The translations under genes were made by a program, and so were the position numbers. The notes beneath the pieces are model-generated. The model was not told the origin of the DNA. It did no database searches and worked only from the letters and a program-made list of their open reading frames with translations. Shown here piece after piece: positions 1-64,000 of a stretch of DNA of 64,000 nt. Origin of the DNA: an uncultured Acetatifactor sp. (GTDB lineage Bacteria > Bacillota > Clostridia > Lachnospirales > Lachnospiraceae); assembly GCA_947586055.1 (NCBI GenBank), contig CANPXL010000007.1, forward strand, positions 1 through 64,000. Direction: 5' to 3'. Every line of letters starts with the position of its first letter. Positions within the stretch are counted from its first letter, which is position 1.

Positions 1-1
1 C

Positions 2-355
2 GGAGGGCAGCAGGACGCGCCACAGGCAGCCACAGAGGGCGAGAACGAGCCGGAGGCGGGCAAGAATACTCCGGACGAGAAAAACGCCAACAACGGGGCG
101 CAGGGCAAGCCACAGAGGGCGCATGATGTCATTGTCCCTCAAGGGCAGATGAAAGCGACGGTGATCTGCGACGGGTCTCTGAACTTGAGGAGATCAGCGT
201 CGTGGGACAACGGGAACATTTGCGGACGCGCATCGAGGGGGCAGACCTATCACGTCAAGGCGGTTCACATGATCGACGGCAAGAGGATGATCGAGACCAT
301 TGACGGGATTTTCCTCTCCGGCGAGGGCGATCTGGTGCAGTTCGAGCAGGTATAA
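2..355 (+). CDS. C-terminal part of a protein with a bacterial SH3-like domain (phage/element type); 5' end lies outside the window
   Basis: Frame open from base 2 (GGQQDAPQAATEGENEPEAGKN...) to the stop at 355. The C-terminus 'KATVICDGSLNLRRSASWDNGNICGRASRGQTYHVKAVHMIDGKRMIETIDG' has an SH3b pattern. Confidence 0.55.
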   Translation, partial: GGQQDAPQAATEGENEPEAGKNTPDEKNANNGAQGKPQRAHDVIVPQGQMKATVICDGSLNLRRSASWDNGNICGRASRGQTYHVKAVHMIDGKRMIETIDGIFLSGEGDLVQFEQV

Positions 356-369
356 GAGCAGACAGAGAC

Positions 370-399
370 GGCGGGAGCGATATGTTCCCGCCGATTTTT
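370..399 (+). terminator. Rho-independent terminator after the SH3-like ORF
   Basis: GGCGGGA(370-376)...TCCCGCC(386-392) followed by GATTTTT. Confidence 0.7.
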
Positions 400-433
400 C
401 TCCGCTGATTTTTATACTACTAACTTATACCCA

Positions 434-2941
434 CCGACCGGCGCACTGGACACGGAGACCAGCGTTCAGGTTATGGACATTCTCAAGGAGATTGCCAAAG
501 ACCGGCTGGTGGTGATGGTGACCCATAATCCCGATCTTGCCGAGAGATATTCCACACGCATCATCCGGATGCTGGACGGCGAGATCACCGATGATTCCGC
601 TCCGCTCACACAGGAAGAAGAAAATCGGGAGCATCTGAAAGAAAAATCCAAAACGGAGAATAAGAAGCTGCCGTCCATGTCCTTTGCAACCTCCTTCGGC
701 CTGTCGCTCAAAAACCTGTTCACGAAAAAGGGACGCACGGCGCTGACCTCGTTTGCCGGCAGTATCGGTATTATCGGTATCGCCCTGATTTTTGCCGTGT
801 CTCAGGGCATGACCGCTTACATCGACACGGTGCAGGAGAACACGCTTTCCTCTTATCCCTTGACGCTGGAAGCGCAGAGTATAGATATGACCTCCCTGAT
901 GGAAACCTTTATCGGCGCCGCGCAGTCTGCAGGCGAGCATGAAAAGGATGCCGTCTACGCTAAGGGAATGATCTATGATATGGTCAATTCTCTCAGCGGG
1001 ATGGAAAAAAATGAAAATGATCTGGCGTCGTTCAAAAAATATATAGAAGCGGAACTGGAAAAGCAGGACGGAGACAACGCTCTCAAAGAAGCGGTAAACG
1101 GCATTCAGTACACTTACGATCTGGATCTGCTGGTTTATACGAAAAATGTGGACGGAGAAATCATTCGTTCTGATATGGAAGAACTCATGCAGGATTTTCT
1201 CGTGGAATATCTTGGTACAGACATTTCTTCTCTTATGACGCTTCGGGATCAATACGGGATCAGCGATTCGCCCATGCAGTCTATGATGCCCAGTGGAATG
1301 TCCTCACAGCTCTGGCAGGAAATGCTTCCCGGTGAGAATGGAAAACTGGTAAGCCCGCTGCTTGAAAAGCAGTACGATGTTGTTTACGGTTCATGGCCGA
1401 CTGAATATAACGAGATTGTCTTGGTTTTAGACGATAATAATGAACTGAACGATATGTCTCTTTACGCATTGGGGCTTTCTCCAAAGGAAGATGTTGATGC
1501 CATTATGGAGGCGGCAATCAATCAGACGGAAATACCTGTAAACAAAAAACAATGGTCTTATGAAGATATCTGCAATATGGAATATCGGATAATCCTCAAT
1601 TCTGACTGTTATACTTTGGACAGCGCCACCGGAACCTACAAAGACCTCCGCACAACGGAGGCAGGCCTTCAATATCTGTACGATAACGCAATTCCGTTAA
1701 AAGTTTCCGGCATCATTCGCCCGAATGAGGATGCTGTTTCCACAATGCTGTCTGGTTCTATTGGTTATACAAGCAAACTGACGGAATATGTCATTGAACA
1801 CTCAAAAGACTCTGACGCCATCAAAGCGCAGCAAGCGTCACCTACTACCGATATTTTTACTGGTTTACCGTTCAATGAAAACACCGGCTCTTTGTCCGAT
1901 GCGGAAAAGGAAACCGCTTTTCGTGAATATATAAAGGAAATGGACGAGTCTGAAAAGGTGGCCGCGTACATTCAGATTATGAGTATCCCTTCCGAAGAAC
2001 AACTGGACGCAAGCGTTTCGCAAACCATGGTTTCCATGACAAGAGCGGATATGGAATCGTCAATGGTACAGGGACTGGCCGAGCAAATGGGAATGGACGA
2101 GGCGAACGTCAAGGATTATGTCAGCAGCATGAGCGACGAGGAACTGACCGGGATGTTTACGCAAATGGTCACCGAACAGGTGAAGATGCAATATGCCGCG
2201 CAGGTGCAGGAACAGATGAGCGGAATGGAAGCACCGCAGCTATCCGCCGCGCTGGATCAGGCGATGCCCGGTTACACGACCGAACAGTGCGCACTTTTCT
2301 ATGACGAGATTACAGAGTTTTCCGAATCCACTTATGAGGACAATTTGTCGGAGCTTGGCTGTGTAGATCTCGAAAGTCCTGCAAGCATCAATATTTTCGC
2401 CTCCACCTTTGAAAACAAGGATGTGATTGAGGATGCCATTTCCTCTTACAATGAAAATGTCGATGAACTGTTGCAGATTCATTACACCGACTATGTCGGG
2501 ATCATGATGTCCTCCGTCACGACGATTATTAACGCCATTACCTATGTGCTGATTGCTTTTGTAGCGATCTCCCTGATTGTTTCTTCCATCATGATTGGCG
2601 TCATCACGCTGATTTCGGTACAGGAGCGCACGAAGGAAATTGGTATCCTGCGGGCGATTGGTGCATCCAAGCGCAATGTTTCCAGTATGTTCAACGCAGA
2701 AACGGTGATTATCGGATTTACCTCCGGTGCGCTTGGCGTGTTGATTACCTATTTGCTGTGCATTCCCATCAATCTGATTCTGCACCATTTGACCGGCATT
2801 GGAAATTTAAGCGCGTTCCTGCCTCTGCCCGTGGCACTGATTCTGATTGCGATTAGTATGGCATTGACACTGATTGCCGGTGTTATTCCATCCAGAAGCG
2901 CAGCGAAGAAAGATCCTGTTGTTGCGCTGCGGACAGAATAG
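434..2941 (+). pseudogene. 5'-truncated ABC transporter: ATPase C-terminal remnant (from PTGALD) fused to FtsX/MacB-type permease
   Basis: Frame reads PTGALDTETSVQVMDILKEIAKDRLVVMVTHNPDLAERYSTRIIRMLDGEI, then an FtsX-like permease (ERTKEIGILRAIGASKRNV, terminal TM helices, SRSAAKKDPVVALRTE). Walker A/B are absent. Confidence 0.85.
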
Positions 2942-3217
2942 AAGCCTGAGATAAAAGAGAGCTCTTTATTTTGGTGACGGGGATAAACAAGGTAAAGTGG
3001 CAGGTCATTAACGGGAAATGATGATTTCATACGGCTATCCAATCTATACAAGACCGGAGGAAGGCGGCGGAATATTTATCATGGACCACTATGAACCGTA
3101 TGTGAATGCGCTTACGTTCACAGAGGTGGGATGACTTAAAAAGAAGTATGCCGCATCGACAGGTGAGGGAAAAAATACTGGAGTGCATACTCCGCAAATA
3201 CGGACTGCTTATTTTTC

Positions 3218-3246
3218 TTGAAATGAAACAATCCGTGCGGTATAAT
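3218..3246 (+). promoter_or_regulatory. Sigma-A promoter for the DUF5060-like glycosidase gene
   Basis: TTGAAA (3218-3223), 17-bp spacer, TATAAT (3241-3246), 24 nt before the ATG. Confidence 0.7.
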
Positions 3247-3270
3247 CAGAAAAAATTGGGAGGGATTGCG

Positions 3271-4770
3271 ATGAAGTATACCGAAACGGTCGAAAAATGG
3301 GGTGTGTTTGAACTTTGCTGCGAAGGGGCTGCGGAGGGGAATCCTTATACGGATTATCATATTACAGCCACATTTGAGGGCGCGCATGAGCGTAAAACCG
3401 TCGCGGGATTTTACGACGGCGGGGTTTATAAAGTGCGGTTTATGCCGTCCCATGAGGGAGTTTACCGCTTTACGGTATCAGGAAATTTCTCCGACAAAAG
3501 TGATTCCGGCCAGTTTTCCGTAACTGCTCCCGGGCCCGGAAATCATGGCCCTGTCAGGGGCTGCAACACGTTTCACTTCGCCTACGCCGACGGTACGCCA
3601 TACTATCCGGTCGGCACGACCTGTTACGTTTGGGAACTGCAAAGCGATGCGCTGGTCGCCCAGACACTCGACACGCTGCGCCGCATGCCGTTCAACAAAA
3701 TCCGTTTCTGCGTGTTTCCCAAAAGCTACTGCTACAACGCCCGCGAGCCGCGGTCATATCCGTACGAGGGATCCCCGGTTGACGGAAAGTTGGTTCATGA
3801 GGATAACGTCTGGGACTTCGGCCCCGATTCCGAGGGCAACCATTGGGATTTTTCGCGTTTTTGTCCGGAGCATTTCCGGCAGATCGAAAAGTGCATTTTA
3901 GAGCTTCAGCGGCTGGGAATAGAAGCGGATCTCATCCTTTTCCACCCTTATGACCGCTGGGGATTTTCGACAATGACCGCCGAACAGAACGAACTATATC
4001 TGCGATATGCTGCTGCAAGATTTTCGGCTTACCGCAACGTATGGTGGTCTTTTGCAAACGAGTATGACTTTATAAAGAGCAGGACGGTTGACGATTGGGA
4101 GCGCTTCGCGGAGATCATCCTAGAGAGCGACCCCTATGATCACCTGCGCTCGATTCACAACGGCGTACAGTTTTACGACCACTCGCGGCCATGGATCACG
4201 CACTGCAGCGTTCAGCGCACGCCGGAGGGAACTGCGGATTGGCGAAAAACCTATCGGAAACCGGTGGTCATCGACGAGATGCAGTACGAGGGTAATATTT
4301 CGTTCGCGTGGGGCAACATTTCCGCGCAGGAACTCACGAGACGGTTCTGGGAGGCGCTTTGCCGCGGCGGTTACGGCGGACATGGCGAGACTTATATCGG
4401 CGAAAATCTCTGGTGGGCGCATGGCGGAGAGCTGAAGGGAGAAAGTCCCGCAAGAATCGCGTTTCTGCGCAGGATTTTAGAGGACGCCCCGGCGGGAGGC
4501 CTGAAGCCCAAGGCCATGGAATGGGACGAGATCTGCGTTGTGCCGGAGGACGAGAAGCTGGAAAAGGAGACGGGCTATCACCTGTTTTACTATGGGATCA
4601 ACCGCCCGGCTTTTCGGTGGTATCACATAGACGACGAAACTATTTACTGCGTTGAAGTGATCGATACCTGGAATATGACCGTCACAAAAGCCGGAGAGTT
4701 TAAGGGCAGGTTCCGGGTGGAACTGCCGGGGAGGGAATATATGGCGGTGAGGATCCGGCGCGTGGAGTGA
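3271..4770 (+). CDS. DUF5060/DUF5605-like putative glycoside hydrolase
   Basis: ATG at 3271 with upstream GGGAGGG SD. N-terminal beta-domain followed by (beta/alpha)8-like 'YPVGTTCYVWELQ...NKIRFCVFPKSYCYN...WWSFANEYD...VIDEMQYEG'. Confidence 0.8.
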   Translation: MKYTETVEKWGVFELCCEGAAEGNPYTDYHITATFEGAHERKTVAGFYDGGVYKVRFMPSHEGVYRFTVSGNFSDKSDSGQFSVTAPGPGNHGPVRGCNTFHFAYADGTPYYPVGTTCYVWELQSDALVAQTLDTLRRMPFNKIRFCVFPKSYCYNAREPRSYPYEGSPVDGKLVHEDNVWDFGPDSEGNHWDFSRFCPEHFRQIEKCILELQRLGIEADLILFHPYDRWGFSTMTAEQNELYLRYAAARFSAYRNVWWSFANEYDFIKSRTVDDWERFAEIILESDPYDHLRSIHNGVQFYDHSRPWITHCSVQRTPEGTADWRKTYRKPVVIDEMQYEGNISFAWGNISAQELTRRFWEALCRGGYGGHGETYIGENLWWAHGGELKGESPARIAFLRRILEDAPAGGLKPKAMEWDEICVVPEDEKLEKETGYHLFYYGINRPAFRWYHIDDETIYCVEVIDTWNMTVTKAGEFKGRFRVELPGREYMAVRIRRVE

Positions 4771-4894
4771 GCCGAGAGCGGCGTTTGCGGAGTGGACATT
4801 CACAGCGGAAGGTAAGGAAAGAAAATTTAACCGATTTTTGAAATTTGTTTGCTGTAAGCCGGATCGGAACAGCCTTTTGAAGGAGACAATTTAC

Positions 4895-5608
4895 ATGAAA
4901 ATTCCAAAAATGATATTATTTGATTATGGCCAGACGCTGATTGCAGAACAGAAATTTGACGGGGTAAAGGGAACGGAAGCTGTTTTATCGTACGCTGTAA
5001 AAAATAAATATTATTTGTCGGCAGAGCAGGTACAGGCCAGGGCAAATGCGATCAAGCAGGAGTTAGGAAGGTTTGATCCCGAAAAAAGGCATTTGTTTCA
5101 GATTGAGATACCGAACACAATGTTCACGCCGTATCTTTATGAATCTCTGGGAATTGAAATTGCATTGAGCAATTCTGAAATTGATACCGTATTCTGGAAC
5201 GCCGCCGCTCCGGGAACGCCGACAGAGGGGATAGAACACTTTCTCGAAATGGTAGGAAACAAGGGCATCCGCACAGGCGTTATCAGCAATATTTCCTATG
5301 CGCCTTCTGTGGTTGCGGAGCGTATCAATCGACTGCTTCCGGCGAACACTTTTGAATTTATCATTACATCAAGTAATTTCATGTTTCGCAAGCCAAACAG
5401 AAGAATCTTTGACCTGGCATTGGAAAAAGCCGGATTGCAGGCGGATGAAGTCTGGTATATCGGAGATCAGTACGAATGCGATGTGAAAGGTTCCTTAAAT
5501 GCCGGACTGTTTCCGGTCTGGTATATCGGGGCGATAGATCTGCCATACACAGAAGATAAAAGTATTCTGACAATAAAAACATGGAGTGAGATAGAGCGGT
5601 ATCTGTGA
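4895..5608 (+). CDS. HAD family hydrolase
   Basis: MKIPKMILFDYGQTLIAEQ; VISNISY; RKPNRRIFDLALEKAG; WYIGDQYECDVKGSLNAGL. SD AAGGAGA upstream of the ATG at 4895. Confidence 0.85.
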   Translation: MKIPKMILFDYGQTLIAEQKFDGVKGTEAVLSYAVKNKYYLSAEQVQARANAIKQELGRFDPEKRHLFQIEIPNTMFTPYLYESLGIEIALSNSEIDTVFWNAAAPGTPTEGIEHFLEMVGNKGIRTGVISNISYAPSVVAERINRLLPANTFEFIITSSNFMFRKPNRRIFDLALEKAGLQADEVWYIGDQYECDVKGSLNAGLFPVWYIGAIDLPYTEDKSILTIKTWSEIERYL

Positions 5609-5654
5609 TGTGAAAAAGGGTTGACAATCCCATCGGAATGGTTATGCTGAAAGG

Positions 5655-5740
5655 AAGGAGCAACGGCCCACAAGGTGGGTTGACCGGATGTGATAGAAAT
5701 TCCACTCCATTGCCGATCAAAGTTTAGGGGTGGTTTTTCT
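5655..5740 (+). ncRNA. Candidate small RNA resembling the antisense RNA of a type I toxin-antitoxin (holin-like toxin) module
   Basis: TTGACA (5621-5626), 16 bp, TATGCT (5643-5648); terminator CCACTCC(5702-5708)...GGGGTGG(5727-5733)TTTTT. No intact toxin ORF found opposite it. Confidence 0.4.
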
Positions 5741-5943
5741 ATGTAGGGCTACTTACAAAAAGAAAAAATTTTTCAGCCTGACAATTACTGACAGAATAAA
5801 AAATATCGAAAAATTAAAATAAAAACGCTTGCGTTCCGGGTTCTTGCATGAGAGAATATGGAACAAATGAGTCAGATCTTCGATAACTGCAAGGGAAAGA
5901 AAACCTGCATTGGAAATGATTTAGGCAGGAGAAGTGTAAAGAT

Positions 5944-7236
5944 ATGATTTATATTGCAGATAACATATTCAATTATCTGATATATCTATTTATAATTCAT
6001 TATGGGTTTAGGATCAATCCCAGAAAAAACAGACTTTTTGTTGGCGCTTCTGTAATAATTGTACTGTCTGCAGGCGCTTTCAACGCATACTATGACGTGA
6101 ATTCTCCGATGGTCTACATTCTTTGGAGTGTGCTTTCTGTTATTTTGTTTTTTGAGGATCGTTTCGTCCATTTAATGATAGTAAGCGTTTCCCTCATGTA
6201 TTTTACCGGGATTATAGATACATTCAGCGTTATGCTGATACAGGTTGTGATGATAGGCGGAGGGATTACCGGCACAGATATTGCATGGTGGATGGAGCCT
6301 GCCTATCTTCTCTCATTTTTCATATATCTTTTAGTTTATTGGCAGATTTTAAAAAAACATGAAGTTTATTTGTGTGATATAGAGCTAAAATACAAGTTCG
6401 CGCTTTTGATTCAGGGCAGTATTTTTCAAATGTTCTACAATTTTGTCTTTGTTTTCTTTAACGAAAATCATGCTATGTATGGCTGGGATGCTTATGCAGT
6501 GTTTTTTATCAGTATAACAGGAGTAATCTATTCTGTTTTTCTCACGCTCAGCCTGGCCGTGAAAAATGTATTGTCGGACAGGCAGAACAGGGAACTCCAA
6601 TCTTTTATGGATATGCAAAAACAGCAGTACGATTATCAGCTGCAGCAATCCGTGGCTGTACGGCGTTTTAAACATGATCTGGTCAATCATATTGGCGTTC
6701 TGAGGGAGCTGTTAAATGAGAAAAAGACAAAAGAAGCCAAAGAATATATTGATACGATCTGGAGTGTTCAGAATGAGTTTGATCTGAAGATTCATACAGG
6801 AGACAGTTTTCTTGATATCATTGTAAATTATTATTCGTATTTGGCTGGAAAGGAAAAGGTAGAATTTACAGTCTCAGGCAGGCTCACCGAAAAACTTCCT
6901 CTCGAGATGTTTGATCTCACCACATTGGTTGGAAATATACTGCAAAATGCTTTTGAGGCGGCATTAAAAGCGGATGTGCCAAAAATACATGTCGAGCTCA
7001 TAGAACATACGAAAGAAATATTTATAGTCGTCGTCAATAGTACAGACAGGGCGGTAAAGAATAAAAAATTTTTTGTGACTTCCAAAAAGGACAAAAGAAA
7101 CCACGGGTTTGGTCTGAAAAATATTGCTGCAACAGTTCAAAAATATCATGGCGAATACTATATGGAGTCCGTGGCGGAAGACGGAGAAGCATGGTTTAAA
7201 ATCAGCATTGCCATACCCAGGGAGGAAAAGGCATGA
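5944..7236 (+). CDS. AgrC/ComD-like sensor histidine kinase with GHKL ATPase domain
   Basis: Multiple N-terminal TM segments, H-box 'RRFKHDLVNHIGVLRELL', N-box 'LVGNILQNAFEAA', G-box 'NHGFGLKNI'. Confidence 0.9.
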   Translation: MIYIADNIFNYLIYLFIIHYGFRINPRKNRLFVGASVIIVLSAGAFNAYYDVNSPMVYILWSVLSVILFFEDRFVHLMIVSVSLMYFTGIIDTFSVMLIQVVMIGGGITGTDIAWWMEPAYLLSFFIYLLVYWQILKKHEVYLCDIELKYKFALLIQGSIFQMFYNFVFVFFNENHAMYGWDAYAVFFISITGVIYSVFLTLSLAVKNVLSDRQNRELQSFMDMQKQQYDYQLQQSVAVRRFKHDLVNHIGVLRELLNEKKTKEAKEYIDTIWSVQNEFDLKIHTGDSFLDIIVNYYSYLAGKEKVEFTVSGRLTEKLPLEMFDLTTLVGNILQNAFEAALKADVPKIHVELIEHTKEIFIVVVNSTDRAVKNKKFFVTSKKDKRNHGFGLKNIAATVQKYHGEYYMESVAEDGEAWFKISIAIPREEKA

Positions 7237-7937
7237 AAATCGGTATTGTAGAGGATGAAGCGGTATGGAGGGATAAGATACAGGGTATTATTGAAAGATA
7301 TTGCAGGGATAAAAATATTCCATTTCAGATCAATTCTTATGGTAATGGAATGGATTTTATGAAAAATTCAGATGCAGACCTGTTGTTTCTGGATATTGAA
7401 CTGGCAGAGGGGGAAGATGGTTTTCAAATCGCAGAACAACTGATGCATGATGGAAAGAAATGTAAGGTATGTTTTTTGACTTCCCATACGGAGCTTGCAA
7501 GATCAGGATATAGGGTGAATGCTTTCCGGTATATAGACAAAAGGCATTTGGAAGAAGTGGGCGAGGCACTGGATTCTTTTCTGAAAACAAAGATTCAGGA
7601 TCGGATGATTTCCTGTCATGATACCGCGGGGGGACAAATCAGGATAAATTTGAATGAGCTTCTTCTTGTTGAAACGTATGGAAGAAAATTAAGATACCTT
7701 ATGTTTGATGGGAGGGAATATTTTTGTGAAGGGAAAATATCGGAAGCCGCACGAAACTTATCTCCATTTGGTTTTTCTCAGACACATCGGTCGTATATTG
7801 TCAATTTGAAATATATTGAAAAGGCACACAGCCATGAGGTTACCCTTTGCAATGGATTAAAGGTAATGATCGGAAGAGCCCATAGTGATGAGTTCAAGAA
7901 GGAATTTTTTAAGTGGAGAATGCGGTTTGACAACTGA
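7233..7937 (+). CDS. LytTR-family response regulator (AgrA/ComE-like)
   Basis: Receiver 'IVEDEAVWRDKI...LLFLDIELAEGEDG'; C-terminal LytTR 'LLLVETYGRKLRYLMFDG...GFSQTHRSYIVNLKYIEK'. Overlaps the kinase by 4 bp. Confidence 0.93.
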   Translation: MKIGIVEDEAVWRDKIQGIIERYCRDKNIPFQINSYGNGMDFMKNSDADLLFLDIELAEGEDGFQIAEQLMHDGKKCKVCFLTSHTELARSGYRVNAFRYIDKRHLEEVGEALDSFLKTKIQDRMISCHDTAGGQIRINLNELLLVETYGRKLRYLMFDGREYFCEGKISEAARNLSPFGFSQTHRSYIVNLKYIEKAHSHEVTLCNGLKVMIGRAHSDEFKKEFFKWRMRFDN

Positions 7938-7981
7938 TTGGATATAAGGGAGGCTGGTGTGATCTGACACCTGTTGTTTTG

Positions 7982-8014
7982 TGTCGTTTGCGCAAAAAAG
8001 ATGTCGTTTGTGCA
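7982..8014 (+). promoter_or_regulatory. Direct repeats consistent with a LytTR regulator binding site
   Basis: TGTCGTTTGCGCA (7982-7994) and TGTCGTTTGTGCA (8002-8014), 20 bp apart (about two helical turns), between the LytTR regulator gene and the lipoprotein gene. Confidence 0.65.
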
Positions 8015-8040
8015 GACAGTATTTTACTATTTTTTTCGCT

Positions 8041-8079
8041 GTGATATAAATAAAGCACTAAAAAATTGATTTATATCAC
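8041..8079 (+). promoter_or_regulatory. Perfect 11-bp inverted repeat just upstream of the lipoprotein SD
   Basis: GTGATATAAAT (8041-8051) / ATTTATATCAC (8069-8079), 17-nt loop. Confidence 0.6.
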
Positions 8080-8091
8080 GAGGGAACTATT

Positions 8092-9561
8092 ATGATGAAA
8101 AAAATTTTTTTGTTAAGTTTGGTATGTTTCGTTTTGCTGTCTGCCTGTTCTACAAATAAGGATTCAGGATATGCGGATGTTACTCCTGGTCAAATTGAAA
8201 ATACTGGTAACAATCATAACTTGTCTGAAGAAAGCACTTCTGATATACGTCAGACATCCCCAACTGAGATGCACGAACCTGAGCAATCCACAGCCATAGT
8301 GGAAATGCCAGAAACTGAATCTCAGGCAGAAACGACCCAAATCCGAGAAATTTATGAAGGTGAATATACGGGTAATACTATAAGTGACCCTGATTATGAC
8401 GGTCTGGAGATTCAAAAAAATGAGGATGGTACTTATGCAATACAGGTTAAAATCCCGTTCCTAACCAAGTTGTATGAATGCACAGGCTATCAGTCAGAAA
8501 ATATAATTCTGTTTTCCACATCTGAATGGGGTGCAGACAAAAAGGTGGAGGGAAGCATCTCTTTTGATGGTGATTCTGCCACAGTGGCATTTACTGCTGG
8601 ATGGTATCAGACAGCCACTACGGAAAGCTCCTATCAATACCATAAAACATCAGATATTCCTAATCTGGGAAATGGCCCTGATGCGCACCCCGACTACCGT
8701 TCTTTTACAGGAGAATACTGCGATGACAACGGTGATCCAAGTCTTGAAATCCAGCAAAATGAGGATGGCTCTTATCTCATACAGATTAGCATTTTCCGTG
8801 AAATAGGATATGATGCGTGTATTGGCAGTCCAGAGAAAGGAAAAATGTCTTTCACATCCGATGAAAGAGGCAGTGTAAGCGGTTGCATAGTTCTTGATAA
8901 TGACCTTGCGGTTGTCCAGTTTGAACAGATTGGTTATTTTGAAAATTCTAAAGTAACAACCTATCTGTTTCATAAGACATCCGACAATCCAAATACAAAA
9001 GGAAATATTAATTATCAAGAACTGGGGATTCAAAAACAGGAATACCCGTCAGAATTTTCCATGGGGGAAAATTTAAAAACCGCCATTACGCAATTAGCGC
9101 TCAGCTATGATCATTTTGGCAAGGATTCTGTCAGCAGCGAGAGCTGGAAAGAAATTTTCATTGCTCGGTTTATTCAAAATTCAAGGGCATCGTTTGATTA
9201 TTTGGATCGGATATCGGATGAAAATGACGGGAAGATCAGTGTGGATCAGCTAAATTACATTCAATATTCGCTTACGAATACAGAAGTGGATTTTTCGTCT
9301 GAGGCAGGCGATTCCGTCAATAGATATGATGCTGCCAGTTCGTTGAATTACGGCTGGATTTCCAGATATAGTTGCGAAGAGACAAAGGACGGAGTAATCG
9401 TCACAGCTGATTTTGAAGTAGGGTATGATGGAACGGATTCCACGCAAAAGCGCCAAATAACGGTTGAATTGATCAAAAACCCGTATAGCTGTTTCGATGG
9501 ATATAGCGTGATTACGATTTCATCGGAGACAGGAAATTCTGATCCTGAACAACAGAATTAG
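8092..9561 (+). CDS. Lipoprotein with two tandem homologous about 100-aa domains plus a C-terminal domain
   Basis: Lipobox LLSACS. Repeat 1 'YEGEYTGN...GLEIQKNEDGTYAIQVKI...YHKTSDIPN' and repeat 2 'FTGEYCDD...SLEIQQNEDGSYLIQISI...FHKTSDNPN'. Confidence 0.85.
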   Translation: MMKKIFLLSLVCFVLLSACSTNKDSGYADVTPGQIENTGNNHNLSEESTSDIRQTSPTEMHEPEQSTAIVEMPETESQAETTQIREIYEGEYTGNTISDPDYDGLEIQKNEDGTYAIQVKIPFLTKLYECTGYQSENIILFSTSEWGADKKVEGSISFDGDSATVAFTAGWYQTATTESSYQYHKTSDIPNLGNGPDAHPDYRSFTGEYCDDNGDPSLEIQQNEDGSYLIQISIFREIGYDACIGSPEKGKMSFTSDERGSVSGCIVLDNDLAVVQFEQIGYFENSKVTTYLFHKTSDNPNTKGNINYQELGIQKQEYPSEFSMGENLKTAITQLALSYDHFGKDSVSSESWKEIFIARFIQNSRASFDYLDRISDENDGKISVDQLNYIQYSLTNTEVDFSSEAGDSVNRYDAASSLNYGWISRYSCEETKDGVIVTADFEVGYDGTDSTQKRQITVELIKNPYSCFDGYSVITISSETGNSDPEQQN

Positions 9562-9623
9562 CTGAATTCGTAAGGCAAAATAACGGAAAGAATTTTAAGA
9601 TTACATTCTAATGAAACAGAAAG

Positions 9624-9654
9624 GCAGAGATTCGAGAGAGTCCCTGCTTTTTTT
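9624..9654 (+). terminator. Rho-independent terminator downstream of the lipoprotein gene
   Basis: Imperfect stem GCAGAGAT...GTCCCTGC followed by TTTTTTT. Confidence 0.5.
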
Positions 9655-9882
9655 GCAAAAAATAAGCGTAACTTCTATTTATATAAAGAACGGATATTTT
9701 GGTATCGTGTCGTTTTTGGTCAGAATTGTCCTGCAATATGCGGTTGAAATTTGAAGTCGACAATATAATAATAAAAGCGTTAAGCATCCACAATTTAGGA
9801 ATGGGTCTTGAAGAAGAGATCATTTGTTGATAAAATAGCATTACCAAAATCCGTGCAATGCACGAAAATAAGGAGTGGTGTT

Positions 9883-11136
9883 ATGGAGATCAGAAGAGAT
9901 GCGTACCTTGAACAGTTAAAAATAAGAAAAGATAATGGTATGATCAAGGTCATCACGGGAATCAGAAGATGTGGCAAGTCATTTCTGTTATTTGTGCTGT
10001 TTAAGAAGTATTTATTGGAGAACGGCGTGGATAGGGAACACATCATTGAGATTGCATTGGATGGTATTGAGAATGAGGAACTGCGGGATCCCAAGAAGTG
10101 TTATCAGTATATCAAAGACGCAATGAAAGATGATCAAAAGTATTATCTGCTCTTAGATGAAGTACAGTTTATGCCACGATTCGAGGAAGTGCTGAACAGT
10201 CTGCTGCGCATAAGCAACATTGACGTATATGTGACTGGCAGCAATTCTAAGTTTTTATCAAGCGATATTGTAACCGAATTTAGAGGCAGGGGGGATGAGA
10301 TCAGAATTTATCCGCTGTCCTTTGCGGAGTTCTACGCGGCTTTTGATGGAGATTATGACGATGCCTGGGAGGAATATATGACATACGGCGGACTGCCGCA
10401 GGCAGTACAGTTTACCGAAGAGCGTCAAAAGGCGGAGTATCTTAAAAATATGTTTACCAATGTTTATATAAAGGATGTGGTAGAGCGGAACCGGATTCAG
10501 AATGATAATGAAATTGGAATTTTGGCAGATATTCTTGCATCTGCCATAGGTTCACCGACCAATCCGACTAAAATATCAAATACCTTTAAGAGCGAGCAGG
10601 GAATCACTTATAGCAACAAAACCATATCCAATCATATAGATTATCTGGAAGAGGCTTTTTTGATTTCTAAGGCGGAGCGGTATGACATTAAAGGCAGAAA
10701 ATATGTGGGAGCAAATCTGAAATATTATTTTACGGATATCGGTCTTAGAAATGCCAGATTGAACTTTAGGCAGCAGGAGCCTACGCATATTATGGAGAAC
10801 ATTGTTTATAATGAGCTGCTTGTGCGGGGCTGCAATGTGGATGTCGGTATTGTGGATGTATTCGAGAAGAATAGTGAAGGAAAAAGGGTTCATAAACAGT
10901 TGGAGATTGACTTTGTAGTCAATCGGGGCAGTCAGAGGTATTATATTCAGGTAGCTTATGACATGACTTCCGAGGAAAAACAGACCCAGGAGTTTCATTC
11001 GTTTAGAAATATCCCGGATTCATTTAAGAAGATTTTGATAGTAAATGGAAGCCAAAAACCTTGGAGAAATGATGAAGGATTTGTGATTATGGGTATGAAA
11101 TATTTTCTGCTCAATGCGGACAGTTTGGAATTTTAA
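9883..11136 (+). CDS. AAA ATPase with DUF4143-type C-terminus
   Basis: MEIRRDAYLEQLKIRKDNGMIKVITGIRRCGKSFLLF (Walker A), YYLLLDEVQF (Walker B), VTGSNSKFLS; SD AAGGAGTGG. Confidence 0.88.
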   Translation: MEIRRDAYLEQLKIRKDNGMIKVITGIRRCGKSFLLFVLFKKYLLENGVDREHIIEIALDGIENEELRDPKKCYQYIKDAMKDDQKYYLLLDEVQFMPRFEEVLNSLLRISNIDVYVTGSNSKFLSSDIVTEFRGRGDEIRIYPLSFAEFYAAFDGDYDDAWEEYMTYGGLPQAVQFTEERQKAEYLKNMFTNVYIKDVVERNRIQNDNEIGILADILASAIGSPTNPTKISNTFKSEQGITYSNKTISNHIDYLEEAFLISKAERYDIKGRKYVGANLKYYFTDIGLRNARLNFRQQEPTHIMENIVYNELLVRGCNVDVGIVDVFEKNSEGKRVHKQLEIDFVVNRGSQRYYIQVAYDMTSEEKQTQEFHSFRNIPDSFKKILIVNGSQKPWRNDEGFVIMGMKYFLLNADSLEF

Positions 11137-11195
11137 GACAGAAAACGACTCGGCGTGTTCCCGGGGAACAGGTTTATTTATAAATGAGAAAGAGG

Positions 11196-11224
11196 TTGCA
11201 ATCGTCCGTTGAAACAGATATAGT
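11196..11224 (+). promoter_or_regulatory. Sigma-A promoter of the attenuator-like leader
   Basis: TTGCAA (11196-11201), 17 bp, TATAGT (11219-11224). Confidence 0.6.
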
Positions 11225-11258
11225 AATTGTAAATCAAAGCGGAAGGAGCGGACAGTTT

Positions 11259-11288
11259 ATGAGAAAAAAATATATTATGGCTCAGTAG
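11259..11288 (+). other. Nine-codon leader ORF (MRKKYIMAQ*) with a good SD
   Basis: GGAAGGAGCGGACAGTTT-ATG; the TAG stop lies in the loop of hairpin GCTCAG-TAGT-CTGAGC. Confidence 0.45.
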
Positions 11289-11349
11289 TCTGAGCTTAAA
11301 ATAAAACGAAGGGTTAAGCTCGGATGAATCTTCCATGAAAAAAGGAGGA
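11280..11349 (+). promoter_or_regulatory. Alternating hairpins and SD-sequestering stem (putative translation attenuator)
   Basis: Stem A GCTCAG(11280-11285)/CTGAGC(11290-11295); mutually exclusive stem B GAGCTTAA(11292-11299)/TTAAGCTC(11314-11321); stem C TCTTCC(11329-11334)/GGAGGA(11344-11349), which covers the SD of the next gene. Confidence 0.5.
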
Positions 11350-11353
11350 TCCT

Positions 11354-12379
11354 ATGAGTTATGACAGAGCAGAGGAAATTCTGCCGGAAGATCTGATCAG
11401 GGCGATCCAGCAGTATGTAAGCGGGAAAAGCATATACATTCCCTGCAGAGAGAAAAAGAGCTGGGGAAGCCAGACAAAGACCCGCCAGTATTATCAGAAG
11501 AGAAATGAAGAAATACGCCGGAAATATGCAGGCGGAATTGCGGTAAAATCCCTTGCGGAGGAATATTCGCTCTCGGAGAAAAGCATTCAGAGGATTGTGA
11601 GGGCTGGCGCGCTGCCGATAAGGGAGATGCATTCCGACAGAAGTGTACGGGAAGGTGGCGGAAGGGAGATGGACATGAAAACACAGGAAGAATATTTACA
11701 GGGACTCCGGCGATGGCTTCGGGATACGGAGGATGAGCCTCTGGAGGAAATGGCGTCTTTTTTTGAGAAGCGGCTGGACGACTATGAGGAGCGTATGTCC
11801 GTCTGGGAAAAATCCTACCGGCTGGTTGCCCAGTCGATACCGGGCGAATGCCGGAAGATTCTGGACCTGGGATGCGGCACCGGCCTGGAGCTGGACCAGA
11901 TCTGGAAAATAAATCCGGATATTGAGGTGACGGGCGTGGATCTGAGCCGGGACATGCTGGACAAACTGCTGGCAAAACACCCGGACAAGCGTTTTACCGC
12001 CGTATGCCAGGATTATTTTCAATACGATCCCGGCCGTGAACAGTGGGACGCCGTGATTTCCTTTGAAAGCCTGCATCATTTCCTGCCGGAGCGAAAAAAG
12101 GAACTGTATGAGAAAATTTACCGCAGCGTAAAGGTCGGCGGTGTTTTTATCCTGGGAGATTATATCGCCTGCTGCGACGAGGAAGAAGCGCTTTTACGGG
12201 ACGTCTATCTGAGACGGAGAAAGCAGTCCGCGATTCCGGAGGATCAGTTTGTCCATTTTGATATCCCGCTGACCATGGAGCATGAGACGGGCCTGCTGCG
12301 AAGCGTTGGATTTCAGATCGAGAACGTTATGGATGAGGATGCGGCGGTCATTGTATGTCGGAGGAAGGAAGCCGGCTGA
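11354..12379 (+). CDS. CD3324-like/Mor-type HTH domain fused in frame to a class I SAM-dependent methyltransferase
   Basis: N-terminus 'MSYDRAEEILPEDLIRAIQQYVSGKSIYIP...IRRKYAGGIAVKSLAEEYSLSEKSIQRIVR'; C-terminus 'CRKILDLGCGTGLELDQI...VTGVDLSRDMLDKL'. Internal ATG at 11669 (MDMKTQEEYLQG) preceded by GGAAGGGAG. Confidence 0.8.
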   Translation: MSYDRAEEILPEDLIRAIQQYVSGKSIYIPCREKKSWGSQTKTRQYYQKRNEEIRRKYAGGIAVKSLAEEYSLSEKSIQRIVRAGALPIREMHSDRSVREGGGREMDMKTQEEYLQGLRRWLRDTEDEPLEEMASFFEKRLDDYEERMSVWEKSYRLVAQSIPGECRKILDLGCGTGLELDQIWKINPDIEVTGVDLSRDMLDKLLAKHPDKRFTAVCQDYFQYDPGREQWDAVISFESLHHFLPERKKELYEKIYRSVKVGGVFILGDYIACCDEEEALLRDVYLRRRKQSAIPEDQFVHFDIPLTMEHETGLLRSVGFQIENVMDEDAAVIVCRRKEAG

Positions 12380-12531
12380 CTTTGTCTCATAATGCCGCAA
12401 GAGTCAGATGTTTGTATCTGATTGACGAAAGCACCGACATTTTTTCTGCAGCTGCTTGACAGAAGCGGACACTTACGGCACAATAACTTTAGCACGTGCA
12501 CAAATAATACAGCACAAAAGGAGGACAAGTT

Positions 12532-13053
12532 ATGGATACCGTACAGGAGCTGCAGGTTCTGAGAGCCGAGCTGATCAGGGAAATAGATGACAGGATTACC
12601 TGTATGATACAAAGCCTGAAAGAAGACCAGAACAGAGCGATAGAACACGAAAACAGACGGCGCCGGGAAAAAGAATATGAGAGTATTTTCCCGTTAAACG
12701 CCGACACCGGTATTTTCAAGGGCAGGCGTCCCACAGGCGTGATCTTTGAGGACGGGACCAGAGAAGATGTGCCGACCTGGAAGCGGGTCTTTGAAGAAAT
12801 CATGAAACAGTGCAACAGCGATGCGGAACGGCATAAGGCGCTGATGGAACTTCGTGGAAAAGTGCTGGGAAGAAACAGGGTGCTTCTTGGCAGCGAAAAA
12901 GGGAAAATGCGAAGTCCCTTAAAGATTGACCGCGCGCTGTACGCGGAGACGCATTACGATACGGAAACATTGTTAAAGATACTGGTCACACGGATCCTGG
13001 AAGCGGTCGGCTATGACTACAGCGGCATCCGAATCGCGGTGCAGAATGAATAG
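12532..13053 (+). CDS. Conserved hypothetical protein
   Basis: SD AAAAGGAGG, ATG at 12532, 173 aa with coiled-coil-like N-terminus. Its stop overlaps the mpg start. Confidence 0.7.
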   Translation: MDTVQELQVLRAELIREIDDRITCMIQSLKEDQNRAIEHENRRRREKEYESIFPLNADTGIFKGRRPTGVIFEDGTREDVPTWKRVFEEIMKQCNSDAERHKALMELRGKVLGRNRVLLGSEKGKMRSPLKIDRALYAETHYDTETLLKILVTRILEAVGYDYSGIRIAVQNE

Positions 13054-13723
13054 GCGACAGGAGCCGCCCCGTCTTTCCCGCCCTTTCTTCACCCGGGACG
13101 GCATTACGCTGGCGAGAGAGCTTCTGGGGAAGATTCTGGTGCATGAGACCCCGCTTGGGCCGGTCCGCGGTGTCATTACGGAGACGGAAAGCTATATGGG
13201 TGAGACGGATAAGGCTTCCCACGCATACGGCGGAAAGCGCACGGAACGCACGGAGCCCATGTACCACATCGGCGGGACCTCCTATGTCTATCTCATCTAC
13301 GGCATGTACAGCTGCATGAACATTGCCGCCATGGGAGAAGGGACGCCCCAGGCGGTGCTTTTGCGAAACGTCGTTCCTGCGGACGAAGAGTCGGGGGAGC
13401 GTATGCTGCGGCTGCGGCTGGATGTGCTGAACCAAAAACAGATCAAAAAGGGGCTTGCGCCGTATACGCCCGGGCGTTGCCCAGCCGGCCTGAAAAAGCA
13501 TCTGGCGGACGGGCCGGGGAGACTCTGTATCGCCATGGGTATTACAAGGGCGGACAATGACGTGGATATGGCGGAGAGCGGCGGCTTTTATGTGACGGAA
13601 GGAATCCCGGTGGCGCCGGAAAAGATCATGGCGGGCAAGCGTATCGGCATTGACTATGCGGGGGAAGCCGCGGATTACCTGTGGCGGTTTTATGTGGAGC
13701 CGCCGAAACCGGAGACGTTTTGA
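13046..13723 (+). CDS. DNA-3-methyladenine glycosylase (AAG/MPG family)
   Basis: RPFFTRDGITLARELLGKILV...ITETESYMGETDKASHAYGGKRTERTEPMYHIGGTSYVYLIYGMYSCMNI; ATG at 13046. Confidence 0.93.
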   Translation: MNRRQEPPRLSRPFFTRDGITLARELLGKILVHETPLGPVRGVITETESYMGETDKASHAYGGKRTERTEPMYHIGGTSYVYLIYGMYSCMNIAAMGEGTPQAVLLRNVVPADEESGERMLRLRLDVLNQKQIKKGLAPYTPGRCPAGLKKHLADGPGRLCIAMGITRADNDVDMAESGGFYVTEGIPVAPEKIMAGKRIGIDYAGEAADYLWRFYVEPPKPETF

Positions 13724-13823
13724 CCGGACCGCGCGGCGGCTGGAATGGTGCGGCATCCGTGGCTGCGTCGGCCATGGGGGACTCGTCTGCTGCGCGGCGG
13801 AAAAGGACGGAAGAGGGAAAAAG

Positions 13824-16800
13824 ATGAGCCTGCAGTTTTACTTTGGCCCTTCCGGTTCGGGGAAGAGCCGGAAATTATATGAAGAGATCACAAGACGGGC
13901 CGGGGAAGAGCCGGGACGGAATTTCCTGATTATCGTTCCCGACCAGTTTACCATGCAGACCCAGATGGATCTTGTACTGATGAACGGCCGGGGCGGCATC
14001 ATGAATATCGACGTGCTCAGCTTTGGGCGCCTCGGCCACCGCATTCTGGAAGAGGTGGGCGGCGGAGACACGCCGGTGCTGGACGATACGGGAAAGAGTC
14101 TGGTGCTCCAGAAGGTGGCGGCGGGGATGAAGGAGGAACTGCCCGTACTGGGAGGATTTCTCCACAGACAGGGCTATATCCATGAGGTAAAGAGCGCGAT
14201 CTCTGAATTCATGCAGTACGGCGTCGGCGTAAAGGACGTTGCGAAGCTGATTGACCGGGCGCAGCACAGGGGAGCGCTGGCCCAGAAGCTGAAGGATCTG
14301 GAAAAGTTGTACGCAGGGTTTCTGGATTATATCAACGGCAGGTTTATCACGACGGAAGAGACGCTGGACGTGCTGCGGCGCAGTCTGAAGAAGTCAAAGC
14401 TTTTGCCGGGGAGCGTCGTTGCCTTTGACGGATTTACGGGCTTTACGCCCATTCAGAACCGGGTTATACAGGAGCTGATGCGGCTTTGCGGCGAGGTGAT
14501 CGTCACGGTGACCCTTGGAGAAGGGGAGGATCCTTACCATCCGGACGGGGAACAGAAGCTGTTTCATCTGAGCAAGAAGACGGTGGCGGATCTGTGCCGT
14601 CTGGCGCAGGAAGTTGAAACAAGGCGGGAAAAGGATGTATTTCTGGCGGGAGGACGCAGATTTCAGGGCGCTCCCGCGCTCGGACATCTGGAGCGATATC
14701 TCTTCCGCTATGTGAATGCGCCTTATGAGACGCCCCAGAAGGAAATCAGGATTTTCGAGACGACAGCGCCCCGGGACGAGGTGCACCAGACGGGACTTGA
14801 GATCCGTCGGCTGCTTCGGGAAGAGGGAATGGCGTATCGCGATATTGCGGTGATCGTGGGGGATCCCGGCAGCTACGGGCCTTATGTGGAGACGGAGTTT
14901 GCCCAGATGGACATTCCCGTATATCTGGACCGGACCCGGGGGATTGTGCTGAACCCCATGACGGAATACATCCGGAGCGCGCTGGAACTGTATCTGAAGA
15001 ATTTTTCCTACGAAGCGGTATTTCATTATCTGCGCAGCGGTCTGGCGGATATGGAGTCGGAAGAGATTGACCGGCTGGAAAACTATGTGCTCTGCACAGG
15101 CGTTCGGGGACTGCGGAGCTACAGCCGTCTTTTTACGCGAAAAACGCCCGATATGGGAGAAAACGAGGAAGCGCTGGCGCAGATCAACGGCCTGCGGCAG
15201 AGGATCCTGGACCAGACCGAAATGCTCTCCATGAAAGAGCGGGAACCGGTGAAGAATTATATTGACAAGCTCTATGATTTTCTTGTGCGGAATCAGGTCC
15301 AGGCAAAGCTTGCTTCTTATCAGAATACGTTTGAGACGCAGGGGCAGGCGGCCCTGGCCAGAGAGTACGCCCAGATCTACCGGCTGGTGATGGAGCTGCT
15401 GGACCAGATTTACCGGCTTTTGGGGGACGAGATCGTTTCTCTTCAGGAATTTTCGGATATTCTGGAAGCCGGGTTCGGAGAGATTCAGGTGGGGACGATC
15501 CCGCAGAATGTGGACAGGGTGGTAGTGGGAGATATGGAGCGCACACGTCTGAAACAGGTGAAGGCGCTGTTTTTCCTCGGCGTAAACGACGGCAATATCC
15601 CCCAAAATGTCTCCAGGGGCGGTATTCTTTCCGATATGGACAGAGAATTTTTGCGGGAGTCCGAAATTGAACTGGCGCCCAGTCCGAGACAGCAGATGTA
15701 TATTCAGCGGCTGTATCTGTATCTGAATATGACAAAGCCCTCCGAAAAGCTTTATCTGGCTTATTCCAAGATGGACGGCGCGGGAAGGTCGCTGCGTCCG
15801 GCCTATCTGATAGACGTGGTGAGGAAACTGTTTCCGGCCATTGCGGTGGAGTATCCTCAGCTGCGCAGTCCCCTGGAGCAGATCGTTACGAGACAGGAGG
15901 GGGCGCGGTATCTGGCGGAGGGACTGCGGGAGTATGCGGCGGGAACCATGCAGCCCGAACAGGAGCCGGCCTTTTTCACCGTCTATCGGGTATACGGGGA
16001 GGAAGCGCTTGCGGACAGACGCACCGCGCTGACAGAAGCGGCTTTCAGGCGTTATCAGGACAGCGGCCTTTCTGCGGCGGTGGCGCGAGCGCTGTACGGC
16101 AGAAATCTGGAAAACAGCGTCACGAGGCTGGAGACCTACGCCGCCTGCGCGTACCGCCATTTTCTTCAGTACGGACTTTCCCTGAAGGAGCGGCAGGAGT
16201 TTTCGTTTGAACGTGTGGATCTGGGCAATGTCTATCATCAGGTTCTGCAGGCTTTTGCGGGAAAGCTGGAAGAGCATCATTACACCTGGTTTGATTTTCC
16301 GGAGGATTTCGCGAGCCGGGCGGTGCGGGAAGCTTTGGAGGAATGCGCGGCGGCTTACAGGAATACCGTGCTGTACAGCAGCGCAAGAAACGAGTATGCC
16401 GTCACGAGAATGGGACGGATTCTGACCAGGACGGTGCTGACGCTTCAGAGACAGCTGCGGAAGGGAAGCTTCCGGCCGGACGCTTATGAGCTTTCCTTCC
16501 GGTTTGCGGACGACCTGGCCAGCGTCAACGTGGCGCTCTCCGAGGAAGAGCGCATGCATCTGCAGGGGCGCATTGACAGGATCGACGTGGACGGGGACGA
16601 GGATCATATTTATGTAAAAGTCATCGACTATAAGTCTGGCAGCAAAAAGTTTGACCTTGCGGCGCTTTACTATGGTCTGCAGCTGCAGCTGATGGTGTAC
16701 ATGAACGCCGGGATGGAGCTGGAGGCAAAGAAACATCCGGACAAAGATGTCGTGCCTGCCGCGCTTTTGTATTATCATGTTGACGATCCTTCCGTAGAAT

Positions 16801-17234
16801 CGGCCGTGGAGCTGACCCCGGAAGAGATCGACAGGCAGATCGCAGGGCAGCTTCGGATGAATGGCGTCGTAAACGCCGAGCCGGATATCATAAAACGGCT
16901 GGACGCCGGCCTGACGGACAGATCCGACGTGATCCCGGTGGAGAGAAATAAGGACGGCAGCCTTTCCGCCCGCTCCAGCGTGATGACGGAGGAAGAACTG
17001 CGGACGGTGTCGGCGTATGTGAACCGGAAGATCGCAAAGATCGGCAGGGAGATTCTGGACGGAAGGATCACGCTTGATCCCTATGAAAAAGGGGATGAGG
17101 AAGCCTGCACCTATTGTCCGTACAGAAAGGTGTGCGGGTTTGAACCCGCCATTCCCGGCTGCGCGAAGAGAAAGCTGGAGGAACTGGACCGGGAGACGGC
17201 GCTTAAAAAAATGCGGGAGAAGCGGGAAGGGTGA
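13824..17234 (+). CDS. addB: Helicase-exonuclease AddAB, AddB subunit
   Basis: MSLQFYFGPSGSGKSRKLYEEI (Walker A); C-terminal nuclease 'VKVIDYKSGSKKFD' and Fe-S cysteines 'CTYCPYRKVCGFEPAIPGC'; directly followed by addA. Confidence 0.95.
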   Translation: MSLQFYFGPSGSGKSRKLYEEITRRAGEEPGRNFLIIVPDQFTMQTQMDLVLMNGRGGIMNIDVLSFGRLGHRILEEVGGGDTPVLDDTGKSLVLQKVAAGMKEELPVLGGFLHRQGYIHEVKSAISEFMQYGVGVKDVAKLIDRAQHRGALAQKLKDLEKLYAGFLDYINGRFITTEETLDVLRRSLKKSKLLPGSVVAFDGFTGFTPIQNRVIQELMRLCGEVIVTVTLGEGEDPYHPDGEQKLFHLSKKTVADLCRLAQEVETRREKDVFLAGGRRFQGAPALGHLERYLFRYVNAPYETPQKEIRIFETTAPRDEVHQTGLEIRRLLREEGMAYRDIAVIVGDPGSYGPYVETEFAQMDIPVYLDRTRGIVLNPMTEYIRSALELYLKNFSYEAVFHYLRSGLADMESEEIDRLENYVLCTGVRGLRSYSRLFTRKTPDMGENEEALAQINGLRQRILDQTEMLSMKEREPVKNYIDKLYDFLVRNQVQAKLASYQNTFETQGQAALAREYAQIYRLVMELLDQIYRLLGDEIVSLQEFSDILEAGFGEIQVGTIPQNVDRVVVGDMERTRLKQVKALFFLGVNDGNIPQNVSRGGILSDMDREFLRESEIELAPSPRQQMYIQRLYLYLNMTKPSEKLYLAYSKMDGAGRSLRPAYLIDVVRKLFPAIAVEYPQLRSPLEQIVTRQEGARYLAEGLREYAAGTMQPEQEPAFFTVYRVYGEEALADRRTALTEAAFRRYQDSGLSAAVARALYGRNLENSVTRLETYAACAYRHFLQYGLSLKERQEFSFERVDLGNVYHQVLQAFAGKLEEHHYTWFDFPEDFASRAVREALEECAAAYRNTVLYSSARNEYAVTRMGRILTRTVLTLQRQLRKGSFRPDAYELSFRFADDLASVNVALSEEERMHLQGRIDRIDVDGDEDHIYVKVIDYKSGSKKFDLAALYYGLQLQLMVYMNAGMELEAKKHPDKDVVPAALLYYHVDDPSVESAVELTPEEIDRQIAGQLRMNGVVNAEPDIIKRLDAGLTDRSDVIPVERNKDGSLSARSSVMTEEELRTVSAYVNRKIAKIGREILDGRITLDPYEKGDEEACTYCPYRKVCGFEPAIPGCAKRKLEELDRETALKKMREKREG

Positions 17235-17238
17235 GAGT

Positions 17239-20200
17239 ATGGGCATGACGTTTACACCGGAACAACGGGAAGCCATAGAACTGCGGGGCTGTAATATTCT
17301 GGTGTCCGCGGCGGCGGGCAGCGGCAAGACGGCGGTGCTCGCGGAGCGCATTACATCCATGGTGTGCGACGGGGACAGTCCCGTGGATATCGACCGCCTT
17401 CTGGTGGTGACTTTTACCAATGCCGCGGCGGCGGAAATGCGGGAGAGGATCGCGGCAGGAATTGCGGCGAGACTGGCGGAGAATCCGGAGTCGGAGCATA
17501 TCCAGCGCCAGAGCGCGCTGCTGCACAACGCCCAGATCACCACCATAGACAGTTTCTGCCTGTTTCTTTTGAAAAATCATTTTAACGAGATCGGTCTTGA
17601 CCCGGCTTTCCGCATTGCGGACGAGGGGGAAGTGAAACTTACGGAGCAGGAGGTTCTGGCGGAGGTTCTGGAGGACTCTTACGCGCAGGGAAGCGAGGAT
17701 TTCCGGTTTTGCGTGGAGTTTTTCTGCCCGGGCGGAAAGGAGAGTGTGCTGGAAAACCACATCCTGGATCTGTACCGCTATGCCTGCGCGTTTCCCTGGC
17801 CGGAGGAATGGCTGGAAAAGCGCCGGGAAGATTACCGGGAGGAGACGGCGGAGTCGTTTGAAAAGGAGCCCTGGGGAGTATATCTTGCGGCCCATCTGAA
17901 GCGGATGATACAGGGTTGTACGGAGAAGATGCGCCAGGTTCAGGCGGTTTGCCGGGAGCCGGACGGCCCCTATATGTTCGGGGAGACGGTGGAAAGGGAG
18001 CTGGAACAGCTGGAGGAACTTTCCTGCTGCAGCACGCTGGCGGAATACGGCGCAAAGCTGCCGGCGGTGGCTTTCGGCCGTCTTTCTTCCAAAAAGGACG
18101 ATACGGTGTCGGCGGCGAAACGAGAGCTGGCAAAGACTCTGCGGACGGAGGCAAAGGACAGGATCCAGAAAATGGCTGTGAAATATTTTAAGACCCCGCC
18201 GGATCTGGCCGCCGCTCAGGGGGCGGCCTGCAGGAGGCCGGTAGGTACGCTGGCGGCTCTTGCGCTGGATTTCTACAGGCGGATGGGAGAAAAAAAGCGG
18301 GAACGGAAGATCATCGATTTCTCCGATATGGAACATTTTGCCCTCGACATTCTGCTGGAACGGGACGGGGAACAGATCCGCCCCAGCCGCGTTGCGCTGG
18401 AGTACAGACAGCATTTTGCGGAGGTGCTGACGGACGAGTATCAGGACAGCAATCTGGTGCAGGAGTACCTTCTGAAGGCCGTCTCCGGGGAGGAAGACGG
18501 AAGGTTTAACCGTTTTATGGTGGGGGATGTAAAACAGAGCATCTACAAATTCCGCCTGGCACGGCCGGAACTGTTCCTGGAAAAATACCGGAGCTACACG
18601 GCCGGAACAGGTTCCTGCAGGCGGATCGACCTTGTCAGGAATTTCCGGAGCCGGGGTCAGGTGGTGGACACGGTGAACGCAGTGTTTTCCAGACTGATGG
18701 GAAAAGAGACGGGCGGGATCGATTATGACGAAAAGGCGGCGCTGTATCAGGGGGCTTCTTTTCCCGAAAACGAAGGGTGCGACACGGAGGTTCTGCTGGT
18801 TCAAAAGCCCCGGCCCGATTCCGGCGCGAATGCAAGGCAATGGGAAGCCCGGGTGATCGCGGCGGAAATCAAAAAGCTCAGGGAGCATTTTCAGGTGACG
18901 GATCGGGAGAGCGGGACGCTCCGGCCCGTCCGGTTTTCGGATATGGTGATCCTGCTTCGGTCAGGCGCCGGATGGGACGAAGAATTGAGAAAGGTGCTGG
19001 AGGAAGAGGGGATCCCGGTCTATCTTACCTCCAGAACGGGATATTTCGGCGCGGCGGAGGTACAGGAGCTTCTTCAGTTTCTGCGGGTGCTGGATAATCC
19101 CACGCAGGATATCCCTCTGTTCGGGGTGATGCGATCCGTTTTCGGCGGTTTTTCCGAGGAGGAGACGGCGGTGATCCGAAGCGGCCGCAAAGGCGGCAGC
19201 CTTTATGAAGCGGTGAAGGCAGCGGCGTCGGAAGGGGCGGAAACTCCTGCGCCGGACAGGAAAGCGCTGGCGGAAAAATGCGGCGCTTTTCTGAAAATGC
19301 TGAACGCGTACCGGAGCTGTACGGTATATCTTCCCATTCGCGACCTGCTCACAAAGATCGTGACGGATTTTGATTATCTGAATTATGTGACCGCTCTGCC
19401 CGCGGGAGAAAAGAGAAGGGCCAACGTGGAGATGATGTTCACAAAGGCTTCCGACTTTGAAAAGACCAGTTATTTCGGCCTGTTTCATTTTGTGCGGTAT
19501 ATGGAACAGCTTGAAAAATACGATGTGGACAGCGGGGAAGCGGGACTTCTGGATGAAAATGCGGATGTGGTGCGGATCATGACCATCCATAAGAGCAAGG
19601 GGCTGGAATTTCCCGTCGTCTTTGCGGCGGGTCTCGGCGGGCGGTTTAACCTGCAGGACGTCAATCGGTCCCTGCTGACGGACATGGATCTGGGAATTGC
19701 CACCGACTATACGGATCCGGTGAGAAGACTCCGGAACAAGACGCTGCGAAGGCTGGCGCTGTCCGCAAAGCTGAAAGAGGAGAGTCTCTCGGAGGAACTC
19801 AGGGTGCTCTATGTTGCCATGACCAGAGCCCGGGAAAAACTGATCCTGACGGCGGCTTCGGACGACGCCGGAAAACGGTGGGAACGGTACCGGGAAAACG
19901 GAACGGAGCATCTCTCCTATCTGGATTTTATGGAAGCGGGGAGCTTTCTGGACATGCTGCTGCCGATTCTGGGACGGACCGGCATTCCTGTGACGGTGAC
20001 AGGAGAAGAAGATCTGCTGGCCGAGGGGCTGAAAGAACAGTTTGATCTTTCTGACAGGCGTGACAGGCTGCGGAGACTGGAAACCAAAGACCTGCCGGCG
20101 CAGCCGGCGCGGGATCAGCAGGAGGACGCCGCGCTGGAGACGCTGCGGGAGCAGCTGAACACGCCCTACCGGTTTGCTTCGCTTGCCGGACTCTATACAA

Positions 20201-20922
20201 AGACGACCGTTTCGGAGCTGAAGATCGCGGCCATGGCGGACAGGGACGAGGAAGCCTATCACACCTTTGAAGAGAAAGAACTTCAGCCTTACATACCGGC
20301 TTTTCGGAGAGGTGAAGAAAAGATAAACGGCACCGTCCGCGGCAACGCCTATCACAGAGTCATGGAGCTTCTGGATCTGGACCGGCTGCTGGGAGCCGCC
20401 GGTGTCGGGGAAACGCAAGACCCTGAAAACGGAAGCTTTTCGCGGGATGCGGACGCCCGGACGGCACGGCAAAAGCTGAAAAACGAGCTGAAAAAAAGTC
20501 TGGAGGAACTGACAGCCTGCGGGCGTTTGTCGAAGGAATACAGGGAAGCGGTGCAGGATGGACGAATCCTGAATTTTCTGGCCAGCCCGCTTGCCCGGCG
20601 GATGTGCCGGGCTCAGAGACAGGGAAAACTGTACAGGGAACAGCCCTTTGTTCTCGGCATCGAAGCCGGACGGCTGAACAGAGAGCTGCCCGGCGGGGAG
20701 ACCGTGCTGATTCAGGGCATTATAGACGTGTTCTTTGCGGAGGAAGACGGTCTTGTGCTGCTGGACTATAAAACGGACGTCGTAAACGCCGTGGATGAAC
20801 TCTGGAACCGATATGAGACACAGATGGACTATTACGAGGAAGCCCTTGTGAGACTTATGGGCATGCCGGTAAAGGAGCGCATCCTCTACTCCTTTCATCT
20901 GGAACAGGCGGGCTCAGGGTAA
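17239..20922 (+). CDS. addA: Helicase-exonuclease AddAB, AddA subunit (UvrD-like helicase/nuclease)
   Basis: [75 protein letters not shown]; nuclease 'LLDYKTDVV'. Confidence 0.97.
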   Translation: [1227 protein letters not shown]

Positions 20923-23246
20923 ATCCGGGGAGGAAGTTTCTTCTCCACTTCTCTGGTGCGGAGGTGTTTTACATGGTAAAGCTGTTCGTCGGCTGTGGAA
21001 AGCGCTTCCGCAAGGGACAGGCTGCCGGCGGAATCCACCAGACAGCAGCCGGCGGAAACGGTTATGTTATAGCTTTTGGAACTGGTTCTGTTAAACGAAT
21101 CAAAAGCGCCATAGATGTGATTCAGAAGATCCCTGCCGTCGTCTTCGCCCTCATACGTCACTGCACAGGCAAATTCGTCTCCGCCGATTCTGCCTGCGAT
21201 GCCGTCCATGTCTTTCATGATGCCGGAAAGGATCCCGGCGATCAGGTGCAGGGAGAAATCCCCTTCTTCATGGCCGTAACGGTCGTTGATGATCTTCAGG
21301 TTGTTCATATCCACATAGACCACCAGCGTCTCCCGGCCGGCGCTCCTGTTGAGCGAAAGCAGATGTTCCGCGCTGTCTTCAAATCCACGTCTGTTGAGGA
21401 TGCCGGTGAGCCCGTCGGATTTCGACAGAGCGTCCAGAACAATGTTGTTTTCCCGCAGCGTGACGAGGTTGTCCTCCAGCTGCTGCTGGATCTGTTCATT
21501 GTTCAGGAGCAGATAGATCATCTTTGCAGCGGAAGCCATCTGGTTTACCATAAATTCGCCGTCTTCATAAATGGAATCCGCAAGATCACAGAGCAGAAGA
21601 CCATAGAGCATCTCGCTGGAAAACAGCGGAAGCAGCACCAGACGGTAACGTTTGTCCGGGTCCATAAAATCATTGCGGTACAGATCCTTCACGGAAACGG
21701 ACTGTTTCAGGGACGGAACCATGGAAACCGCGCCGTCCCGAAAAACTGCCTTCAGACAAAGCCGGTCGGGCGGGACGAACCGCTCCCCGTTCAGATGAAG
21801 GATCGGCTTCTCATAAACATACAGAAAGGCGTTGTTAATGTTCATCCAGTTCAGATGCCAGAGAAGGTGACAGTAGCTCTGGTCGTTTCCCTTTTCAAAT
21901 GTGAGAATGTCATGGACGAACAGACGCATGGAATAGTTCTGAGACTGATGCCGTTCGATCAGCCTGTCCCTTTCCGCGTTCATGGACCGGATGACGGTCC
22001 TGTGCATGGTGAAGAACAGATCCTCCAGTTCCTGTTTCCTATTCGGGTCCGTCTGCCGCCCGGCCAGAAGCCGGTATCCCTGTTCAAAAATCGAAAGAAG
22101 GTTGTCGATATCCGCGTATCTTAAGGCGCCCGCGTCCACAAACGCATTCAGATGATTCAGGATCGCGCCGTCGGAACCAGCGGAGGAATCCGAGCCGGAA
22201 AACCGCTGCAGGATGCTGTCCAGAAGCGCGCTGCCAGCCGCCTTTACGGGGGCCATTTCGTTTTGGTAGACGTCGCGGTCATAGCGGTAGAAGATTGCGT
22301 CATAGATCCTGTCCGGCGTCAGGCTTCCGACGGCTTGCGCGCCGCCGTTTTCGGCGGTTTCCGGCACACTGCAGAAGGAGTGGCGCCTGATAAATTTTGT
22401 GGGGAGCAGGATGCTTTCCGCTTCCTTTCCCTCCAAAAGCTGCAGCACGGACAAAAGCGCCTGCTGTCCCAGCGCGGCGGGACTGGCGGAAACGGAGGAC
22501 AGCGGAGGCGTGGCTTTGGTTGCCGCCTTTGAATCGTCAAAGCCCAGAACGGAAATATCCCTTCCAGGCACCTTCCCTTTCTTGTGAAGCGCTTCATAAA
22601 GCCCAAGCACCGTATCGTCGTTGACACAGACCACGGCTTCCAGATCCGGGTTGCGGTCAAGGAAATCTGCGAGCTGTTCTTCGGAGCAGCCGGTCAGTTC
22701 GCCCTGAATGTAAGCTTCCGGAGAAAAGGCGATGCCGTGTTCCTCAAGCACCTGCAGAAACGTCTGTTTTCTCTCGGCGGCGTCAAAATTGTCGTCCGGG
22801 CCGCCGATCATGCCGAAGCGGCGGCATCCCAGAACGCGGATCAGATAGTCCATGCCGTCCCTGATTCCGGCGCCGTTTTCATAGGAGATGTTGGGATATC
22901 CCTCCAGCTTGGAAGCGATCAGGACGGTGGGGATCCCGCGGTAGGTTTCCATCAGCCGGCAAAGCCGATCCCGGGTAGTGAGACAGCCGATGCAGTCTGC
23001 CGCCACCAGAAGAGCGTCCACATTTTCCGGCGCCGCATAGGAAAAAAGAGTGTTGTACTGGTATTCGTACATGATTCCGGGGTTCCCCGTCACATCCCGG
23101 TCCAGATATTTTCCCGGTATGACCACCACGGTCAGGTCCCGCGTCTCGGCGGCCGTCATAACGCCCTGACAGAGCTGCTCTGTAAAATCATCAAGTATTC
23201 CGCTTACCAATACGCCGATAACCGGTTTTCTGGTTTTGTCCGTCAT
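20895..23246 (-). CDS. LacI/PBP1-like ligand-binding domain fused to a GGDEF diguanylate cyclase (no HTH visible)
   Basis: KPVIGVLVSGILDDFTEQLCQGVM...VNDDTVLGLYEALHKKGKVPGRDISVLGFDDS; 'KSDGLTGILNRRGF', 'GRIGGDEFACAV'. Its 3' end overlaps addA by 28 bp. Confidence 0.9.
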   Translation of the reverse strand: MTDKTRKPVIGVLVSGILDDFTEQLCQGVMTAAETRDLTVVVIPGKYLDRDVTGNPGIMYEYQYNTLFSYAAPENVDALLVAADCIGCLTTRDRLCRLMETYRGIPTVLIASKLEGYPNISYENGAGIRDGMDYLIRVLGCRRFGMIGGPDDNFDAAERKQTFLQVLEEHGIAFSPEAYIQGELTGCSEEQLADFLDRNPDLEAVVCVNDDTVLGLYEALHKKGKVPGRDISVLGFDDSKAATKATPPLSSVSASPAALGQQALLSVLQLLEGKEAESILLPTKFIRRHSFCSVPETAENGGAQAVGSLTPDRIYDAIFYRYDRDVYQNEMAPVKAAGSALLDSILQRFSGSDSSAGSDGAILNHLNAFVDAGALRYADIDNLLSIFEQGYRLLAGRQTDPNRKQELEDLFFTMHRTVIRSMNAERDRLIERHQSQNYSMRLFVHDILTFEKGNDQSYCHLLWHLNWMNINNAFLYVYEKPILHLNGERFVPPDRLCLKAVFRDGAVSMVPSLKQSVSVKDLYRNDFMDPDKRYRLVLLPLFSSEMLYGLLLCDLADSIYEDGEFMVNQMASAAKMIYLLLNNEQIQQQLEDNLVTLRENNIVLDALSKSDGLTGILNRRGFEDSAEHLLSLNRSAGRETLVVYVDMNNLKIINDRYGHEEGDFSLHLIAGILSGIMKDMDGIAGRIGGDEFACAVTYEGEDDGRDLLNHIYGAFDSFNRTSSKSYNITVSAGCCLVDSAGSLSLAEALSTADEQLYHVKHLRTREVEKKLPPRIYPEPACSR

Positions 23247-23435
23247 GGGAACCTCCTTTGGAAAAGTCTGTGAGATCGTTCGGTCATAGGGTCATACGAA
23301 TCCGCACTTTCTTTTTATTATTATTATAATAGATTCGGAAGAAAAAAGAAAGGGGGAGAAGAAAGAATCTTGTGGCGCACGCGGAAATTTGATTGTATAA
23401 TGGACACATCTTAATTTTAGAAGGAGGAACCTGAT

Positions 23436-24566
23436 ATGGTAAAAATGACTCCGCCCATGGGATGGAATTCCTGGAATACGTTCGGCCCGGATATCAATGA
23501 GCAGCTGATCTTTGAGATGGCCGACATTATGGTGGAAAAAGGGTTTTTGGCAAAGGGATATGAGTACCTTGTCATAGACGACTGCTGGTCCCTGAAGGAG
23601 AGGGACGCCGGAGGGCGTCTTGTGGCGGACCCGGAAAAGTTTCCCCACGGCATGAAGGCGGTGGCGGATTATGTGCACTCCAAAGGATTGAAATTCGGCA
23701 TGTACTCCTGCGCCGGAAATCTTACCTGCGCCGGTTATCCCGGCAGTTTTGAGCATGAGTTCATCGACGCGGCGACCTTTGCGGAATGGGGCGTGGATTT
23801 CCTGAAATACGATTACTGCTACCACAGCCCCATCATACACGGGAAATACCTCTACAAACGGATGGGCCTGGCGCTGGAAAACTGCGGAAGGGACATTCTG
23901 TTCAGCGCCTGCTCCTGGGGGGCGGATGAGACTCACGAATGGATCAAGACCACGGGCGCTTCTATGTGGAGATCCACGGGGGATATCTTCGATACCTGGG
24001 AATCCATCAAGAGTCTGGCAAAGCAGCAGGAAAAGCTGCATCCGTACAACGGCGCGGGGTGCTTTAACGATATGGACATGCTGGTGGTTGGAATGTACGG
24101 CAAGGGGAACGTGGGACTTAAGGGCTGTAGTGACGTTCAGTACAAAACGCACTTTTCCCTGTGGGCGTTTCTGGGATCGCCGTTAATGATCGGCTGCGAT
24201 CTGCGGAACATGAGTCAGACCGCTTACGACATCCTTACCAATGAGGAAATGATCCGAATCAATCAGGATCCCGCCTGCCGTCAGCCCGATAAGCTGATCG
24301 GAATCTGGAACGGCGATGACATTCTGATTTATGAAAAGCATCTGGCAGGCGGAGATATCGCGCTGGGACTGTTTAACCTGAGAGAGGAAAGGGCCGGCGT
24401 AAAAGTGAATCTGGACGAAATGGGGCTTCCGGCCAGCACGGGAAAGACGCTGGAGATGACCGAAGTCTGGACGGGCGAAAAGTATGTGGTGAAGAACGCC
24501 AATATCATGATCGATCTGGATGCGTATGACTGCGCCGTGTACCGTGCAAAGGTGGTCGATCTGTAA
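23436..24566 (+). CDS. Alpha-galactosidase, GH27 family
   Basis: MTPPMGWNSWNTFGPDINEQLIFEMADIMVEKGFLAKGYEYLVIDDCWS...KFGMYSCAG...FLKYDYCY...RSTGDI; SD AAGGAGG. Confidence 0.95.
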   Translation: MVKMTPPMGWNSWNTFGPDINEQLIFEMADIMVEKGFLAKGYEYLVIDDCWSLKERDAGGRLVADPEKFPHGMKAVADYVHSKGLKFGMYSCAGNLTCAGYPGSFEHEFIDAATFAEWGVDFLKYDYCYHSPIIHGKYLYKRMGLALENCGRDILFSACSWGADETHEWIKTTGASMWRSTGDIFDTWESIKSLAKQQEKLHPYNGAGCFNDMDMLVVGMYGKGNVGLKGCSDVQYKTHFSLWAFLGSPLMIGCDLRNMSQTAYDILTNEEMIRINQDPACRQPDKLIGIWNGDDILIYEKHLAGGDIALGLFNLREERAGVKVNLDEMGLPASTGKTLEMTEVWTGEKYVVKNANIMIDLDAYDCAVYRAKVVDL

Positions 24567-24808
24567 TGAGCGAGTGCATGCGGTGCGGAAAGGAACTGAC
24601 GTACAATGAGATCGGCGCCCACAAAAAGTTTATTCACAGAGGAAGCACGAGTTTTCTCTGTAAAACCTGCCTTGCCCGGACGCTGGGCGTGACCGTGGGG
24701 GATATCGACGAAAAGATCGAACAGTTCATCCGGCAGGGGTGTACGCTGTTTACGGCGCAGCGGCGGGACGACAACGGGCGGATATCGGACGTCCGCCCGA
24801 AACGGTGA
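24566..24808 (+). CDS. Small zinc-ribbon-like conserved protein
   Basis: CMRCGKEL...FLCKTCLA cysteine pairs; start overlaps the GH27 stop (TAATG). Confidence 0.7.
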   Translation: MSECMRCGKELTYNEIGAHKKFIHRGSTSFLCKTCLARTLGVTVGDIDEKIEQFIRQGCTLFTAQRRDDNGRISDVRPKR

Positions 24809-24827
24809 TAACGGCAGAATGCAGAGA

Positions 24828-24855
24828 GGATACGGAAAGGATACGGAAAGGATAC
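24828..24855 (+). repeat. Short tandem repeat, 11-bp unit GGATACGGAAA (about 2.5 copies)
   Basis: GGATACGGAAA-GGATACGGAAA-GGATAC read directly. Confidence 0.8.
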
Positions 24856-24910
24856 ACAGGCGCAGGATAATCAGACAGATGGCCGGGCTTCGGACACGGG
24901 AATTTAAATA

Positions 24911-24939
24911 TTGACAAACCGGGGGAGGAAGCGTATTTT
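24911..24939 (+). promoter_or_regulatory. Sigma-A promoter for the transglutaminase-like gene
   Basis: TTGACA, 17 bp, TATTTT. Confidence 0.6.
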
Positions 24940-24962
24940 AGTCTTGTACTGAGGGTAGAATC

Positions 24963-26570
24963 ATGCAGAAAAACAATAGGAAAAAGAGAAACATTGCGAT
25001 CGCCGCAGTTGTATTTTCCGTGGGGCTGGCCTTTGCCGGCTGGTTCTATGTTGACAGTCTTGCCTATCGGGTATGCCGTGTGGAAGCGGGCGGGAACGTA
25101 ACGCCGTCTGATTTTCTGAAAAAGCCGGACCCTTCGGCGGTTTTTGTGGAGGATACCTGGTTTGACGCTTCTGTTCCCGGAGAGTATCAGGTCAAGGTAA
25201 AAAGCGGGTGGTTTGTCCATCGCTGCCGCCTGATCGTGGCGGATACGGTGCCGCCCTCCGCCGTCTCTGTTCCCGGAAAGATCATGCTGGGAGAGACCTG
25301 CGAGCCGTCCGATCTGATTTCGGAGCTGTCGGACGCCACGACAGTGACCTGCGAGTGGAAGACGGCGCCGGATTTTGAACGTCCGGGCTCCCAGACGGTG
25401 ACCGTGGCGCTGACGGATCTGGGAGGAAACGTTACGGAGCTGAGCTCGGAGCTGTTCATCTCCCGGGTGGTGGAAGAGATAGTTATAGAAGCGGGAGAAG
25501 AGATCCCCGCCGCGTCCGACTTTGTGCTGACGAATGAGGAAGCGTCTTTTGAGACGGATGTACGGGATCTGGATGTTACGCAGGTGGGAGAATACGCTGT
25601 CCGTCTGAAGGTTGCGGGAGTATCCTGCGATTCGCTGTTAAAGGTGGAAGACACCGTGCCGCCTCAGCTTACGGTGCACGACATGGAAGGGTTTTGCCTG
25701 ACGCCCCGGAGCGCAATGGAGTTTGTGGACAGTGTGGAAGATGTGACGTCCGTTACGGTTGTCTACGATCAGGAGCCGGACTGGACTCTGGAGGGACGGC
25801 AGGAGGTGCGGCTTTTGGCCTGCGATGCCGGCGGAAACCGGACGGTGAAAACGGCGATACTGACGCTGCAGGCGGATACGGAAGCGCCGGTCATAGGAGG
25901 CGCCGCCGACAGGAAGATCTATCTGGGCGACAGTGTTTCTTACCGGAAAAACATTACCGTGACGGACAACAGCCAGACGGAGCCTGCGCTCACGGTGGAC
26001 GCGTCCGGGGTAAACCTGCAGGAGCCGGGAGTATACCCGGTGGTCTATACCGCGACGGACAGCGCGGGCAACACATCCAGCGTCACGGTTCATTTTACGG
26101 TGGCGGCCAGAGAATATTCTCAGGAAGAGGTGGATGCGCTGGCCGATGAAGTCCTGTCGGAGATCATTACGGAAGAGATGACCCTGAGGGAGAAGGCGGA
26201 AGCCATTTTTGAGTGGGTCACCACGCATGTGGCGTATATCAGCCATTCCGATGGGGATGACTGGGTCAAATCCGCCTATGAAGGGCTTGCGCTGCGAAAG
26301 GGCGACTGCAGGGTGTATGCCTTTACCTCCAAGGAACTGCTGACCAGAGCGGGCATCCCCAATATGGATATTCAGAAGATACCTGCAAAGACCATGCATT
26401 TCTGGAACCTTGTGGATGTGGGAGACGGATGGCTGCACTTTGATACCTGCCCGAGAGCGGGCGGCCCCAGGGGGTTCTTCCTGTGGACAGACGCGGAGCT
26501 GAAGGAGTATTCCGACGCTCATCACGGTTCCCATAATTATGACCGCGACGCCTATCCGCAGATCAACTGA
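24963..26570 (+). CDS. Membrane-anchored Ig-like repeat protein with C-terminal transglutaminase-like domain
   Basis: N-terminal TM; repeated 'DTVPP...DLGGNVTELS', 'DTEAPVI...DSAGNTSSVTVHFTV'; transglutaminase core 'KGDCRVYAFTSKELL...MHFWNLVDVGDGWLHFDTCP' (C-H-D). Confidence 0.88.
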   Translation: MQKNNRKKRNIAIAAVVFSVGLAFAGWFYVDSLAYRVCRVEAGGNVTPSDFLKKPDPSAVFVEDTWFDASVPGEYQVKVKSGWFVHRCRLIVADTVPPSAVSVPGKIMLGETCEPSDLISELSDATTVTCEWKTAPDFERPGSQTVTVALTDLGGNVTELSSELFISRVVEEIVIEAGEEIPAASDFVLTNEEASFETDVRDLDVTQVGEYAVRLKVAGVSCDSLLKVEDTVPPQLTVHDMEGFCLTPRSAMEFVDSVEDVTSVTVVYDQEPDWTLEGRQEVRLLACDAGGNRTVKTAILTLQADTEAPVIGGAADRKIYLGDSVSYRKNITVTDNSQTEPALTVDASGVNLQEPGVYPVVYTATDSAGNTSSVTVHFTVAAREYSQEEVDALADEVLSEIITEEMTLREKAEAIFEWVTTHVAYISHSDGDDWVKSAYEGLALRKGDCRVYAFTSKELLTRAGIPNMDIQKIPAKTMHFWNLVDVGDGWLHFDTCPRAGGPRGFFLWTDAELKEYSDAHHGSHNYDRDAYPQIN

Positions 26571-26611
26571 CAGATCAGACTTGGCGCCATGGGCGCGGAA
26601 CGGAGTGCAAT

Positions 26612-27328
26612 GTGAAAAAGCTGGGCGTGATCGGCGGTCTCGGTCCCATGGCCACGGCGTATTTTCTGCAGCTGCTGGTTCAGATGAGCGACGCAAAGAC
26701 GGATCAGGAACATATAGAGGTACTGCTGCACAGCATGCCCCAGATACCGGACAGGACGGGATATATACTGGACAGAAGCCGGGAGAACCCGCTGCCGGCC
26801 ATGATCGGAGTGGGGCAGGGACTGGCCGCGCAGGGAGCGGAGGTCATTGCGATTCCCTGTATCACGGCGCATTACTTTGAACGGCAGCTGGAGGAAGGGA
26901 TCGGAATCCCGCTTTTAAACGCCATCGAGGAAACGGTGCGTTTTCTGAAAAATGCGGGGACGGTGCGCGTGGGATTGATGGCTACGGACGGAACGGTACA
27001 AAGCCGGCTGTTTCAGGACGCTTTAGGGAAGGCGGGCATAAGCTGTGTGCTGCCGGCGCAGGAGGGACAGCGGCAGGTCATGCATCTGATCTATGACGAT
27101 GTGAAGGCCGGGAAACCCGCGGAAATGTCCCTGTTTCAGGATACGGCCCGGGGGTTGTTCCGGGAGGGAGCCCAGGTGATCCTGCTGGGATGCACCGAGC
27201 TTTCTCTGATCAAGCGGGACTGTCGGCTGGATCCGGGTTTTCTGGACGTGATGGAAGTGCTTTCCAGAAAAGCGGTGCTTACCTGCGGCCGGCTGAAAAA
27301 AGAATACGATCAATTGATAACGGAGTAG
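26612..27328 (+). CDS. Aspartate/glutamate racemase family protein
   Basis: GTG start; VKKLGVIGGLGPMATAYFLQLLVQ...VIAIPCITAHYF...VILLGCTELSLI (both catalytic-Cys motifs). Confidence 0.88.
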   Translation: MKKLGVIGGLGPMATAYFLQLLVQMSDAKTDQEHIEVLLHSMPQIPDRTGYILDRSRENPLPAMIGVGQGLAAQGAEVIAIPCITAHYFERQLEEGIGIPLLNAIEETVRFLKNAGTVRVGLMATDGTVQSRLFQDALGKAGISCVLPAQEGQRQVMHLIYDDVKAGKPAEMSLFQDTARGLFREGAQVILLGCTELSLIKRDCRLDPGFLDVMEVLSRKAVLTCGRLKKEYDQLITE

Positions 27329-27332
27329 CGAC

Positions 27333-28841
27333 ATGCAGAACAATGTGCTGGATTACCTGAATAACATCGTCCGTGTAAAACCGGACAAGACGGCCTTCGC
27401 GGACGTAAGGCGCGAGATGACTTTTTCCGAGGTTTACGAACAGAGCAGGGCCGTGGCGACTTTTCTTTACAGAAAAGGGATTGAAAAGCAGCCGGTGGTG
27501 GTATTTATGAGAAAATCCCCGGAGGAGATTACGACTTTCTTTGGCGTGATAGCGGCCGGGGATTTCTATGTTCCCATCGACGAGGAGATGCCCTCCGTGC
27601 GAATCGGGCTGATCCTGGAGAACGTGAAGGCCGGGATGCTGATCTGCGACGCTTCCACCTATCAGGCGGCAGGGAAGCTGCCGTTTCACGGAGAGATCGT
27701 GTGCTATGAAGACATCTGCGGCACGGACGTGGAGGAAGAGGCGCTGCGGAAGATTTACGACAGAGCCATTGACACGGATCCCATTTATATTGTGTTTACC
27801 TCCGGTTCCACCGGCGTTCCCAAAGGGGTGGCCGCCTGCCACCGCTCCGTGATCGACTATATCGAGCAGCTCTCCGAGGTGCTGGAGTTTGACGAAGACA
27901 CCGTGTTCGGCAGCCAGACGCCCCTGTATTTTGACGCCTGTCTGAAGGAACTGTATCCCACTCTGAAGTTCGGGGCCACTACCTGGCTGATCCCCCGGGA
28001 GCTGTTCTCCCTGCCGGTAAAGCTGGTAGAGTTTCTCAACGAGCATAAGGTCAACACGATCTGCTGGGTGGTGTCGGCGCTGACCATGGTTTCCGCGTTT
28101 GATACCTTTCGGACCGTCACGCCAAAATACCTTCGCAATATCGCGTTCGGAAGCGAGGTGTTTCCCATAAAGCAGTTCAGGAGATGGCGGGAGGCGCTTC
28201 CCGACGCCAGGTTCACCAACCTCTACGGGCCCACGGAGGGCACGGGGATGTGCTGCTATTATAAGGTGGAACGGGAACTTCAGGACGGGGAGGTTATCCC
28301 CATCGGAAGACCCTTTCGGAATACGGAGATTCTGCTTTTGAACGAGCGGGACGAGCGGGCCGGGGAAGGCGAAGAGGGAGAGATCTGTATCCGGGGCACT
28401 TCTCTGACGCTGGGCTATTACAACGACTTTGAGCGGACGAGAGAAGCCTTTGTACAGAATCCGCTGAATACGGCGTATCCCGAGCTGATCTACCGGACGG
28501 GGGACATCGGCCGGTTCAATGAGCGGGGGGAGCTTGTGTTCGTATCCCGGAAGGATTATCAGATCAAGCACATGGGCCATCGCATCGAACTGGGAGAGAT
28601 CGAGGCTAACGTAAACATGCTGGAGCCCGTGAAGATCGCAGGCTGCGTTTATGACGATACCAGGGGAAGGATACTGCTGTACTATGTGGGGGAGCTTTCC
28701 GAGAAGGAACTGGCGGAAGCCCTTAAGGACAAGCTGCCGCGCTATATGATCCCAAACCGCATCGTGCGGCTGGAAAAGATGCCCTTTACGGCAAACGGCA
28801 AGATCGACAGGGTGGCGCTTCGGGCGGCTGTCGGGAAATGA
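27333..28841 (+). CDS. Amino-acid adenylation enzyme (DltA-like)
   Basis: IVFTSGSTGVPKGVAACHRSVIDYI; NLYGPTEGTGMC; YRTGDIGRFNERGELVFVSRKDYQIKHMGHRIELGEIE; PFTANGKIDR. Confidence 0.92.
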   Translation: MQNNVLDYLNNIVRVKPDKTAFADVRREMTFSEVYEQSRAVATFLYRKGIEKQPVVVFMRKSPEEITTFFGVIAAGDFYVPIDEEMPSVRIGLILENVKAGMLICDASTYQAAGKLPFHGEIVCYEDICGTDVEEEALRKIYDRAIDTDPIYIVFTSGSTGVPKGVAACHRSVIDYIEQLSEVLEFDEDTVFGSQTPLYFDACLKELYPTLKFGATTWLIPRELFSLPVKLVEFLNEHKVNTICWVVSALTMVSAFDTFRTVTPKYLRNIAFGSEVFPIKQFRRWREALPDARFTNLYGPTEGTGMCCYYKVERELQDGEVIPIGRPFRNTEILLLNERDERAGEGEEGEICIRGTSLTLGYYNDFERTREAFVQNPLNTAYPELIYRTGDIGRFNERGELVFVSRKDYQIKHMGHRIELGEIEANVNMLEPVKIAGCVYDDTRGRILLYYVGELSEKELAEALKDKLPRYMIPNRIVRLEKMPFTANGKIDRVALRAAVGK

Positions 28842-28859
28842 GAAAGGCGGGAAACGGAG

Positions 28860-29102
28860 ATGGAAACTGAAATGGAAGAATTGCTGGAGATTTTGGAGGA
28901 TCTGCATCCGGAGGTGGATTTTGAGACCTGCGAAAGGCTGATCGACGACAAGATACTGGATTCCTTTGACATTGTGTCCGTCATCGCGGAGATCAACGAA
29001 AGATTTGATGTGGCGATCACGGCGGAAAAGATTACGCCGGAGAATTTCAACTCGGCAAAAGCCCTGTATGCGCTGATCCGGAAGCTGGAAGACGGAGAGT
29101 GA
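28860..29102 (+). CDS. Acyl/aminoacyl carrier protein (DltC-like)
   Basis: 80 aa; phosphopantetheine site 'DDKILDSFDIVSVIAEINERFDVAI'. Confidence 0.9.
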   Translation: METEMEELLEILEDLHPEVDFETCERLIDDKILDSFDIVSVIAEINERFDVAITAEKITPENFNSAKALYALIRKLEDGE

Positions 29103-29106
29103 CCCA

Positions 29107-30702
29107 ATGCTTTTTACATCTTACGGCTTTATCGCTTTTACGGCCATTCTGATTCTCCTTTATTATCTGGCGCCGAAAAAATGTCAGTGGATGCTGTTGC
29201 TGGCGGCCAGCTATCTGTTTTATTTTTTCGCGGGCCCGGAATATCTTCTGTACATATCGGCCACTACCGTCACCGTCTGGCTCGCCGCCTGTGCCATACA
29301 GGCCCGGGGAGATAAAACGGCGGCTTATGTCAGAGAAAACAGAGAGACCCTGACCAGAGAGGAAAAGAAAGTCTGGAAGGAGAAGGGAAAGCGGGCGCAG
29401 CGCCGTCTGCTTGTCCTGTGTCTGCTTCTGAATCTGGGGATTCTCGCGGTGGTGAAGTACGCCGCGTTTGCGGTCGCGAATGTAAACGCTCTGTTTGGGG
29501 CTGCGGGGCTGGAACGGCGGTTTTCCGTCCCAGACTTTGTACTGCCTCTGGGAATTTCCTTCTACACCTTTCAGGCGCTGGGATATCTGATCGACGTTTA
29601 CCGGGGGACGGTTCCCGCCGAGAAAAATCTTTTCCGGCTGGGACTGTTCGTGTCCTTCTTCCCTCAGCTGGTCCAGGGCCCTATCAGCCGGTTCGGCGAC
29701 CTTGGGAAAAGCCTTTACGAGGAACATCCCTTCCGGGCCGAAACGGTGGCGCTTGGGCTGCAGCGGATCCTGTGGGGATATTTTAAAAAGCTTGTGATCG
29801 CCGACAGGATCCTGACGGCGGTGAACGCCGTCATCCGGGAGCCCGAGACCCATGGCGGCGCATGGGTGTTGGTGGGGATGCTGTTTTACGCGCTGGAGCT
29901 GTATGCGGATTTTACCGGCGGGATCGATATTACCATCGGCATTGGCCAGACGCTGGGAATTACGGTGAAAGAGAACTTCATGCGCCCTTATTTCTCGAAA
30001 TCCATCAAGGAATACTGGAGAAGATGGCATATTTCCATGGGGACATGGTTCACGGATTATATCTTTTATCCCATTTCGGTGAGCAAGCCCATGCTGAAGC
30101 TTTCCAGATGGTCCAGAGCGCATCTGGGGGAGGTTGTGGGAAAACGGATCCCGGTCTATCTTTCCTCCTTTGCCGTCTGGGCCGCGACCGGCATCTGGCA
30201 CGGGGCCAGCTGGAATTTTATTGTGTGGGGACTGGGAAACTGGGTGGTGATCATGGTTTCTCAGGAACTGGAACCGCTGTACGGCATGTTTCACAGAAGA
30301 TTTCCAAAGGCGGAAGGAAGCTTCTGGTTCAGGGCGTTTCAGGTGGTGCGGACGGTGCTCCTGATGAGCTGCCTGCGGATGTTTGACTGCTATCGGGACG
30401 TCCCCCTGACGTTTCGGATGTTCGGGACTCTGTTCACAGAATTTAACTGGAACATCCTCTGGGACGGCTCCCTGCTGAATCTGGGACTTTCCGCGGTGGA
30501 TTACGGAGTGCTGCTCGCAGGTCTGGCAGCGCTGTTTGCGGTAAGCATGGCGCAGAGGAAGGGCAGCGTCCGGAAGAGGATCGCGGCATGGCCTTATCCC
30601 GCCAGAGCGGCATTGTGGTACGGGCTTTTCCTGGCGGTGCTGCTGGCGGGGGCCTATGGGATCGGCTATGACGCCAGCCAGTTTATCTATAACCAGTTCT
30701 GA
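29107..30702 (+). CDS. MBOAT family O-acyltransferase (DltB/AlgI-like)
   Basis: Polytopic; FVLPLGISFYTFQALGYLIDVYRG, FFPQLVQGPISRF, 'EYWRRWHISMGTWFTDYIFYPI', 'WAATGIWHGASWNFIVWG' (active-site His). Confidence 0.95.
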   Translation: MLFTSYGFIAFTAILILLYYLAPKKCQWMLLLAASYLFYFFAGPEYLLYISATTVTVWLAACAIQARGDKTAAYVRENRETLTREEKKVWKEKGKRAQRRLLVLCLLLNLGILAVVKYAAFAVANVNALFGAAGLERRFSVPDFVLPLGISFYTFQALGYLIDVYRGTVPAEKNLFRLGLFVSFFPQLVQGPISRFGDLGKSLYEEHPFRAETVALGLQRILWGYFKKLVIADRILTAVNAVIREPETHGGAWVLVGMLFYALELYADFTGGIDITIGIGQTLGITVKENFMRPYFSKSIKEYWRRWHISMGTWFTDYIFYPISVSKPMLKLSRWSRAHLGEVVGKRIPVYLSSFAVWAATGIWHGASWNFIVWGLGNWVVIMVSQELEPLYGMFHRRFPKAEGSFWFRAFQVVRTVLLMSCLRMFDCYRDVPLTFRMFGTLFTEFNWNILWDGSLLNLGLSAVDYGVLLAGLAALFAVSMAQRKGSVRKRIAAWPYPARAALWYGLFLAVLLAGAYGIGYDASQFIYNQF

Positions 30703-30730
30703 GGGATGCGGGCGGTCCGGGAGGAAGAAA

Positions 30731-31780
30731 GTGAAAAAGCGGAAGTGGTTGAAGATTGCGGGCACGGTTCTTGCGGTGGCGGTTTCCCTGATCCTGCTGC
30801 AGGAGCTTCTGATGCCGAAATATATATACGATATTACGGAAGGGGCCATGATCCGGGAATACTATGGGGAGGAGAAGGATCACGACGTGGTCTTTATCGG
30901 GGACTGCGAGGTGTATGAGAATTTTTCCCCGGCGGTGCTGTGGCGGGAATACGGGATCAACAGTTATATCCGGGGAAGCGCCCAGCAGCTGATCTGGCAG
31001 TCTTATTATCTGCTGGAGGACACGCTGCGCTATGAGACGCCGAAGGTGGTGGTATTTAACGTGCTGGCGCTGCAGTATGACAGGCCCCAGAGCGAAGCGT
31101 ATAACCGCATGACTCTGGAGGGAATGCGCTGGTCGGCTTCCAAGGTGAAATCCATTCTCGCCTCCATGACGGAGAAGGAAAGCTTTCTGGATTATGTGTT
31201 TCCCCTGCTGCGGTACCATTCCCGCTGGAGCGAGCTGAAGGCGGAGGACTTCAGGGGAATGTTTCGCAGGGAGCGCGTTACCCACAACGGCTACTACATG
31301 CGGGTGGATGTGAGACCGGCGGAGAATGTGCCGGAGGGAAGGATCCTGGCGGATTACCGTTTCGGGGACAACGCCTGGGACTATCTGGACAGGATTGCGG
31401 ACCTGTGTCAGGAGAAAGGAATTTTGCTGGTGCTTGTGAAAGCGCCCAGCCTGTACCCTTACTGGTATCCCCAGTGGGAAGAGCAGGTGGAAGCCTACGC
31501 TCTGGAACGGGGACTGCCCTATCTCAATTTCCTGGAGCTGACGGAGGAAACCGGGCTGGATTTCTCACAGGACACTTACGATGCGGGGCTGCACCTGAAC
31601 CTGTCGGGGGCGGAGAAGATCACGCGCTATCTGGGAGCGTATCTCAGAGAGGATATCGGGCTTGCGGACCGGCGGGGAGAGAAAGCGCTGGCGGACCGGT
31701 GGCGGGATAAGCTCGCCGCTTATGAGCAGGACAGGGACGCCCAGTATGAAAAGTACGGTATGACGCCGCCGGACAGGTAA
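30731..31780 (+). CDS. DltD-like/SGNH-like accessory protein with Cys in the GDS position
   Basis: GTG start with SD GAGGAAG; N-terminal TM; 'DVVFIGDCEVYENFSPAVLW'; C-terminal 'DAGLHLNLSGAEKI'. Confidence 0.8.
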   Translation: MKKRKWLKIAGTVLAVAVSLILLQELLMPKYIYDITEGAMIREYYGEEKDHDVVFIGDCEVYENFSPAVLWREYGINSYIRGSAQQLIWQSYYLLEDTLRYETPKVVVFNVLALQYDRPQSEAYNRMTLEGMRWSASKVKSILASMTEKESFLDYVFPLLRYHSRWSELKAEDFRGMFRRERVTHNGYYMRVDVRPAENVPEGRILADYRFGDNAWDYLDRIADLCQEKGILLVLVKAPSLYPYWYPQWEEQVEAYALERGLPYLNFLELTEETGLDFSQDTYDAGLHLNLSGAEKITRYLGAYLREDIGLADRRGEKALADRWRDKLAAYEQDRDAQYEKYGMTPPDR

Positions 31781-31893
31781 AGGCGGTTGTTCGCCATACA
31801 ACGGCACGGCAGCTGTGCGGGCGCGGTGAGGAACCCGTCTCTTTGGCGCGCTGCCTGCGGAAATAAAAACGGACAGAGAGGAAGGAAACAAGG

Positions 31894-32484
31894 ATGAAAA
31901 AGAAGGGTCTGGGACATTTTCTGGCGCTCGCGGCAGTGTGCGGCGTATTGCTGGCAGGCTGCGGAAACAGCGAACATGTAATATCGGGAGAGCCGCAGGA
32001 GGGCGGCGCGGCGGAGAGTGCGTCCGATCAGGGCAGCGCTCCGCAGGAAGCCAAAAACACGGACGGCGCGGGGGGTTATGTGTTTGTGTACGGAGATGTG
32101 ACGATTTCCATGGACGAGGACGCTTCGTCCGTCACGGAAGCGCTGGGGGAGCCTGCTTCCTATTATGAAGCGGCGAGCTGCGCGTTTGAGGGTCTGGACA
32201 AGATCTATACCTACAGCGGCTTTGAACTGCAGACCTATCCCACAGACGGGAAAGATTTTGTGTCCCTTGTGGTTTTAAAGGATGATTCCGTGGCTACGCC
32301 GGAGGGCGTGGCGCTTGGGGATACGAAAGCGAAGGTGGAGGAAAGGTACGGAACGGATTATCAGGAAGACGGCGCGCTGCTCACATATCAGAAGGGCGGT
32401 ATGAAGCTGTGTTTTATCCTGGACGGCGATCAGGTCGTTTCCATTGAATACCGGTCCGATGTGCTGGAAGGAGGCGACGCATGA
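31894..32484 (+). CDS. Lipoprotein of unknown function
   Basis: MKKKGLGHFLALAAVCGVLLAGCGNS lipobox; SD GAGGAAGG. Confidence 0.8.
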   Translation: MKKKGLGHFLALAAVCGVLLAGCGNSEHVISGEPQEGGAAESASDQGSAPQEAKNTDGAGGYVFVYGDVTISMDEDASSVTEALGEPASYYEAASCAFEGLDKIYTYSGFELQTYPTDGKDFVSLVVLKDDSVATPEGVALGDTKAKVEERYGTDYQEDGALLTYQKGGMKLCFILDGDQVVSIEYRSDVLEGGDA

Positions 32485-33983
32485 ACCTCAGGACAGCTTA
32501 CGAGCCTTATTTTAAAATTGGGGCGGCCGTTTCCCGCTGGGATCTTTTTACGCCCGCCCGCATGGCGCTTTTGAAGGAACAGTTTAACAGCTTTACCTGC
32601 GAAAATGACATGAAGCCCATGTATTTTCTGGACCGCAGGGAAAACAGACTGCACCCCCAGGAGCACAATCTCTCTCCGGCCCTGACCTTTCGGACGGCGG
32701 CCGCGTATCTGGAGTTTGCAAAAGAGAGCGGCGTTCCCATGCGGGGCCACACGCTTGTCTGGCATAACCAGACGCCGAAGTGGTTCTTTCATGAGAACTA
32801 TGACGAGACGGCAAGGCTGGCGGACCGGGAGACGATGCTCGCCAGGATGGAAAATTATATTCACGGCGTTCTCGCCTTTGTGCAGGAGAACTACCCCGGC
32901 GTGATCTATGCATGGGACGTGGTAAACGAGGCGGTCAATGACGGGGATCTGAGGGACTCTCTCTGGCTGAAGACTGTGGGCAGGGATTTTGTGATAAAAG
33001 CCTTTGAGTACGCCAGAAAGTATGCGGATCCCGATGTGGCGCTGTTCTATAACGACTATGAGACCGCGCAGGAGTGGAAGAGAGATCTGATCATCAGCGA
33101 GATTCTGATCCCGCTGCGGGAAAGGGGCCTGATAGACGGTATGGGGATGCAGTCCCATCTGCTGATGGATCATCCGGATCCCAGCCTGTATGAGAAGGCC
33201 CTGTACATGTTCGGCGCGCTGGGGCTGCAGATTCAGATCACGGAGCTTGACATGCACAATCCGGACCCGTCGGAGGAATCCATGCATCGGCTGGCGCTGC
33301 GCTACCGGAAGTTCTTTGAGATCCTTCTGGAGGCAAAGAAGACGGGCAGGGCGAATGTGACGGCCGTCACATTCTGGAACCTTCTGGACGAGACCAGCTG
33401 GCTGTCCGGCTTTCGGCGGGAGCCGAGCTATCCGCTGCTGTTTCACGGAAAATGCGAGGCGAAGGAAGCTTATTACGCCGTGCTGAGGGCGGCGGTGGCG
33501 GAAGAAGAGATCGACGTCTGGCATCTGGAGGCGGAAGAAAAGGATTTTGAGACGGCGGAAATGCCGGAAGAGAGAAGGGAGAGAGACGGTATGCAGGAGG
33601 TTTATGATTTCCTGAAAGAGTGCGGGGTATATTATCTGGCGACGGCGGATGGGGATCAGCCGAGAGTCAGGCCCTTCGGCACAGTGGATCTTTTTGAAGG
33701 CAGGCTTTATATCCAGACGGGAAAGAGCAAGGAGGTCGCCAGACAGCTTAAGGCCAACCCCAGGGCGGAGATCTGTGCGTTTATGGACGGAACCTGGCTG
33801 CGCGTGGCGGGCAGGCTCATCCCGGACGAACGCGTGGAGGCAAAGGCGCATCTGCTGGACGCCTATCCCAACTTAAAGGATATGTATTCCGCAGAGGATG
33901 ACAATACGTTAGTCCTGTATTTTCAGGATGCTGTCGCCACCTTTTCCTCCTTTGGCGCGCCGCCCAGAACCGTCCGGTTTTAA
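32481..33983 (+). CDS. GH10 endo-1,4-beta-xylanase-like domain fused in frame to a PPOX/flavin-nucleotide-binding domain
   Basis: GH10 'SFTCENDMKPMYF...GHTLVWHNQTPKWF...YAWDVVNEAVNDG...QIQITELDMHNP'; C-terminus from M at 33591 'MQEVYDFLKECGVYYLATADGDQPRVRPFG...LYIQTGKSKEVARQLKANPRAEICAF'. Confidence 0.88.
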   Translation: MNLRTAYEPYFKIGAAVSRWDLFTPARMALLKEQFNSFTCENDMKPMYFLDRRENRLHPQEHNLSPALTFRTAAAYLEFAKESGVPMRGHTLVWHNQTPKWFFHENYDETARLADRETMLARMENYIHGVLAFVQENYPGVIYAWDVVNEAVNDGDLRDSLWLKTVGRDFVIKAFEYARKYADPDVALFYNDYETAQEWKRDLIISEILIPLRERGLIDGMGMQSHLLMDHPDPSLYEKALYMFGALGLQIQITELDMHNPDPSEESMHRLALRYRKFFEILLEAKKTGRANVTAVTFWNLLDETSWLSGFRREPSYPLLFHGKCEAKEAYYAVLRAAVAEEEIDVWHLEAEEKDFETAEMPEERRERDGMQEVYDFLKECGVYYLATADGDQPRVRPFGTVDLFEGRLYIQTGKSKEVARQLKANPRAEICAFMDGTWLRVAGRLIPDERVEAKAHLLDAYPNLKDMYSAEDDNTLVLYFQDAVATFSSFGAPPRTVRF

Positions 33984-33996
33984 AAACAAATCATGC

Positions 33997-34043
33997 CTGG
34001 CGGTGCAGTGCCGGAACCCCGGTCACTGTACCGCCAGTTTTTT
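33997..34043 (+). terminator. Strong Rho-independent terminator between convergent genes
   Basis: CTGGCGGTGCAGTGCCGG-AACC-CCGGTCACTGTACCGCCAG + TTTTTT; overlaps the last codons of thiT. Confidence 0.85.
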
Positions 34044-34721
34044 GATCTGCGCCATTCCGTTTCTCACGGCGGGAATTGCCAGAATGGCTATCGTGAGGGC
34101 AGCCTCCGCAAAAATGTAGGAGGCGTTGTAGGCCAGCGAGTAGGGAAGCGGAGCCCAGCCCTCCCAGGCGTAGGCGCCAAAGAAGATCCAGCCCGAGATG
34201 ACCGCGAACACGTAGCGGCCCAAAACACCGGTGATGTAGCCTTTGATCAGGCCGAACCGGGAATTGGCAAAAATCCCCGACAGGCCCAGCGCGCCGAAAG
34301 CGAGAAGATAATCTACCACGAGTTGCATCGGGTATAGTACATAGGGATCAATGATCAGTTGCAGGACGCCGTAAGCGACGCCGGTCAGCAGCCCTGCGCT
34401 CAGCCCGAAGAAGTATCCCGGCAGACAAATCACCAGCATGGAGAGAGGCGTGACGGAGCCCCCGTAGGGAAATTCAAATAGTTTTAGGTTGGAAAGTATC
34501 GTTCCCAGCGCGATGGACATTGCGCAGAACGTGAGCTGCCTGACCGTCAGCAGTCCCTTTTTGCCCTCCCTGGGCGCAGCCTGCCGGGAAGCGTACTTTC
34601 TGGCAAAGAATACAGCCATTGCCAGCAGGGCGATGAGAACCGCCGCCAGCAGCACGTTTCCCAGAGTGGTGGGAACATAGGTGGTCTCGTCCCAGTCATT
34701 GATAACAACTTGATACAACAT
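34023..34721 (-). CDS. thiT: Energy-coupled thiamine transporter ThiT
   Basis: ThiT-like membrane protein 'LTFCAMSIALGTILSNLKLFEFPYGGSVTPLSMLVICLPGYFFGLSAGLLTGVAYGVLQLIIDPYVLYPMQLVVDYLLAFGALGLSG', preceded by a TPP riboswitch. Confidence 0.95.
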   Translation of the reverse strand: MLYQVVINDWDETTYVPTTLGNVLLAAVLIALLAMAVFFARKYASRQAAPREGKKGLLTVRQLTFCAMSIALGTILSNLKLFEFPYGGSVTPLSMLVICLPGYFFGLSAGLLTGVAYGVLQLIIDPYVLYPMQLVVDYLLAFGALGLSGIFANSRFGLIKGYITGVLGRYVFAVISGWIFFGAYAWEGWAPLPYSLAYNASYIFAEAALTIAILAIPAVRNGMAQIKKLAVQ

Positions 34722-34722
34722 A

Positions 34723-34748
34723 AAAAAAGCCTCCTTTTCTTTAGGAGG
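34723..34748 (-). terminator. Riboswitch expression-platform hairpin: intrinsic terminator whose 3' arm contains the thiT SD
   Basis: Minus strand CCTCCT-AAAGAAA-AGGAGG-C-TTTTTTT-ATG; GGAGG lies 8 nt before the thiT start. Confidence 0.75.
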
Positions 34749-34793
34749 ACAACATCGGAATCCAAAAAACCATCAGACGGGTTTTCTGTCATT

Positions 34794-34890
34794 CTGCTTC
34801 CTTACGCCGGTATTATCCGGTTCAAGTAGTGAGGGTTAGAAATGCGTTTTCTTTGCATCTCAATCTCAGCGATGTGCTCCCCTAGCGGTT
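34794..34890 (-). ncRNA. TPP (THI-box) riboswitch
   Basis: Minus strand 'TAGGGGAGCACATCGCTGAGATTGAGATGCAAAG...TAACCCTCACTACTTGAACCGGATAATACCGGCGTAAGGAAGCA' matches conserved THI elements. Confidence 0.97.
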
Positions 34891-34905
34891 ATTTTGTTTA
34901 CGGAT

Positions 34906-34934
34906 ACTATAAGACATTTCATTAGGCTTGTCAA
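34906..34934 (-). promoter_or_regulatory. Sigma-A promoter for the TPP riboswitch/thiT transcript
   Basis: Minus strand TTGACA, 17 bp, TATAGT. Confidence 0.75.
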
Positions 34935-35056
34935 GCGCGTTTTTTGGCCGCTTCTTCTTCCCAAACGCGGGAATTTCTGGTATGCTGGAACAGGAAGAAC
35001 GTCATCGGCGCGCGGGGGACACGGATGCGGCCGATGGAGAAAAGGGAGCGGCAGCT

Positions 35057-37786
35057 ATGCGGGGAAAGCAGCTTGTTATCGGAATCCTGGCCCATGTGGA
35101 CGCGGGAAAGACCACCCTTTCCGAAGCGATGCTCTATACGGCGGGGGCGCTTCGGAAACCGGGGAGAGTAGATCACGGCGACGCCTTTCTGGATCATTTT
35201 GCCCTGGAGAGAGCGCGGGGGATCACCATCTTTTCCAAGCAGGCCGGGCTGTCCTGGGAGGGACTGGAAATGACGCTGCTGGACACGCCGGGTCATGTGG
35301 ACTTTTGCGCGGAGATGGAGCGGACGCTTCAGGTGCTGGATTACGCCATACTTGTGGTCAGCGCTTCCGACGGGGTACAGGGGCATACCGCCACGCTCTG
35401 GCGGCTGCTGGCCCGGTACAAAATTCCGGTATTCCTTTTTGTGAACAAGATGGACCGGCCGGATACGGACCGGGAGAGACTGCTGGATCAGCTCAGGAAA
35501 AAGCTGGATCAAAACTGCATGGATTTCGGACAGGGAAGAGAGCGGGAGACGGAATTTCTGGAAGGGCTGTCCCTGTGCGATGAGAAACTGCTGGAGGAAT
35601 ATCTGGAAACGGCTTCCCTGTCGGAGACCTCCGTGACGGAAGCCGTCCGCCGAAGAAAGATCTTTCCCTGCTATTTCGGGTCCGCGCTGCACCTTGAGGG
35701 CGTGGAGGAACTGCTCGGAGGACTGCGCAGGTACACGGCGCTGCCGGAATATCCGGAGGCGTTCGGCGCGCGGGTGTACAAGATCTCGCGGGATGCGGCG
35801 GGAACCCGGCTGACACACTTAAAGGTTACGGGCGGCGCTCTGCGGGTGAAGATGCCTTTGGGCGGAAGGAGCGGGCAGGAGGATGCGGAACAGGGAAAAG
35901 CGGAAAAAGCGGATCAGATCCGTGTGTATGACGGCGCGCAGTTTTTGACGGCGGAACGGGTGGAAGCAGGCGCAATCTGCGCCGTTACGGGACTGGAAAA
36001 GACGTTTGCGGGGCAGGGGCTGGGAGCGGAAGAGGACAGCGAACTTCCCGTTCTTATGCCGGTTCTGACGTATCGGCTGATCCTTCCCGAGGGCAGCGAC
36101 ATTCTGAAGGCGCTGGGACAGCTGCGCCAGCTGGAAGAGGAGGAGCCGCAGCTTCATCTGGTCTGGAAGGAGGCTGTGGGAGAGATCCATGTGCAGGTGA
36201 TGGGCGAGGTGCAGATCGAAATTCTGAAAAGCCTGATCCGGGAGCGGTTTGGGCTGGAGGCGGAGTTTGGAAGCGGCAGTATCGTCTACCGGGAGACCAT
36301 CGCCGCGCCGGTGGTGGGGATCGGACACTTTGAACCGCTGCGCCATTACGCCGAGGTGCATCTGCTGCTGGAGCCGGGGGAACCGGGCAGCGGCCTTCAG
36401 TTTGCCTCCGCCTGCAGCGAAGATGTGCTGGACCGGAACTGGCAGAGACTGATCCTCTCTCATCTGGAGGAAAAGACGCATCTTGGCGTGCTCACGGGTT
36501 CTGCCGTCACAGATATGAAGATCACATTGCTGACGGGGCGGGCGCACATAAAGCATACCGAGGGCGGGGATTTCCGTCAGGCCGTCTGCCGCGCCCTGCG
36601 CCAGGGACTGATGCAGGCGGAAAACATACTGCTGGAGCCGGTGTACGCTTTTACTCTGGAACTGCCTGCGGAGCAGCTGGGCAGAGCGATGACGGATATC
36701 CGGAGAAGGCACGGCAGCTTCGGCGCGCCCGTGACGGAAGGGGACAGAAGCATTCTGACAGGCAGCGCTCCGGCCGCGGAGTTGGGGTCTTATCAGAAGG
36801 AGGTCAGCGCCTATACCGGGGGGCGGGGAAGACTGACCTGCGCGTTAAAGGGATATGAGCCCTGTCACAACGCGGAGGAAGTGATCGCAGCCATTGGCTA
36901 CGACCCGCTGCAGGATACGGAGAATCCCTCTTCTTCCGTGTTTTGCGCCCACGGGGCGGGATATCTGGTGGAGTGGGATGACGTGGCGCGGTACGCCCAT
37001 GTGGAAAACGAATGGAAGCGCAGGGAAAGCGGGAATCCTGAGGAAACGGAAGGCTTCCGGATCCAGCCCAGGCCCCGGGAGGGACGCACGGATTATATCA
37101 CGCAGGAGGAGATCGAACAGATCTTTCAGAGCACCTACAAAAAGAGCGCGAAGGATTATGAACCGTACCGTTACAGCGGCCGGAATGCGGGCGCGGAGAC
37201 GGTTGCGGCCTCCGGCGGACAGGAGGGCGCGGCCGCGGACAAAAGGAGCCGGGCCGGCGCGGGACGGGGGCGGAAACCTTCGGACGCGGGTGAGGAAAGG
37301 GAATATCTTCTGGTGGACGGCTACAACATTATTTTTGCGTGGGAGGATCTGCGCGGCCTTGCGGCGGTCAATATCGACAGCGCCAGAGACAGGCTGATGG
37401 ACATCTGCTGCGACTATCAGGGGGACGCGGGCTGTGTGCTGATTCTGGTTTTCGACGCCTACAGGGTAAAGGGAAATCCCGGCTCTGTCCGGCAGTACCA
37501 TAACATATATGTGGTCTATACAAAGGAGGCCGAGACGGCGGATCAATACATCGAAAAGACGGTACACAGGATCGCGAAGAGCAGCCGTGTAACCGTCGCC
37601 ACCTCAGACGCTCTGGAACAGATGATCATTTGGGGGGCCGGCGCCGTGAGACTGTCCGCGGCGGGATTCCGGGAGACGGTGGAGTCGGCCCGGGCAAGCC
37701 GAAGAGAGAAATATTCCGCTCAGAGCCGGGTGTTCACGTCGCCGTCCGTGCCCGATTTCACGGACGCCCCGCCCAAAACCACATAG
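35057..37786 (+). CDS. TetM/EF-G-like translational GTPase fused to C-terminal Rae1/YacP-type NYN endoribonuclease domain
   Basis: G motifs 'AHVDAGKTT', 'RGITI', 'DTPGHVDF', 'NKMD'; EF-G-like domain IV 'SYQKEVSAYTGGRGRLTCALKGYEPC'; C-terminus (from about 37301) 'EYLLVDGYNIIFAWEDL...LVFDAYRVKG...VVYTKEAETADQYIEKTVH...VTVATSDALEQMIIWGAGAVRLSAAGF'. Confidence 0.92.
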   Translation: MRGKQLVIGILAHVDAGKTTLSEAMLYTAGALRKPGRVDHGDAFLDHFALERARGITIFSKQAGLSWEGLEMTLLDTPGHVDFCAEMERTLQVLDYAILVVSASDGVQGHTATLWRLLARYKIPVFLFVNKMDRPDTDRERLLDQLRKKLDQNCMDFGQGRERETEFLEGLSLCDEKLLEEYLETASLSETSVTEAVRRRKIFPCYFGSALHLEGVEELLGGLRRYTALPEYPEAFGARVYKISRDAAGTRLTHLKVTGGALRVKMPLGGRSGQEDAEQGKAEKADQIRVYDGAQFLTAERVEAGAICAVTGLEKTFAGQGLGAEEDSELPVLMPVLTYRLILPEGSDILKALGQLRQLEEEEPQLHLVWKEAVGEIHVQVMGEVQIEILKSLIRERFGLEAEFGSGSIVYRETIAAPVVGIGHFEPLRHYAEVHLLLEPGEPGSGLQFASACSEDVLDRNWQRLILSHLEEKTHLGVLTGSAVTDMKITLLTGRAHIKHTEGGDFRQAVCRALRQGLMQAENILLEPVYAFTLELPAEQLGRAMTDIRRRHGSFGAPVTEGDRSILTGSAPAAELGSYQKEVSAYTGGRGRLTCALKGYEPCHNAEEVIAAIGYDPLQDTENPSSSVFCAHGAGYLVEWDDVARYAHVENEWKRRESGNPEETEGFRIQPRPREGRTDYITQEEIEQIFQSTYKKSAKDYEPYRYSGRNAGAETVAASGGQEGAAADKRSRAGAGRGRKPSDAGEEREYLLVDGYNIIFAWEDLRGLAAVNIDSARDRLMDICCDYQGDAGCVLILVFDAYRVKGNPGSVRQYHNIYVVYTKEAETADQYIEKTVHRIAKSSRVTVATSDALEQMIIWGAGAVRLSAAGFRETVESARASRREKYSAQSRVFTSPSVPDFTDAPPKTT

Positions 37787-37884
37787 AGACTGGAAAAAAA
37801 GAGAAAAAGGTGGTAAAGTAAGGATACACAGGCAGGACGGACGACGGAGAACAAAAAACGGTTTCCGACAGACGGGAGGTATAA

Positions 37885-40800
37885 ATGAACGCACATCTGA
37901 TCCCTTTTTACGACAACTGGTTTTTTCTTAAGACGGACCTGAACGGCACGCTGGCGGATATTCGGGACCGCAGAGAGGAATTTGAGCCGGTGGAGCTGCC
38001 TCATGACTGGCTGATCTATCAGGCGAAGGATCTGTATCAGGACGGCTGCGGCTGGTATCGGAAGGAATTTACGCTGGAGAACGCGCCCGAAGAGGGGGAG
38101 AGGCTGATCCTCCGGTTCGAGGGCGTATATATGAATTCCACACTGTATGTGAACGGGAATAAGATCGGCGACTGGAAATACGGGTATTCCACCTTTGACA
38201 TGGATATTACGGGCGCTGTGACACAGGGGAAAAACGAAGTCGTTGTGCAGGTCCGGCATCAGGCGCCCAACAGCAGATGGTATTCCGGAGCGGGCATATA
38301 CAGAAAGGTATGGTTGAAACGGTGCGGCCGGGCGTACCTGGCGCTGGACGGCACTTATGTGGTGACCCGGCCCGCCGAGGGCGGATTTTTGCTGGAAGCG
38401 GAGACGGAGCTTGAGGGATGCGGCCTCGAGCGGACGGTATGCCGTTATACGCTCTGGAAGGATGGGAAGCAGACGGCGGACTTCGGGTGCGGACAGGGAC
38501 TTTGGCCCCCGGAGGACAGAACCCGGGGAGAGTACGGCACACAGGAGCCTGCGCCCCGGCGCACGGGCATAAAGGCCTTTGTGGACGCGCCGAAACGCTG
38601 GGATATCGAAGATCCCCAGTGCTATCGGCTGAAGGTACAGCTTCTGGACGCGGACGGCAGGGAGCTTGACGTGCAGGAGATCACGGTGGGGTTCAGGGAG
38701 GTTGAGTTTGACCGGGAAAAGGGATTTTTCCTGAACGGCCGCCATGTAAAGATCCACGGCGTATGCGAGCATCATGACCTCGGCTGCCTGGGCGCCGCCT
38801 TTCATGCGCCGGCCTTTGAGAGGAAGCTGCGGATTTTGAAGGAAATGGGCTGCAACGCCATTCGCACCAGTCATAACATGCCGGCCCCGGAGCTGATGGA
38901 CCTGGCGGATCAAATGGGTTTTCTGATCGTGGACGAGGCCTTCGACATGTGGGAACGCCCGAAGACGGAGTATGACTACGGACGGTTCTTCCGGGAGTGG
39001 TGTCCAGGGGATGTGCGAAGCTGGGTGCGCAGAGACCGGAACCATCCCTGTCTGCTTATGTGGTCCATCGGAAACGAGATTTACGACACGCATGCGGACG
39101 ATCACGGACAGGAGATCACGAGACGGCTTCAGAGCATGGTGCAGCTGCATGATCCCAGGGGCAACGGCCTGATCACCATCGGCTCCAACTACATGGCGTG
39201 GGAAGGGGCCCGGAAGTGCGCGGATATTTTGAAGGCGGCCGGTTATAACTATGGGGAACAGCTGTATCGGGCCCAGCATGCGGATCACCCGGACTGGATC
39301 ATGTACGGCAGCGAGACGGCGTCTCTGGTGCACAGCCGGGGAATCTACCGTTTTCCCTTGAGCCAGTCAGTTCTTTCGGATGACGACGAGCAGTGTTCCT
39401 GTCTGGGAAACTGTAGTACGAGCTGGGGGGCAAAGAGCTGGGAATACTGTATTCTGGACGACAGGGACTGCGATTTTATCCTGGGGCAGTTTCTGTGGAC
39501 CGGTTTTGATTATATCGGAGAGCCTACGCCCTACCATACCAAGAACAGCTATTTCGGAATGATCGATACGGCAGGTTTTCCCAAGGATCCCTATTATTTC
39601 TTCCAGTCCCAGTGGACGGATGTAAAAAAGGCGCCCATGGTGCACCTGTTCCCTTACTGGGACTTTAATCCGGGACAGAAGATCGACATGCGCGCCTGCA
39701 CCAACGCGCCGGAGGTGGAGCTGTTTTTCAACGGCGTCTCCCAGGGCAGGAGACAGATCGACCACGCCCACGGGAAAAAGCTGGTGGCGGACTGGCAGCT
39801 GGAATACATGCCCGGCACCGTCACGGCGGTGGCTTATGATGAGACCGGCCGCGAGGTGGCGAGAGACACCAGGACTTCCTTCGGGGACAGCCGACGCATT
39901 GTTTTGACGGCAGACAGGGCCGGGCTGGCGGCCGACGGAAACGATATGTGCTTTGTGACGGTGGAGACGGTTGACGACAGGGGAAACAGGGTGGAGAACG
40001 CTTCCGATTATGTGGAAGTGACGCTGGAGGGACCCGGCCGTATCCTCGGCATGGACAACGGAGACAGCACGGACTACGACGAGTATAAGACCACCTGCAG
40101 AAAGCTGTTTTCCGGTAAGCTTCTTGTGGTGGCGGGCGCTGCGGGCGAACCCGGGGAGATCACGCTTCATGTCCGGGGCAGGGGCCTTGAGCCAGCGAAG
40201 CTTACCCTGCCTGTCCGGGAGGCGGGCGGCGCCTTCCAGACATATCTGGAGGACTGCCGGACATTTCCCGCGGCCAGGGCGGGGCTGCCGGAGCGCATCC
40301 CTGTGAGAAAGGCGGAGCTGCGGGCGCCGTACGGCCGCAGGATCACCAAAGAAGCGCGGGAGCTGACGGTGGAAGCGCAGCTGCATCCGGCGGATACGAC
40401 GGACCGGGAGCTGGTGTGGCGCGCGGTCAATGCCGCCGGCATCCCCATCAGCTATGTCAAGGTGGAGCCTGCAGAGAGCGGGGATGGAAGGCAGCTTGCC
40501 CGCGTGACGGCGCTGGGCGACGGGGATTTTGTGGTCCGCTGTATGGTGAAGCATGACGGCCGGACGGTGCTGATCTCCCAGCTTGAGTGCAGCGCGGAGG
40601 GGATCGGACAGGCGTTCCTTAACCCCTATGAGTTTGTCGCCGGAGGGTTGTATACAAGAGCTTACGGACAGCTTGGCAACGGCAACGAAAAGGGCGTTGC
40701 CACCGAACGGGGCGCCGTCAGCGGTCCCGTGTACGACAATGTGGATTTCGGGGAGTTCGGCTCCGACGAGCTGACGATTCCGATTTTTGCCCTGTCCGGA

Positions 40801-41403
40801 GAACCTTACGATATCGACATCTGGCAGGGAATGCCTTATGAGGAGGGAAGCAGGATCCTTTCTTCGGTGGTTTATCAGAAGCCCTCGATCTGGAACACCT
40901 ATCAGGAAGAGACCTTCAGGCTGCCGGAGCGGATCAGCGGCCTGACCACCATCGCCTTTACGCTGAGGGACAAGATACACATTAAGGGCTTTTGCTTTAA
41001 AAAGGCGGAGAAAGCTTACGAACAGCTCTGGGCGAAGGATGCGTCGTCCGTTTACGGCGACAGCTTCCGGTGGGACGGAAAGGCTGTCCGGGGGATCGGA
41101 AACAATGTGTCCGTCGTCTATGAAAATATGGATTTCGGTGAAGGCGGCGCGCAGTCCATTACCGTCTGCGGCGGGACGGCGCTTCCCCGCAATACGATCC
41201 ATCTTCATTTTACAGACGTCTCCGGCGTGACCGTAAACCGCATTCTGGAGTTTGAGGGAACGGACGGCGCCTGCAGGGAACAGACGTTTTCTCTGGAGCC
41301 CCTTAAGGGCAGGGGAAAGGTGGAACTGATCTTCCTGCCGGGCAGCAGTTTTGATCTGGAGTATCTGCAGTTTCGGAGACAGGAAAGGACCGGAGAGGAC
41401 TGA
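37885..41403 (+). CDS. Glycoside hydrolase family 2 (beta-galactosidase-like)
   Basis: ELPHDWLIYQAKDLYQDGCGWYRKEF; 'HGVCEHHDLGCLGAAFHAPAFERKLRILKEMGCNAIRTSHNMPAPELMDLADQMGFLIVDEAFDMW'; 'LMWSIGNEI'; 'GQFLWTGFDYIGEP'. Confidence 0.95.
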   Translation: MNAHLIPFYDNWFFLKTDLNGTLADIRDRREEFEPVELPHDWLIYQAKDLYQDGCGWYRKEFTLENAPEEGERLILRFEGVYMNSTLYVNGNKIGDWKYGYSTFDMDITGAVTQGKNEVVVQVRHQAPNSRWYSGAGIYRKVWLKRCGRAYLALDGTYVVTRPAEGGFLLEAETELEGCGLERTVCRYTLWKDGKQTADFGCGQGLWPPEDRTRGEYGTQEPAPRRTGIKAFVDAPKRWDIEDPQCYRLKVQLLDADGRELDVQEITVGFREVEFDREKGFFLNGRHVKIHGVCEHHDLGCLGAAFHAPAFERKLRILKEMGCNAIRTSHNMPAPELMDLADQMGFLIVDEAFDMWERPKTEYDYGRFFREWCPGDVRSWVRRDRNHPCLLMWSIGNEIYDTHADDHGQEITRRLQSMVQLHDPRGNGLITIGSNYMAWEGARKCADILKAAGYNYGEQLYRAQHADHPDWIMYGSETASLVHSRGIYRFPLSQSVLSDDDEQCSCLGNCSTSWGAKSWEYCILDDRDCDFILGQFLWTGFDYIGEPTPYHTKNSYFGMIDTAGFPKDPYYFFQSQWTDVKKAPMVHLFPYWDFNPGQKIDMRACTNAPEVELFFNGVSQGRRQIDHAHGKKLVADWQLEYMPGTVTAVAYDETGREVARDTRTSFGDSRRIVLTADRAGLAADGNDMCFVTVETVDDRGNRVENASDYVEVTLEGPGRILGMDNGDSTDYDEYKTTCRKLFSGKLLVVAGAAGEPGEITLHVRGRGLEPAKLTLPVREAGGAFQTYLEDCRTFPAARAGLPERIPVRKAELRAPYGRRITKEARELTVEAQLHPADTTDRELVWRAVNAAGIPISYVKVEPAESGDGRQLARVTALGDGDFVVRCMVKHDGRTVLISQLECSAEGIGQAFLNPYEFVAGGLYTRAYGQLGNGNEKGVATERGAVSGPVYDNVDFGEFGSDELTIPIFALSGEPYDIDIWQGMPYEEGSRILSSVVYQKPSIWNTYQEETFRLPERISGLTTIAFTLRDKIHIKGFCFKKAEKAYEQLWAKDASSVYGDSFRWDGKAVRGIGNNVSVVYENMDFGEGGAQSITVCGGTALPRNTIHLHFTDVSGVTVNRILEFEGTDGACREQTFSLEPLKGRGKVELIFLPGSSFDLEYLQFRRQERTGED

Positions 41404-41481
41404 GACGGCGGAGGCCCGGGCGTCAGGCGGAAGCGTGCGGGCACCGTGACGACGGATAGAATTTGACAGGAGAAGGAAGGT

Positions 41482-42447
41482 ATGTTATATCGGTTTATTG
41501 GAGAGGAGCAGAGTCCTCTGGCTGCATTTCTGGGAATTCTCTTCGCTTTTGCGCTGACCGTGGCGGCCACGTCGAAGCTGCAGAGGTTTCTTCCGAAAGA
41601 CGCGGGACGGGAGTACGCCCATGACGGGAAGCTGTCGGCGGGAAAACCCCGGGGAGCGGGGGTCATCTTTGTGCCGGTCTTTGCGGCGGCGGCGCTCTTG
41701 TTTTCTCCGATCAGGGCGGAAAACCTGATCTATCTGATCCTGATGGTTCTGTGTATGCTGACGGGATTTCTGGACGACGCGTCGAAGGTGCCCTGGGGGG
41801 AATACAAGAAAGGATTTCTGGATCTGTGCGTGGCCGTGCTTGTCGTCGAGACGTTTCTGAAATACAATTCCAGCGAGGTACGGCTTGCCCTGTTTGACGT
41901 GCAGGTTACCCTGCCGCCTGTGCTTTTTGCGGCGCTGGCCGTGATTCTGGTCTGGGGATCCGTGAACGTGACGAACTGTGCGGACGGCGTGGACGGGCTT
42001 TCCGGCACGCTGACCATCATCTCGATCATGACCATTTATATGGTGGACAGGCTGCTTGGGGTTGGCGGCGGGTTCTCTTATCTGATCCTGCTGTTTGCGG
42101 TGTGCATCCTTGGATATCTCTGGTACAATGCGGCGCCCAGCAGGCTGATGATGGGGGACGCCGGTTCCCGCACCATGGGACTTTTTATCAGTATCGCCGT
42201 CCTGAAGACGGGGTGCCCGCTGCTCTATCTTCCCGTTGCGCTGGTTCTGATCCTGGACGGAGGACTGGGTCTGGTGAAGGTGTTCCTGCTCCGGTTTCTG
42301 AAGATCCGGATTTTGAAAAACGTAAGGACGCCGCTCCACGATCACGTGCGGAAGGTTTGGAACTGGTCCAATACCCAGACGGTGTTTCGGTTCGCCATCA
42401 TACAGATCATTCTGTCGGTGGCGGTGGTATACGGAATCAGTCTGTGA
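41482..42447 (+). CDS. MraY/WecA-family phosphoglycosyl transferase (MraY-like)
   Basis: Polytopic; 'GKPRGAGVIFVP', 'GFLDDASK', 'NVTNCADGVDGLSGT', 'RLMMGDAGSRTMG', 'TPLHDHVRK'. Confidence 0.88.
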   Translation: MLYRFIGEEQSPLAAFLGILFAFALTVAATSKLQRFLPKDAGREYAHDGKLSAGKPRGAGVIFVPVFAAAALLFSPIRAENLIYLILMVLCMLTGFLDDASKVPWGEYKKGFLDLCVAVLVVETFLKYNSSEVRLALFDVQVTLPPVLFAALAVILVWGSVNVTNCADGVDGLSGTLTIISIMTIYMVDRLLGVGGGFSYLILLFAVCILGYLWYNAAPSRLMMGDAGSRTMGLFISIAVLKTGCPLLYLPVALVLILDGGLGLVKVFLLRFLKIRILKNVRTPLHDHVRKVWNWSNTQTVFRFAIIQIILSVAVVYGISL

Positions 42448-42503
42448 CGCGGGAACGGCCGGGATGTACGGCGCGGAGAAGGAAATCAAACAGGAGGTCT
42501 GTC

Positions 42504-43007
42504 ATGTACGATGAATTGACGTCGGGAGATATCAAAAAAATGGAGGAAGAGATCGAGCACAGGAAGCTGGTGGTGCGGCCCAGTCTGCTGCAGGATGTAA
42601 AGGACGCCAGAGCCCACGGAGATCTCAGCGAAAACTTTGAATATCATGCGGCAAAGAAGGCGAAAAACCAGAATGAGAGCCGTATTCGTTATCTGGAGCG
42701 CATGGTGAAGACGGCCAGGGTGATAACGGACAGATCCGCCGAGGACGAGGTGGGGATCAATAACACGGTGACGGTGCAGTTTACGGACGACGGTTCCGTG
42801 GAAACCTACAGGATCGTGACCACCGTGAGAGGAAATTCCCTGGAGAACCTGATCAGCAATGAAAGCCCGCTGGGAAAGGCACTGCTGGGGAAGAAGGAGG
42901 GACAGACGGTTCATGTGACCGTGAACGAGTCCACCGGCTACGACGTAAAGATCCTGAAGCTGGAGAAGACGGCGGATGAAGACAGCGACAGGATAAGGAG
43001 TTTTTAG
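42504..43007 (+). CDS. GreA/GreB-family transcription elongation factor
   Basis: 'DARAHGDLSENFEYHAAKKAKNQNESRIRYLERMV' coiled-coil tip and C-terminal 'SPLGKALLGKKEGQTV'; SD AGGAGG before ATG 42504. Confidence 0.9.
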   Translation: MYDELTSGDIKKMEEEIEHRKLVVRPSLLQDVKDARAHGDLSENFEYHAAKKAKNQNESRIRYLERMVKTARVITDRSAEDEVGINNTVTVQFTDDGSVETYRIVTTVRGNSLENLISNESPLGKALLGKKEGQTVHVTVNESTGYDVKILKLEKTADEDSDRIRSF

Positions 43008-43009
43008 GG

Positions 43010-44512
43010 ATGAAACGGTATCTGCTGTTCGATCTGGACGGGACGCTGACGGACCCGAAGGTGGGAATCACCACCTGCGTACAGTATGCGCTTGCTTCCT
43101 TTGGGATCGAGGAACCCGATCTGGACAAACTGGAGCCCTTTATCGGACCGCCGTTAAAGGACAGCTTTATGCAATTTTACGGCATGGACGGGGCCAAAGC
43201 AGAGGCGGCGATGGAAAAGTACCGGGAGCGCTTCCGCGATACAGGCATTTTTGAGAACAGGGTCTACCGGGGCGTGCCTAAAATGCTGAGGGATTTGTCA
43301 AAAAAGGGAATGAAGCTGGCCGTGGCCTCCAGCAAGCCCACGGTGTTCGTGGAACGGATCCTGAAGCACTTTGGCATTGACCGGTATTTTGCCGTCGCGG
43401 TGGGAAGCGAGCTGGACGGCACAAGGGTGGAAAAGGCGCAGGTGGTGGAAGAGGCGCTGCGGCAGCTTTTCGGTGAAAAACCTGTGGAGAAGGATCAGGT
43501 TTACATGATCGGGGACCGGCGGTTCGATGTGGAGGGCGCGCGGGCTCAGGGAATCGAAAGCGTTGGCGTCGCCTACGGTTACGGCAGCATGGAAGAGCTG
43601 AAGGAAGCAAAGGCGGATTATATCGTCAGATCCGTGGAGGAACTTCACAGGTTCCTGCTGCGGGAGACGAAAGAGCCGGGGGAGAGCGCTGTATCGCGGC
43701 GGATATGGCGGCTGCTGTGCCCCGTGCTGCTGTTTTTCTGCGTAAACGGCCTGGTCTCCTGCCTGCTGCAGATTTTGCTTGCGGGAGCCGGACGGAGAGT
43801 CCAGGGGGGAGCGTTTTTCTTTCTGCGCGACGAAGGGGGAAATTTGTCCGGTTTTACCGGCAATGCATGGGCCGTTATCTCGGCGGTCAGCTATCTTGCC
43901 GCGACGCTGTCCGTCCGCGCCGCTGTGCGGGAGCGCCTTCTGGAAACGGCGGAGGAAATGAAACTGTCCCATCTGAAGCGGGAGCCGAAGGGAAACTATG
44001 TCATTCTCGGGATTCTTACGGTGTGTGCGGTGCTCGGGCTGAATCTGCTTCTGGAGCTTTTAAAGGTTGCCCAAAGCAGCGAGAGCTATCGGATCGTCCG
44101 GGAAAATCAGTTTTCCGCCGGCCTTTTTCTGGGACTGGTCAGTTACGGGCTGATATCGCCGATAGCGGAGGAACTGATCTTCCGGGGCGTTGTCTACGGA
44201 TGTTTCCGGCAGATGATGGACCGCAGGATCGCGGCGGTCTTTTCCGCGCTGCTGTTCGGTCTGTACCACGGGAACATGGTACAGGGCATTTACGCTGCGC
44301 TCATGGGCTGCCTGATGGCGTACGCCTATGAATATTTCGGCAGCTTCAGGGCGCCTCTGGCCATCCATATCGTGGCGAATGTGATGGCGTACGGTATGAG
44401 TTTTATGGGGACGGCGCCGGGCGGTATGGTAAGCTGGCCCCTATGTCTGGCCTTTCTGGCTGTGGCGGCAGGAGAGTTCTGGCTGCTTCACCGTCAGCGG
44501 AAGGTATTTTGA
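43010..44512 (+). CDS. HAD hydrolase (Gph-like) fused to a CPBP/CAAX-type membrane protease domain
   Basis: 'LLFDLDGTLTDPKVGI', 'VASSKPTVF', 'MIGDRRFDVEGARAQGI', then TM segments with 'PIAEELIFRGVVYGCFRQ', 'ALLFGLYHGNMVQGIYA', 'IHIVANVMAY'. Confidence 0.9.
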   Translation: MKRYLLFDLDGTLTDPKVGITTCVQYALASFGIEEPDLDKLEPFIGPPLKDSFMQFYGMDGAKAEAAMEKYRERFRDTGIFENRVYRGVPKMLRDLSKKGMKLAVASSKPTVFVERILKHFGIDRYFAVAVGSELDGTRVEKAQVVEEALRQLFGEKPVEKDQVYMIGDRRFDVEGARAQGIESVGVAYGYGSMEELKEAKADYIVRSVEELHRFLLRETKEPGESAVSRRIWRLLCPVLLFFCVNGLVSCLLQILLAGAGRRVQGGAFFFLRDEGGNLSGFTGNAWAVISAVSYLAATLSVRAAVRERLLETAEEMKLSHLKREPKGNYVILGILTVCAVLGLNLLLELLKVAQSSESYRIVRENQFSAGLFLGLVSYGLISPIAEELIFRGVVYGCFRQMMDRRIAAVFSALLFGLYHGNMVQGIYAALMGCLMAYAYEYFGSFRAPLAIHIVANVMAYGMSFMGTAPGGMVSWPLCLAFLAVAAGEFWLLHRQRKVF

Positions 44513-44574
44513 ACGGGCGGAAGGGAAACGGCCGGCCGGGAGACCGGAAGGCGCAGGAAAGGCAGGAACCGTAT

Positions 44575-45429
44575 ATGAAATTTTCCGTTGTCGTTGTCTG
44601 TCTGAATCCGGGCGGCAAACTGAAAAGCACAATGGACAGCATCCTCGGCCAGACGTGCCGGGACTTTGAAGTGATCCTGAAGGACGGCGGAAGCACGGAC
44701 GGATCCGTGGAACGCTGGAGACGGGAGGAAGGCCCGGGACAGTGCCGGCGGGAGAGCGGCGCGCCGCACGGCGGGACGGTCCGTTTTTTTCAGGAGAAGG
44801 ACCGTGGGATCTACGACGCCATGAATCAGGCGGTCCTCTATGCGTCGGGGGATTTTACGATATTTATGGACTGCGGCGACACCTTTGCGGATGAAAACGT
44901 GCTGGAGCGGGTGGCGGAGCGCGTCGAGGAACAGCGGGCGAAGGGCGCCGATCTGGGAAAGCTGGTGCTTTACGGCGATACGCTCAGCGGAAAAAACAAC
45001 GTGACCATCACGTCCGCGCCAGGGATCACGGGCTTTACCTGCTTCCGGAACATTCCCTGCCATCAGTCCTGCTTTTACAGCACGGATCTGTGCCGCGGGA
45101 AACCCTTTGACCTTCGGTATCGGATTCGGGCGGATTACGACCATTTTCTCTGGTGTTTTTATCGGGGCGGAGCGGCGTTTGTCCATGTGGGCTTTCCCGT
45201 GGCGGCCTATGAGGGAGACGGTTACTCGGAAAACAGGGACAACCGGGCGCGGGACCGGGAGGAACATAAGCGGATCACGGAGAGCTATATGGCGAAGGGC
45301 GAGCTGCTGTGGTACCGGGCGGCTATGGCCTGCACGCTGGCTCCGCTGCGCAGCGCTCTGGCGGAGAGCCGGCGTTTTTCCGGAATCTACCACAGAATCC
45401 AGAAAAAAATACTGAGAAAGAAAAATTGA
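44575..45429 (+). CDS. Glycosyltransferase family 2
   Basis: MKFSVVVVCLNPGGKLKSTMDSILGQTCRDFEVILKDGGSTDGSVE...EKDRGIYDAMNQAVLYASGDFTIFMDCGD. Confidence 0.9.
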   Translation: MKFSVVVVCLNPGGKLKSTMDSILGQTCRDFEVILKDGGSTDGSVERWRREEGPGQCRRESGAPHGGTVRFFQEKDRGIYDAMNQAVLYASGDFTIFMDCGDTFADENVLERVAERVEEQRAKGADLGKLVLYGDTLSGKNNVTITSAPGITGFTCFRNIPCHQSCFYSTDLCRGKPFDLRYRIRADYDHFLWCFYRGGAAFVHVGFPVAAYEGDGYSENRDNRARDREEHKRITESYMAKGELLWYRAAMACTLAPLRSALAESRRFSGIYHRIQKKILRKKN

Positions 45430-45492
45430 CAGACTACAATGCAAAAATATAAAAAGATTCAAACAATCTGACAATTTAAAGAAAAGTCTTTA

Positions 45493-45521
45493 TTTACAGG
45501 CGGAGAAAAAAGGTGTATATT
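45493..45521 (+). promoter_or_regulatory. Sigma-A promoter of the gltB leader
   Basis: TTTACA, 17 bp, TATATT. Confidence 0.65.
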
Positions 45522-45533
45522 GATGAGAGTAAA

Positions 45534-45575
45534 GGCGCAACGGAGCGTGGAAAAGTTCCGCTGCGCCCTTTTTTT
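45534..45575 (+). terminator. Intrinsic terminator in the gltB 5' leader (putative attenuator)
   Basis: GGCGCAACGGA(45534-45544)...TCCGCTGCGCC(45557-45567)C + TTTTTTT, about 6 nt after the predicted TSS and about 120 nt before the gltB ATG. Confidence 0.75.
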
Positions 45576-45697
45576 GGATCCGGGCGGGGCCTTTTTAGAG
45601 AGCGACGACAGGAGAGGACAGCCGCGGAACGAATGCGCACGGAGGAAACAAGGAAACAGAAAAACAAGAAAAGCCGGGCAGGAAGGGAGCAGGAAAC

Positions 45698-48600
45698 ATG
45701 TTTGACGTAAAAAAAGAACAGGCGGCCGCGCCGCTTTACCGGGAAGAATTTGAGCACGACAACTGCGGGATCGGCGCGTGTGTGAACATTAAGGGCGAAA
45801 AGAGCCGGGAGACGGTGGAGAACGCTTTAAAGATCGTGGAGAATCTGGAACACAGGGCGGGAAAGGACGCGGAGGGAAAGACCGGAGACGGCGTAGGAAT
45901 TCTGACGCAGGTTCCCCACAGATTTTTTGCCAGAGTCACAAAGCCTCTCGGCATCAATCTCGGGAAGGAACGGGAGTACGGCGTAGGTATGTTTTTCTTT
46001 CCGCAGGAGGAACTTCGCCGCAACCAGGCAAAGAAGATGTTTGAGATCATTGTGGAGAAGGAAGGCCTGGAGTTCCTGGGCTGGAGAGAGGTTCCCACAT
46101 TCCCCAACGTGCTGGGTCATAAGGCGGTGGAATGCATGCCTCATATCATGCAGGGCTTTGTGAAAAAGCCTGCGGATGTGGAGAAGGGGCTTCCCTTCGA
46201 CAGACGGCTTTATATCGCGAGACGGCTGTTCGAGCAGTCCACGGAGGACACGTACGTCGTCTCCTTTTCCAGTCGAACCATCGTCTACAAGGGCATGTTC
46301 CTTGTGGGACAGCTGCGCACCTTCTATGCGGACCTGCAGAGCGAAGATTTTGAGTCCGCCATCGCGGTGGTGCACTCCCGGTTTTCCACCAACACAAACC
46401 CCAGCTGGGAGCGGGCTCACCCGAACCGCCTGATGGTGCACAACGGCGAGATCAATACGATCCGGGGCAACGCCGACAAGATGCTGGCCCGGGAAGAAAA
46501 CATGGAATCTGAACACCTGAAAGGACAGATGCACAAGGTGCTGCCTGCCATCAACAAGACCGGCTCCGATTCCGCCATGCTGGACAACACGCTGGAGTTT
46601 CTGGTGATGAGCGGCATGGATCTGCCGCTGGCGGTGATGATCGCCATTCCCGAGCCCTGGGCCAACGACAAGGCGATGTCCCAGACCAAGCGGGATTTCT
46701 ACCAGTATTATGCGACCATGATGGAGCCCTGGGACGGCCCGGCTTCCATTCTGTTCTCCGACGGAGACATTATGGGCGCGGTGCTGGACAGAAACGGTCT
46801 TCGTCCCTCCAGGTATATGATCACGGACGACGATACCCTGATCCTTTCCTCCGAGGTGGGCGTGCTGGACATCGATCCCACGAAAATCAAGGTGAAGGAA
46901 CGGCTGCGTCCCGGCAGAATGCTGCTGGTGGATACCCTTCAGGGGAAAGTGATCTCCGACGAGGAACTGAAGGAGAAATATGCGTCCCGACAGCCTTACG
47001 GCGAGTGGCTTGACAGCAATCTGGTATTCTTGAAGGATCTCACCATCCCCAACGAGCGCGTCCCCGAGTACACCAGCGAGGAACGCCAGCGGATGCAGAA
47101 GGCCTTCGGTTACACTTATGACGAGATCAAAACCAGCATCCTTCCCATGGCGAAAAACGGCGGGGAGGCCACCGCGGCCATGGGCGTGGATACGCCGCTG
47201 CCCGTGCTGAGCAGGACCTACCATCCGCTGTTCCATTATTTCAAGCAGCTGTTCGCGCAGGTGACGAACCCGCCCATCGACGCCATCCGGGAGGAGATCG
47301 TGACCTCCACAACGGTCTATATCGGGACAGAAGGGAACATTCTGGAGGAATCGCCAAAGAACTGCAACATGCTGCGGGTGAACAATCCCATCCTGACCAA
47401 CACCGACCTGATGAAAATTAAGAGCATGAAGGCGGAGGGGTTCCGGGTGGAAGTGGTCCCCATTACCTATTATAAGAATACCAGCCTGGAGCGCGCCATC
47501 GACAGACTCTTTGTAGAGGTGGACAGGGCGTACCGCGACGGCGTGAACATCCTGATCCTGTCCGACCGGGGCGTGGATGAAAACCATGTGCCGATTCCCT
47601 CCCTGCTGGCGGTATCGGCGCTGAACCAGTACCTTGTCCGCACAAAGAAACGGACCCGTGTGGCGCTGATTCTGGAGTCCGGTGAGCCCAGGGAAGTGCA
47701 TCACTTCGCCACGCTTTTAGGCTACGGCGCCTGCGCCATCAACCCTTACCTGGCGCAGGATTCCATCCGCGAGCTGATCGAGAACCACATGCTGGATAAG
47801 GATTATTATGCGGCGGTGAACGACTATAACAATGCGGTCCTTCACGGCATTGTCAAGATCGCTTCCAAGATGGGGATCAGCACCATCCAGTCCTATCAGG
47901 GTTCCCAGATCTTTGAAGCCATCGGCATTGCGCCGGAGGTGATCAGCAGGTATTTCAGCAATACGGTGTGCCGCGTGGGCGGAATCACCCTGAAGGATAT
48001 TGAAAAACAGGTGGATGACCTCCATTCTCAGGCCTTTGATCCCCTCGGACTTGGAAACGATCTGACGCTGGACAGCCCGGGGCATCATAAGATGCGCAGC
48101 GGCGGCGACGAGCATCTGTATAATCCCGCCACCATCCATATGCTGCAGGAGTCCACAAAACGCGGCGACTACGGGATGTTCAAACAGTATACCGCCATGG
48201 TGAATGATGAAAACACTGTCCGCAATCTGCGTGGATTAATGGATTTCAACTATCCGGAAAAGGGCGTAGCGATAGAAGAGGTAGAGCCGGTGGAGTCCAT
48301 CGTCACAAGGTTTAAGACCGGCGCCATGTCCTACGGTTCCATTTCCAAGGAGGCTCATGAGACCATGGCGATCGCGATGAACCGTCTCCACGGCAAGAGC
48401 AATTCCGGCGAGGGCGGCGAGGATCTGGAAAGGCTGACCGTGGGCCCCGACGGGCTGGACCGGTGTTCCGCCATCAAGCAGGTGGCAAGCGGACGCTTCG
48501 GCGTCACAAGCCGGTACCTTGTCAGCGCGAAGGAAATCCAGATTAAGATGGCTCAGGGCGCAAAGCCCGGCGAGGGCGGCCATCTGCCCGGGGGAAAGGT

Positions 48601-50245
48601 GTATCCCTGGATCGCGAAGACCCGCCATTCCACTCCCGGCGTCTCCCTGATCTCGCCGCCCCCTCATCATGACATATATTCCATCGAGGACCTTGCGCAG
48701 CTGATTTACGACCTGAAAAACGCCAACACCGACGCCAGAATTTCCGTGAAGCTGGTTTCCGAAGCCGGTGTGGGAACCGTTGCGGCGGGCGTGGCCAAGG
48801 CCGGGGCTCAGGTGGTGCTGGTATCCGGCTATGACGGCGGTACCGGCGCGGCTCCGAGAAGTTCTATCCATAACGCGGGCCTGCCCTGGGAGCTGGGACT
48901 GGCGGAGACCCATCAGACCCTGATCATGAACGGGCTGAGAAACAAGGTGCGGATCGAGACGGACGGCAAGCTCATGAGCGGCCGGGACGTGGCCATCGCC
49001 GCGATTCTGGGAGCGGAGGAATTCGGCTTTGCCACGGCGCCCCTTGTGACCATGGGATGCGTCATGATGCGCGTCTGCAACCTCGACACCTGCCCCGTGG
49101 GCGTCGCAACCCAGAATCCGGAGCTTCGGAAGAATTTCCGGGGCAAGCCGGAGTATGTGGAGAACTTCATGAAATTTATCGCGCAGGAGCTTAGGGAGTA
49201 TATGGCGGCGCTGGGCGTGAAGACGGTGGATGAGCTGGTAGGGCGCACGGATCTTCTGAAGGTGAGGGAGAACCTGAGCGCAAAGCAGAAGCAGGTGGAC
49301 TTAAGCCTGATCCTGGCCAATCCCTATGTGGGAACAGGACAGAAGTGTACCTTTGATCCCAGGCAGGTCTATGATTTTGAGCTGGAGAAGACGCTGGATG
49401 AAAAGGTGCTGCTGAAGCAGTTGAAGAAAGCCATCGAGAGCGGCCAGAAGCGCAGCATCGAGGTGGATGTCTCCAACACGGACCGGGCTTTCGGCACGAT
49501 CCTCGGCAGCGAGATCACAAGAAAGCTGGGAGACGAGGTGGAGGAAGATACCTACCGGGTGCTGTGCAAGGGCGCGGGCGGCCAGTCCTTCGGCGCGTTT
49601 ATCCCGAAAGGGCTTACTCTGGAGCTGGTGGGAGAGAGCAACGATTACTTCGGAAAAGGTCTTTCCGGCGGAAAGCTGATCGTGTATCCGCCCAGGGGAA
49701 GCCAGTTTAAGGCGGAAGAAAATATCATCATCGGCAACGTGGCGCTGTACGGCGCAACCAGCGGCAAGGCGTTTATCAACGGCGTGGCGGGCGAGAGATT
49801 CTGCGTGCGCAACTCCGGGGCCGTCGCCGTGGTGGAGGGCGTCGGCGATCACGGCTGCGAGTATATGACCGGCGGACGCGTGGTGGTGCTGGGACGCACC
49901 GGGAAAAATTTCGCCGCGGGTATGAGCGGCGGTATCGCCTTTGTGCTGGACGAAGGAAACGATCTGTATAAAAGGCTGAACAAGGAGATGGTTTCCTCCA
50001 GCGAGATCACGTCAAAGTACGATGTGATAGAGCTGAAGGGCATGATTCAGGAGCATGTGGCGCTGACCAACTCGGAGAAGGGAAAGAGGATTTTGGATCA
50101 CTTCGGGGAGTATCTGCCGAAGTTTAAGAAGATCATCCCCCATGACTACGAGAGGGTGCTTAAGACGATCGTGCAGATGGAGGAAAAGGGCCTGAGCGCG
50201 GAGCAGGCGCAGATCGAGGCGTTCTACGCGAATACCAGGAAGTAG
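45698..50245 (+). CDS. gltB: Glutamate synthase large subunit
   Basis: 'HDNCGIGACVNIKGEKSRETVENAL', 'SRFSTNTNPSWERAHPNR', 'GEGGEDLERL', 'KPGEGGHLPGGKV', 'SGYDGGTGAAPRSSIHNAGLPWELGLAE', 'CNLDTCPVGVATQ'. Confidence 0.98.
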   Translation: MFDVKKEQAAAPLYREEFEHDNCGIGACVNIKGEKSRETVENALKIVENLEHRAGKDAEGKTGDGVGILTQVPHRFFARVTKPLGINLGKEREYGVGMFFFPQEELRRNQAKKMFEIIVEKEGLEFLGWREVPTFPNVLGHKAVECMPHIMQGFVKKPADVEKGLPFDRRLYIARRLFEQSTEDTYVVSFSSRTIVYKGMFLVGQLRTFYADLQSEDFESAIAVVHSRFSTNTNPSWERAHPNRLMVHNGEINTIRGNADKMLAREENMESEHLKGQMHKVLPAINKTGSDSAMLDNTLEFLVMSGMDLPLAVMIAIPEPWANDKAMSQTKRDFYQYYATMMEPWDGPASILFSDGDIMGAVLDRNGLRPSRYMITDDDTLILSSEVGVLDIDPTKIKVKERLRPGRMLLVDTLQGKVISDEELKEKYASRQPYGEWLDSNLVFLKDLTIPNERVPEYTSEERQRMQKAFGYTYDEIKTSILPMAKNGGEATAAMGVDTPLPVLSRTYHPLFHYFKQLFAQVTNPPIDAIREEIVTSTTVYIGTEGNILEESPKNCNMLRVNNPILTNTDLMKIKSMKAEGFRVEVVPITYYKNTSLERAIDRLFVEVDRAYRDGVNILILSDRGVDENHVPIPSLLAVSALNQYLVRTKKRTRVALILESGEPREVHHFATLLGYGACAINPYLAQDSIRELIENHMLDKDYYAAVNDYNNAVLHGIVKIASKMGISTIQSYQGSQIFEAIGIAPEVISRYFSNTVCRVGGITLKDIEKQVDDLHSQAFDPLGLGNDLTLDSPGHHKMRSGGDEHLYNPATIHMLQESTKRGDYGMFKQYTAMVNDENTVRNLRGLMDFNYPEKGVAIEEVEPVESIVTRFKTGAMSYGSISKEAHETMAIAMNRLHGKSNSGEGGEDLERLTVGPDGLDRCSAIKQVASGRFGVTSRYLVSAKEIQIKMAQGAKPGEGGHLPGGKVYPWIAKTRHSTPGVSLISPPPHHDIYSIEDLAQLIYDLKNANTDARISVKLVSEAGVGTVAAGVAKAGAQVVLVSGYDGGTGAAPRSSIHNAGLPWELGLAETHQTLIMNGLRNKVRIETDGKLMSGRDVAIAAILGAEEFGFATAPLVTMGCVMMRVCNLDTCPVGVATQNPELRKNFRGKPEYVENFMKFIAQELREYMAALGVKTVDELVGRTDLLKVRENLSAKQKQVDLSLILANPYVGTGQKCTFDPRQVYDFELEKTLDEKVLLKQLKKAIESGQKRSIEVDVSNTDRAFGTILGSEITRKLGDEVEEDTYRVLCKGAGGQSFGAFIPKGLTLELVGESNDYFGKGLSGGKLIVYPPRGSQFKAEENIIIGNVALYGATSGKAFINGVAGERFCVRNSGAVAVVEGVGDHGCEYMTGGRVVVLGRTGKNFAAGMSGGIAFVLDEGNDLYKRLNKEMVSSSEITSKYDVIELKGMIQEHVALTNSEKGKRILDHFGEYLPKFKKIIPHDYERVLKTIVQMEEKGLSAEQAQIEAFYANTRK

Positions 50246-50260
50246 GAGAGGAGAAAAGAG

Positions 50261-51754
50261 ATGGGAAAACCGACCGGGTTTATGGAGTATAAGAGGGAAG
50301 TCAGCAAGGAGCAGGATCCGAAAAAGCGGATCCGGCACTTCAATGAATTTCATGAACACCTTCCCAGAGAGAAGCAGCGCCTGCAGGGGGCAAGATGCAT
50401 GGAGTGCGGCGTTCCGTTCTGCCAGTCCGGCATGATGATCTGCGGGATGGCCAGCGGGTGCCCGCTGCATAACCTTGTGCCCGAATGGAACGATCTGGTC
50501 TACATGGGAAACTGGGAGCAGGCGTACAACAGGTTAAAGAAGACCAACAATTTTCCGGAATTTACTTCCAGAGTCTGTCCTGCGCTGTGCGAGGCGGCCT
50601 GCACCTGCGGTCTGAACGGGGAACCTGTGGCCACAAAGGAAAACGAATACGCCATCATAGAATATGCTTATGAGCAGGGGTATGCGGCTGCGAAACCGCC
50701 CAGAGTGAGGACGGGAAAAAAGATCGCTGTGATCGGCAGCGGTCCTTCCGGGCTTGCGGCGGCGGATCAGCTCAACAAGAGGGGGCATTCCGTGACGGTG
50801 TACGAGCGCTCCGACCGCATCGGCGGGCTGTTGATGTACGGCATCCCCAACATGAAGCTGGAAAAACGGATCGTGGAGAGAAAGCGCAGAATCATGGAGG
50901 AGGAAGGCGTTGTCTTCGTCACCAACACGGATGTGGGAAAGGATATGAAGGCCGATAAGCTGCTGAGGGACTACGACAGGATCATACTGGCCTGCGGCGC
51001 TTCCAACCCCAGAGACATCAAAGCGCCCGGCAGGGAGGCCAAAGGAATTTATTTTGCGGTGGACTTTCTGAAGGCAAATACCAGGAGCCTGCTGGACTCT
51101 TCGTTTGAAGATAAGAAATATGTGGATACAAAGGACAAAAACGTGGTGATCATCGGCGGCGGCGACACGGGAAACGACTGCGTGGGAACGGCTATCCGCC
51201 ACGGGGCAAAGAGCGTGACCCAGATCGAGATGATGCCGAAGGCTCCCGACACGCGGGCGGAAAACAATCCCTGGCCGGAGTGGCCAAAGATCTGTAAGAC
51301 GGATTACGGCCAGCAGGAGGCCATCGCGGTATACGGCCATGATCCCAGAATCTATGAGGCGACCGTAAAGGAATTTATCAAGGACGATGGCGGAAATTTG
51401 AAGGCGGTGAAGATCGTGAAGCTTTCCTGGGAGAAGGACGCGGCCACCGGCAGGATGAACAGCAGGGAGATTCCGGGGAGCGAACAGGTTCTGGATGCGG
51501 ATATCGTGCTGATCGCGGCGGGATTTCTGGGGACACAGCCTTATGTGGCGGAGGCCTTTGGCGTGGAACTGAACGAGCGCACCAATGTGAAGACGCAGGC
51601 CGGCGCGTACCAGACCAGCAGGGAGAACGTGTTCGTCACCGGCGACATGCACAGAGGGCAGTCTCTGGTGGTATGGGCGATCCGGGAGGGCAGGGAAGCC
51701 GCGCGGGCGGTGGACGAAAGCCTGATGGGGTATTCCAATCTGGTGGTGCAGTGA
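50261..51754 (+). CDS. gltD: Glutamate synthase small subunit
   Basis: 'ARCMECGVPFCQSG...GCPLHNLVPEWNDLVY', 'GSGPSGLAAADQLNKRGHSVTVYERSDRIGGLLMYGIPNMKLEK', 'VFVTGDMHRGQSLVVWAIREGREAA'. Confidence 0.97.
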   Translation: MGKPTGFMEYKREVSKEQDPKKRIRHFNEFHEHLPREKQRLQGARCMECGVPFCQSGMMICGMASGCPLHNLVPEWNDLVYMGNWEQAYNRLKKTNNFPEFTSRVCPALCEAACTCGLNGEPVATKENEYAIIEYAYEQGYAAAKPPRVRTGKKIAVIGSGPSGLAAADQLNKRGHSVTVYERSDRIGGLLMYGIPNMKLEKRIVERKRRIMEEEGVVFVTNTDVGKDMKADKLLRDYDRIILACGASNPRDIKAPGREAKGIYFAVDFLKANTRSLLDSSFEDKKYVDTKDKNVVIIGGGDTGNDCVGTAIRHGAKSVTQIEMMPKAPDTRAENNPWPEWPKICKTDYGQQEAIAVYGHDPRIYEATVKEFIKDDGGNLKAVKIVKLSWEKDAATGRMNSREIPGSEQVLDADIVLIAAGFLGTQPYVAEAFGVELNERTNVKTQAGAYQTSRENVFVTGDMHRGQSLVVWAIREGREAARAVDESLMGYSNLVVQ

Positions 51755-51759
51755 TTTCA

Positions 51760-51789
51760 TTGACAGAATAGGTCCCCGTACGGTATGAT
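51760..51789 (+). promoter_or_regulatory. Sigma-A promoter for the SNF2 gene
   Basis: TTGACA, 18 bp, TATGAT. Confidence 0.6.
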
Positions 51790-51831
51790 GGTGTCGGGAC
51801 GGATAGATGCCGGGCCGGAAAGAAGGATATC

Positions 51832-54800
51832 ATGATACGCGGCGAAAAGGGTGACAAAGGGACCGAAAAAGAGATGCCGGCGGTTCAGGCGATGGCGGAC
51901 GACGGAGAATACATCGTGCTGAACAGGCGGGAGGAAGAGCCGGCCCCGGAGGACGGAACAGCAGTCCATGGCCAGCCTGACCAGGCTGCCGGAGAGACAA
52001 AGAAAGAACCGGATTACGACGGACTGGACAGTTATGAATATTTTGACGGAAATGCGCTGTACAGATCCATGCATACCCTGCAGGCCGTTTCCCGCAGCGC
52101 TGAGGAACTGGCGGAAAGCGGTCAGGTAAAACTTGAGAAGATGCAGGTCGGGTATATGGACGGGCGAAACGAAGTTGTCGCGGAAGTTACGGGGCAGGGA
52201 CGGGAATCAGGACATGTTTTTCCGATGCGCCTTGTTATGTCCCGGGACAAGGTCTTGTACGGAGAATGCGGATGCCGCGCGTGCAGGAAGCATTATTATT
52301 CTTTTTATTACAGAAAGGAATACTGCGCCTGCCTGGCCGCGCTGATGCGCCTGACCCAGGCGTATATCAAAGGGAAAAATCTTGGGGATGCAACGGACAG
52401 ACGGGCGCAGCTTCTGTTTCAGTCTTTCGCCGAACAGCGCGCGAATTCCCTGCTCTCGGATTCCGGGAGACGGGAGCAGACGCTGTCGCTGCAGCCGAGA
52501 ATGATCAGCCGGAAGGGGGAACTTTCCGTTTCCTTCCGGGTGGGAGCGGGCAGGCTGTTCGTTATTAAAAATCTGTTTGAATTTTACAACGGCGTACAGG
52601 AATCTTCCATCATGACATTCGGAAGCGGCACGCAGCTGAATCTCGGCCGGTCTAATTTTACGGAGAACGACAGGAAATGGATCGATTATGTCGGCAGGAT
52701 TGTCCGTGAGGAGCAGGCCTTTGAGACGAGGCTGATCAACTCCGGAAATTACAACAAACGGGCCCTGTCTAAAACAGGCGAGTTTTCGGTATCCGGCTGG
52801 AGACTGGACGAACTGTATGATCTGCTTGGAACTGACGGGATCGAGTTTGAAAATAAGGAAACCGGCGAAAAAGGGATCCTGCACGGAAAAGAGCAGAATC
52901 CCCGCGTTACCATGACGATACGGAAAAACGCGATCAGCAGCAGGCACGTTTTCCACGGTGTCACTGTGGAATGCAGTATGCCGTTTTTTTATTATGGGGT
53001 GCGGACCGCTTATTATATAGGGGAGGGCGCCTTGTGCCGGATACAGGAAGAATTTCTCGAACGGATCAGACTGCTGGCGGAGGTGGGACAGTCCGGTTCG
53101 TTCTCTTTTCAGGTGGGGAGAAATTATCTGACAGAGTTTTATCACAATGTGCTTCCCCGGCTGGAGGGCTTTGTCGATATTGTGGAGGAGCAGCTGGACG
53201 ATCTGGAAAACTATCTGCTTCCGCAGGCGGAGTTCGTGTTTTATCTGGATGCGGAGCAGGGGAACATGAGCTGCCGCATTGCCGCCAGGTACGGCGAGCG
53301 TCAGGTGTCCGTGCTGGATCTGCTGGAGGAGGAAAAGGATTTTGAGCACTTCCGTGACGTCATGCGGGAGCAGGAGATCCTGTTTTTGACACAACAGTGG
53401 TTTCCCTGCTACGATCCGGAAAGGAAGGAGATTCACTGCGGCGGAGAGGAAGAGAAGATGTATCAGGTCCTGAACGGCGGTGTGGACGCGCTGCTTGGCA
53501 TGGGAGAGGTGCAGTGCACGAAACGGTTCGGGGGCATGCACGTCAACCGCAGGCTGCAGGTGCGTGTGGGCGTATCGGTGTCTCACAACCTGCTGGACCT
53601 TCAGATAGCTACCGAGGATATTCCGCCGGAAGAGCTGCTGGACATTCTGAAAAGCTACCGGATGAAAAAGAAATATCATCGGCTGAAGAACGGCGATTTC
53701 CTCAGCATGGAAGACGCTTCCCTTGAAACGCTCCAGGAGATGACGGCCGCGCTGAGAATGTCTCCGAAGGACCTGCTCGGAGGAACCGTGAGACTGCCCC
53801 TGTACAGGGCGCTTTATCTGGAACGGCTTTTAGAGCAGAACGAAGAGGTTTACGCCAAAAGGGACAGCCGTTTCCGGGAGCTGGCACGGAATTTCAACAC
53901 GGTGAAGGATGCGGATTTTGAGGTGCCGGCGCCGCTGGAAAAGGTGCTCAGAGGATACCAGAAAACGGGGTACCGCTGGCTGCGCCTGCTGGATGCCTAC
54001 GGTTTCGGCGGTATTCTGGCGGACGATATGGGACTTGGGAAAACGGTGCAGGCCATTGCCGTGCTTCTCGCCGCAAAACTGGAGGGAAGGCAGGGAACCG
54101 CCCTGATCGTGGCTCCTGCTTCTCTCGTGTACAACTGGGGAGAGGAACTGCGGCGGTTCGCTCCGCAGCTGTCCTGGGAGATCATCGCCGGGTCGCAGGA
54201 GGAGAGAGCGGAAAAACTGAAAGACTGTGGGAAATATGATGTGATCGTGACTTCCTACGACCTGCTGAAACGTGACATTGCGCTTTACGAGGGTCTGGAA
54301 TTTTACTGTCAGATCATAGACGAGGCCCAATATATCAAGAATCACACTACGGCGGCCGCAAAGGCTGTAAAGGGGATAAAGAGCGGAACCCGGTACGCGC
54401 TGACGGGAACGCCTGTGGAGAACGGGCTCGGCGAGTTGTGGAGTATTTTCGACTTTTTGATGCCGGGATATCTGTATGGATACGAGGTGTTCCGAAAGGA
54501 ACTGGAAGCGCCCATCGTACGGGATGAGAATGACGCCGCGCTCCTTCGGCTGCAGCGGATGACGTCGCCCTTTATCCTGCGGAGACTGAAGGAAGACGTG
54601 CTGAAGGATCTTCCGGAAAAGCTGGAGGAAAGCAGGTATGTCCGACTGGAGGATGCGCAGAGACGGCTGTATGACGCACAGGTGGTGCAGATCAGGCAGA
54701 CCCTTTGCTCGCAGGGAGCGGAGGAATTTCGGCAGAATAAGATTCAGATTCTGGCGGAGCTGACAAAACTGCGGCAGATCTGCTGTGATCCGGCGCTTTG

Positions 54801-55338
54801 TTTTGAAAATTATGAAGGGGGCTCCGCAAAGCTGGACGCCTGCATGGAACTGGTGCAGAACGCGGTGGAGGGCGGCCACAGGATTCTGTTGTTTTCCCAG
54901 TTTACGACGATGCTGGAGAGGATCGGGCGGAGACTGGAACAGGCCGGCTTCGCCTATTATACCATTACCGGCGCGACGCCGAAGGAAAAGCGGCTGCAGC
55001 TGGTAAAGGATTTTAACGGGGGAGAGGTTCCCGTGTTCCTGATTTCCCTGAAGGCCGGCGGCGTGGGACTGAACCTGACCGGGGCGGATGTGGTCATACA
55101 TTATGACCCGTGGTGGAATCTTGCGGCCCAGAATCAGGCGACCGACAGAACCCACCGCATCGGACAGACAAAGAAGGTTGTGGTCTATCAGCTGATCGCG
55201 ATGGAGACGGTGGAAAAAAAGATCCAGGAGCTGCAGGAGAGCAAGCGGCTGCTGGCGGAACAGGTGGTCCGGGGAGACGCCGACAGCCTCGGCTCCATGA
55301 GCAGGGAAGATTTTCTGGAACTGCTCTCTGCAAAATAG
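51832..55338 (+). CDS. SNF2-family helicase with N-terminal SWIM-like Zn-binding motif
   Basis: 'GECGCRACRKHYYSFYYRKEYCACLAALM'; 'GGILADDMGLGKTVQAIAVL', 'IIDEAQYIKN', 'ALTGTPVENGLGELWSIFDFLMPGYL', 'LKAGGVGLNLTGADVVIHYDPWWNLAAQNQATDRTHRIGQTKKVVVYQLI'. Confidence 0.95.
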   Translation: MIRGEKGDKGTEKEMPAVQAMADDGEYIVLNRREEEPAPEDGTAVHGQPDQAAGETKKEPDYDGLDSYEYFDGNALYRSMHTLQAVSRSAEELAESGQVKLEKMQVGYMDGRNEVVAEVTGQGRESGHVFPMRLVMSRDKVLYGECGCRACRKHYYSFYYRKEYCACLAALMRLTQAYIKGKNLGDATDRRAQLLFQSFAEQRANSLLSDSGRREQTLSLQPRMISRKGELSVSFRVGAGRLFVIKNLFEFYNGVQESSIMTFGSGTQLNLGRSNFTENDRKWIDYVGRIVREEQAFETRLINSGNYNKRALSKTGEFSVSGWRLDELYDLLGTDGIEFENKETGEKGILHGKEQNPRVTMTIRKNAISSRHVFHGVTVECSMPFFYYGVRTAYYIGEGALCRIQEEFLERIRLLAEVGQSGSFSFQVGRNYLTEFYHNVLPRLEGFVDIVEEQLDDLENYLLPQAEFVFYLDAEQGNMSCRIAARYGERQVSVLDLLEEEKDFEHFRDVMREQEILFLTQQWFPCYDPERKEIHCGGEEEKMYQVLNGGVDALLGMGEVQCTKRFGGMHVNRRLQVRVGVSVSHNLLDLQIATEDIPPEELLDILKSYRMKKKYHRLKNGDFLSMEDASLETLQEMTAALRMSPKDLLGGTVRLPLYRALYLERLLEQNEEVYAKRDSRFRELARNFNTVKDADFEVPAPLEKVLRGYQKTGYRWLRLLDAYGFGGILADDMGLGKTVQAIAVLLAAKLEGRQGTALIVAPASLVYNWGEELRRFAPQLSWEIIAGSQEERAEKLKDCGKYDVIVTSYDLLKRDIALYEGLEFYCQIIDEAQYIKNHTTAAAKAVKGIKSGTRYALTGTPVENGLGELWSIFDFLMPGYLYGYEVFRKELEAPIVRDENDAALLRLQRMTSPFILRRLKEDVLKDLPEKLEESRYVRLEDAQRRLYDAQVVQIRQTLCSQGAEEFRQNKIQILAELTKLRQICCDPALCFENYEGGSAKLDACMELVQNAVEGGHRILLFSQFTTMLERIGRRLEQAGFAYYTITGATPKEKRLQLVKDFNGGEVPVFLISLKAGGVGLNLTGADVVIHYDPWWNLAAQNQATDRTHRIGQTKKVVVYQLIAMETVEKKIQELQESKRLLAEQVVRGDADSLGSMSREDFLELLSAK

Positions 55339-55483
55339 CGCGGCTTTGCGAACGGCGCGGCCGAGCTGTTCCTTTTCCGCGGAGGATTTCCGGATTCCTG
55401 CGTTGACAGGAAAAGCAAAGATGGAGTATGATAAAGAGAGCGCCTGTATTGGCGGAACGGAAATTGTTGGCGAGGAAACGAAA

Positions 55484-57478
55484 ATGAACGGAAGCGGAAA
55501 GAAAAAGAAAGGGATTATTATGATATCCGCCGCCGCTGCGGCGGTGGTGGCAATACTGGCGGCAGTCCTGATTTTTAAGGGCGGCGAGAAGTCTTACCGG
55601 TCCATACGGGTGGTAGAGCTGGAGGGCAGCGTCACCATCACCCGGGAGAATGTCGGCAGTATGGACGCGTCGGTCAATATGAATCTGATTTCCGGGGATC
55701 ATGTGAGCACCTCGGCGGATTCCTATGTCGTGCTTCGGCTGGACGACGACAAATATGTGATGCTGGGGGAAAGCGGTTCCATACAGGTGGACGCCGACGG
55801 CCGCGCGGAGAGCGGAAGGACGACGATCCATCTGGAGACAGGCAGCGTGCTGAATGAAATCCGGAATCCTCTGGGAGAGAACGCGGCGTACGAGATCGTG
55901 ACGCCCAGCGCCACCATGTCGGTCCGGGGAACGGTGTTTGAGACGAGGGCGAACGGCTCCGGCAGTCAGGGAAACATTGAGGTGCTGGTCTATGAGGGAA
56001 AGGTAGCGGTCGGCCTGGAGGGACAGGAGCCCGTCTTGTATGAGAGCGGTGAATATACGCAGTTTACGGCGGGCGATGCGCCGCAGTTTCTTGTGGAAAG
56101 GGAAAAGATCACGGCGGATAAGCTCAATACTCAGATGATTCCACGCCTGCAGGAGATCAACGGAAGCGGCAGGGTTCTGGATCTGGGCGACGCCGTTCTG
56201 GAGGATTTTGTTGCGGAGGCCGGCGGGACGGATCAAAGTCAGGCGGCGAACGACAGCGGGACGGAGAAGAATACTGCATCGGGGGACGAAGCGTCTCCCG
56301 AACCGGATGCGGCGGAAACGGAGGAACCCGTGCCCGTGCGTTCCCCGGAGGTTTCCGGCACAAAAGAGCCTGCCGCGACGGCAAAGCCGAAGGCGGAAAC
56401 GACGCCCCGTCCCATGGCGGAACCGGCCGCTTCCAGACAGCCGGCAGCCACGGAAAACCCCGGGGAACAATCCGACGTGACGCAGACACCTCAGCCTGTT
56501 CAACCGCCGGCGCCTACTGCAGCGCCCACGCCGGCGCCTACACAGGCACCCACGGCGGCGCCCACGCAGACGCCTACACAGGCGCCCACGGCAGCGCCTG
56601 CGCAGAACCCGACGGTGACGCAGGAGGACAAAGACGCCTGGAAGGAAGCGGGACAGAACGAATCGGTGGGAACCCAGACGGAAAGCGGCGAAATGCGGTG
56701 GAAAGTAATTTTTTATCTGCCGGATATCATTTCCTCTTCCGCGGAAACGGAAGGGTCGATTGCTCAGATCTCGTCTCAGTCGCCCGGCGTCTATACGCTG
56801 CAGCTTCTGGCCGCAGGCGCGGCCGTCGCGGAACCCAAGGCTCCGACGTTCAACGATGTTAGCGGCGCCACGGATCAGTTCGTGTTTGAGGGCTGGTACA
56901 CGGAAACGGGAGAGAAATGGGAATTTACCCAGCAGACGATGGAAGAGAAAAATGTATATCTTTTCCCTGTCTGGAGGGATGGAAAAGAGAATAAAGATTA
57001 TTATCCTGTGATTTTAAGGGACTCTTTTACTTCAAGCTACTACTGCGGAAGCGTAGAAGAGGGAAGCCACATTAACGAGATTCCCGTGATCAGCGGAGAA
57101 ACGGAATACAGAGGCTACAATCAGCCTACCAGGCAGGGATATCTGCTGAAGGGCTGGGGAACCGGTCCGCTTTGGGGGACAAAGACAGGTACGGTACAAG
57201 GCGTCACCACGCTGCGCGCATCCTGGCAGGAGGAAGTTACGGGCGGTTGTCAGGTGCTGTATGTTACCGACACCAAAGAAAACGGATACGGCGACCTGAT
57301 CGATATGGAAGAGACAGAACCCGGAACGCAGACCCTGAACGGACCCGCGGAAAACATGCTTCCGGAGACGTTAAAAGGCAAGACCATCAACTGGCAGCTG
57401 GATGACGGAACCTCCATCAGCGGGGGGACGGAGTTGGAAGCGGGAAAGGTCTATATTTTCCACCCCGCAACGCAGTAG
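55484..57478 (+). CDS. Membrane-anchored FecR-like domain protein with Pro/Thr/Ala-rich linker and InlB-type (Listeria-Bacteroides) repeat
   Basis: TM 'GIIMISAAAAAVVAILAAVLIF'; FecR-like 'VVELEGSVTITRENVG...DHVSTSADSYVVLRLDDDKYVMLGESG...VTPSATMSVRGTVFETR'; linker 'APTAAPTPAPTQAPTAAPTQTPTQAPTAAP'; 'VFEGWYTETGEKWEFTQQTMEEKNVYLFPVW'. Confidence 0.85.
   Translation: MNGSGKKKKGIIMISAAAAAVVAILAAVLIFKGGEKSYRSIRVVELEGSVTITRENVGSMDASVNMNLISGDHVSTSADSYVVLRLDDDKYVMLGESGSIQVDADGRAESGRTTIHLETGSVLNEIRNPLGENAAYEIVTPSATMSVRGTVFETRANGSGSQGNIEVLVYEGKVAVGLEGQEPVLYESGEYTQFTAGDAPQFLVEREKITADKLNTQMIPRLQEINGSGRVLDLGDAVLEDFVAEAGGTDQSQAANDSGTEKNTASGDEASPEPDAAETEEPVPVRSPEVSGTKEPAATAKPKAETTPRPMAEPAASRQPAATENPGEQSDVTQTPQPVQPPAPTAAPTPAPTQAPTAAPTQTPTQAPTAAPAQNPTVTQEDKDAWKEAGQNESVGTQTESGEMRWKVIFYLPDIISSSAETEGSIAQISSQSPGVYTLQLLAAGAAVAEPKAPTFNDVSGATDQFVFEGWYTETGEKWEFTQQTMEEKNVYLFPVWRDGKENKDYYPVILRDSFTSSYYCGSVEEGSHINEIPVISGETEYRGYNQPTRQGYLLKGWGTGPLWGTKTGTVQGVTTLRASWQEEVTGGCQVLYVTDTKENGYGDLIDMEETEPGTQTLNGPAENMLPETLKGKTINWQLDDGTSISGGTELEAGKVYIFHPATQ
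56537..56608 (+). repeat. 36-bp period tandem repeat encoding APTQAPTAAPTQ
   Basis: CCTACACAGGC[A/G]CCCACGGC[G/A]GCGCC repeated at 56537 and 56573. Confidence 0.7.
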
Positions 57479-57508
57479 AAGGGATCGCGGAAGATTTATG
57501 ATATCGGT

Positions 57509-59317
57509 ATGAGCGGAAACAGACAGCGGAATGAGAAGAAAATACCGGGGGTTCAAAGAGCCCTTCTGGCGGCTGCCGTCGCGCTGGCAGCCGCCTTCCT
57601 GACTTTCTGGGCGCCTTTGGGGCGGCTGGAGTATTCCTTTGCGGACAGTCTCTTTCTGCGTAAACGGCCGGTGGATAACCGGATCAAGATCATCGGCATC
57701 GATGAGAAGACTCTGAAGGAGTACGGGCCGTTTTCCGGATGGACCAGACAGCGTGCGGCCGACCTGATCAACGCTTTTGACCCGGAACATGCGCCGGCGG
57801 TGATTGCTTTTGACATCAACTATTTCGGCGAACTGGATCCGCAGGGAGACGACGCCCTTGCACGGGCGGCGGCAGAATACGAGCATGTAGTGATGGCTTC
57901 GTATGTGGATTACGGGGCGCGTCTGGAGCGGCAGGCGGACGGAACGCTGCAGATGAACGAACTGTATGTGGAGCGGCTGGAGCAGCCTTATGAAGCGCTG
58001 CGGAAGGTGACGCGGCAGGGATTTACCGACACGATGCCGGACAGCGACAACTATGTGCGCAGATCCATGCTCTGGGCGGACGCGGAGGATTCCAGAGAGT
58101 ACAATTTTGCCTGGGCCGTATACGAAAGCTATCAGGAGAGCAGGGGAGAACAGGCGGTTTTTCCGAAGACGGACGAAAGAGGCCTTTACGGATTTGACTA
58201 TACGGCGGAGCCCGGTATGTACGAGCTTTACTCTTTTGCCGACGTGGCGGAGGGACGCCTGGACGGAAAGGTCTTTCAGGACAGCATCGTGCTGGTGGGG
58301 GCCTATTCCTCCGGCATGATGGATCAGTACATGGCGCCCATTGCGAGAAGCAGAGTGATGAACGGAGTGGAGGTACAGGCCAACCACGTCAATGCGCTTC
58401 TGGACGGCCGGACTTATACGGATCTTCCCGTATGGATCAGCGTGCTGGTTGCCGCTGTGATCGCCGGCGGATATACGCTGCTCGCCTGCAGCTGCGGGTT
58501 TGGCGTAAACCTGACGGCCGCCGTCCTGCTGGACGCGGCGGTGCCGCTGGCGGCGAAGGGACTTTACGGCGCCGGGCTGTACTGGCGGTGTCTTGCGCCG
58601 GTGGCTGCGGTGACGGTCATCTTTCTGACCCGGCTGGCGTCGGGATATCTGACGGAGCGGCTTCGGAAGCGCAGAATCTATCAGATGTTTCGGACTTATA
58701 TGGCGCCGCAGGTGGTGGATGAACTGAGCAGGAACGGAAAGTTTCAGATAGAACTGGGCGGGAAGGACTGTCAGATCGCGGTGCTGTTTGTGGACATCAG
58801 AGGATTTACTTCCCTGTCGGAGGGACTGCCGCCCGATCAGGTGGTGGGGATCCTGAACCGGTATCTGGAGCGGGTGACGGAAGCCATCTTTCAAAACGAG
58901 GGGACGCTGGACAAATTTATCGGCGACGCCGTGATGGCGGTGTACAATGCGCCTCTGGATGTGGAGGATTATCTGGGGAAGGCCGTTCAGACCGGAATCG
59001 ATATCGTCCGTTTTGTGGAGGAACTCAACGACGGGCTGGAGAAGGACTTCGGAAGGCGTATCGCCTGCGGCGTGGGCGTTCACTGCGGCCGGGCGGTCGT
59101 GGGCAACATCGGCTGCAGCTTCCGGATGGACTATACCGCCATCGGGGATACGGTAAATGTGTCCGAGAGACTGGAAAGTCTGGCAAAGCCGGGGCAGGTC
59201 CTGATCAGCCGGCAGCTTTACGAACAGGTAAAGGATCGTTTTTTGGCGGAATATATCGGGGAGCTGTCTCTGAAGGGCCGCCGGGATAAGGTAGAGGCAT
59301 TTGCGGTGAAGTTTTAG
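57509..59317 (+). CDS. CHASE2-domain class III adenylate cyclase
   Basis: Extracytoplasmic CHASE2 'FADSLFLRKRPVDNRIKIIGIDEKTLKEYGPFSGWTRQRAADLINAF...VIAFDINYFGE', 3 TMs, cyclase 'VLFVDIRGFTSLSEGL', 'GTLDKFIGDAVMAVYNAP', 'CGVGVHCGRAVVGNIGCSFRMDYTAIGDTVNVSERLESLAKPGQVLIS'. Confidence 0.95.
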   Translation: MSGNRQRNEKKIPGVQRALLAAAVALAAAFLTFWAPLGRLEYSFADSLFLRKRPVDNRIKIIGIDEKTLKEYGPFSGWTRQRAADLINAFDPEHAPAVIAFDINYFGELDPQGDDALARAAAEYEHVVMASYVDYGARLERQADGTLQMNELYVERLEQPYEALRKVTRQGFTDTMPDSDNYVRRSMLWADAEDSREYNFAWAVYESYQESRGEQAVFPKTDERGLYGFDYTAEPGMYELYSFADVAEGRLDGKVFQDSIVLVGAYSSGMMDQYMAPIARSRVMNGVEVQANHVNALLDGRTYTDLPVWISVLVAAVIAGGYTLLACSCGFGVNLTAAVLLDAAVPLAAKGLYGAGLYWRCLAPVAAVTVIFLTRLASGYLTERLRKRRIYQMFRTYMAPQVVDELSRNGKFQIELGGKDCQIAVLFVDIRGFTSLSEGLPPDQVVGILNRYLERVTEAIFQNEGTLDKFIGDAVMAVYNAPLDVEDYLGKAVQTGIDIVRFVEELNDGLEKDFGRRIACGVGVHCGRAVVGNIGCSFRMDYTAIGDTVNVSERLESLAKPGQVLISRQLYEQVKDRFLAEYIGELSLKGRRDKVEAFAVKF

Positions 59318-59353
59318 GAAAAGAGCCGTGCAGGCGGCGGAAAAGGAAACCGT

Positions 59354-60880
59354 ATGGAGAAACTACAGGCAGACAAGATATTGGAAATAGGGATCCAGCT
59401 TACGGCGGAGCACGATTATGACAGGCTTCTGTCGAAGATCATCGACTGCGCCATGGAACTGACCGGATGCGACGGCGGGACGCTCTATCTTTATGACGGG
59501 GAACGGCTGAATTTCTGCGTCATGAAGACGCAGTCCATGGGCATTGACCGGAACGGTAAGAGCGGGGAGCAGTTTCCGCCGGTGCCCATGGATGAGACGA
59601 AGGTTTGCGCTTATGCCGCGATCCACAGAAGACTTCTGAATATTCCGGACGCTTATGACTGCCAGGAGTTTGACTTCAGCGGCCCGCGGGAGTATGACAG
59701 ACTGACAGGGTACCGGACGGTATCCATGCTGGTGTTCCCGCTTGTAAACCATGAGGGCCAGCTGATCGGCGTGGTGCAGCTGATCAACGCCGCGGATGAA
59801 CAGGGGCGCGTCATCCCTTTCGACGAAGCGTGCGAAAAGGTAGTGCAGTCCCTGGGCTCTCAGGCGGCGGTGGCGGTTTCCAACATGCGTTTTGTGCAGG
59901 AGATCGAACAGCTGATGATGTCCGTCACCCAGGTCTTTACCGACGCCATTGACGCCCGTATTCCCTATAATTATTATCATTCCAGAAACGTACATCTCTA
60001 TGTGAAAATGCTGGTGGATTATATCAACAGACAGCACGAAGCGGGGAAAACGGACCATTTTTTTGATTCCATGGAGCGGGATGAGATTCTGATGGCGGCG
60101 CTGATGCATGATATCGGCAAGCTCGTAATTCCCAATGAGATCCTTGACAAAAAGACACGGCTGGGCAGCGGCCTGGCTCTGGTGCAGGAGCGTTTTGGAC
60201 ATCTGGCCGCACGGTACCGGATCGACTGTCTGGAAGGAAGGATCAGCCGGGAAAAGTGGGAGGAAGCGGAAAAGAGAATTTCCGACGCGCAAAACAGGGT
60301 TTTGGAGCTGAACCGCAAAAACCGTCTCACCCAAGAGGAAATCGATTATGTGCGGCAGCTCGGGGACTGTGTATATCATGGCGCCGACGGTCAGGATATT
60401 CCTTTCCTGACTTCAGAAGAGAAGGAATGTCTCTCTGTTCCGTCCGGCAATCTGACGAATGCGGAACGGGAGATGATCAGGTCCCATGTGGAATACACGG
60501 TCAGATATCTGGAAAAGATGAAGTATGATAAACGTTATCCGCATATCATCCAGTGGGCGGGCGCCCATCATGAACTGCTGGACGGAAGCGGTTATCCCAG
60601 AGGGCTGAAGGGAGATGAGATTCCCTTTGAGGCAAGAATCCTAGCCGTTGTAGATGTGTTTGAGGCGCTGACCAGCTCGGATCGGCCCTACAAGACCTCC
60701 ATGGAGAGAGAGAAAGCGCTGGAGGTTCTGGGGAAAATGGCGGACGAGGGAAAGATTGACAGAGAGGTTCTGGGGCTTTTCAGGGAAGCGCTGGCGGAGG
60801 ACAACGGCCGGACCCGGCTGATCCACTGCAAAGATCGGGAAGATGAGACGGGAAGGACAGTGAAAGAACACGATGATTGA
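59354..60880 (+). CDS. GAF domain plus HD-GYP phosphodiesterase domain
   Basis: GAF '[30 protein letters not shown]...[23 protein letters not shown]'; '[23 protein letters not shown]', '[43 protein letters not shown]'. Confidence 0.93.
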
Positions 60881-61649
60881 GATAATACCGGACATCCGGG
60901 ATCTGGAAAGTTATGTGGATTTGGCAAAGCGGCGCTCGCTTGGATTTGAATACAACGATTTTTTCGATCCGCAGCTTCTGGACGATGACGGGGCGCTTGA
61001 AGAGCGGATAGATCTGTACCGGGGTCTGAACCGGCCGGCCGGTCTGGATACCATGCACGGGGCTTTTTTCGATCTGGTCCCTTTCAGCAGGGACAGGGGG
61101 ATCCGTTCCCACAGCGTCAGGCGGATGCAGCAGTCCGTGGAAATTGCCCGACGGCTGGGCTGCCGGGCGGTGGTGTTCCACTCCGGACTGGAACCGAAAT
61201 TTCTGAACGGGGCGGGATATTATGACAACTGGCTGGATCAGACGGCGGATGTGATACGAAATCTGCTGGCCCAAAATCCCGGCCCAGACATCTACTGTGA
61301 AAACGTGCAGGAGAAGTCCCCGCAGTCCATGCTTGACCTGGCCCGGAGGCTGGAGGGAGAACCGCGGTTCGGTATCTGCGTGGATGTGGCGCATCTGATG
61401 CTCAGCAAGGGGGATCCCGGAGAATGGTTCGGAATGCTGGCCCCTTATATCCGGCATTTTCATCTGAACGACAATCATCTCCAGACGGACGATCACCTGG
61501 CGCTGGGCAGGGGAGCTGTGGACTGGCGGTATGTGTTCGGTCAGATACGACACAACGGTCTGCAGGATGTAAGTTGTCTTCTGGAGGTAAACGGTCTGGA
61601 AAAAATCAGAGAAAGCCTGGAATACCTTGAAAAGACGGAACAGGCGTGA
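60873..61649 (+). CDS. Sugar phosphate isomerase/epimerase-like TIM-barrel protein (AP endonuclease 2 superfamily)
   Basis: '[18 protein letters not shown]', '[16 protein letters not shown]', '[19 protein letters not shown]', '[15 protein letters not shown]', '[10 protein letters not shown]'; overlaps the upstream gene by 8 bp. Confidence 0.85.
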
Positions 61650-61688
61650 AAGCCGGGGCGGACAGGACGGGGGAAGAACAGAGACAGC

Positions 61689-64000
61689 ATGGAGATTCAG
61701 AATATTTTAAAAGAAGTGGATGCCCTTTTGGAAGAGAACAGAGGGGAGGAAGCCGAGAGGCTGATGCTGAAAAGCGCAGATCAGGCGGTGCGGGAGCGGG
61801 ACGATGGCAGTCTGCTCCAGCTTTTGAACGAACTGCTGGGGTATTACCGGGAAGCGGGCCGGGCCGAAGATGCGGAGAAGGTCGGCACGCAGGCGATTCG
61901 GCTGGCGGAGCGGATGGGACTTGAGGGAACGGCTCCCTACGCCACTACCCTGCTGAACGTTGCAAACGCCTGCCGGGCGGGCGGGAGACTGCAGGAGTCC
62001 CTGAAATATTACCTTGAGGTGCAGAAGCTGTACGACCGGCTGTTCGACGGGGACAATATGCTGGTGGCGGGACTGCAGAATAATTTCAGCCTGCTCTATC
62101 AGGAGATGGGGGAATACGAAAAGGCGAAGGCCTGCCAGCTGAGGGCGCTTGAAATTGCGCAGGCCAACAACGCCGCGTACGAAACGGGCGTCACCAACGC
62201 AAATCTCGCGGCTACCTGCATACAGCTGGGAGAACAGGAGGAAGCCAGGGACTACGCGCAGAAGTCGGTAAAGATTTTTGGCAGTCTCGGCGTGGAGGAC
62301 AGTCATTTTGCGGCTGCGCTTGCCTCTCTGGGCGCTTACCATTATCAGAAAAAGGAATTTCAGAGCGCGCTGGAATTTTACACCCGGGCGATGGAGATCG
62401 TGGAGCGCGCGCTCGGGCAGAACGAAGCATATAACAGACTGCGGGAGCACGTGACGGCCTGCAGGCAGGCGCTGACGGAAAGCGATGGACGGGATGGGAT
62501 ATGGGCCGACGGACTTTCCCTGTGCAGGGCGTATTATGAGACGTACGGCAGACCCATGATCAGGGAACGGTTCGGCGCCTATGAGAGCCGGATCGCGGTG
62601 GGACTGGCGGGAAGAGGATCGGACTGCTTCGGGTATGACGATGAGGCTTCCCGGGATCACGACTGGGGCCCGGATTTCTGTCTTTGGGTGACGGACGAAA
62701 CGTATGAAGAGATCGGGGAAGCGCTGGAGAAGGCGTATCTTGCGCTGCCGGAGGAATTTCAGGGATACCGGAGAGCGCCGGCGGTAAACGGACAGGGCCG
62801 GCGGGGCGTATGGCGGATCTCAGATTTTTACAGGTCTCTTACGGGGACGGACCGCTATGAGGACATTGACTGGCGGAATGTGCCGGACTACGCGCTGGCC
62901 GCCGCCGTGAACGGGGAGGTTTTCCGGGACGACGAGGGTATTTTTTGCGCGTTCCGCGACCGGCTGAAGGAGGGATATCCGGAGCAGATCCGGTATCTGA
63001 AGCTGGCGGAAGCGGCCGCGGGCTTTTCCCAGGCCGCCCAGTATAACTTTCTTCGGATGTACAGGAGGGGCGATGAGCTTACCGCCGGCATGATGGCGTG
63101 GGACGGCATCAGGGCGGCCATGAAGCTGCAGCATTATATCGAAGGAAAGTATCCGCCCCACGACAAATGGCTGTTCCGCAGCCTGAAGGAATCCGGGACC
63201 GGCAGAGAGACGGCGGCGCTTTTGGAAGAGATTGGGCGAAACGTGGGAAAAGATTACAAGGCCGCGTTTCTTGCCGTGGAGAAGCTGGGAGAGCATTTCG
63301 CCAGAGAAATGTACGGCCGGGATCTGATCAGCGACATCGAATCCTATCTGGACGCGCACTCCAAAGAACTGGTTTTCAAGGCGTCCCTTGCGGCAAAAAG
63401 TCAGGAAGAGCTTGCGATGGACATCGCGAAGCTGGAGTTTGATGCCTTTGACAAGGTAAAGAACGAGGGAGGCAGGGCAAGCTGCCAGAATGACTGGCCT
63501 ACCTTTTCCATTATGCGAAGGAGCCAGTACCTGACCTGGGACAGGACAATGCTGATGCAATATCTCTATGATTTTCAGAGAGAATACGGCAGAGGGCATA
63601 ACCTGATCGAGGAAAAGTACGGCAGAATGATGGAGAGCACCGCGCCGGAACAATATGAACAGTTTCGGGACCGCTTCCCGGAACTGTCGGAGGAAAAGAA
63701 GGCCATTATCAAACAGATCTGCAGGATGCAGGTGGACTGGATGGAGGAATTCGCCGGAGAGTATCCTGCGCTTGCGGACAACGCCAGAAGCATTCACAGC
63801 TATGAGGACAATCCCTTCGATACCTCCTATGAGACGTATCTGCGGGGGGAGCTGGGAACGTATTCCGACAAGATGCTGGAACTCTACGGCAGATATATTG
63901 TGAGATATGCCAGAGAGGGAAAGAATCCCGCGCGTGATATCATGGGAAACAGCGTGAGGATGTACGGTTATGAGAGTATAGAGGAAGCGGAGCGGAAGAC
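61689..64000 (+). CDS. TPR-DUF4037 (nucleotidyltransferase-fold)-DUF4125 multidomain protein, truncated by the window edge
   Basis: Manual translation from ATG 61689 (absent from the ORF track because no stop in window): 'MEIQNILKEVDALLEENRGEEAERLMLKSADQ...', TPRs, 'VGLAGRGSDCFGYDDEASRDHDWGPDFCLWV', then 'DAFDKVKNEGGRASCQNDWPTFSIMRRSQYLTWDRTMLMQYLYDF'. Confidence 0.88.
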   Translation, partial: MEIQNILKEVDALLEENRGEEAERLMLKSADQAVRERDDGSLLQLLNELLGYYREAGRAEDAEKVGTQAIRLAERMGLEGTAPYATTLLNVANACRAGGRLQESLKYYLEVQKLYDRLFDGDNMLVAGLQNNFSLLYQEMGEYEKAKACQLRALEIAQANNAAYETGVTNANLAATCIQLGEQEEARDYAQKSVKIFGSLGVEDSHFAAALASLGAYHYQKKEFQSALEFYTRAMEIVERALGQNEAYNRLREHVTACRQALTESDGRDGIWADGLSLCRAYYETYGRPMIRERFGAYESRIAVGLAGRGSDCFGYDDEASRDHDWGPDFCLWVTDETYEEIGEALEKAYLALPEEFQGYRRAPAVNGQGRRGVWRISDFYRSLTGTDRYEDIDWRNVPDYALAAAVNGEVFRDDEGIFCAFRDRLKEGYPEQIRYLKLAEAAAGFSQAAQYNFLRMYRRGDELTAGMMAWDGIRAAMKLQHYIEGKYPPHDKWLFRSLKESGTGRETAALLEEIGRNVGKDYKAAFLAVEKLGEHFAREMYGRDLISDIESYLDAHSKELVFKASLAAKSQEELAMDIAKLEFDAFDKVKNEGGRASCQNDWPTFSIMRRSQYLTWDRTMLMQYLYDFQREYGRGHNLIEEKYGRMMESTAPEQYEQFRDRFPELSEEKKAIIKQICRMQVDWMEEFAGEYPALADNARSIHSYEDNPFDTSYETYLRGELGTYSDKMLELYGRYIVRYAREGKNPARDIMGNSVRMYGYESIEEAERK

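Follow-up and report, generated by a model that had tools for sequence, protein, structure and literature searches.

The leader upstream of an HTH-methyltransferase gene in the window (the whole 64,000-nucleotide stretch of DNA analysed here) is very probably a ribosome-stalling translation attenuator, in which a conserved leader peptide and competing RNA helices control the release of the downstream start codon. Predicted relatives of this switch precede genes of the CD3324 family in more than 100 gut-bacterial species, mainly Clostridia, often with neighbours of kinds that can modify antibiotics or expel them. The attenuator is widespread; it is new in the genes that it regulates, in switching a start codon, and in its occurrence as paired leaders, while its principle is known.

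Leader and promoter region

The promoter, the leader ORF, and the four-segment switch fall within 11196–11365. The elements of the leader and its surroundings are located in the window as follows.

11156–11170, forward strand: terminator-like hairpin 3' of the upstream AAA_14/DUF4143 ATPase gene, predicted by consensus match only
11164–11201, forward strand: conserved box GGGAACAGGTTTATTTATAAATGAGAAAGAGGTTGCAA, overlapping the -35 element, derived from aligned upstream regions (window and L048–L164)
11196–11224, forward strand: promoter TTGCAA-17-TATAGT, predicted by consensus match; TTG..A/TATAAT is conserved in relatives
11241–11248, forward strand: SD of the leader ORF, GGAAGGAG
11259–11288, forward strand: leader ORF of nine codons, MRKKYIMAQ-stop (ATG at 11259, stop TAG at 11286–11288)
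11280–11285, forward strand: segment 1, GCTCAG, codons Ala8-Gln9, pairing with CTGAGC at 11290–11295
11290–11299, forward strand: segment 2, CTGAGCTTAA, common to helices 1:2 and 2:3
11314–11323, forward strand: segment 3, TTAAGCTCGG, whose partner is segment 2 or the start codon
11328–11350, forward strand: SD hairpin ATCTTCC:GGAGGAT (arms 11328–11334 and 11344–11350, 7 pairs), covering the SD of the downstream gene
11354–11360, forward strand: segment 4, ATGAGTT, the start-codon region of the downstream gene; ATGAGC in nearly all relatives
11354–12376, forward strand: regulated gene, encoding a CD3324-family HTH (residues 3–82) and a class I SAM methyltransferase (about residues 105–341)

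The terminator-like hairpin after the ATPase gene suggests that a separate transcription unit starts with the leader. Helix 1:2 consists of six perfect pairs enclosing the stop codon in a four-base TAGT loop, while helix 2:3 comprises 10 pairs, including one G-U. In helix 3:4, AGCTCG (11317–11322) pairs with TGAGTT (11355–11360), giving AGCUCG:UGAGUU in the RNA. Since segment 3 can pair either with the start codon or with segment 2, this is the classical four-segment arrangement in which helices 1:2 and 3:4 alternate with helix 2:3. The SD hairpin appears to be under selection, since its arms pair better within their own locus (-7.5 kcal/mol) than when swapped between loci (-6.7 kcal/mol; 0 of 2000 shuffles).

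An earlier note on this DNA had described a sigma-A promoter, a 9-codon ORF with a strong SD, and a stop codon in the loop of the first stem, and all the parts it described were recovered in the sequence with small corrections. The two stems that it considered perfect and mutually exclusive do exclude each other and helix 1:2 is perfect, but helix 2:3 contains a G-U pair, and the stretch shared by the stems is 11290–11295 rather than 11292–11295. The stem TCTTCC/GGAGGA, supposed to hide the SD of the downstream gene, is present and extends to seven pairs, but it is formed in every modelled state. The range assigned to the switch, 11196–11353, ends short of the decisive pairing of segment 3 with the start codon, which had been missed. 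RNA folding, proposed there as a check, gave -28.3 kcal/mol for the window leader with z = -2.1 relative to shuffles; this value is modest by itself, so the case rests on comparison, and it is conservation that settles the reality of the switch.

The box overlapping the -35 element has the conserved form GGARCAAGTTTRTTTATAA-N-AATGAGGTTG in the aligned upstream regions. Where CD3324 is the first gene, a loose pattern of it was found in 59 of 81 loci; among the remaining loci it was found in 3 of 22 (Fisher p = 6e-7, a value inflated by relatedness of the loci). The box may be an autoregulatory operator to which the CD3324 HTH protein would bind.

Conservation of the window-type switch and its leader peptide

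Scanned against 397 genomes of the family, a 26-base pattern with up to three mismatches matched in 13, and the reversed pattern used as a control in none; 12 of the 13 matches lie about 75 bases upstream of a CD3324 gene. A wider pattern matched at least 117 stretches in named genomes, nearly all of Lachnospiraceae or other Clostridia. The 106 usable loci among the matches listed, hereafter type A, were found with a search pattern that fixed part of segments 1 to 3, and their stems are so highly conserved that they show little covariation of their own. Helix 1:2 is paired in 99.6% of cells (86 distinct leaders), helix 2:3 in 100% of cells across type A leaders, and helix 3:4, in which AUGAGC is complementary to the type A segment 3 (AGCUCA), in 98.4%. 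The downstream gene starts with AUGAGC in 101 of the 106 loci, with AUGAGU in four and AUGGGC in one. AUGAGC is also kept in all 19 type A loci whose first gene is not CD3324, with differing third codons.

An ATG-started ORF of 8–9 codons in the same register and with the same end is present in 105 of the 106 type A leaders, the usable loci among the matches listed, and SDs resembling gaaaggag precede it in most leaders of the set. The type A consensus is M[RKTC]x[RK][YV]V[IMNSK]AQ-stop, and the C-terminal motif [RK][YVLF][VI]xAQ-stop occurs in 72 of 84 distinct leaders. At codon -4 (Val), 1007 synonymous versus 909 nonsynonymous pairwise differences were counted, while codons -3 and -5 to -8 show no such excess. 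A leader ORF with its own SD and conservation at the level of the peptide are thus found together, as in ribosome-mediated translation attenuators. Some leaders (MFREPQKAQ, MIGNAQ, MTGKDVSAQ) have no RYV core; sensing may therefore not depend on the peptide in every case.

Macrolide-type arrest leaders, such as ErmDL, carry a +x+ motif. This motif ([RK]x[RK]) was considered and rejected for the present leaders, being found in only 40 of 84 distinct type A leaders.

Type A leaders also occur in two bins labelled Treponema and Paludibacteraceae (L101 and L125), which may reflect contig mis-binning or transfer.

A divergent switch with covarying helices

An unbiased set of 80 CD3324 homologues was chosen by protein similarity alone. 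Those without the type A switch mostly carry a divergent one, type B, with leaders such as MKRYVMFA-stop. A covariance model, R3, trained on 30 type B leaders, matches 52 of the 80 homologues on the sense strand, half of the 52 lying outside the training set. Homologues thought to be leaderless had been intended as controls for AUGAGC; most of them carry type B, so that this control turned into evidence.

The stems of type B are TTGCATAGC...GGCTATTGCAA, GCAnnGGCTAT with ATAGCCnnTGC, and ATAGC with the GCUAU of AUGnGCUAU. Across the 30 leaders, 28 double-change cells were counted in helix 1:2 and 20 in helix 2:3, values reached in 0 of 500 shuffles each, and sliding the partners by 1–3 columns left far fewer of them. 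RNAalifold finds the type B helix 2:3 unprompted. The fixed bases at the start codon are, in each type, those that can pair with its own segment 3: UGAGC in type A and GCUAU, with base 4 free, in type B. The core R(-6)Y(-5)V(-4)[I/M](-3) stands at an equal distance from the stop in both types, although their stem letters are completely different. Two mutually exclusive helices are thus both selected, as seen from the pairing in type A and, independently, from the covariation in type B; the covariation among homologous leaders that the earlier note had proposed to look for is present for both helices in type B and scarce in type A.

At the level of the order, model R1 had matches in 12 of 295 genomes, and in the class sample in 2 of 338; the numbers for R3 were 34 of 200 at the level of the family and 1 of 299 in the phylum sample. 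The sole match in the latter (L316) has type B stems, a CD3324 gene, and a class I methyltransferase. The single hit among 299 phylum genomes indicates that the switch occurs chiefly in Clostridia and closely related bacteria. Within the genus of the window its distribution is patchy, the leader being absent from several sampled genomes and present in another. A search of plasmids, phages, and viral contigs gave no leader match and thus no sign of the leader travelling on those elements.

No recognisable switch was found for a subgroup of CD3324 proteins with MKY starts (e.g., L199, L226, L235, L255). Different upstream hairpins (CATGCAGA...TTCTGCA and similar) precede the CD3324 paralogues with MKY-like starts in L247, L251, L252, L257, L259, and L261–L264, and these may represent a third, different switch. 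In L182 (860–1120), a type B leader stands before an apparently broken DUF1062 gene with an early stop after 16 codons.

Mechanism of the switch and alternative explanations

The accessibility of the start codon was computed in three states: without a ribosome, with segment 1 covered, and with segments 1 and 2 covered. In the window, the probability that the start codon is open was 0.26, 0.89, and 0.36, respectively; the means for the 106 type A loci were 0.36, 0.77, and 0.34, the state with segment 1 covered, corresponding to a stall, being more open in 99 of them. Computed accessibility thus describes an off state that hides the start codon and an on state that frees it. The SD is equally accessible in every modelled state. 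Freeing of the start codon by coverage of segment 1 with an unchanged SD points to translation attenuation exerted at the start codon. Toggling of the SD by the hairpin described in the earlier note was rejected, as no change occurs between modelled states; since the on state is predicted to retain the hairpin, induction may be partial.

Without an inducer, ribosomes would translate the 9-codon leader and leave, allowing helices 1:2 and 3:4 to form, so that helix 3:4 would lock the downstream start codon and the adjoining hairpin would cover the SD. A ribosome stalled at the [R/K]-Y-[V/I] core (codons 4–6, positions 6–4 before the stop) would, with its leading edge, cover segment 1 and the stop codon while leaving segment 2 free. 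Segment 2 could then pair with segment 3, releasing the start codon, and only then would the HTH-methyltransferase protein be made. With codon -4 in the P site, the leading edge of the ribosome would, by arithmetic with the usual footprint, extend about four bases beyond the first nucleotide of the stop codon, to the start of segment 2, in agreement with stalling at the conserved Y-V pair. The most likely cause of stalling would be an antibiotic that targets the ribosome, or a translation stress of similar kind. The product, a CD3324-type DNA-binding protein, would probably also control its own promoter via the -35 box. The layout of a ribosome-stalling attenuator, recognised earlier from the window alone, is borne out by the conserved leader peptide and the competing, covarying helices.

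The trigger of the same switch could also be a general slow-down of translation, as caused by a shortage of charged tRNA or by inhibitors of many unrelated kinds, and not one specific drug acting through the nascent peptide. Any ribosome delayed at codons 4–6 would then act, as proposed for the Escherichia coli uORF toiL, a precedent for a multipurpose uORF (PMC12121999), and leader peptides indeed differ among clades (RYV[IM], LIIF, PVYF, NPIVIV), some having no clear arrest motif. However, that the spacing between the RYV[IM] core and the stop is constant in two RNA types with unlike stems suggests specific nascent-chain arrest in most clades, and there is no run of codons for one amino acid of the kind seen in amino-acid attenuators; we consider a general trigger possible but rather unlikely. 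Alternatively, the RNA could mainly be a binding site for a translational repressor encoded in the operon (CD3324 or the zinc-ribbon-like DUF1062), the ORF merely keeping register. Related attenuators do precede both CD3324 and DUF1062 genes, and relatives without CD3324 beside the leader still have DUF1062. Nevertheless, this explanation is improbable, given that the leader ORF, SD, and start codon are kept in 105 of 106 loci with conservation of the peptide itself, and that a sequence-specific RNA-binding protein would not easily tolerate the complete difference in stem letters between the types. The genome of the window gave no DUF1062 match, although the control genomes likewise gave none.

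Some ABC-F leaders, e.g., those of msrD and vmlR, use transcription attenuation (PMC10314930, PMC9226507), which would require one of the leader hairpins to be an intrinsic terminator. This is very improbable here: in the window, neither helix 2:3 nor helix 3:4 nor the SD hairpin is followed by a U-tract, a terminator scan of 11100–11420 detected only the hairpin at 11156–11170, upstream of the promoter, and the alignment shows variable A-rich sequence after segment 3. That the leader is a chance remnant without function, an option raised in the earlier note, would fit the modest folding z-score of the window taken alone but is hardly conceivable in view of conservation in more than 100 species and the covariation of two alternative helices; as far as conservation goes, that option is refuted. 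Translation attenuation by a stalled ribosome is therefore the preferred reading.

The regulated gene

The N-terminal 82 residues of the regulated protein belong to the CD3324 family (NF040785, 101.6 bits versus a cut-off of 65), with an additional weak match to Mor-like activators (PF08765); compared with both, the window protein adds a fused class I methyltransferase. The gene had been noted as an uncharacterised class I methyltransferase, and while that fold is present, the product is primarily a CD3324-family HTH protein. The fusion of HTH and methyltransferase occurs in three loci (the window, L127, L135). In the near relatives L055 and L099 these are two separate genes overlapping by ATGA, homologues of the methyltransferase with 66–78% identity are separate genes in relatives, and the gene order in L314 is CD3324, methyltransferase, DUF1062. 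CD3324 is also fused to GNAT (L056, L128, L158) and DUF2441 (L088).

Only general class I methyltransferase models of Pfam and NCBIfam match the methyltransferase, and its predicted structure is nearest to MM_2633 (3dtn) and to CysG and BelI, the O-methyltransferases of cystargolide and belactosin synthesis (PMC11408123). The Erm/Cfr-like character attributed to the system in the earlier note is not upheld for the enzyme, as Pfam, NCBIfam, and structure comparison gave no membership in the rRNA methyltransferase families RrnaAD or radical-SAM Cfr. An assignment to the anti-phage system MADS (PADLOC) was rejected, as only the methyltransferase fold matches part of the 492-position mads_2 profile, rather than a whole mads_2 protein accompanied by its system partners. 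In the part of the literature that was searched, beyond which earlier work may exist, neither CD3324 nor these leader sequences are described, and papers naming DUF1062 look unrelated; no function is given there for either protein family.

Gene company and DUF1062 leaders

Proteins of the GNAT, DUF2441, beta-lactamase-fold, methyltransferase, MFS, and ABC-F types are kinds known from antibiotic resistance. Matches to GNAT (33 genes), DUF2441 (10), the beta-lactamase fold (5), and methyltransferase models (4) were found among 62 neighbouring genes selected from the loci, with most DUF1062 genes left out. DUF2441 belongs to the ADP-ribosyltransferase clan (PMC7955679). In four closely related loci (L072, L090, L132, L150) a gene for an Lsa-like ribosome-protection ABC-F protein ends 17–20 bases upstream of a DUF1062 leader; the one tested, that of L072, scored 440.8 bits with NF000355 against a cut-off of 380. 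In L134, a gene for an MFS transporter lies upstream of the leader. This resistance-type company provides circumstantial evidence for an antibiotic or translation-stress operon and is the basis of the inducer class proposed above.

Full-length DUF1062 genes have their own attenuator with related RNA logic and the peptide MTTPVYFA-stop or close variants (L297, L302, L305, L307, L309, L310), and in five cases (G024, G045, G082, G099, G122) such a leader follows a CD3324 leader within about 600 bases. The predicted structure of DUF1062 (mean pLDDT 81) gave no fold match in the PDB; to our reading, which has no Pfam support, its C-terminus resembles S4 RNA-binding domains.

Tentatively, and with somewhat more doubt than belief, we propose that CD3324–DUF1062 operons constitute an unrecognised inducible regulon of Clostridia for translation stress or antibiotic response. 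Its consecutive genes would have separate nascent-peptide sensors, RYVM-type before CD3324 and TTPVYF-type before DUF1062, so that different inhibitors would be read by different leaders, and the HTH would be repeatedly fused to a resistance enzyme (methyltransferase, GNAT, or DUF2441). If true, many gut and rumen Clostridia have in common an inducible system not described before, with a sensor that is recognisable from the DNA. The switch would offer a route to what these bacteria sense and to the roles of DUF1062, DUF2441, CD3324, and the acetyltransferases and methyltransferases, and two classes of leader peptide per operon would be a natural experiment in how nascent-chain sequence sets drug specificity.

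Comparison with known attenuators

The erm, cat, and cfr translation attenuators are four-segment leader switches. The present leader resembles them in its short ORF with an SD of its own, the predicted stall within the leader, and the alternation between an off state with helices 1:2 and 3:4 and an on state with helix 2:3. In contrast to them, the start codon rather than the SD is switched, the regulated operon encodes an HTH protein or DUF1062 rather than an rRNA methyltransferase, and the leader is very short (8–9 codons), with its stop codon inside helix 1:2. With the msrD and vmlR attenuators of ABC-F genes it would share the sensing of a drug-stalled ribosome by a leader peptide, and Lsa-like ABC-F genes adjoin it in the four relatives mentioned. 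However, the ABC-F gene there precedes the leader rather than following it, and msrD and vmlR include transcription termination (PMC10314930, PMC9226507), whereas no terminator is present here. The uORF toiL of the Escherichia coli topAI-yjhQ operon, at which a stalled ribosome frees a blocked ribosome-binding site (PMC12121999), is a possible model for a response to many drugs, although no sequence relation is evident and the host and regulated gene are different. Rfam gave no match to the leader at gathering score, the best sub-threshold hit being an unrelated scaRNA (E = 0.76).

Elsewhere in the window, a TPP riboswitch (34782–34893, reverse strand) scores above the Rfam gathering score, and positions 5944–7937 of the forward strand, by reading of the ORFs only, encode a sensor kinase followed by a LytTR-looking response regulator.

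Follow-up and report, generated by a model that had tools for sequence, protein, structure and literature searches.

Most Lachnospiraceae carry a fusion of an EF-G-like translational GTPase with a Rae1-type NYN nuclease, and members of this group are present in hundreds of genomes. The fusion has replaced the ordinary Rae1 gene, a finding new in this analysis. The copy described here lies in a 64,000-nucleotide stretch of an uncultured Acetatifactor sp. genome (contig CANPXL010000007.1, positions 1 to 64,000; hereafter the window). Its product is probably a single-protein, ribosome-recruited mRNA endonuclease, a reading in which both recruitment and cutting are carried over from relatives of the two halves. 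The fusion, picked out in the first-pass annotation of the window, is not new as an architecture; Atkinson et al. (2015) reported that Tet proteins of ten Clostridiales species had gained a YacP-like NYN domain and suggested RNase-based resistance (PMC4342817). A literature search, which did not cover two central Rae1 papers, found no experimental study of the fusion.

Domain layout and distribution of the fusion

Pfam recovered GTP_EFTU (175 bits), EFG_III, EFG_IV, EFG_C, and NYN_YacP in that order (Table 1), as expected from the initial reading of an EF-G-type GTPase followed by a complete NYN domain. With all G motifs and domains III to V present, the protein falls within the EF2/EF-G translational GTPases. 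A 952-amino-acid frame opening with a TTG start differs from the 909-amino-acid product only in its longer N terminus. Searches of the PDB with phmmer matched TetO, TetM, and EF-G structures to residues 6 to 603 and the Bacillus subtilis YacP/Rae1 structure (5mq9) to residues 750 to 879 (E value, 1e−23), while the NYN_YacP match at residues 751 to 890 scored 151 bits against a cut-off of 24.6. The AlphaFold model (mean pLDDT, 80; pTM, 0.59) was confident for the GTPase and NYN parts, with residues 657 to 745 predicted to be disordered save for a helix, and EF-G structures were the best Foldseek matches to the predicted structure. The C-terminal extension was common to fused and unfused members of the subfamily and was not present in TetM, TetO, TetW, Tet(36), TetB(P), or EF-G.

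Table 1. Features of the fused gene and its product, in positions of the window
Feature	Coordinates	Strand	Basis
Probable ribosome-binding site AAAGGGAG	35040..35047	+	Sequence; ~10 nt 5′ of ATG
Complete fused gene, 909 aa: translational GTPase, C-terminal extension, linker, NYN/Rae1 nuclease	35057..37786	+	Stop-free translation, Pfam, phmmer against PDB, genome survey
G domain (GTP_EFTU, residues 7-225); P-loop AHVDAGKTT, RGITI, DTPGHVDF, NKMD	35075..35731	+	Pfam, alignment
EF-G-like domains III, IV, V (EFG_III 354-405, EFG_IV 408-521, EFG_C 525-605)	36116..36871	+	Pfam; AlphaFold model and Foldseek match to EF-G
Domain IV tip loop 3, GRAHIKHTEGGDFR (residues 494-507)	36536..36577	+	45-row alignment, Tet comparison
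Subfamily-specific C-terminal extension (residues 606-649, NP..SVFC.HGAG..V.W)	36872..37003	+	Alignment
Linker (residues 650-748), predicted disordered; helix 683-694 with conserved E..IF..TY motif	37004..37300	+	AlphaFold, alignment
NYN_YacP/Rae1-type nuclease domain (residues 749-890), catalytic-type D754, D800, D829, D851	37301..37726	+	Pfam, 5mq9 match, alignment

Conservation was assessed from an alignment of 45 fused homologues sharing 53 to 71% identity with the window protein. Positions of the P-loop (including D15, K18, and T19), RGITI, DTPG, and NKMD motifs were invariant, and the catalytic-type H80 was present in 44 of the 45. In loop 3, no variation was found at H497 or from K499 through R507. 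Within the NYN domain, D754, G755, Y756, N757, D800, D829, E833, S850, and D851 were invariant in all 45, and the four acidic residues (D754, D800, D829, and D851), together with N757 and S850, were identical in B. subtilis Rae1. The family score, the match to 5mq9, and the intact acidic site confirm the Rae1 identity that the first-pass annotation had given this domain.

When 84,980 GTDB genomes were scanned with a profile of domain IV and the C-terminal extension, at least ~600 loci were identified, and the fusion was encoded at 77 of the best 80. Where named, these 77 were all from Clostridia (Lachnospiraceae, Oscillospiraceae, Hungatella, Anaerovorax, Desulfosporosinus, and others); among the matches listed, the closest named relatives were uncultured Lachnospiraceae and Acetatifactor. 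The order of GTPase and NYN domain was preserved across many families. The concern that a sequencing or assembly error had joined two separate genes could be ruled out, as could chance, because 77 of the best 80 genome matches were fused in the same way; both domains were also under purifying selection (dN, 0.13 to 0.25; dS saturated). An NYN_YacP match was found in 180 of 200 sampled Lachnospiraceae genomes, and among the matches listed all but 13 of the NYN_YacP places lay within long frames. The protein was absent from 20 of the 200 genomes.

Two arrangements departed from the common form. Positions 5513 to 8035 of L148 (genome G429) encode a divergent 840-amino-acid fusion with a GTPase that is 40% identical and an NYN domain that falls outside the main fused clade; it possibly arose in a second, independent event, although the two branches are long. 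In L151 (genome G042), the GTPase and NYN domain lie in overlapping, different frames of one contig, either because the gene split recently or because sequencing introduced a frameshift.

The fusion is a chromosomal, single-copy gene, and phage and plasmid searches identified no copy on a typed mobile element; matches labeled as plasmid in Monoglobus and Agathobacter sit on large replicons typed as non-mobilizable. Two faecal phage records named "Bacteriophage sp." (MT835563.1 [H81] and MT835514.1 [H82]) encode near full-length fusions and may be bacterial contigs under the wrong label. Across 15 loci, no conserved neighbor or operon partner was identified, and the fusion is a solo gene; its neighbors in the window encode a thiamine transporter on one side and a GH2 glycosidase on the other. 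Elsewhere in the window (32481 to 33983, + strand), a single 500-amino-acid open reading frame unusually pairs a GH10 xylanase (residues 3 to 336) with a pyridoxamine-5′-phosphate-oxidase-like domain (residues 372 to 455), which could be a real fusion or reflect a lost stop codon.

Replacement of canonical rae1

In B. subtilis, rae1 sits in a cysS-mrnC-rlmB-rae1-sigH operon. The fusion does not occupy the rlmB-rae1-sigH location, which is a feature of canonical rae1 and not a functional criterion. Separate rae1 genes of Lachnospiraceae were found in the ancestral operon at L074, L075, and L078 (with sigH) and at L076 (with cysS, mrnC, and rlmB), while the operon neighbors were not found at L073, L077, or L058. 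Fused NYN domains and those separate Lachnospiraceae genes still in the ancestral operon formed one clade (99/99). Among 18 fused genomes examined, rlmB adjoined sigH with no Rae1 match between them in 12, rlmB was present with no adjacent Rae1 in a further 5, and rae1 was kept in the operon alongside the fusion in 1 (G524). The window genome, which is 97% complete, has the operon without rae1, leaving a gap of ~50 bp between rlmB and sigH. Its sole NYN_YacP domain is that of the fusion, and no standalone YacP was found in it, as had been suspected.

Across 341 genomes of the class, canonical rae1 was present in 1 of 122 fused genomes versus 96 of 219 others (p about 1e−21, a value that ignores shared ancestry), where the fused set was obtained by taking every genome that has the GTPase subfamily and subtracting those in which a copy is unfused, and so includes a few contig-end fragments. 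Second NYN copies in three fused genomes (G334, G399, and G439) scored 21 bits, below the family cut-off, and were therefore not counted as Rae1. Given that the fusion and canonical rae1 are nearly exclusive and that the rae1 slot in the operon is empty, the fusion most likely took over Rae1 function.

GTPases of the same subfamily without an NYN domain occur in Clostridia, Paenibacillus, and L. salivarius megaplasmids. Most formed a sister clade to the fused one in the tree. The L. salivarius protein branched within the fused clade and thus, on its phylogenetic placement, may have lost its NYN domain. One such unfused member (L090, an L. salivarius megaplasmid, positions 7998 to 9917) carries a TetM-family resistance name in RefSeq and is without the tetracycline-evicting loop; members of this type were found on many L. 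salivarius plasmids. Fused and unfused members were never found together in one genome (0 of 122; p = 0.0003, kinship ignored). In near-complete Lachnospiraceae genomes, an unlinked, unfused GTPase was present in 7 of 8 with a separate rae1 versus 0 of 15 without any NYN domain. Beyond this family, rae1 usually occurred without the GTPase (84 genomes), and the unfused GTPase was found without any NYN domain in 7 genomes. A class-wide co-dependence of separate rae1 and GTPase was weak among the non-fused genomes (p = 0.09) and was not retained.

A proposed role at the ribosome

Rae1 is an endonuclease that depends on translation and is believed to act from within the A site when ribosomes pause (PMC10100781, PMC6613710), and factors of the EF-G/Tet type put domain IV into the A site (PMC8161019). 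From these relatives we infer ribosome binding, GTPase activity, and A-site cleavage by the fusion, and the conservation of all G motifs and of the NYN acidic residues supports its reading as an endonuclease. Also in favor are the near exclusion between the fusion and canonical rae1, the clade that their NYN domains share, the lack of any genome with both fused and unfused GTPases, and the pairing of separate rae1 with an unfused GTPase in 7 of 8 near-complete Lachnospiraceae. In the mechanism proposed, the GTP form of the GTPase would bind paused ribosomes with a vacant A site, and domain IV would be placed in the decoding center. GTP hydrolysis would then release domain IV, and the flexible linker of ~100 residues would keep the NYN domain close, allowing it to enter the A site and cut the mRNA; the message would decay, and the ribosome could be rescued. 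Sequential use is proposed because domain IV and Rae1 cannot share the A site at once, and both the order of the hand-over and its trigger are speculative. Alternatively, the NYN domain could act on a neighboring, collided ribosome.

That one or the other, a hand-over or action on a neighboring ribosome, must be assumed weakens the case for an endonuclease, as do the genomes outside the Lachnospiraceae in which rae1 or the unfused GTPase occurs alone and the weak co-occurrence among non-fused genomes of the class. The link to ribosome-associated mRNA cleavage drawn in the first-pass annotation still offers the best reading, helped by the displacement of canonical rae1, although the A site cannot hold domain IV and Rae1 together; the rescue or stress role suggested there is conjectural. 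A broader proposal, which we hold tentatively and with somewhat more doubt than belief, is that the fusion could be a one-polypeptide bacterial counterpart of eukaryotic no-go decay, in which a dedicated GTPase, rather than a resistance factor, would bring to stalled ribosomes an endonuclease that cuts A-site mRNA, and that it has replaced free Rae1 across the Lachnospiraceae and much of the Clostridia. As a natural fusion that displaces Rae1, the protein names a candidate delivery partner for Rae1, and the question of how Rae1 reaches the ribosome and picks its targets becomes testable in one protein.

The two halves might instead have independent activities, the GTPase being an EF-G2-like stress translocase or recycling factor from which the NYN domain merely borrows ribosome localization. 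The many Clostridia with the GTPase and no NYN protein, or with rae1 and no GTPase, are in keeping with this, as is the histidine (H497) retained in loop 3 at the position of EF-G H583. We nevertheless regard it as unlikely, given that the fused order holds in many families, that the fused clade, L. salivarius aside, has retained the NYN domain throughout, and that the ancestral rae1 has been lost. Processing of rRNA or tRNA, in which the GTPase would dock on a ribosome or precursor while the NYN domain trimmed stable RNA, is an earlier suggestion for NYN/YacP proteins that PMC4342817 cites. It would suit the RNA-maturation genes mrnC and rlmB of the ancestral rae1 operon, but it is very improbable given that later work found B. 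subtilis Rae1 to act on mRNA and to need translation for this (PMC10100781) and that a tenth of the sampled Lachnospiraceae lack the protein altogether.

Relationship to tetracycline-resistance proteins and other known systems

A tetracycline-resistance label had been predicted for this protein, and RefSeq does name the Agathobacter and L. salivarius members "TetM/TetW/TetO/TetS family." The names, the EF-G-like architecture, and the published proposal (PMC4342817) are what favor a ribosome protection protein to which an RNase domain has been added. The GTPase subfamily, however, formed a clade of its own (100/100) apart from that of TetM, TetO, TetW, Tet(36), and TetB(P) (100/99), and alignment and tree together ruled out membership in TetB(P) or Tet(36). 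In loop 3, these resistance proteins carry SP(V/A)STPADFR, whereas the fused subfamily carries HxKHTEGGDFR; in loop 1, NP(F/Y)WA is replaced by EPLRHYAEV. TetM S508-P509-V510 aligned to I498-K499-H500, placing the invariant K499 where TetM has Pro509, the amino acid whose position overlaps with that of tetracycline (PMC7456112). The protein scored 399.9 bits against the NCBIfam tet_protect model (NF012153; cut-off, 775) and 313 bits against that of Otr(A) (cut-off, 900), the latter compared by profile only. The description of the GTPase as TetM-like thus holds in a broad sense only, for the GTPase stands in a clade of its own that lacks the tetracycline-evicting loop. Taken with its occurrence as a single-copy chromosomal gene across most of a family with no mobile neighbors, the clade, loops, and model score argue against the resistance label, and we consider a resistance function highly doubtful. 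Many gut commensals have a core translation gene recorded under that label, and counts of resistance genes in gut metagenomes would be inflated as a result.

Set against known systems, the NYN domain is 43 to 44% identical to B. subtilis Rae1/YacP (5mq9) and has the same acidic residues, whereas Rae1 is a standalone 170-amino-acid protein encoded in its operon with no GTPase. With EF-G, of which the window genome also has its own (L004), the fusion shares its fold and the loop 3 histidine, but it has a shorter G′ region, the C-terminal extension, and the NYN domain. TetM, TetO, TetW, Tet(36), and TetB(P) have the same EF-G-like domain order at 27 to 30% identity and differ in domain IV loops 1 and 3, in having neither extension nor nuclease, and in being mobile. 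The unfused proteins named "translation factor GTPase family protein" are 40 to 50% identical and have the same HxKHTxGGDFR loop and SVFC extension, but no NYN domain. The Tet-NYN group of Atkinson et al. (PMC4342817) has the same fused architecture, an EF-G/Tet-like translational GTPase followed by a YacP-like NYN domain in Clostridia, and the window protein belongs to it. The group, published but uncharacterized, was assigned there to the Tet resistance subfamily and counted in ten species, whereas here it forms a separate clade, is found in hundreds of genomes, and has replaced rae1.
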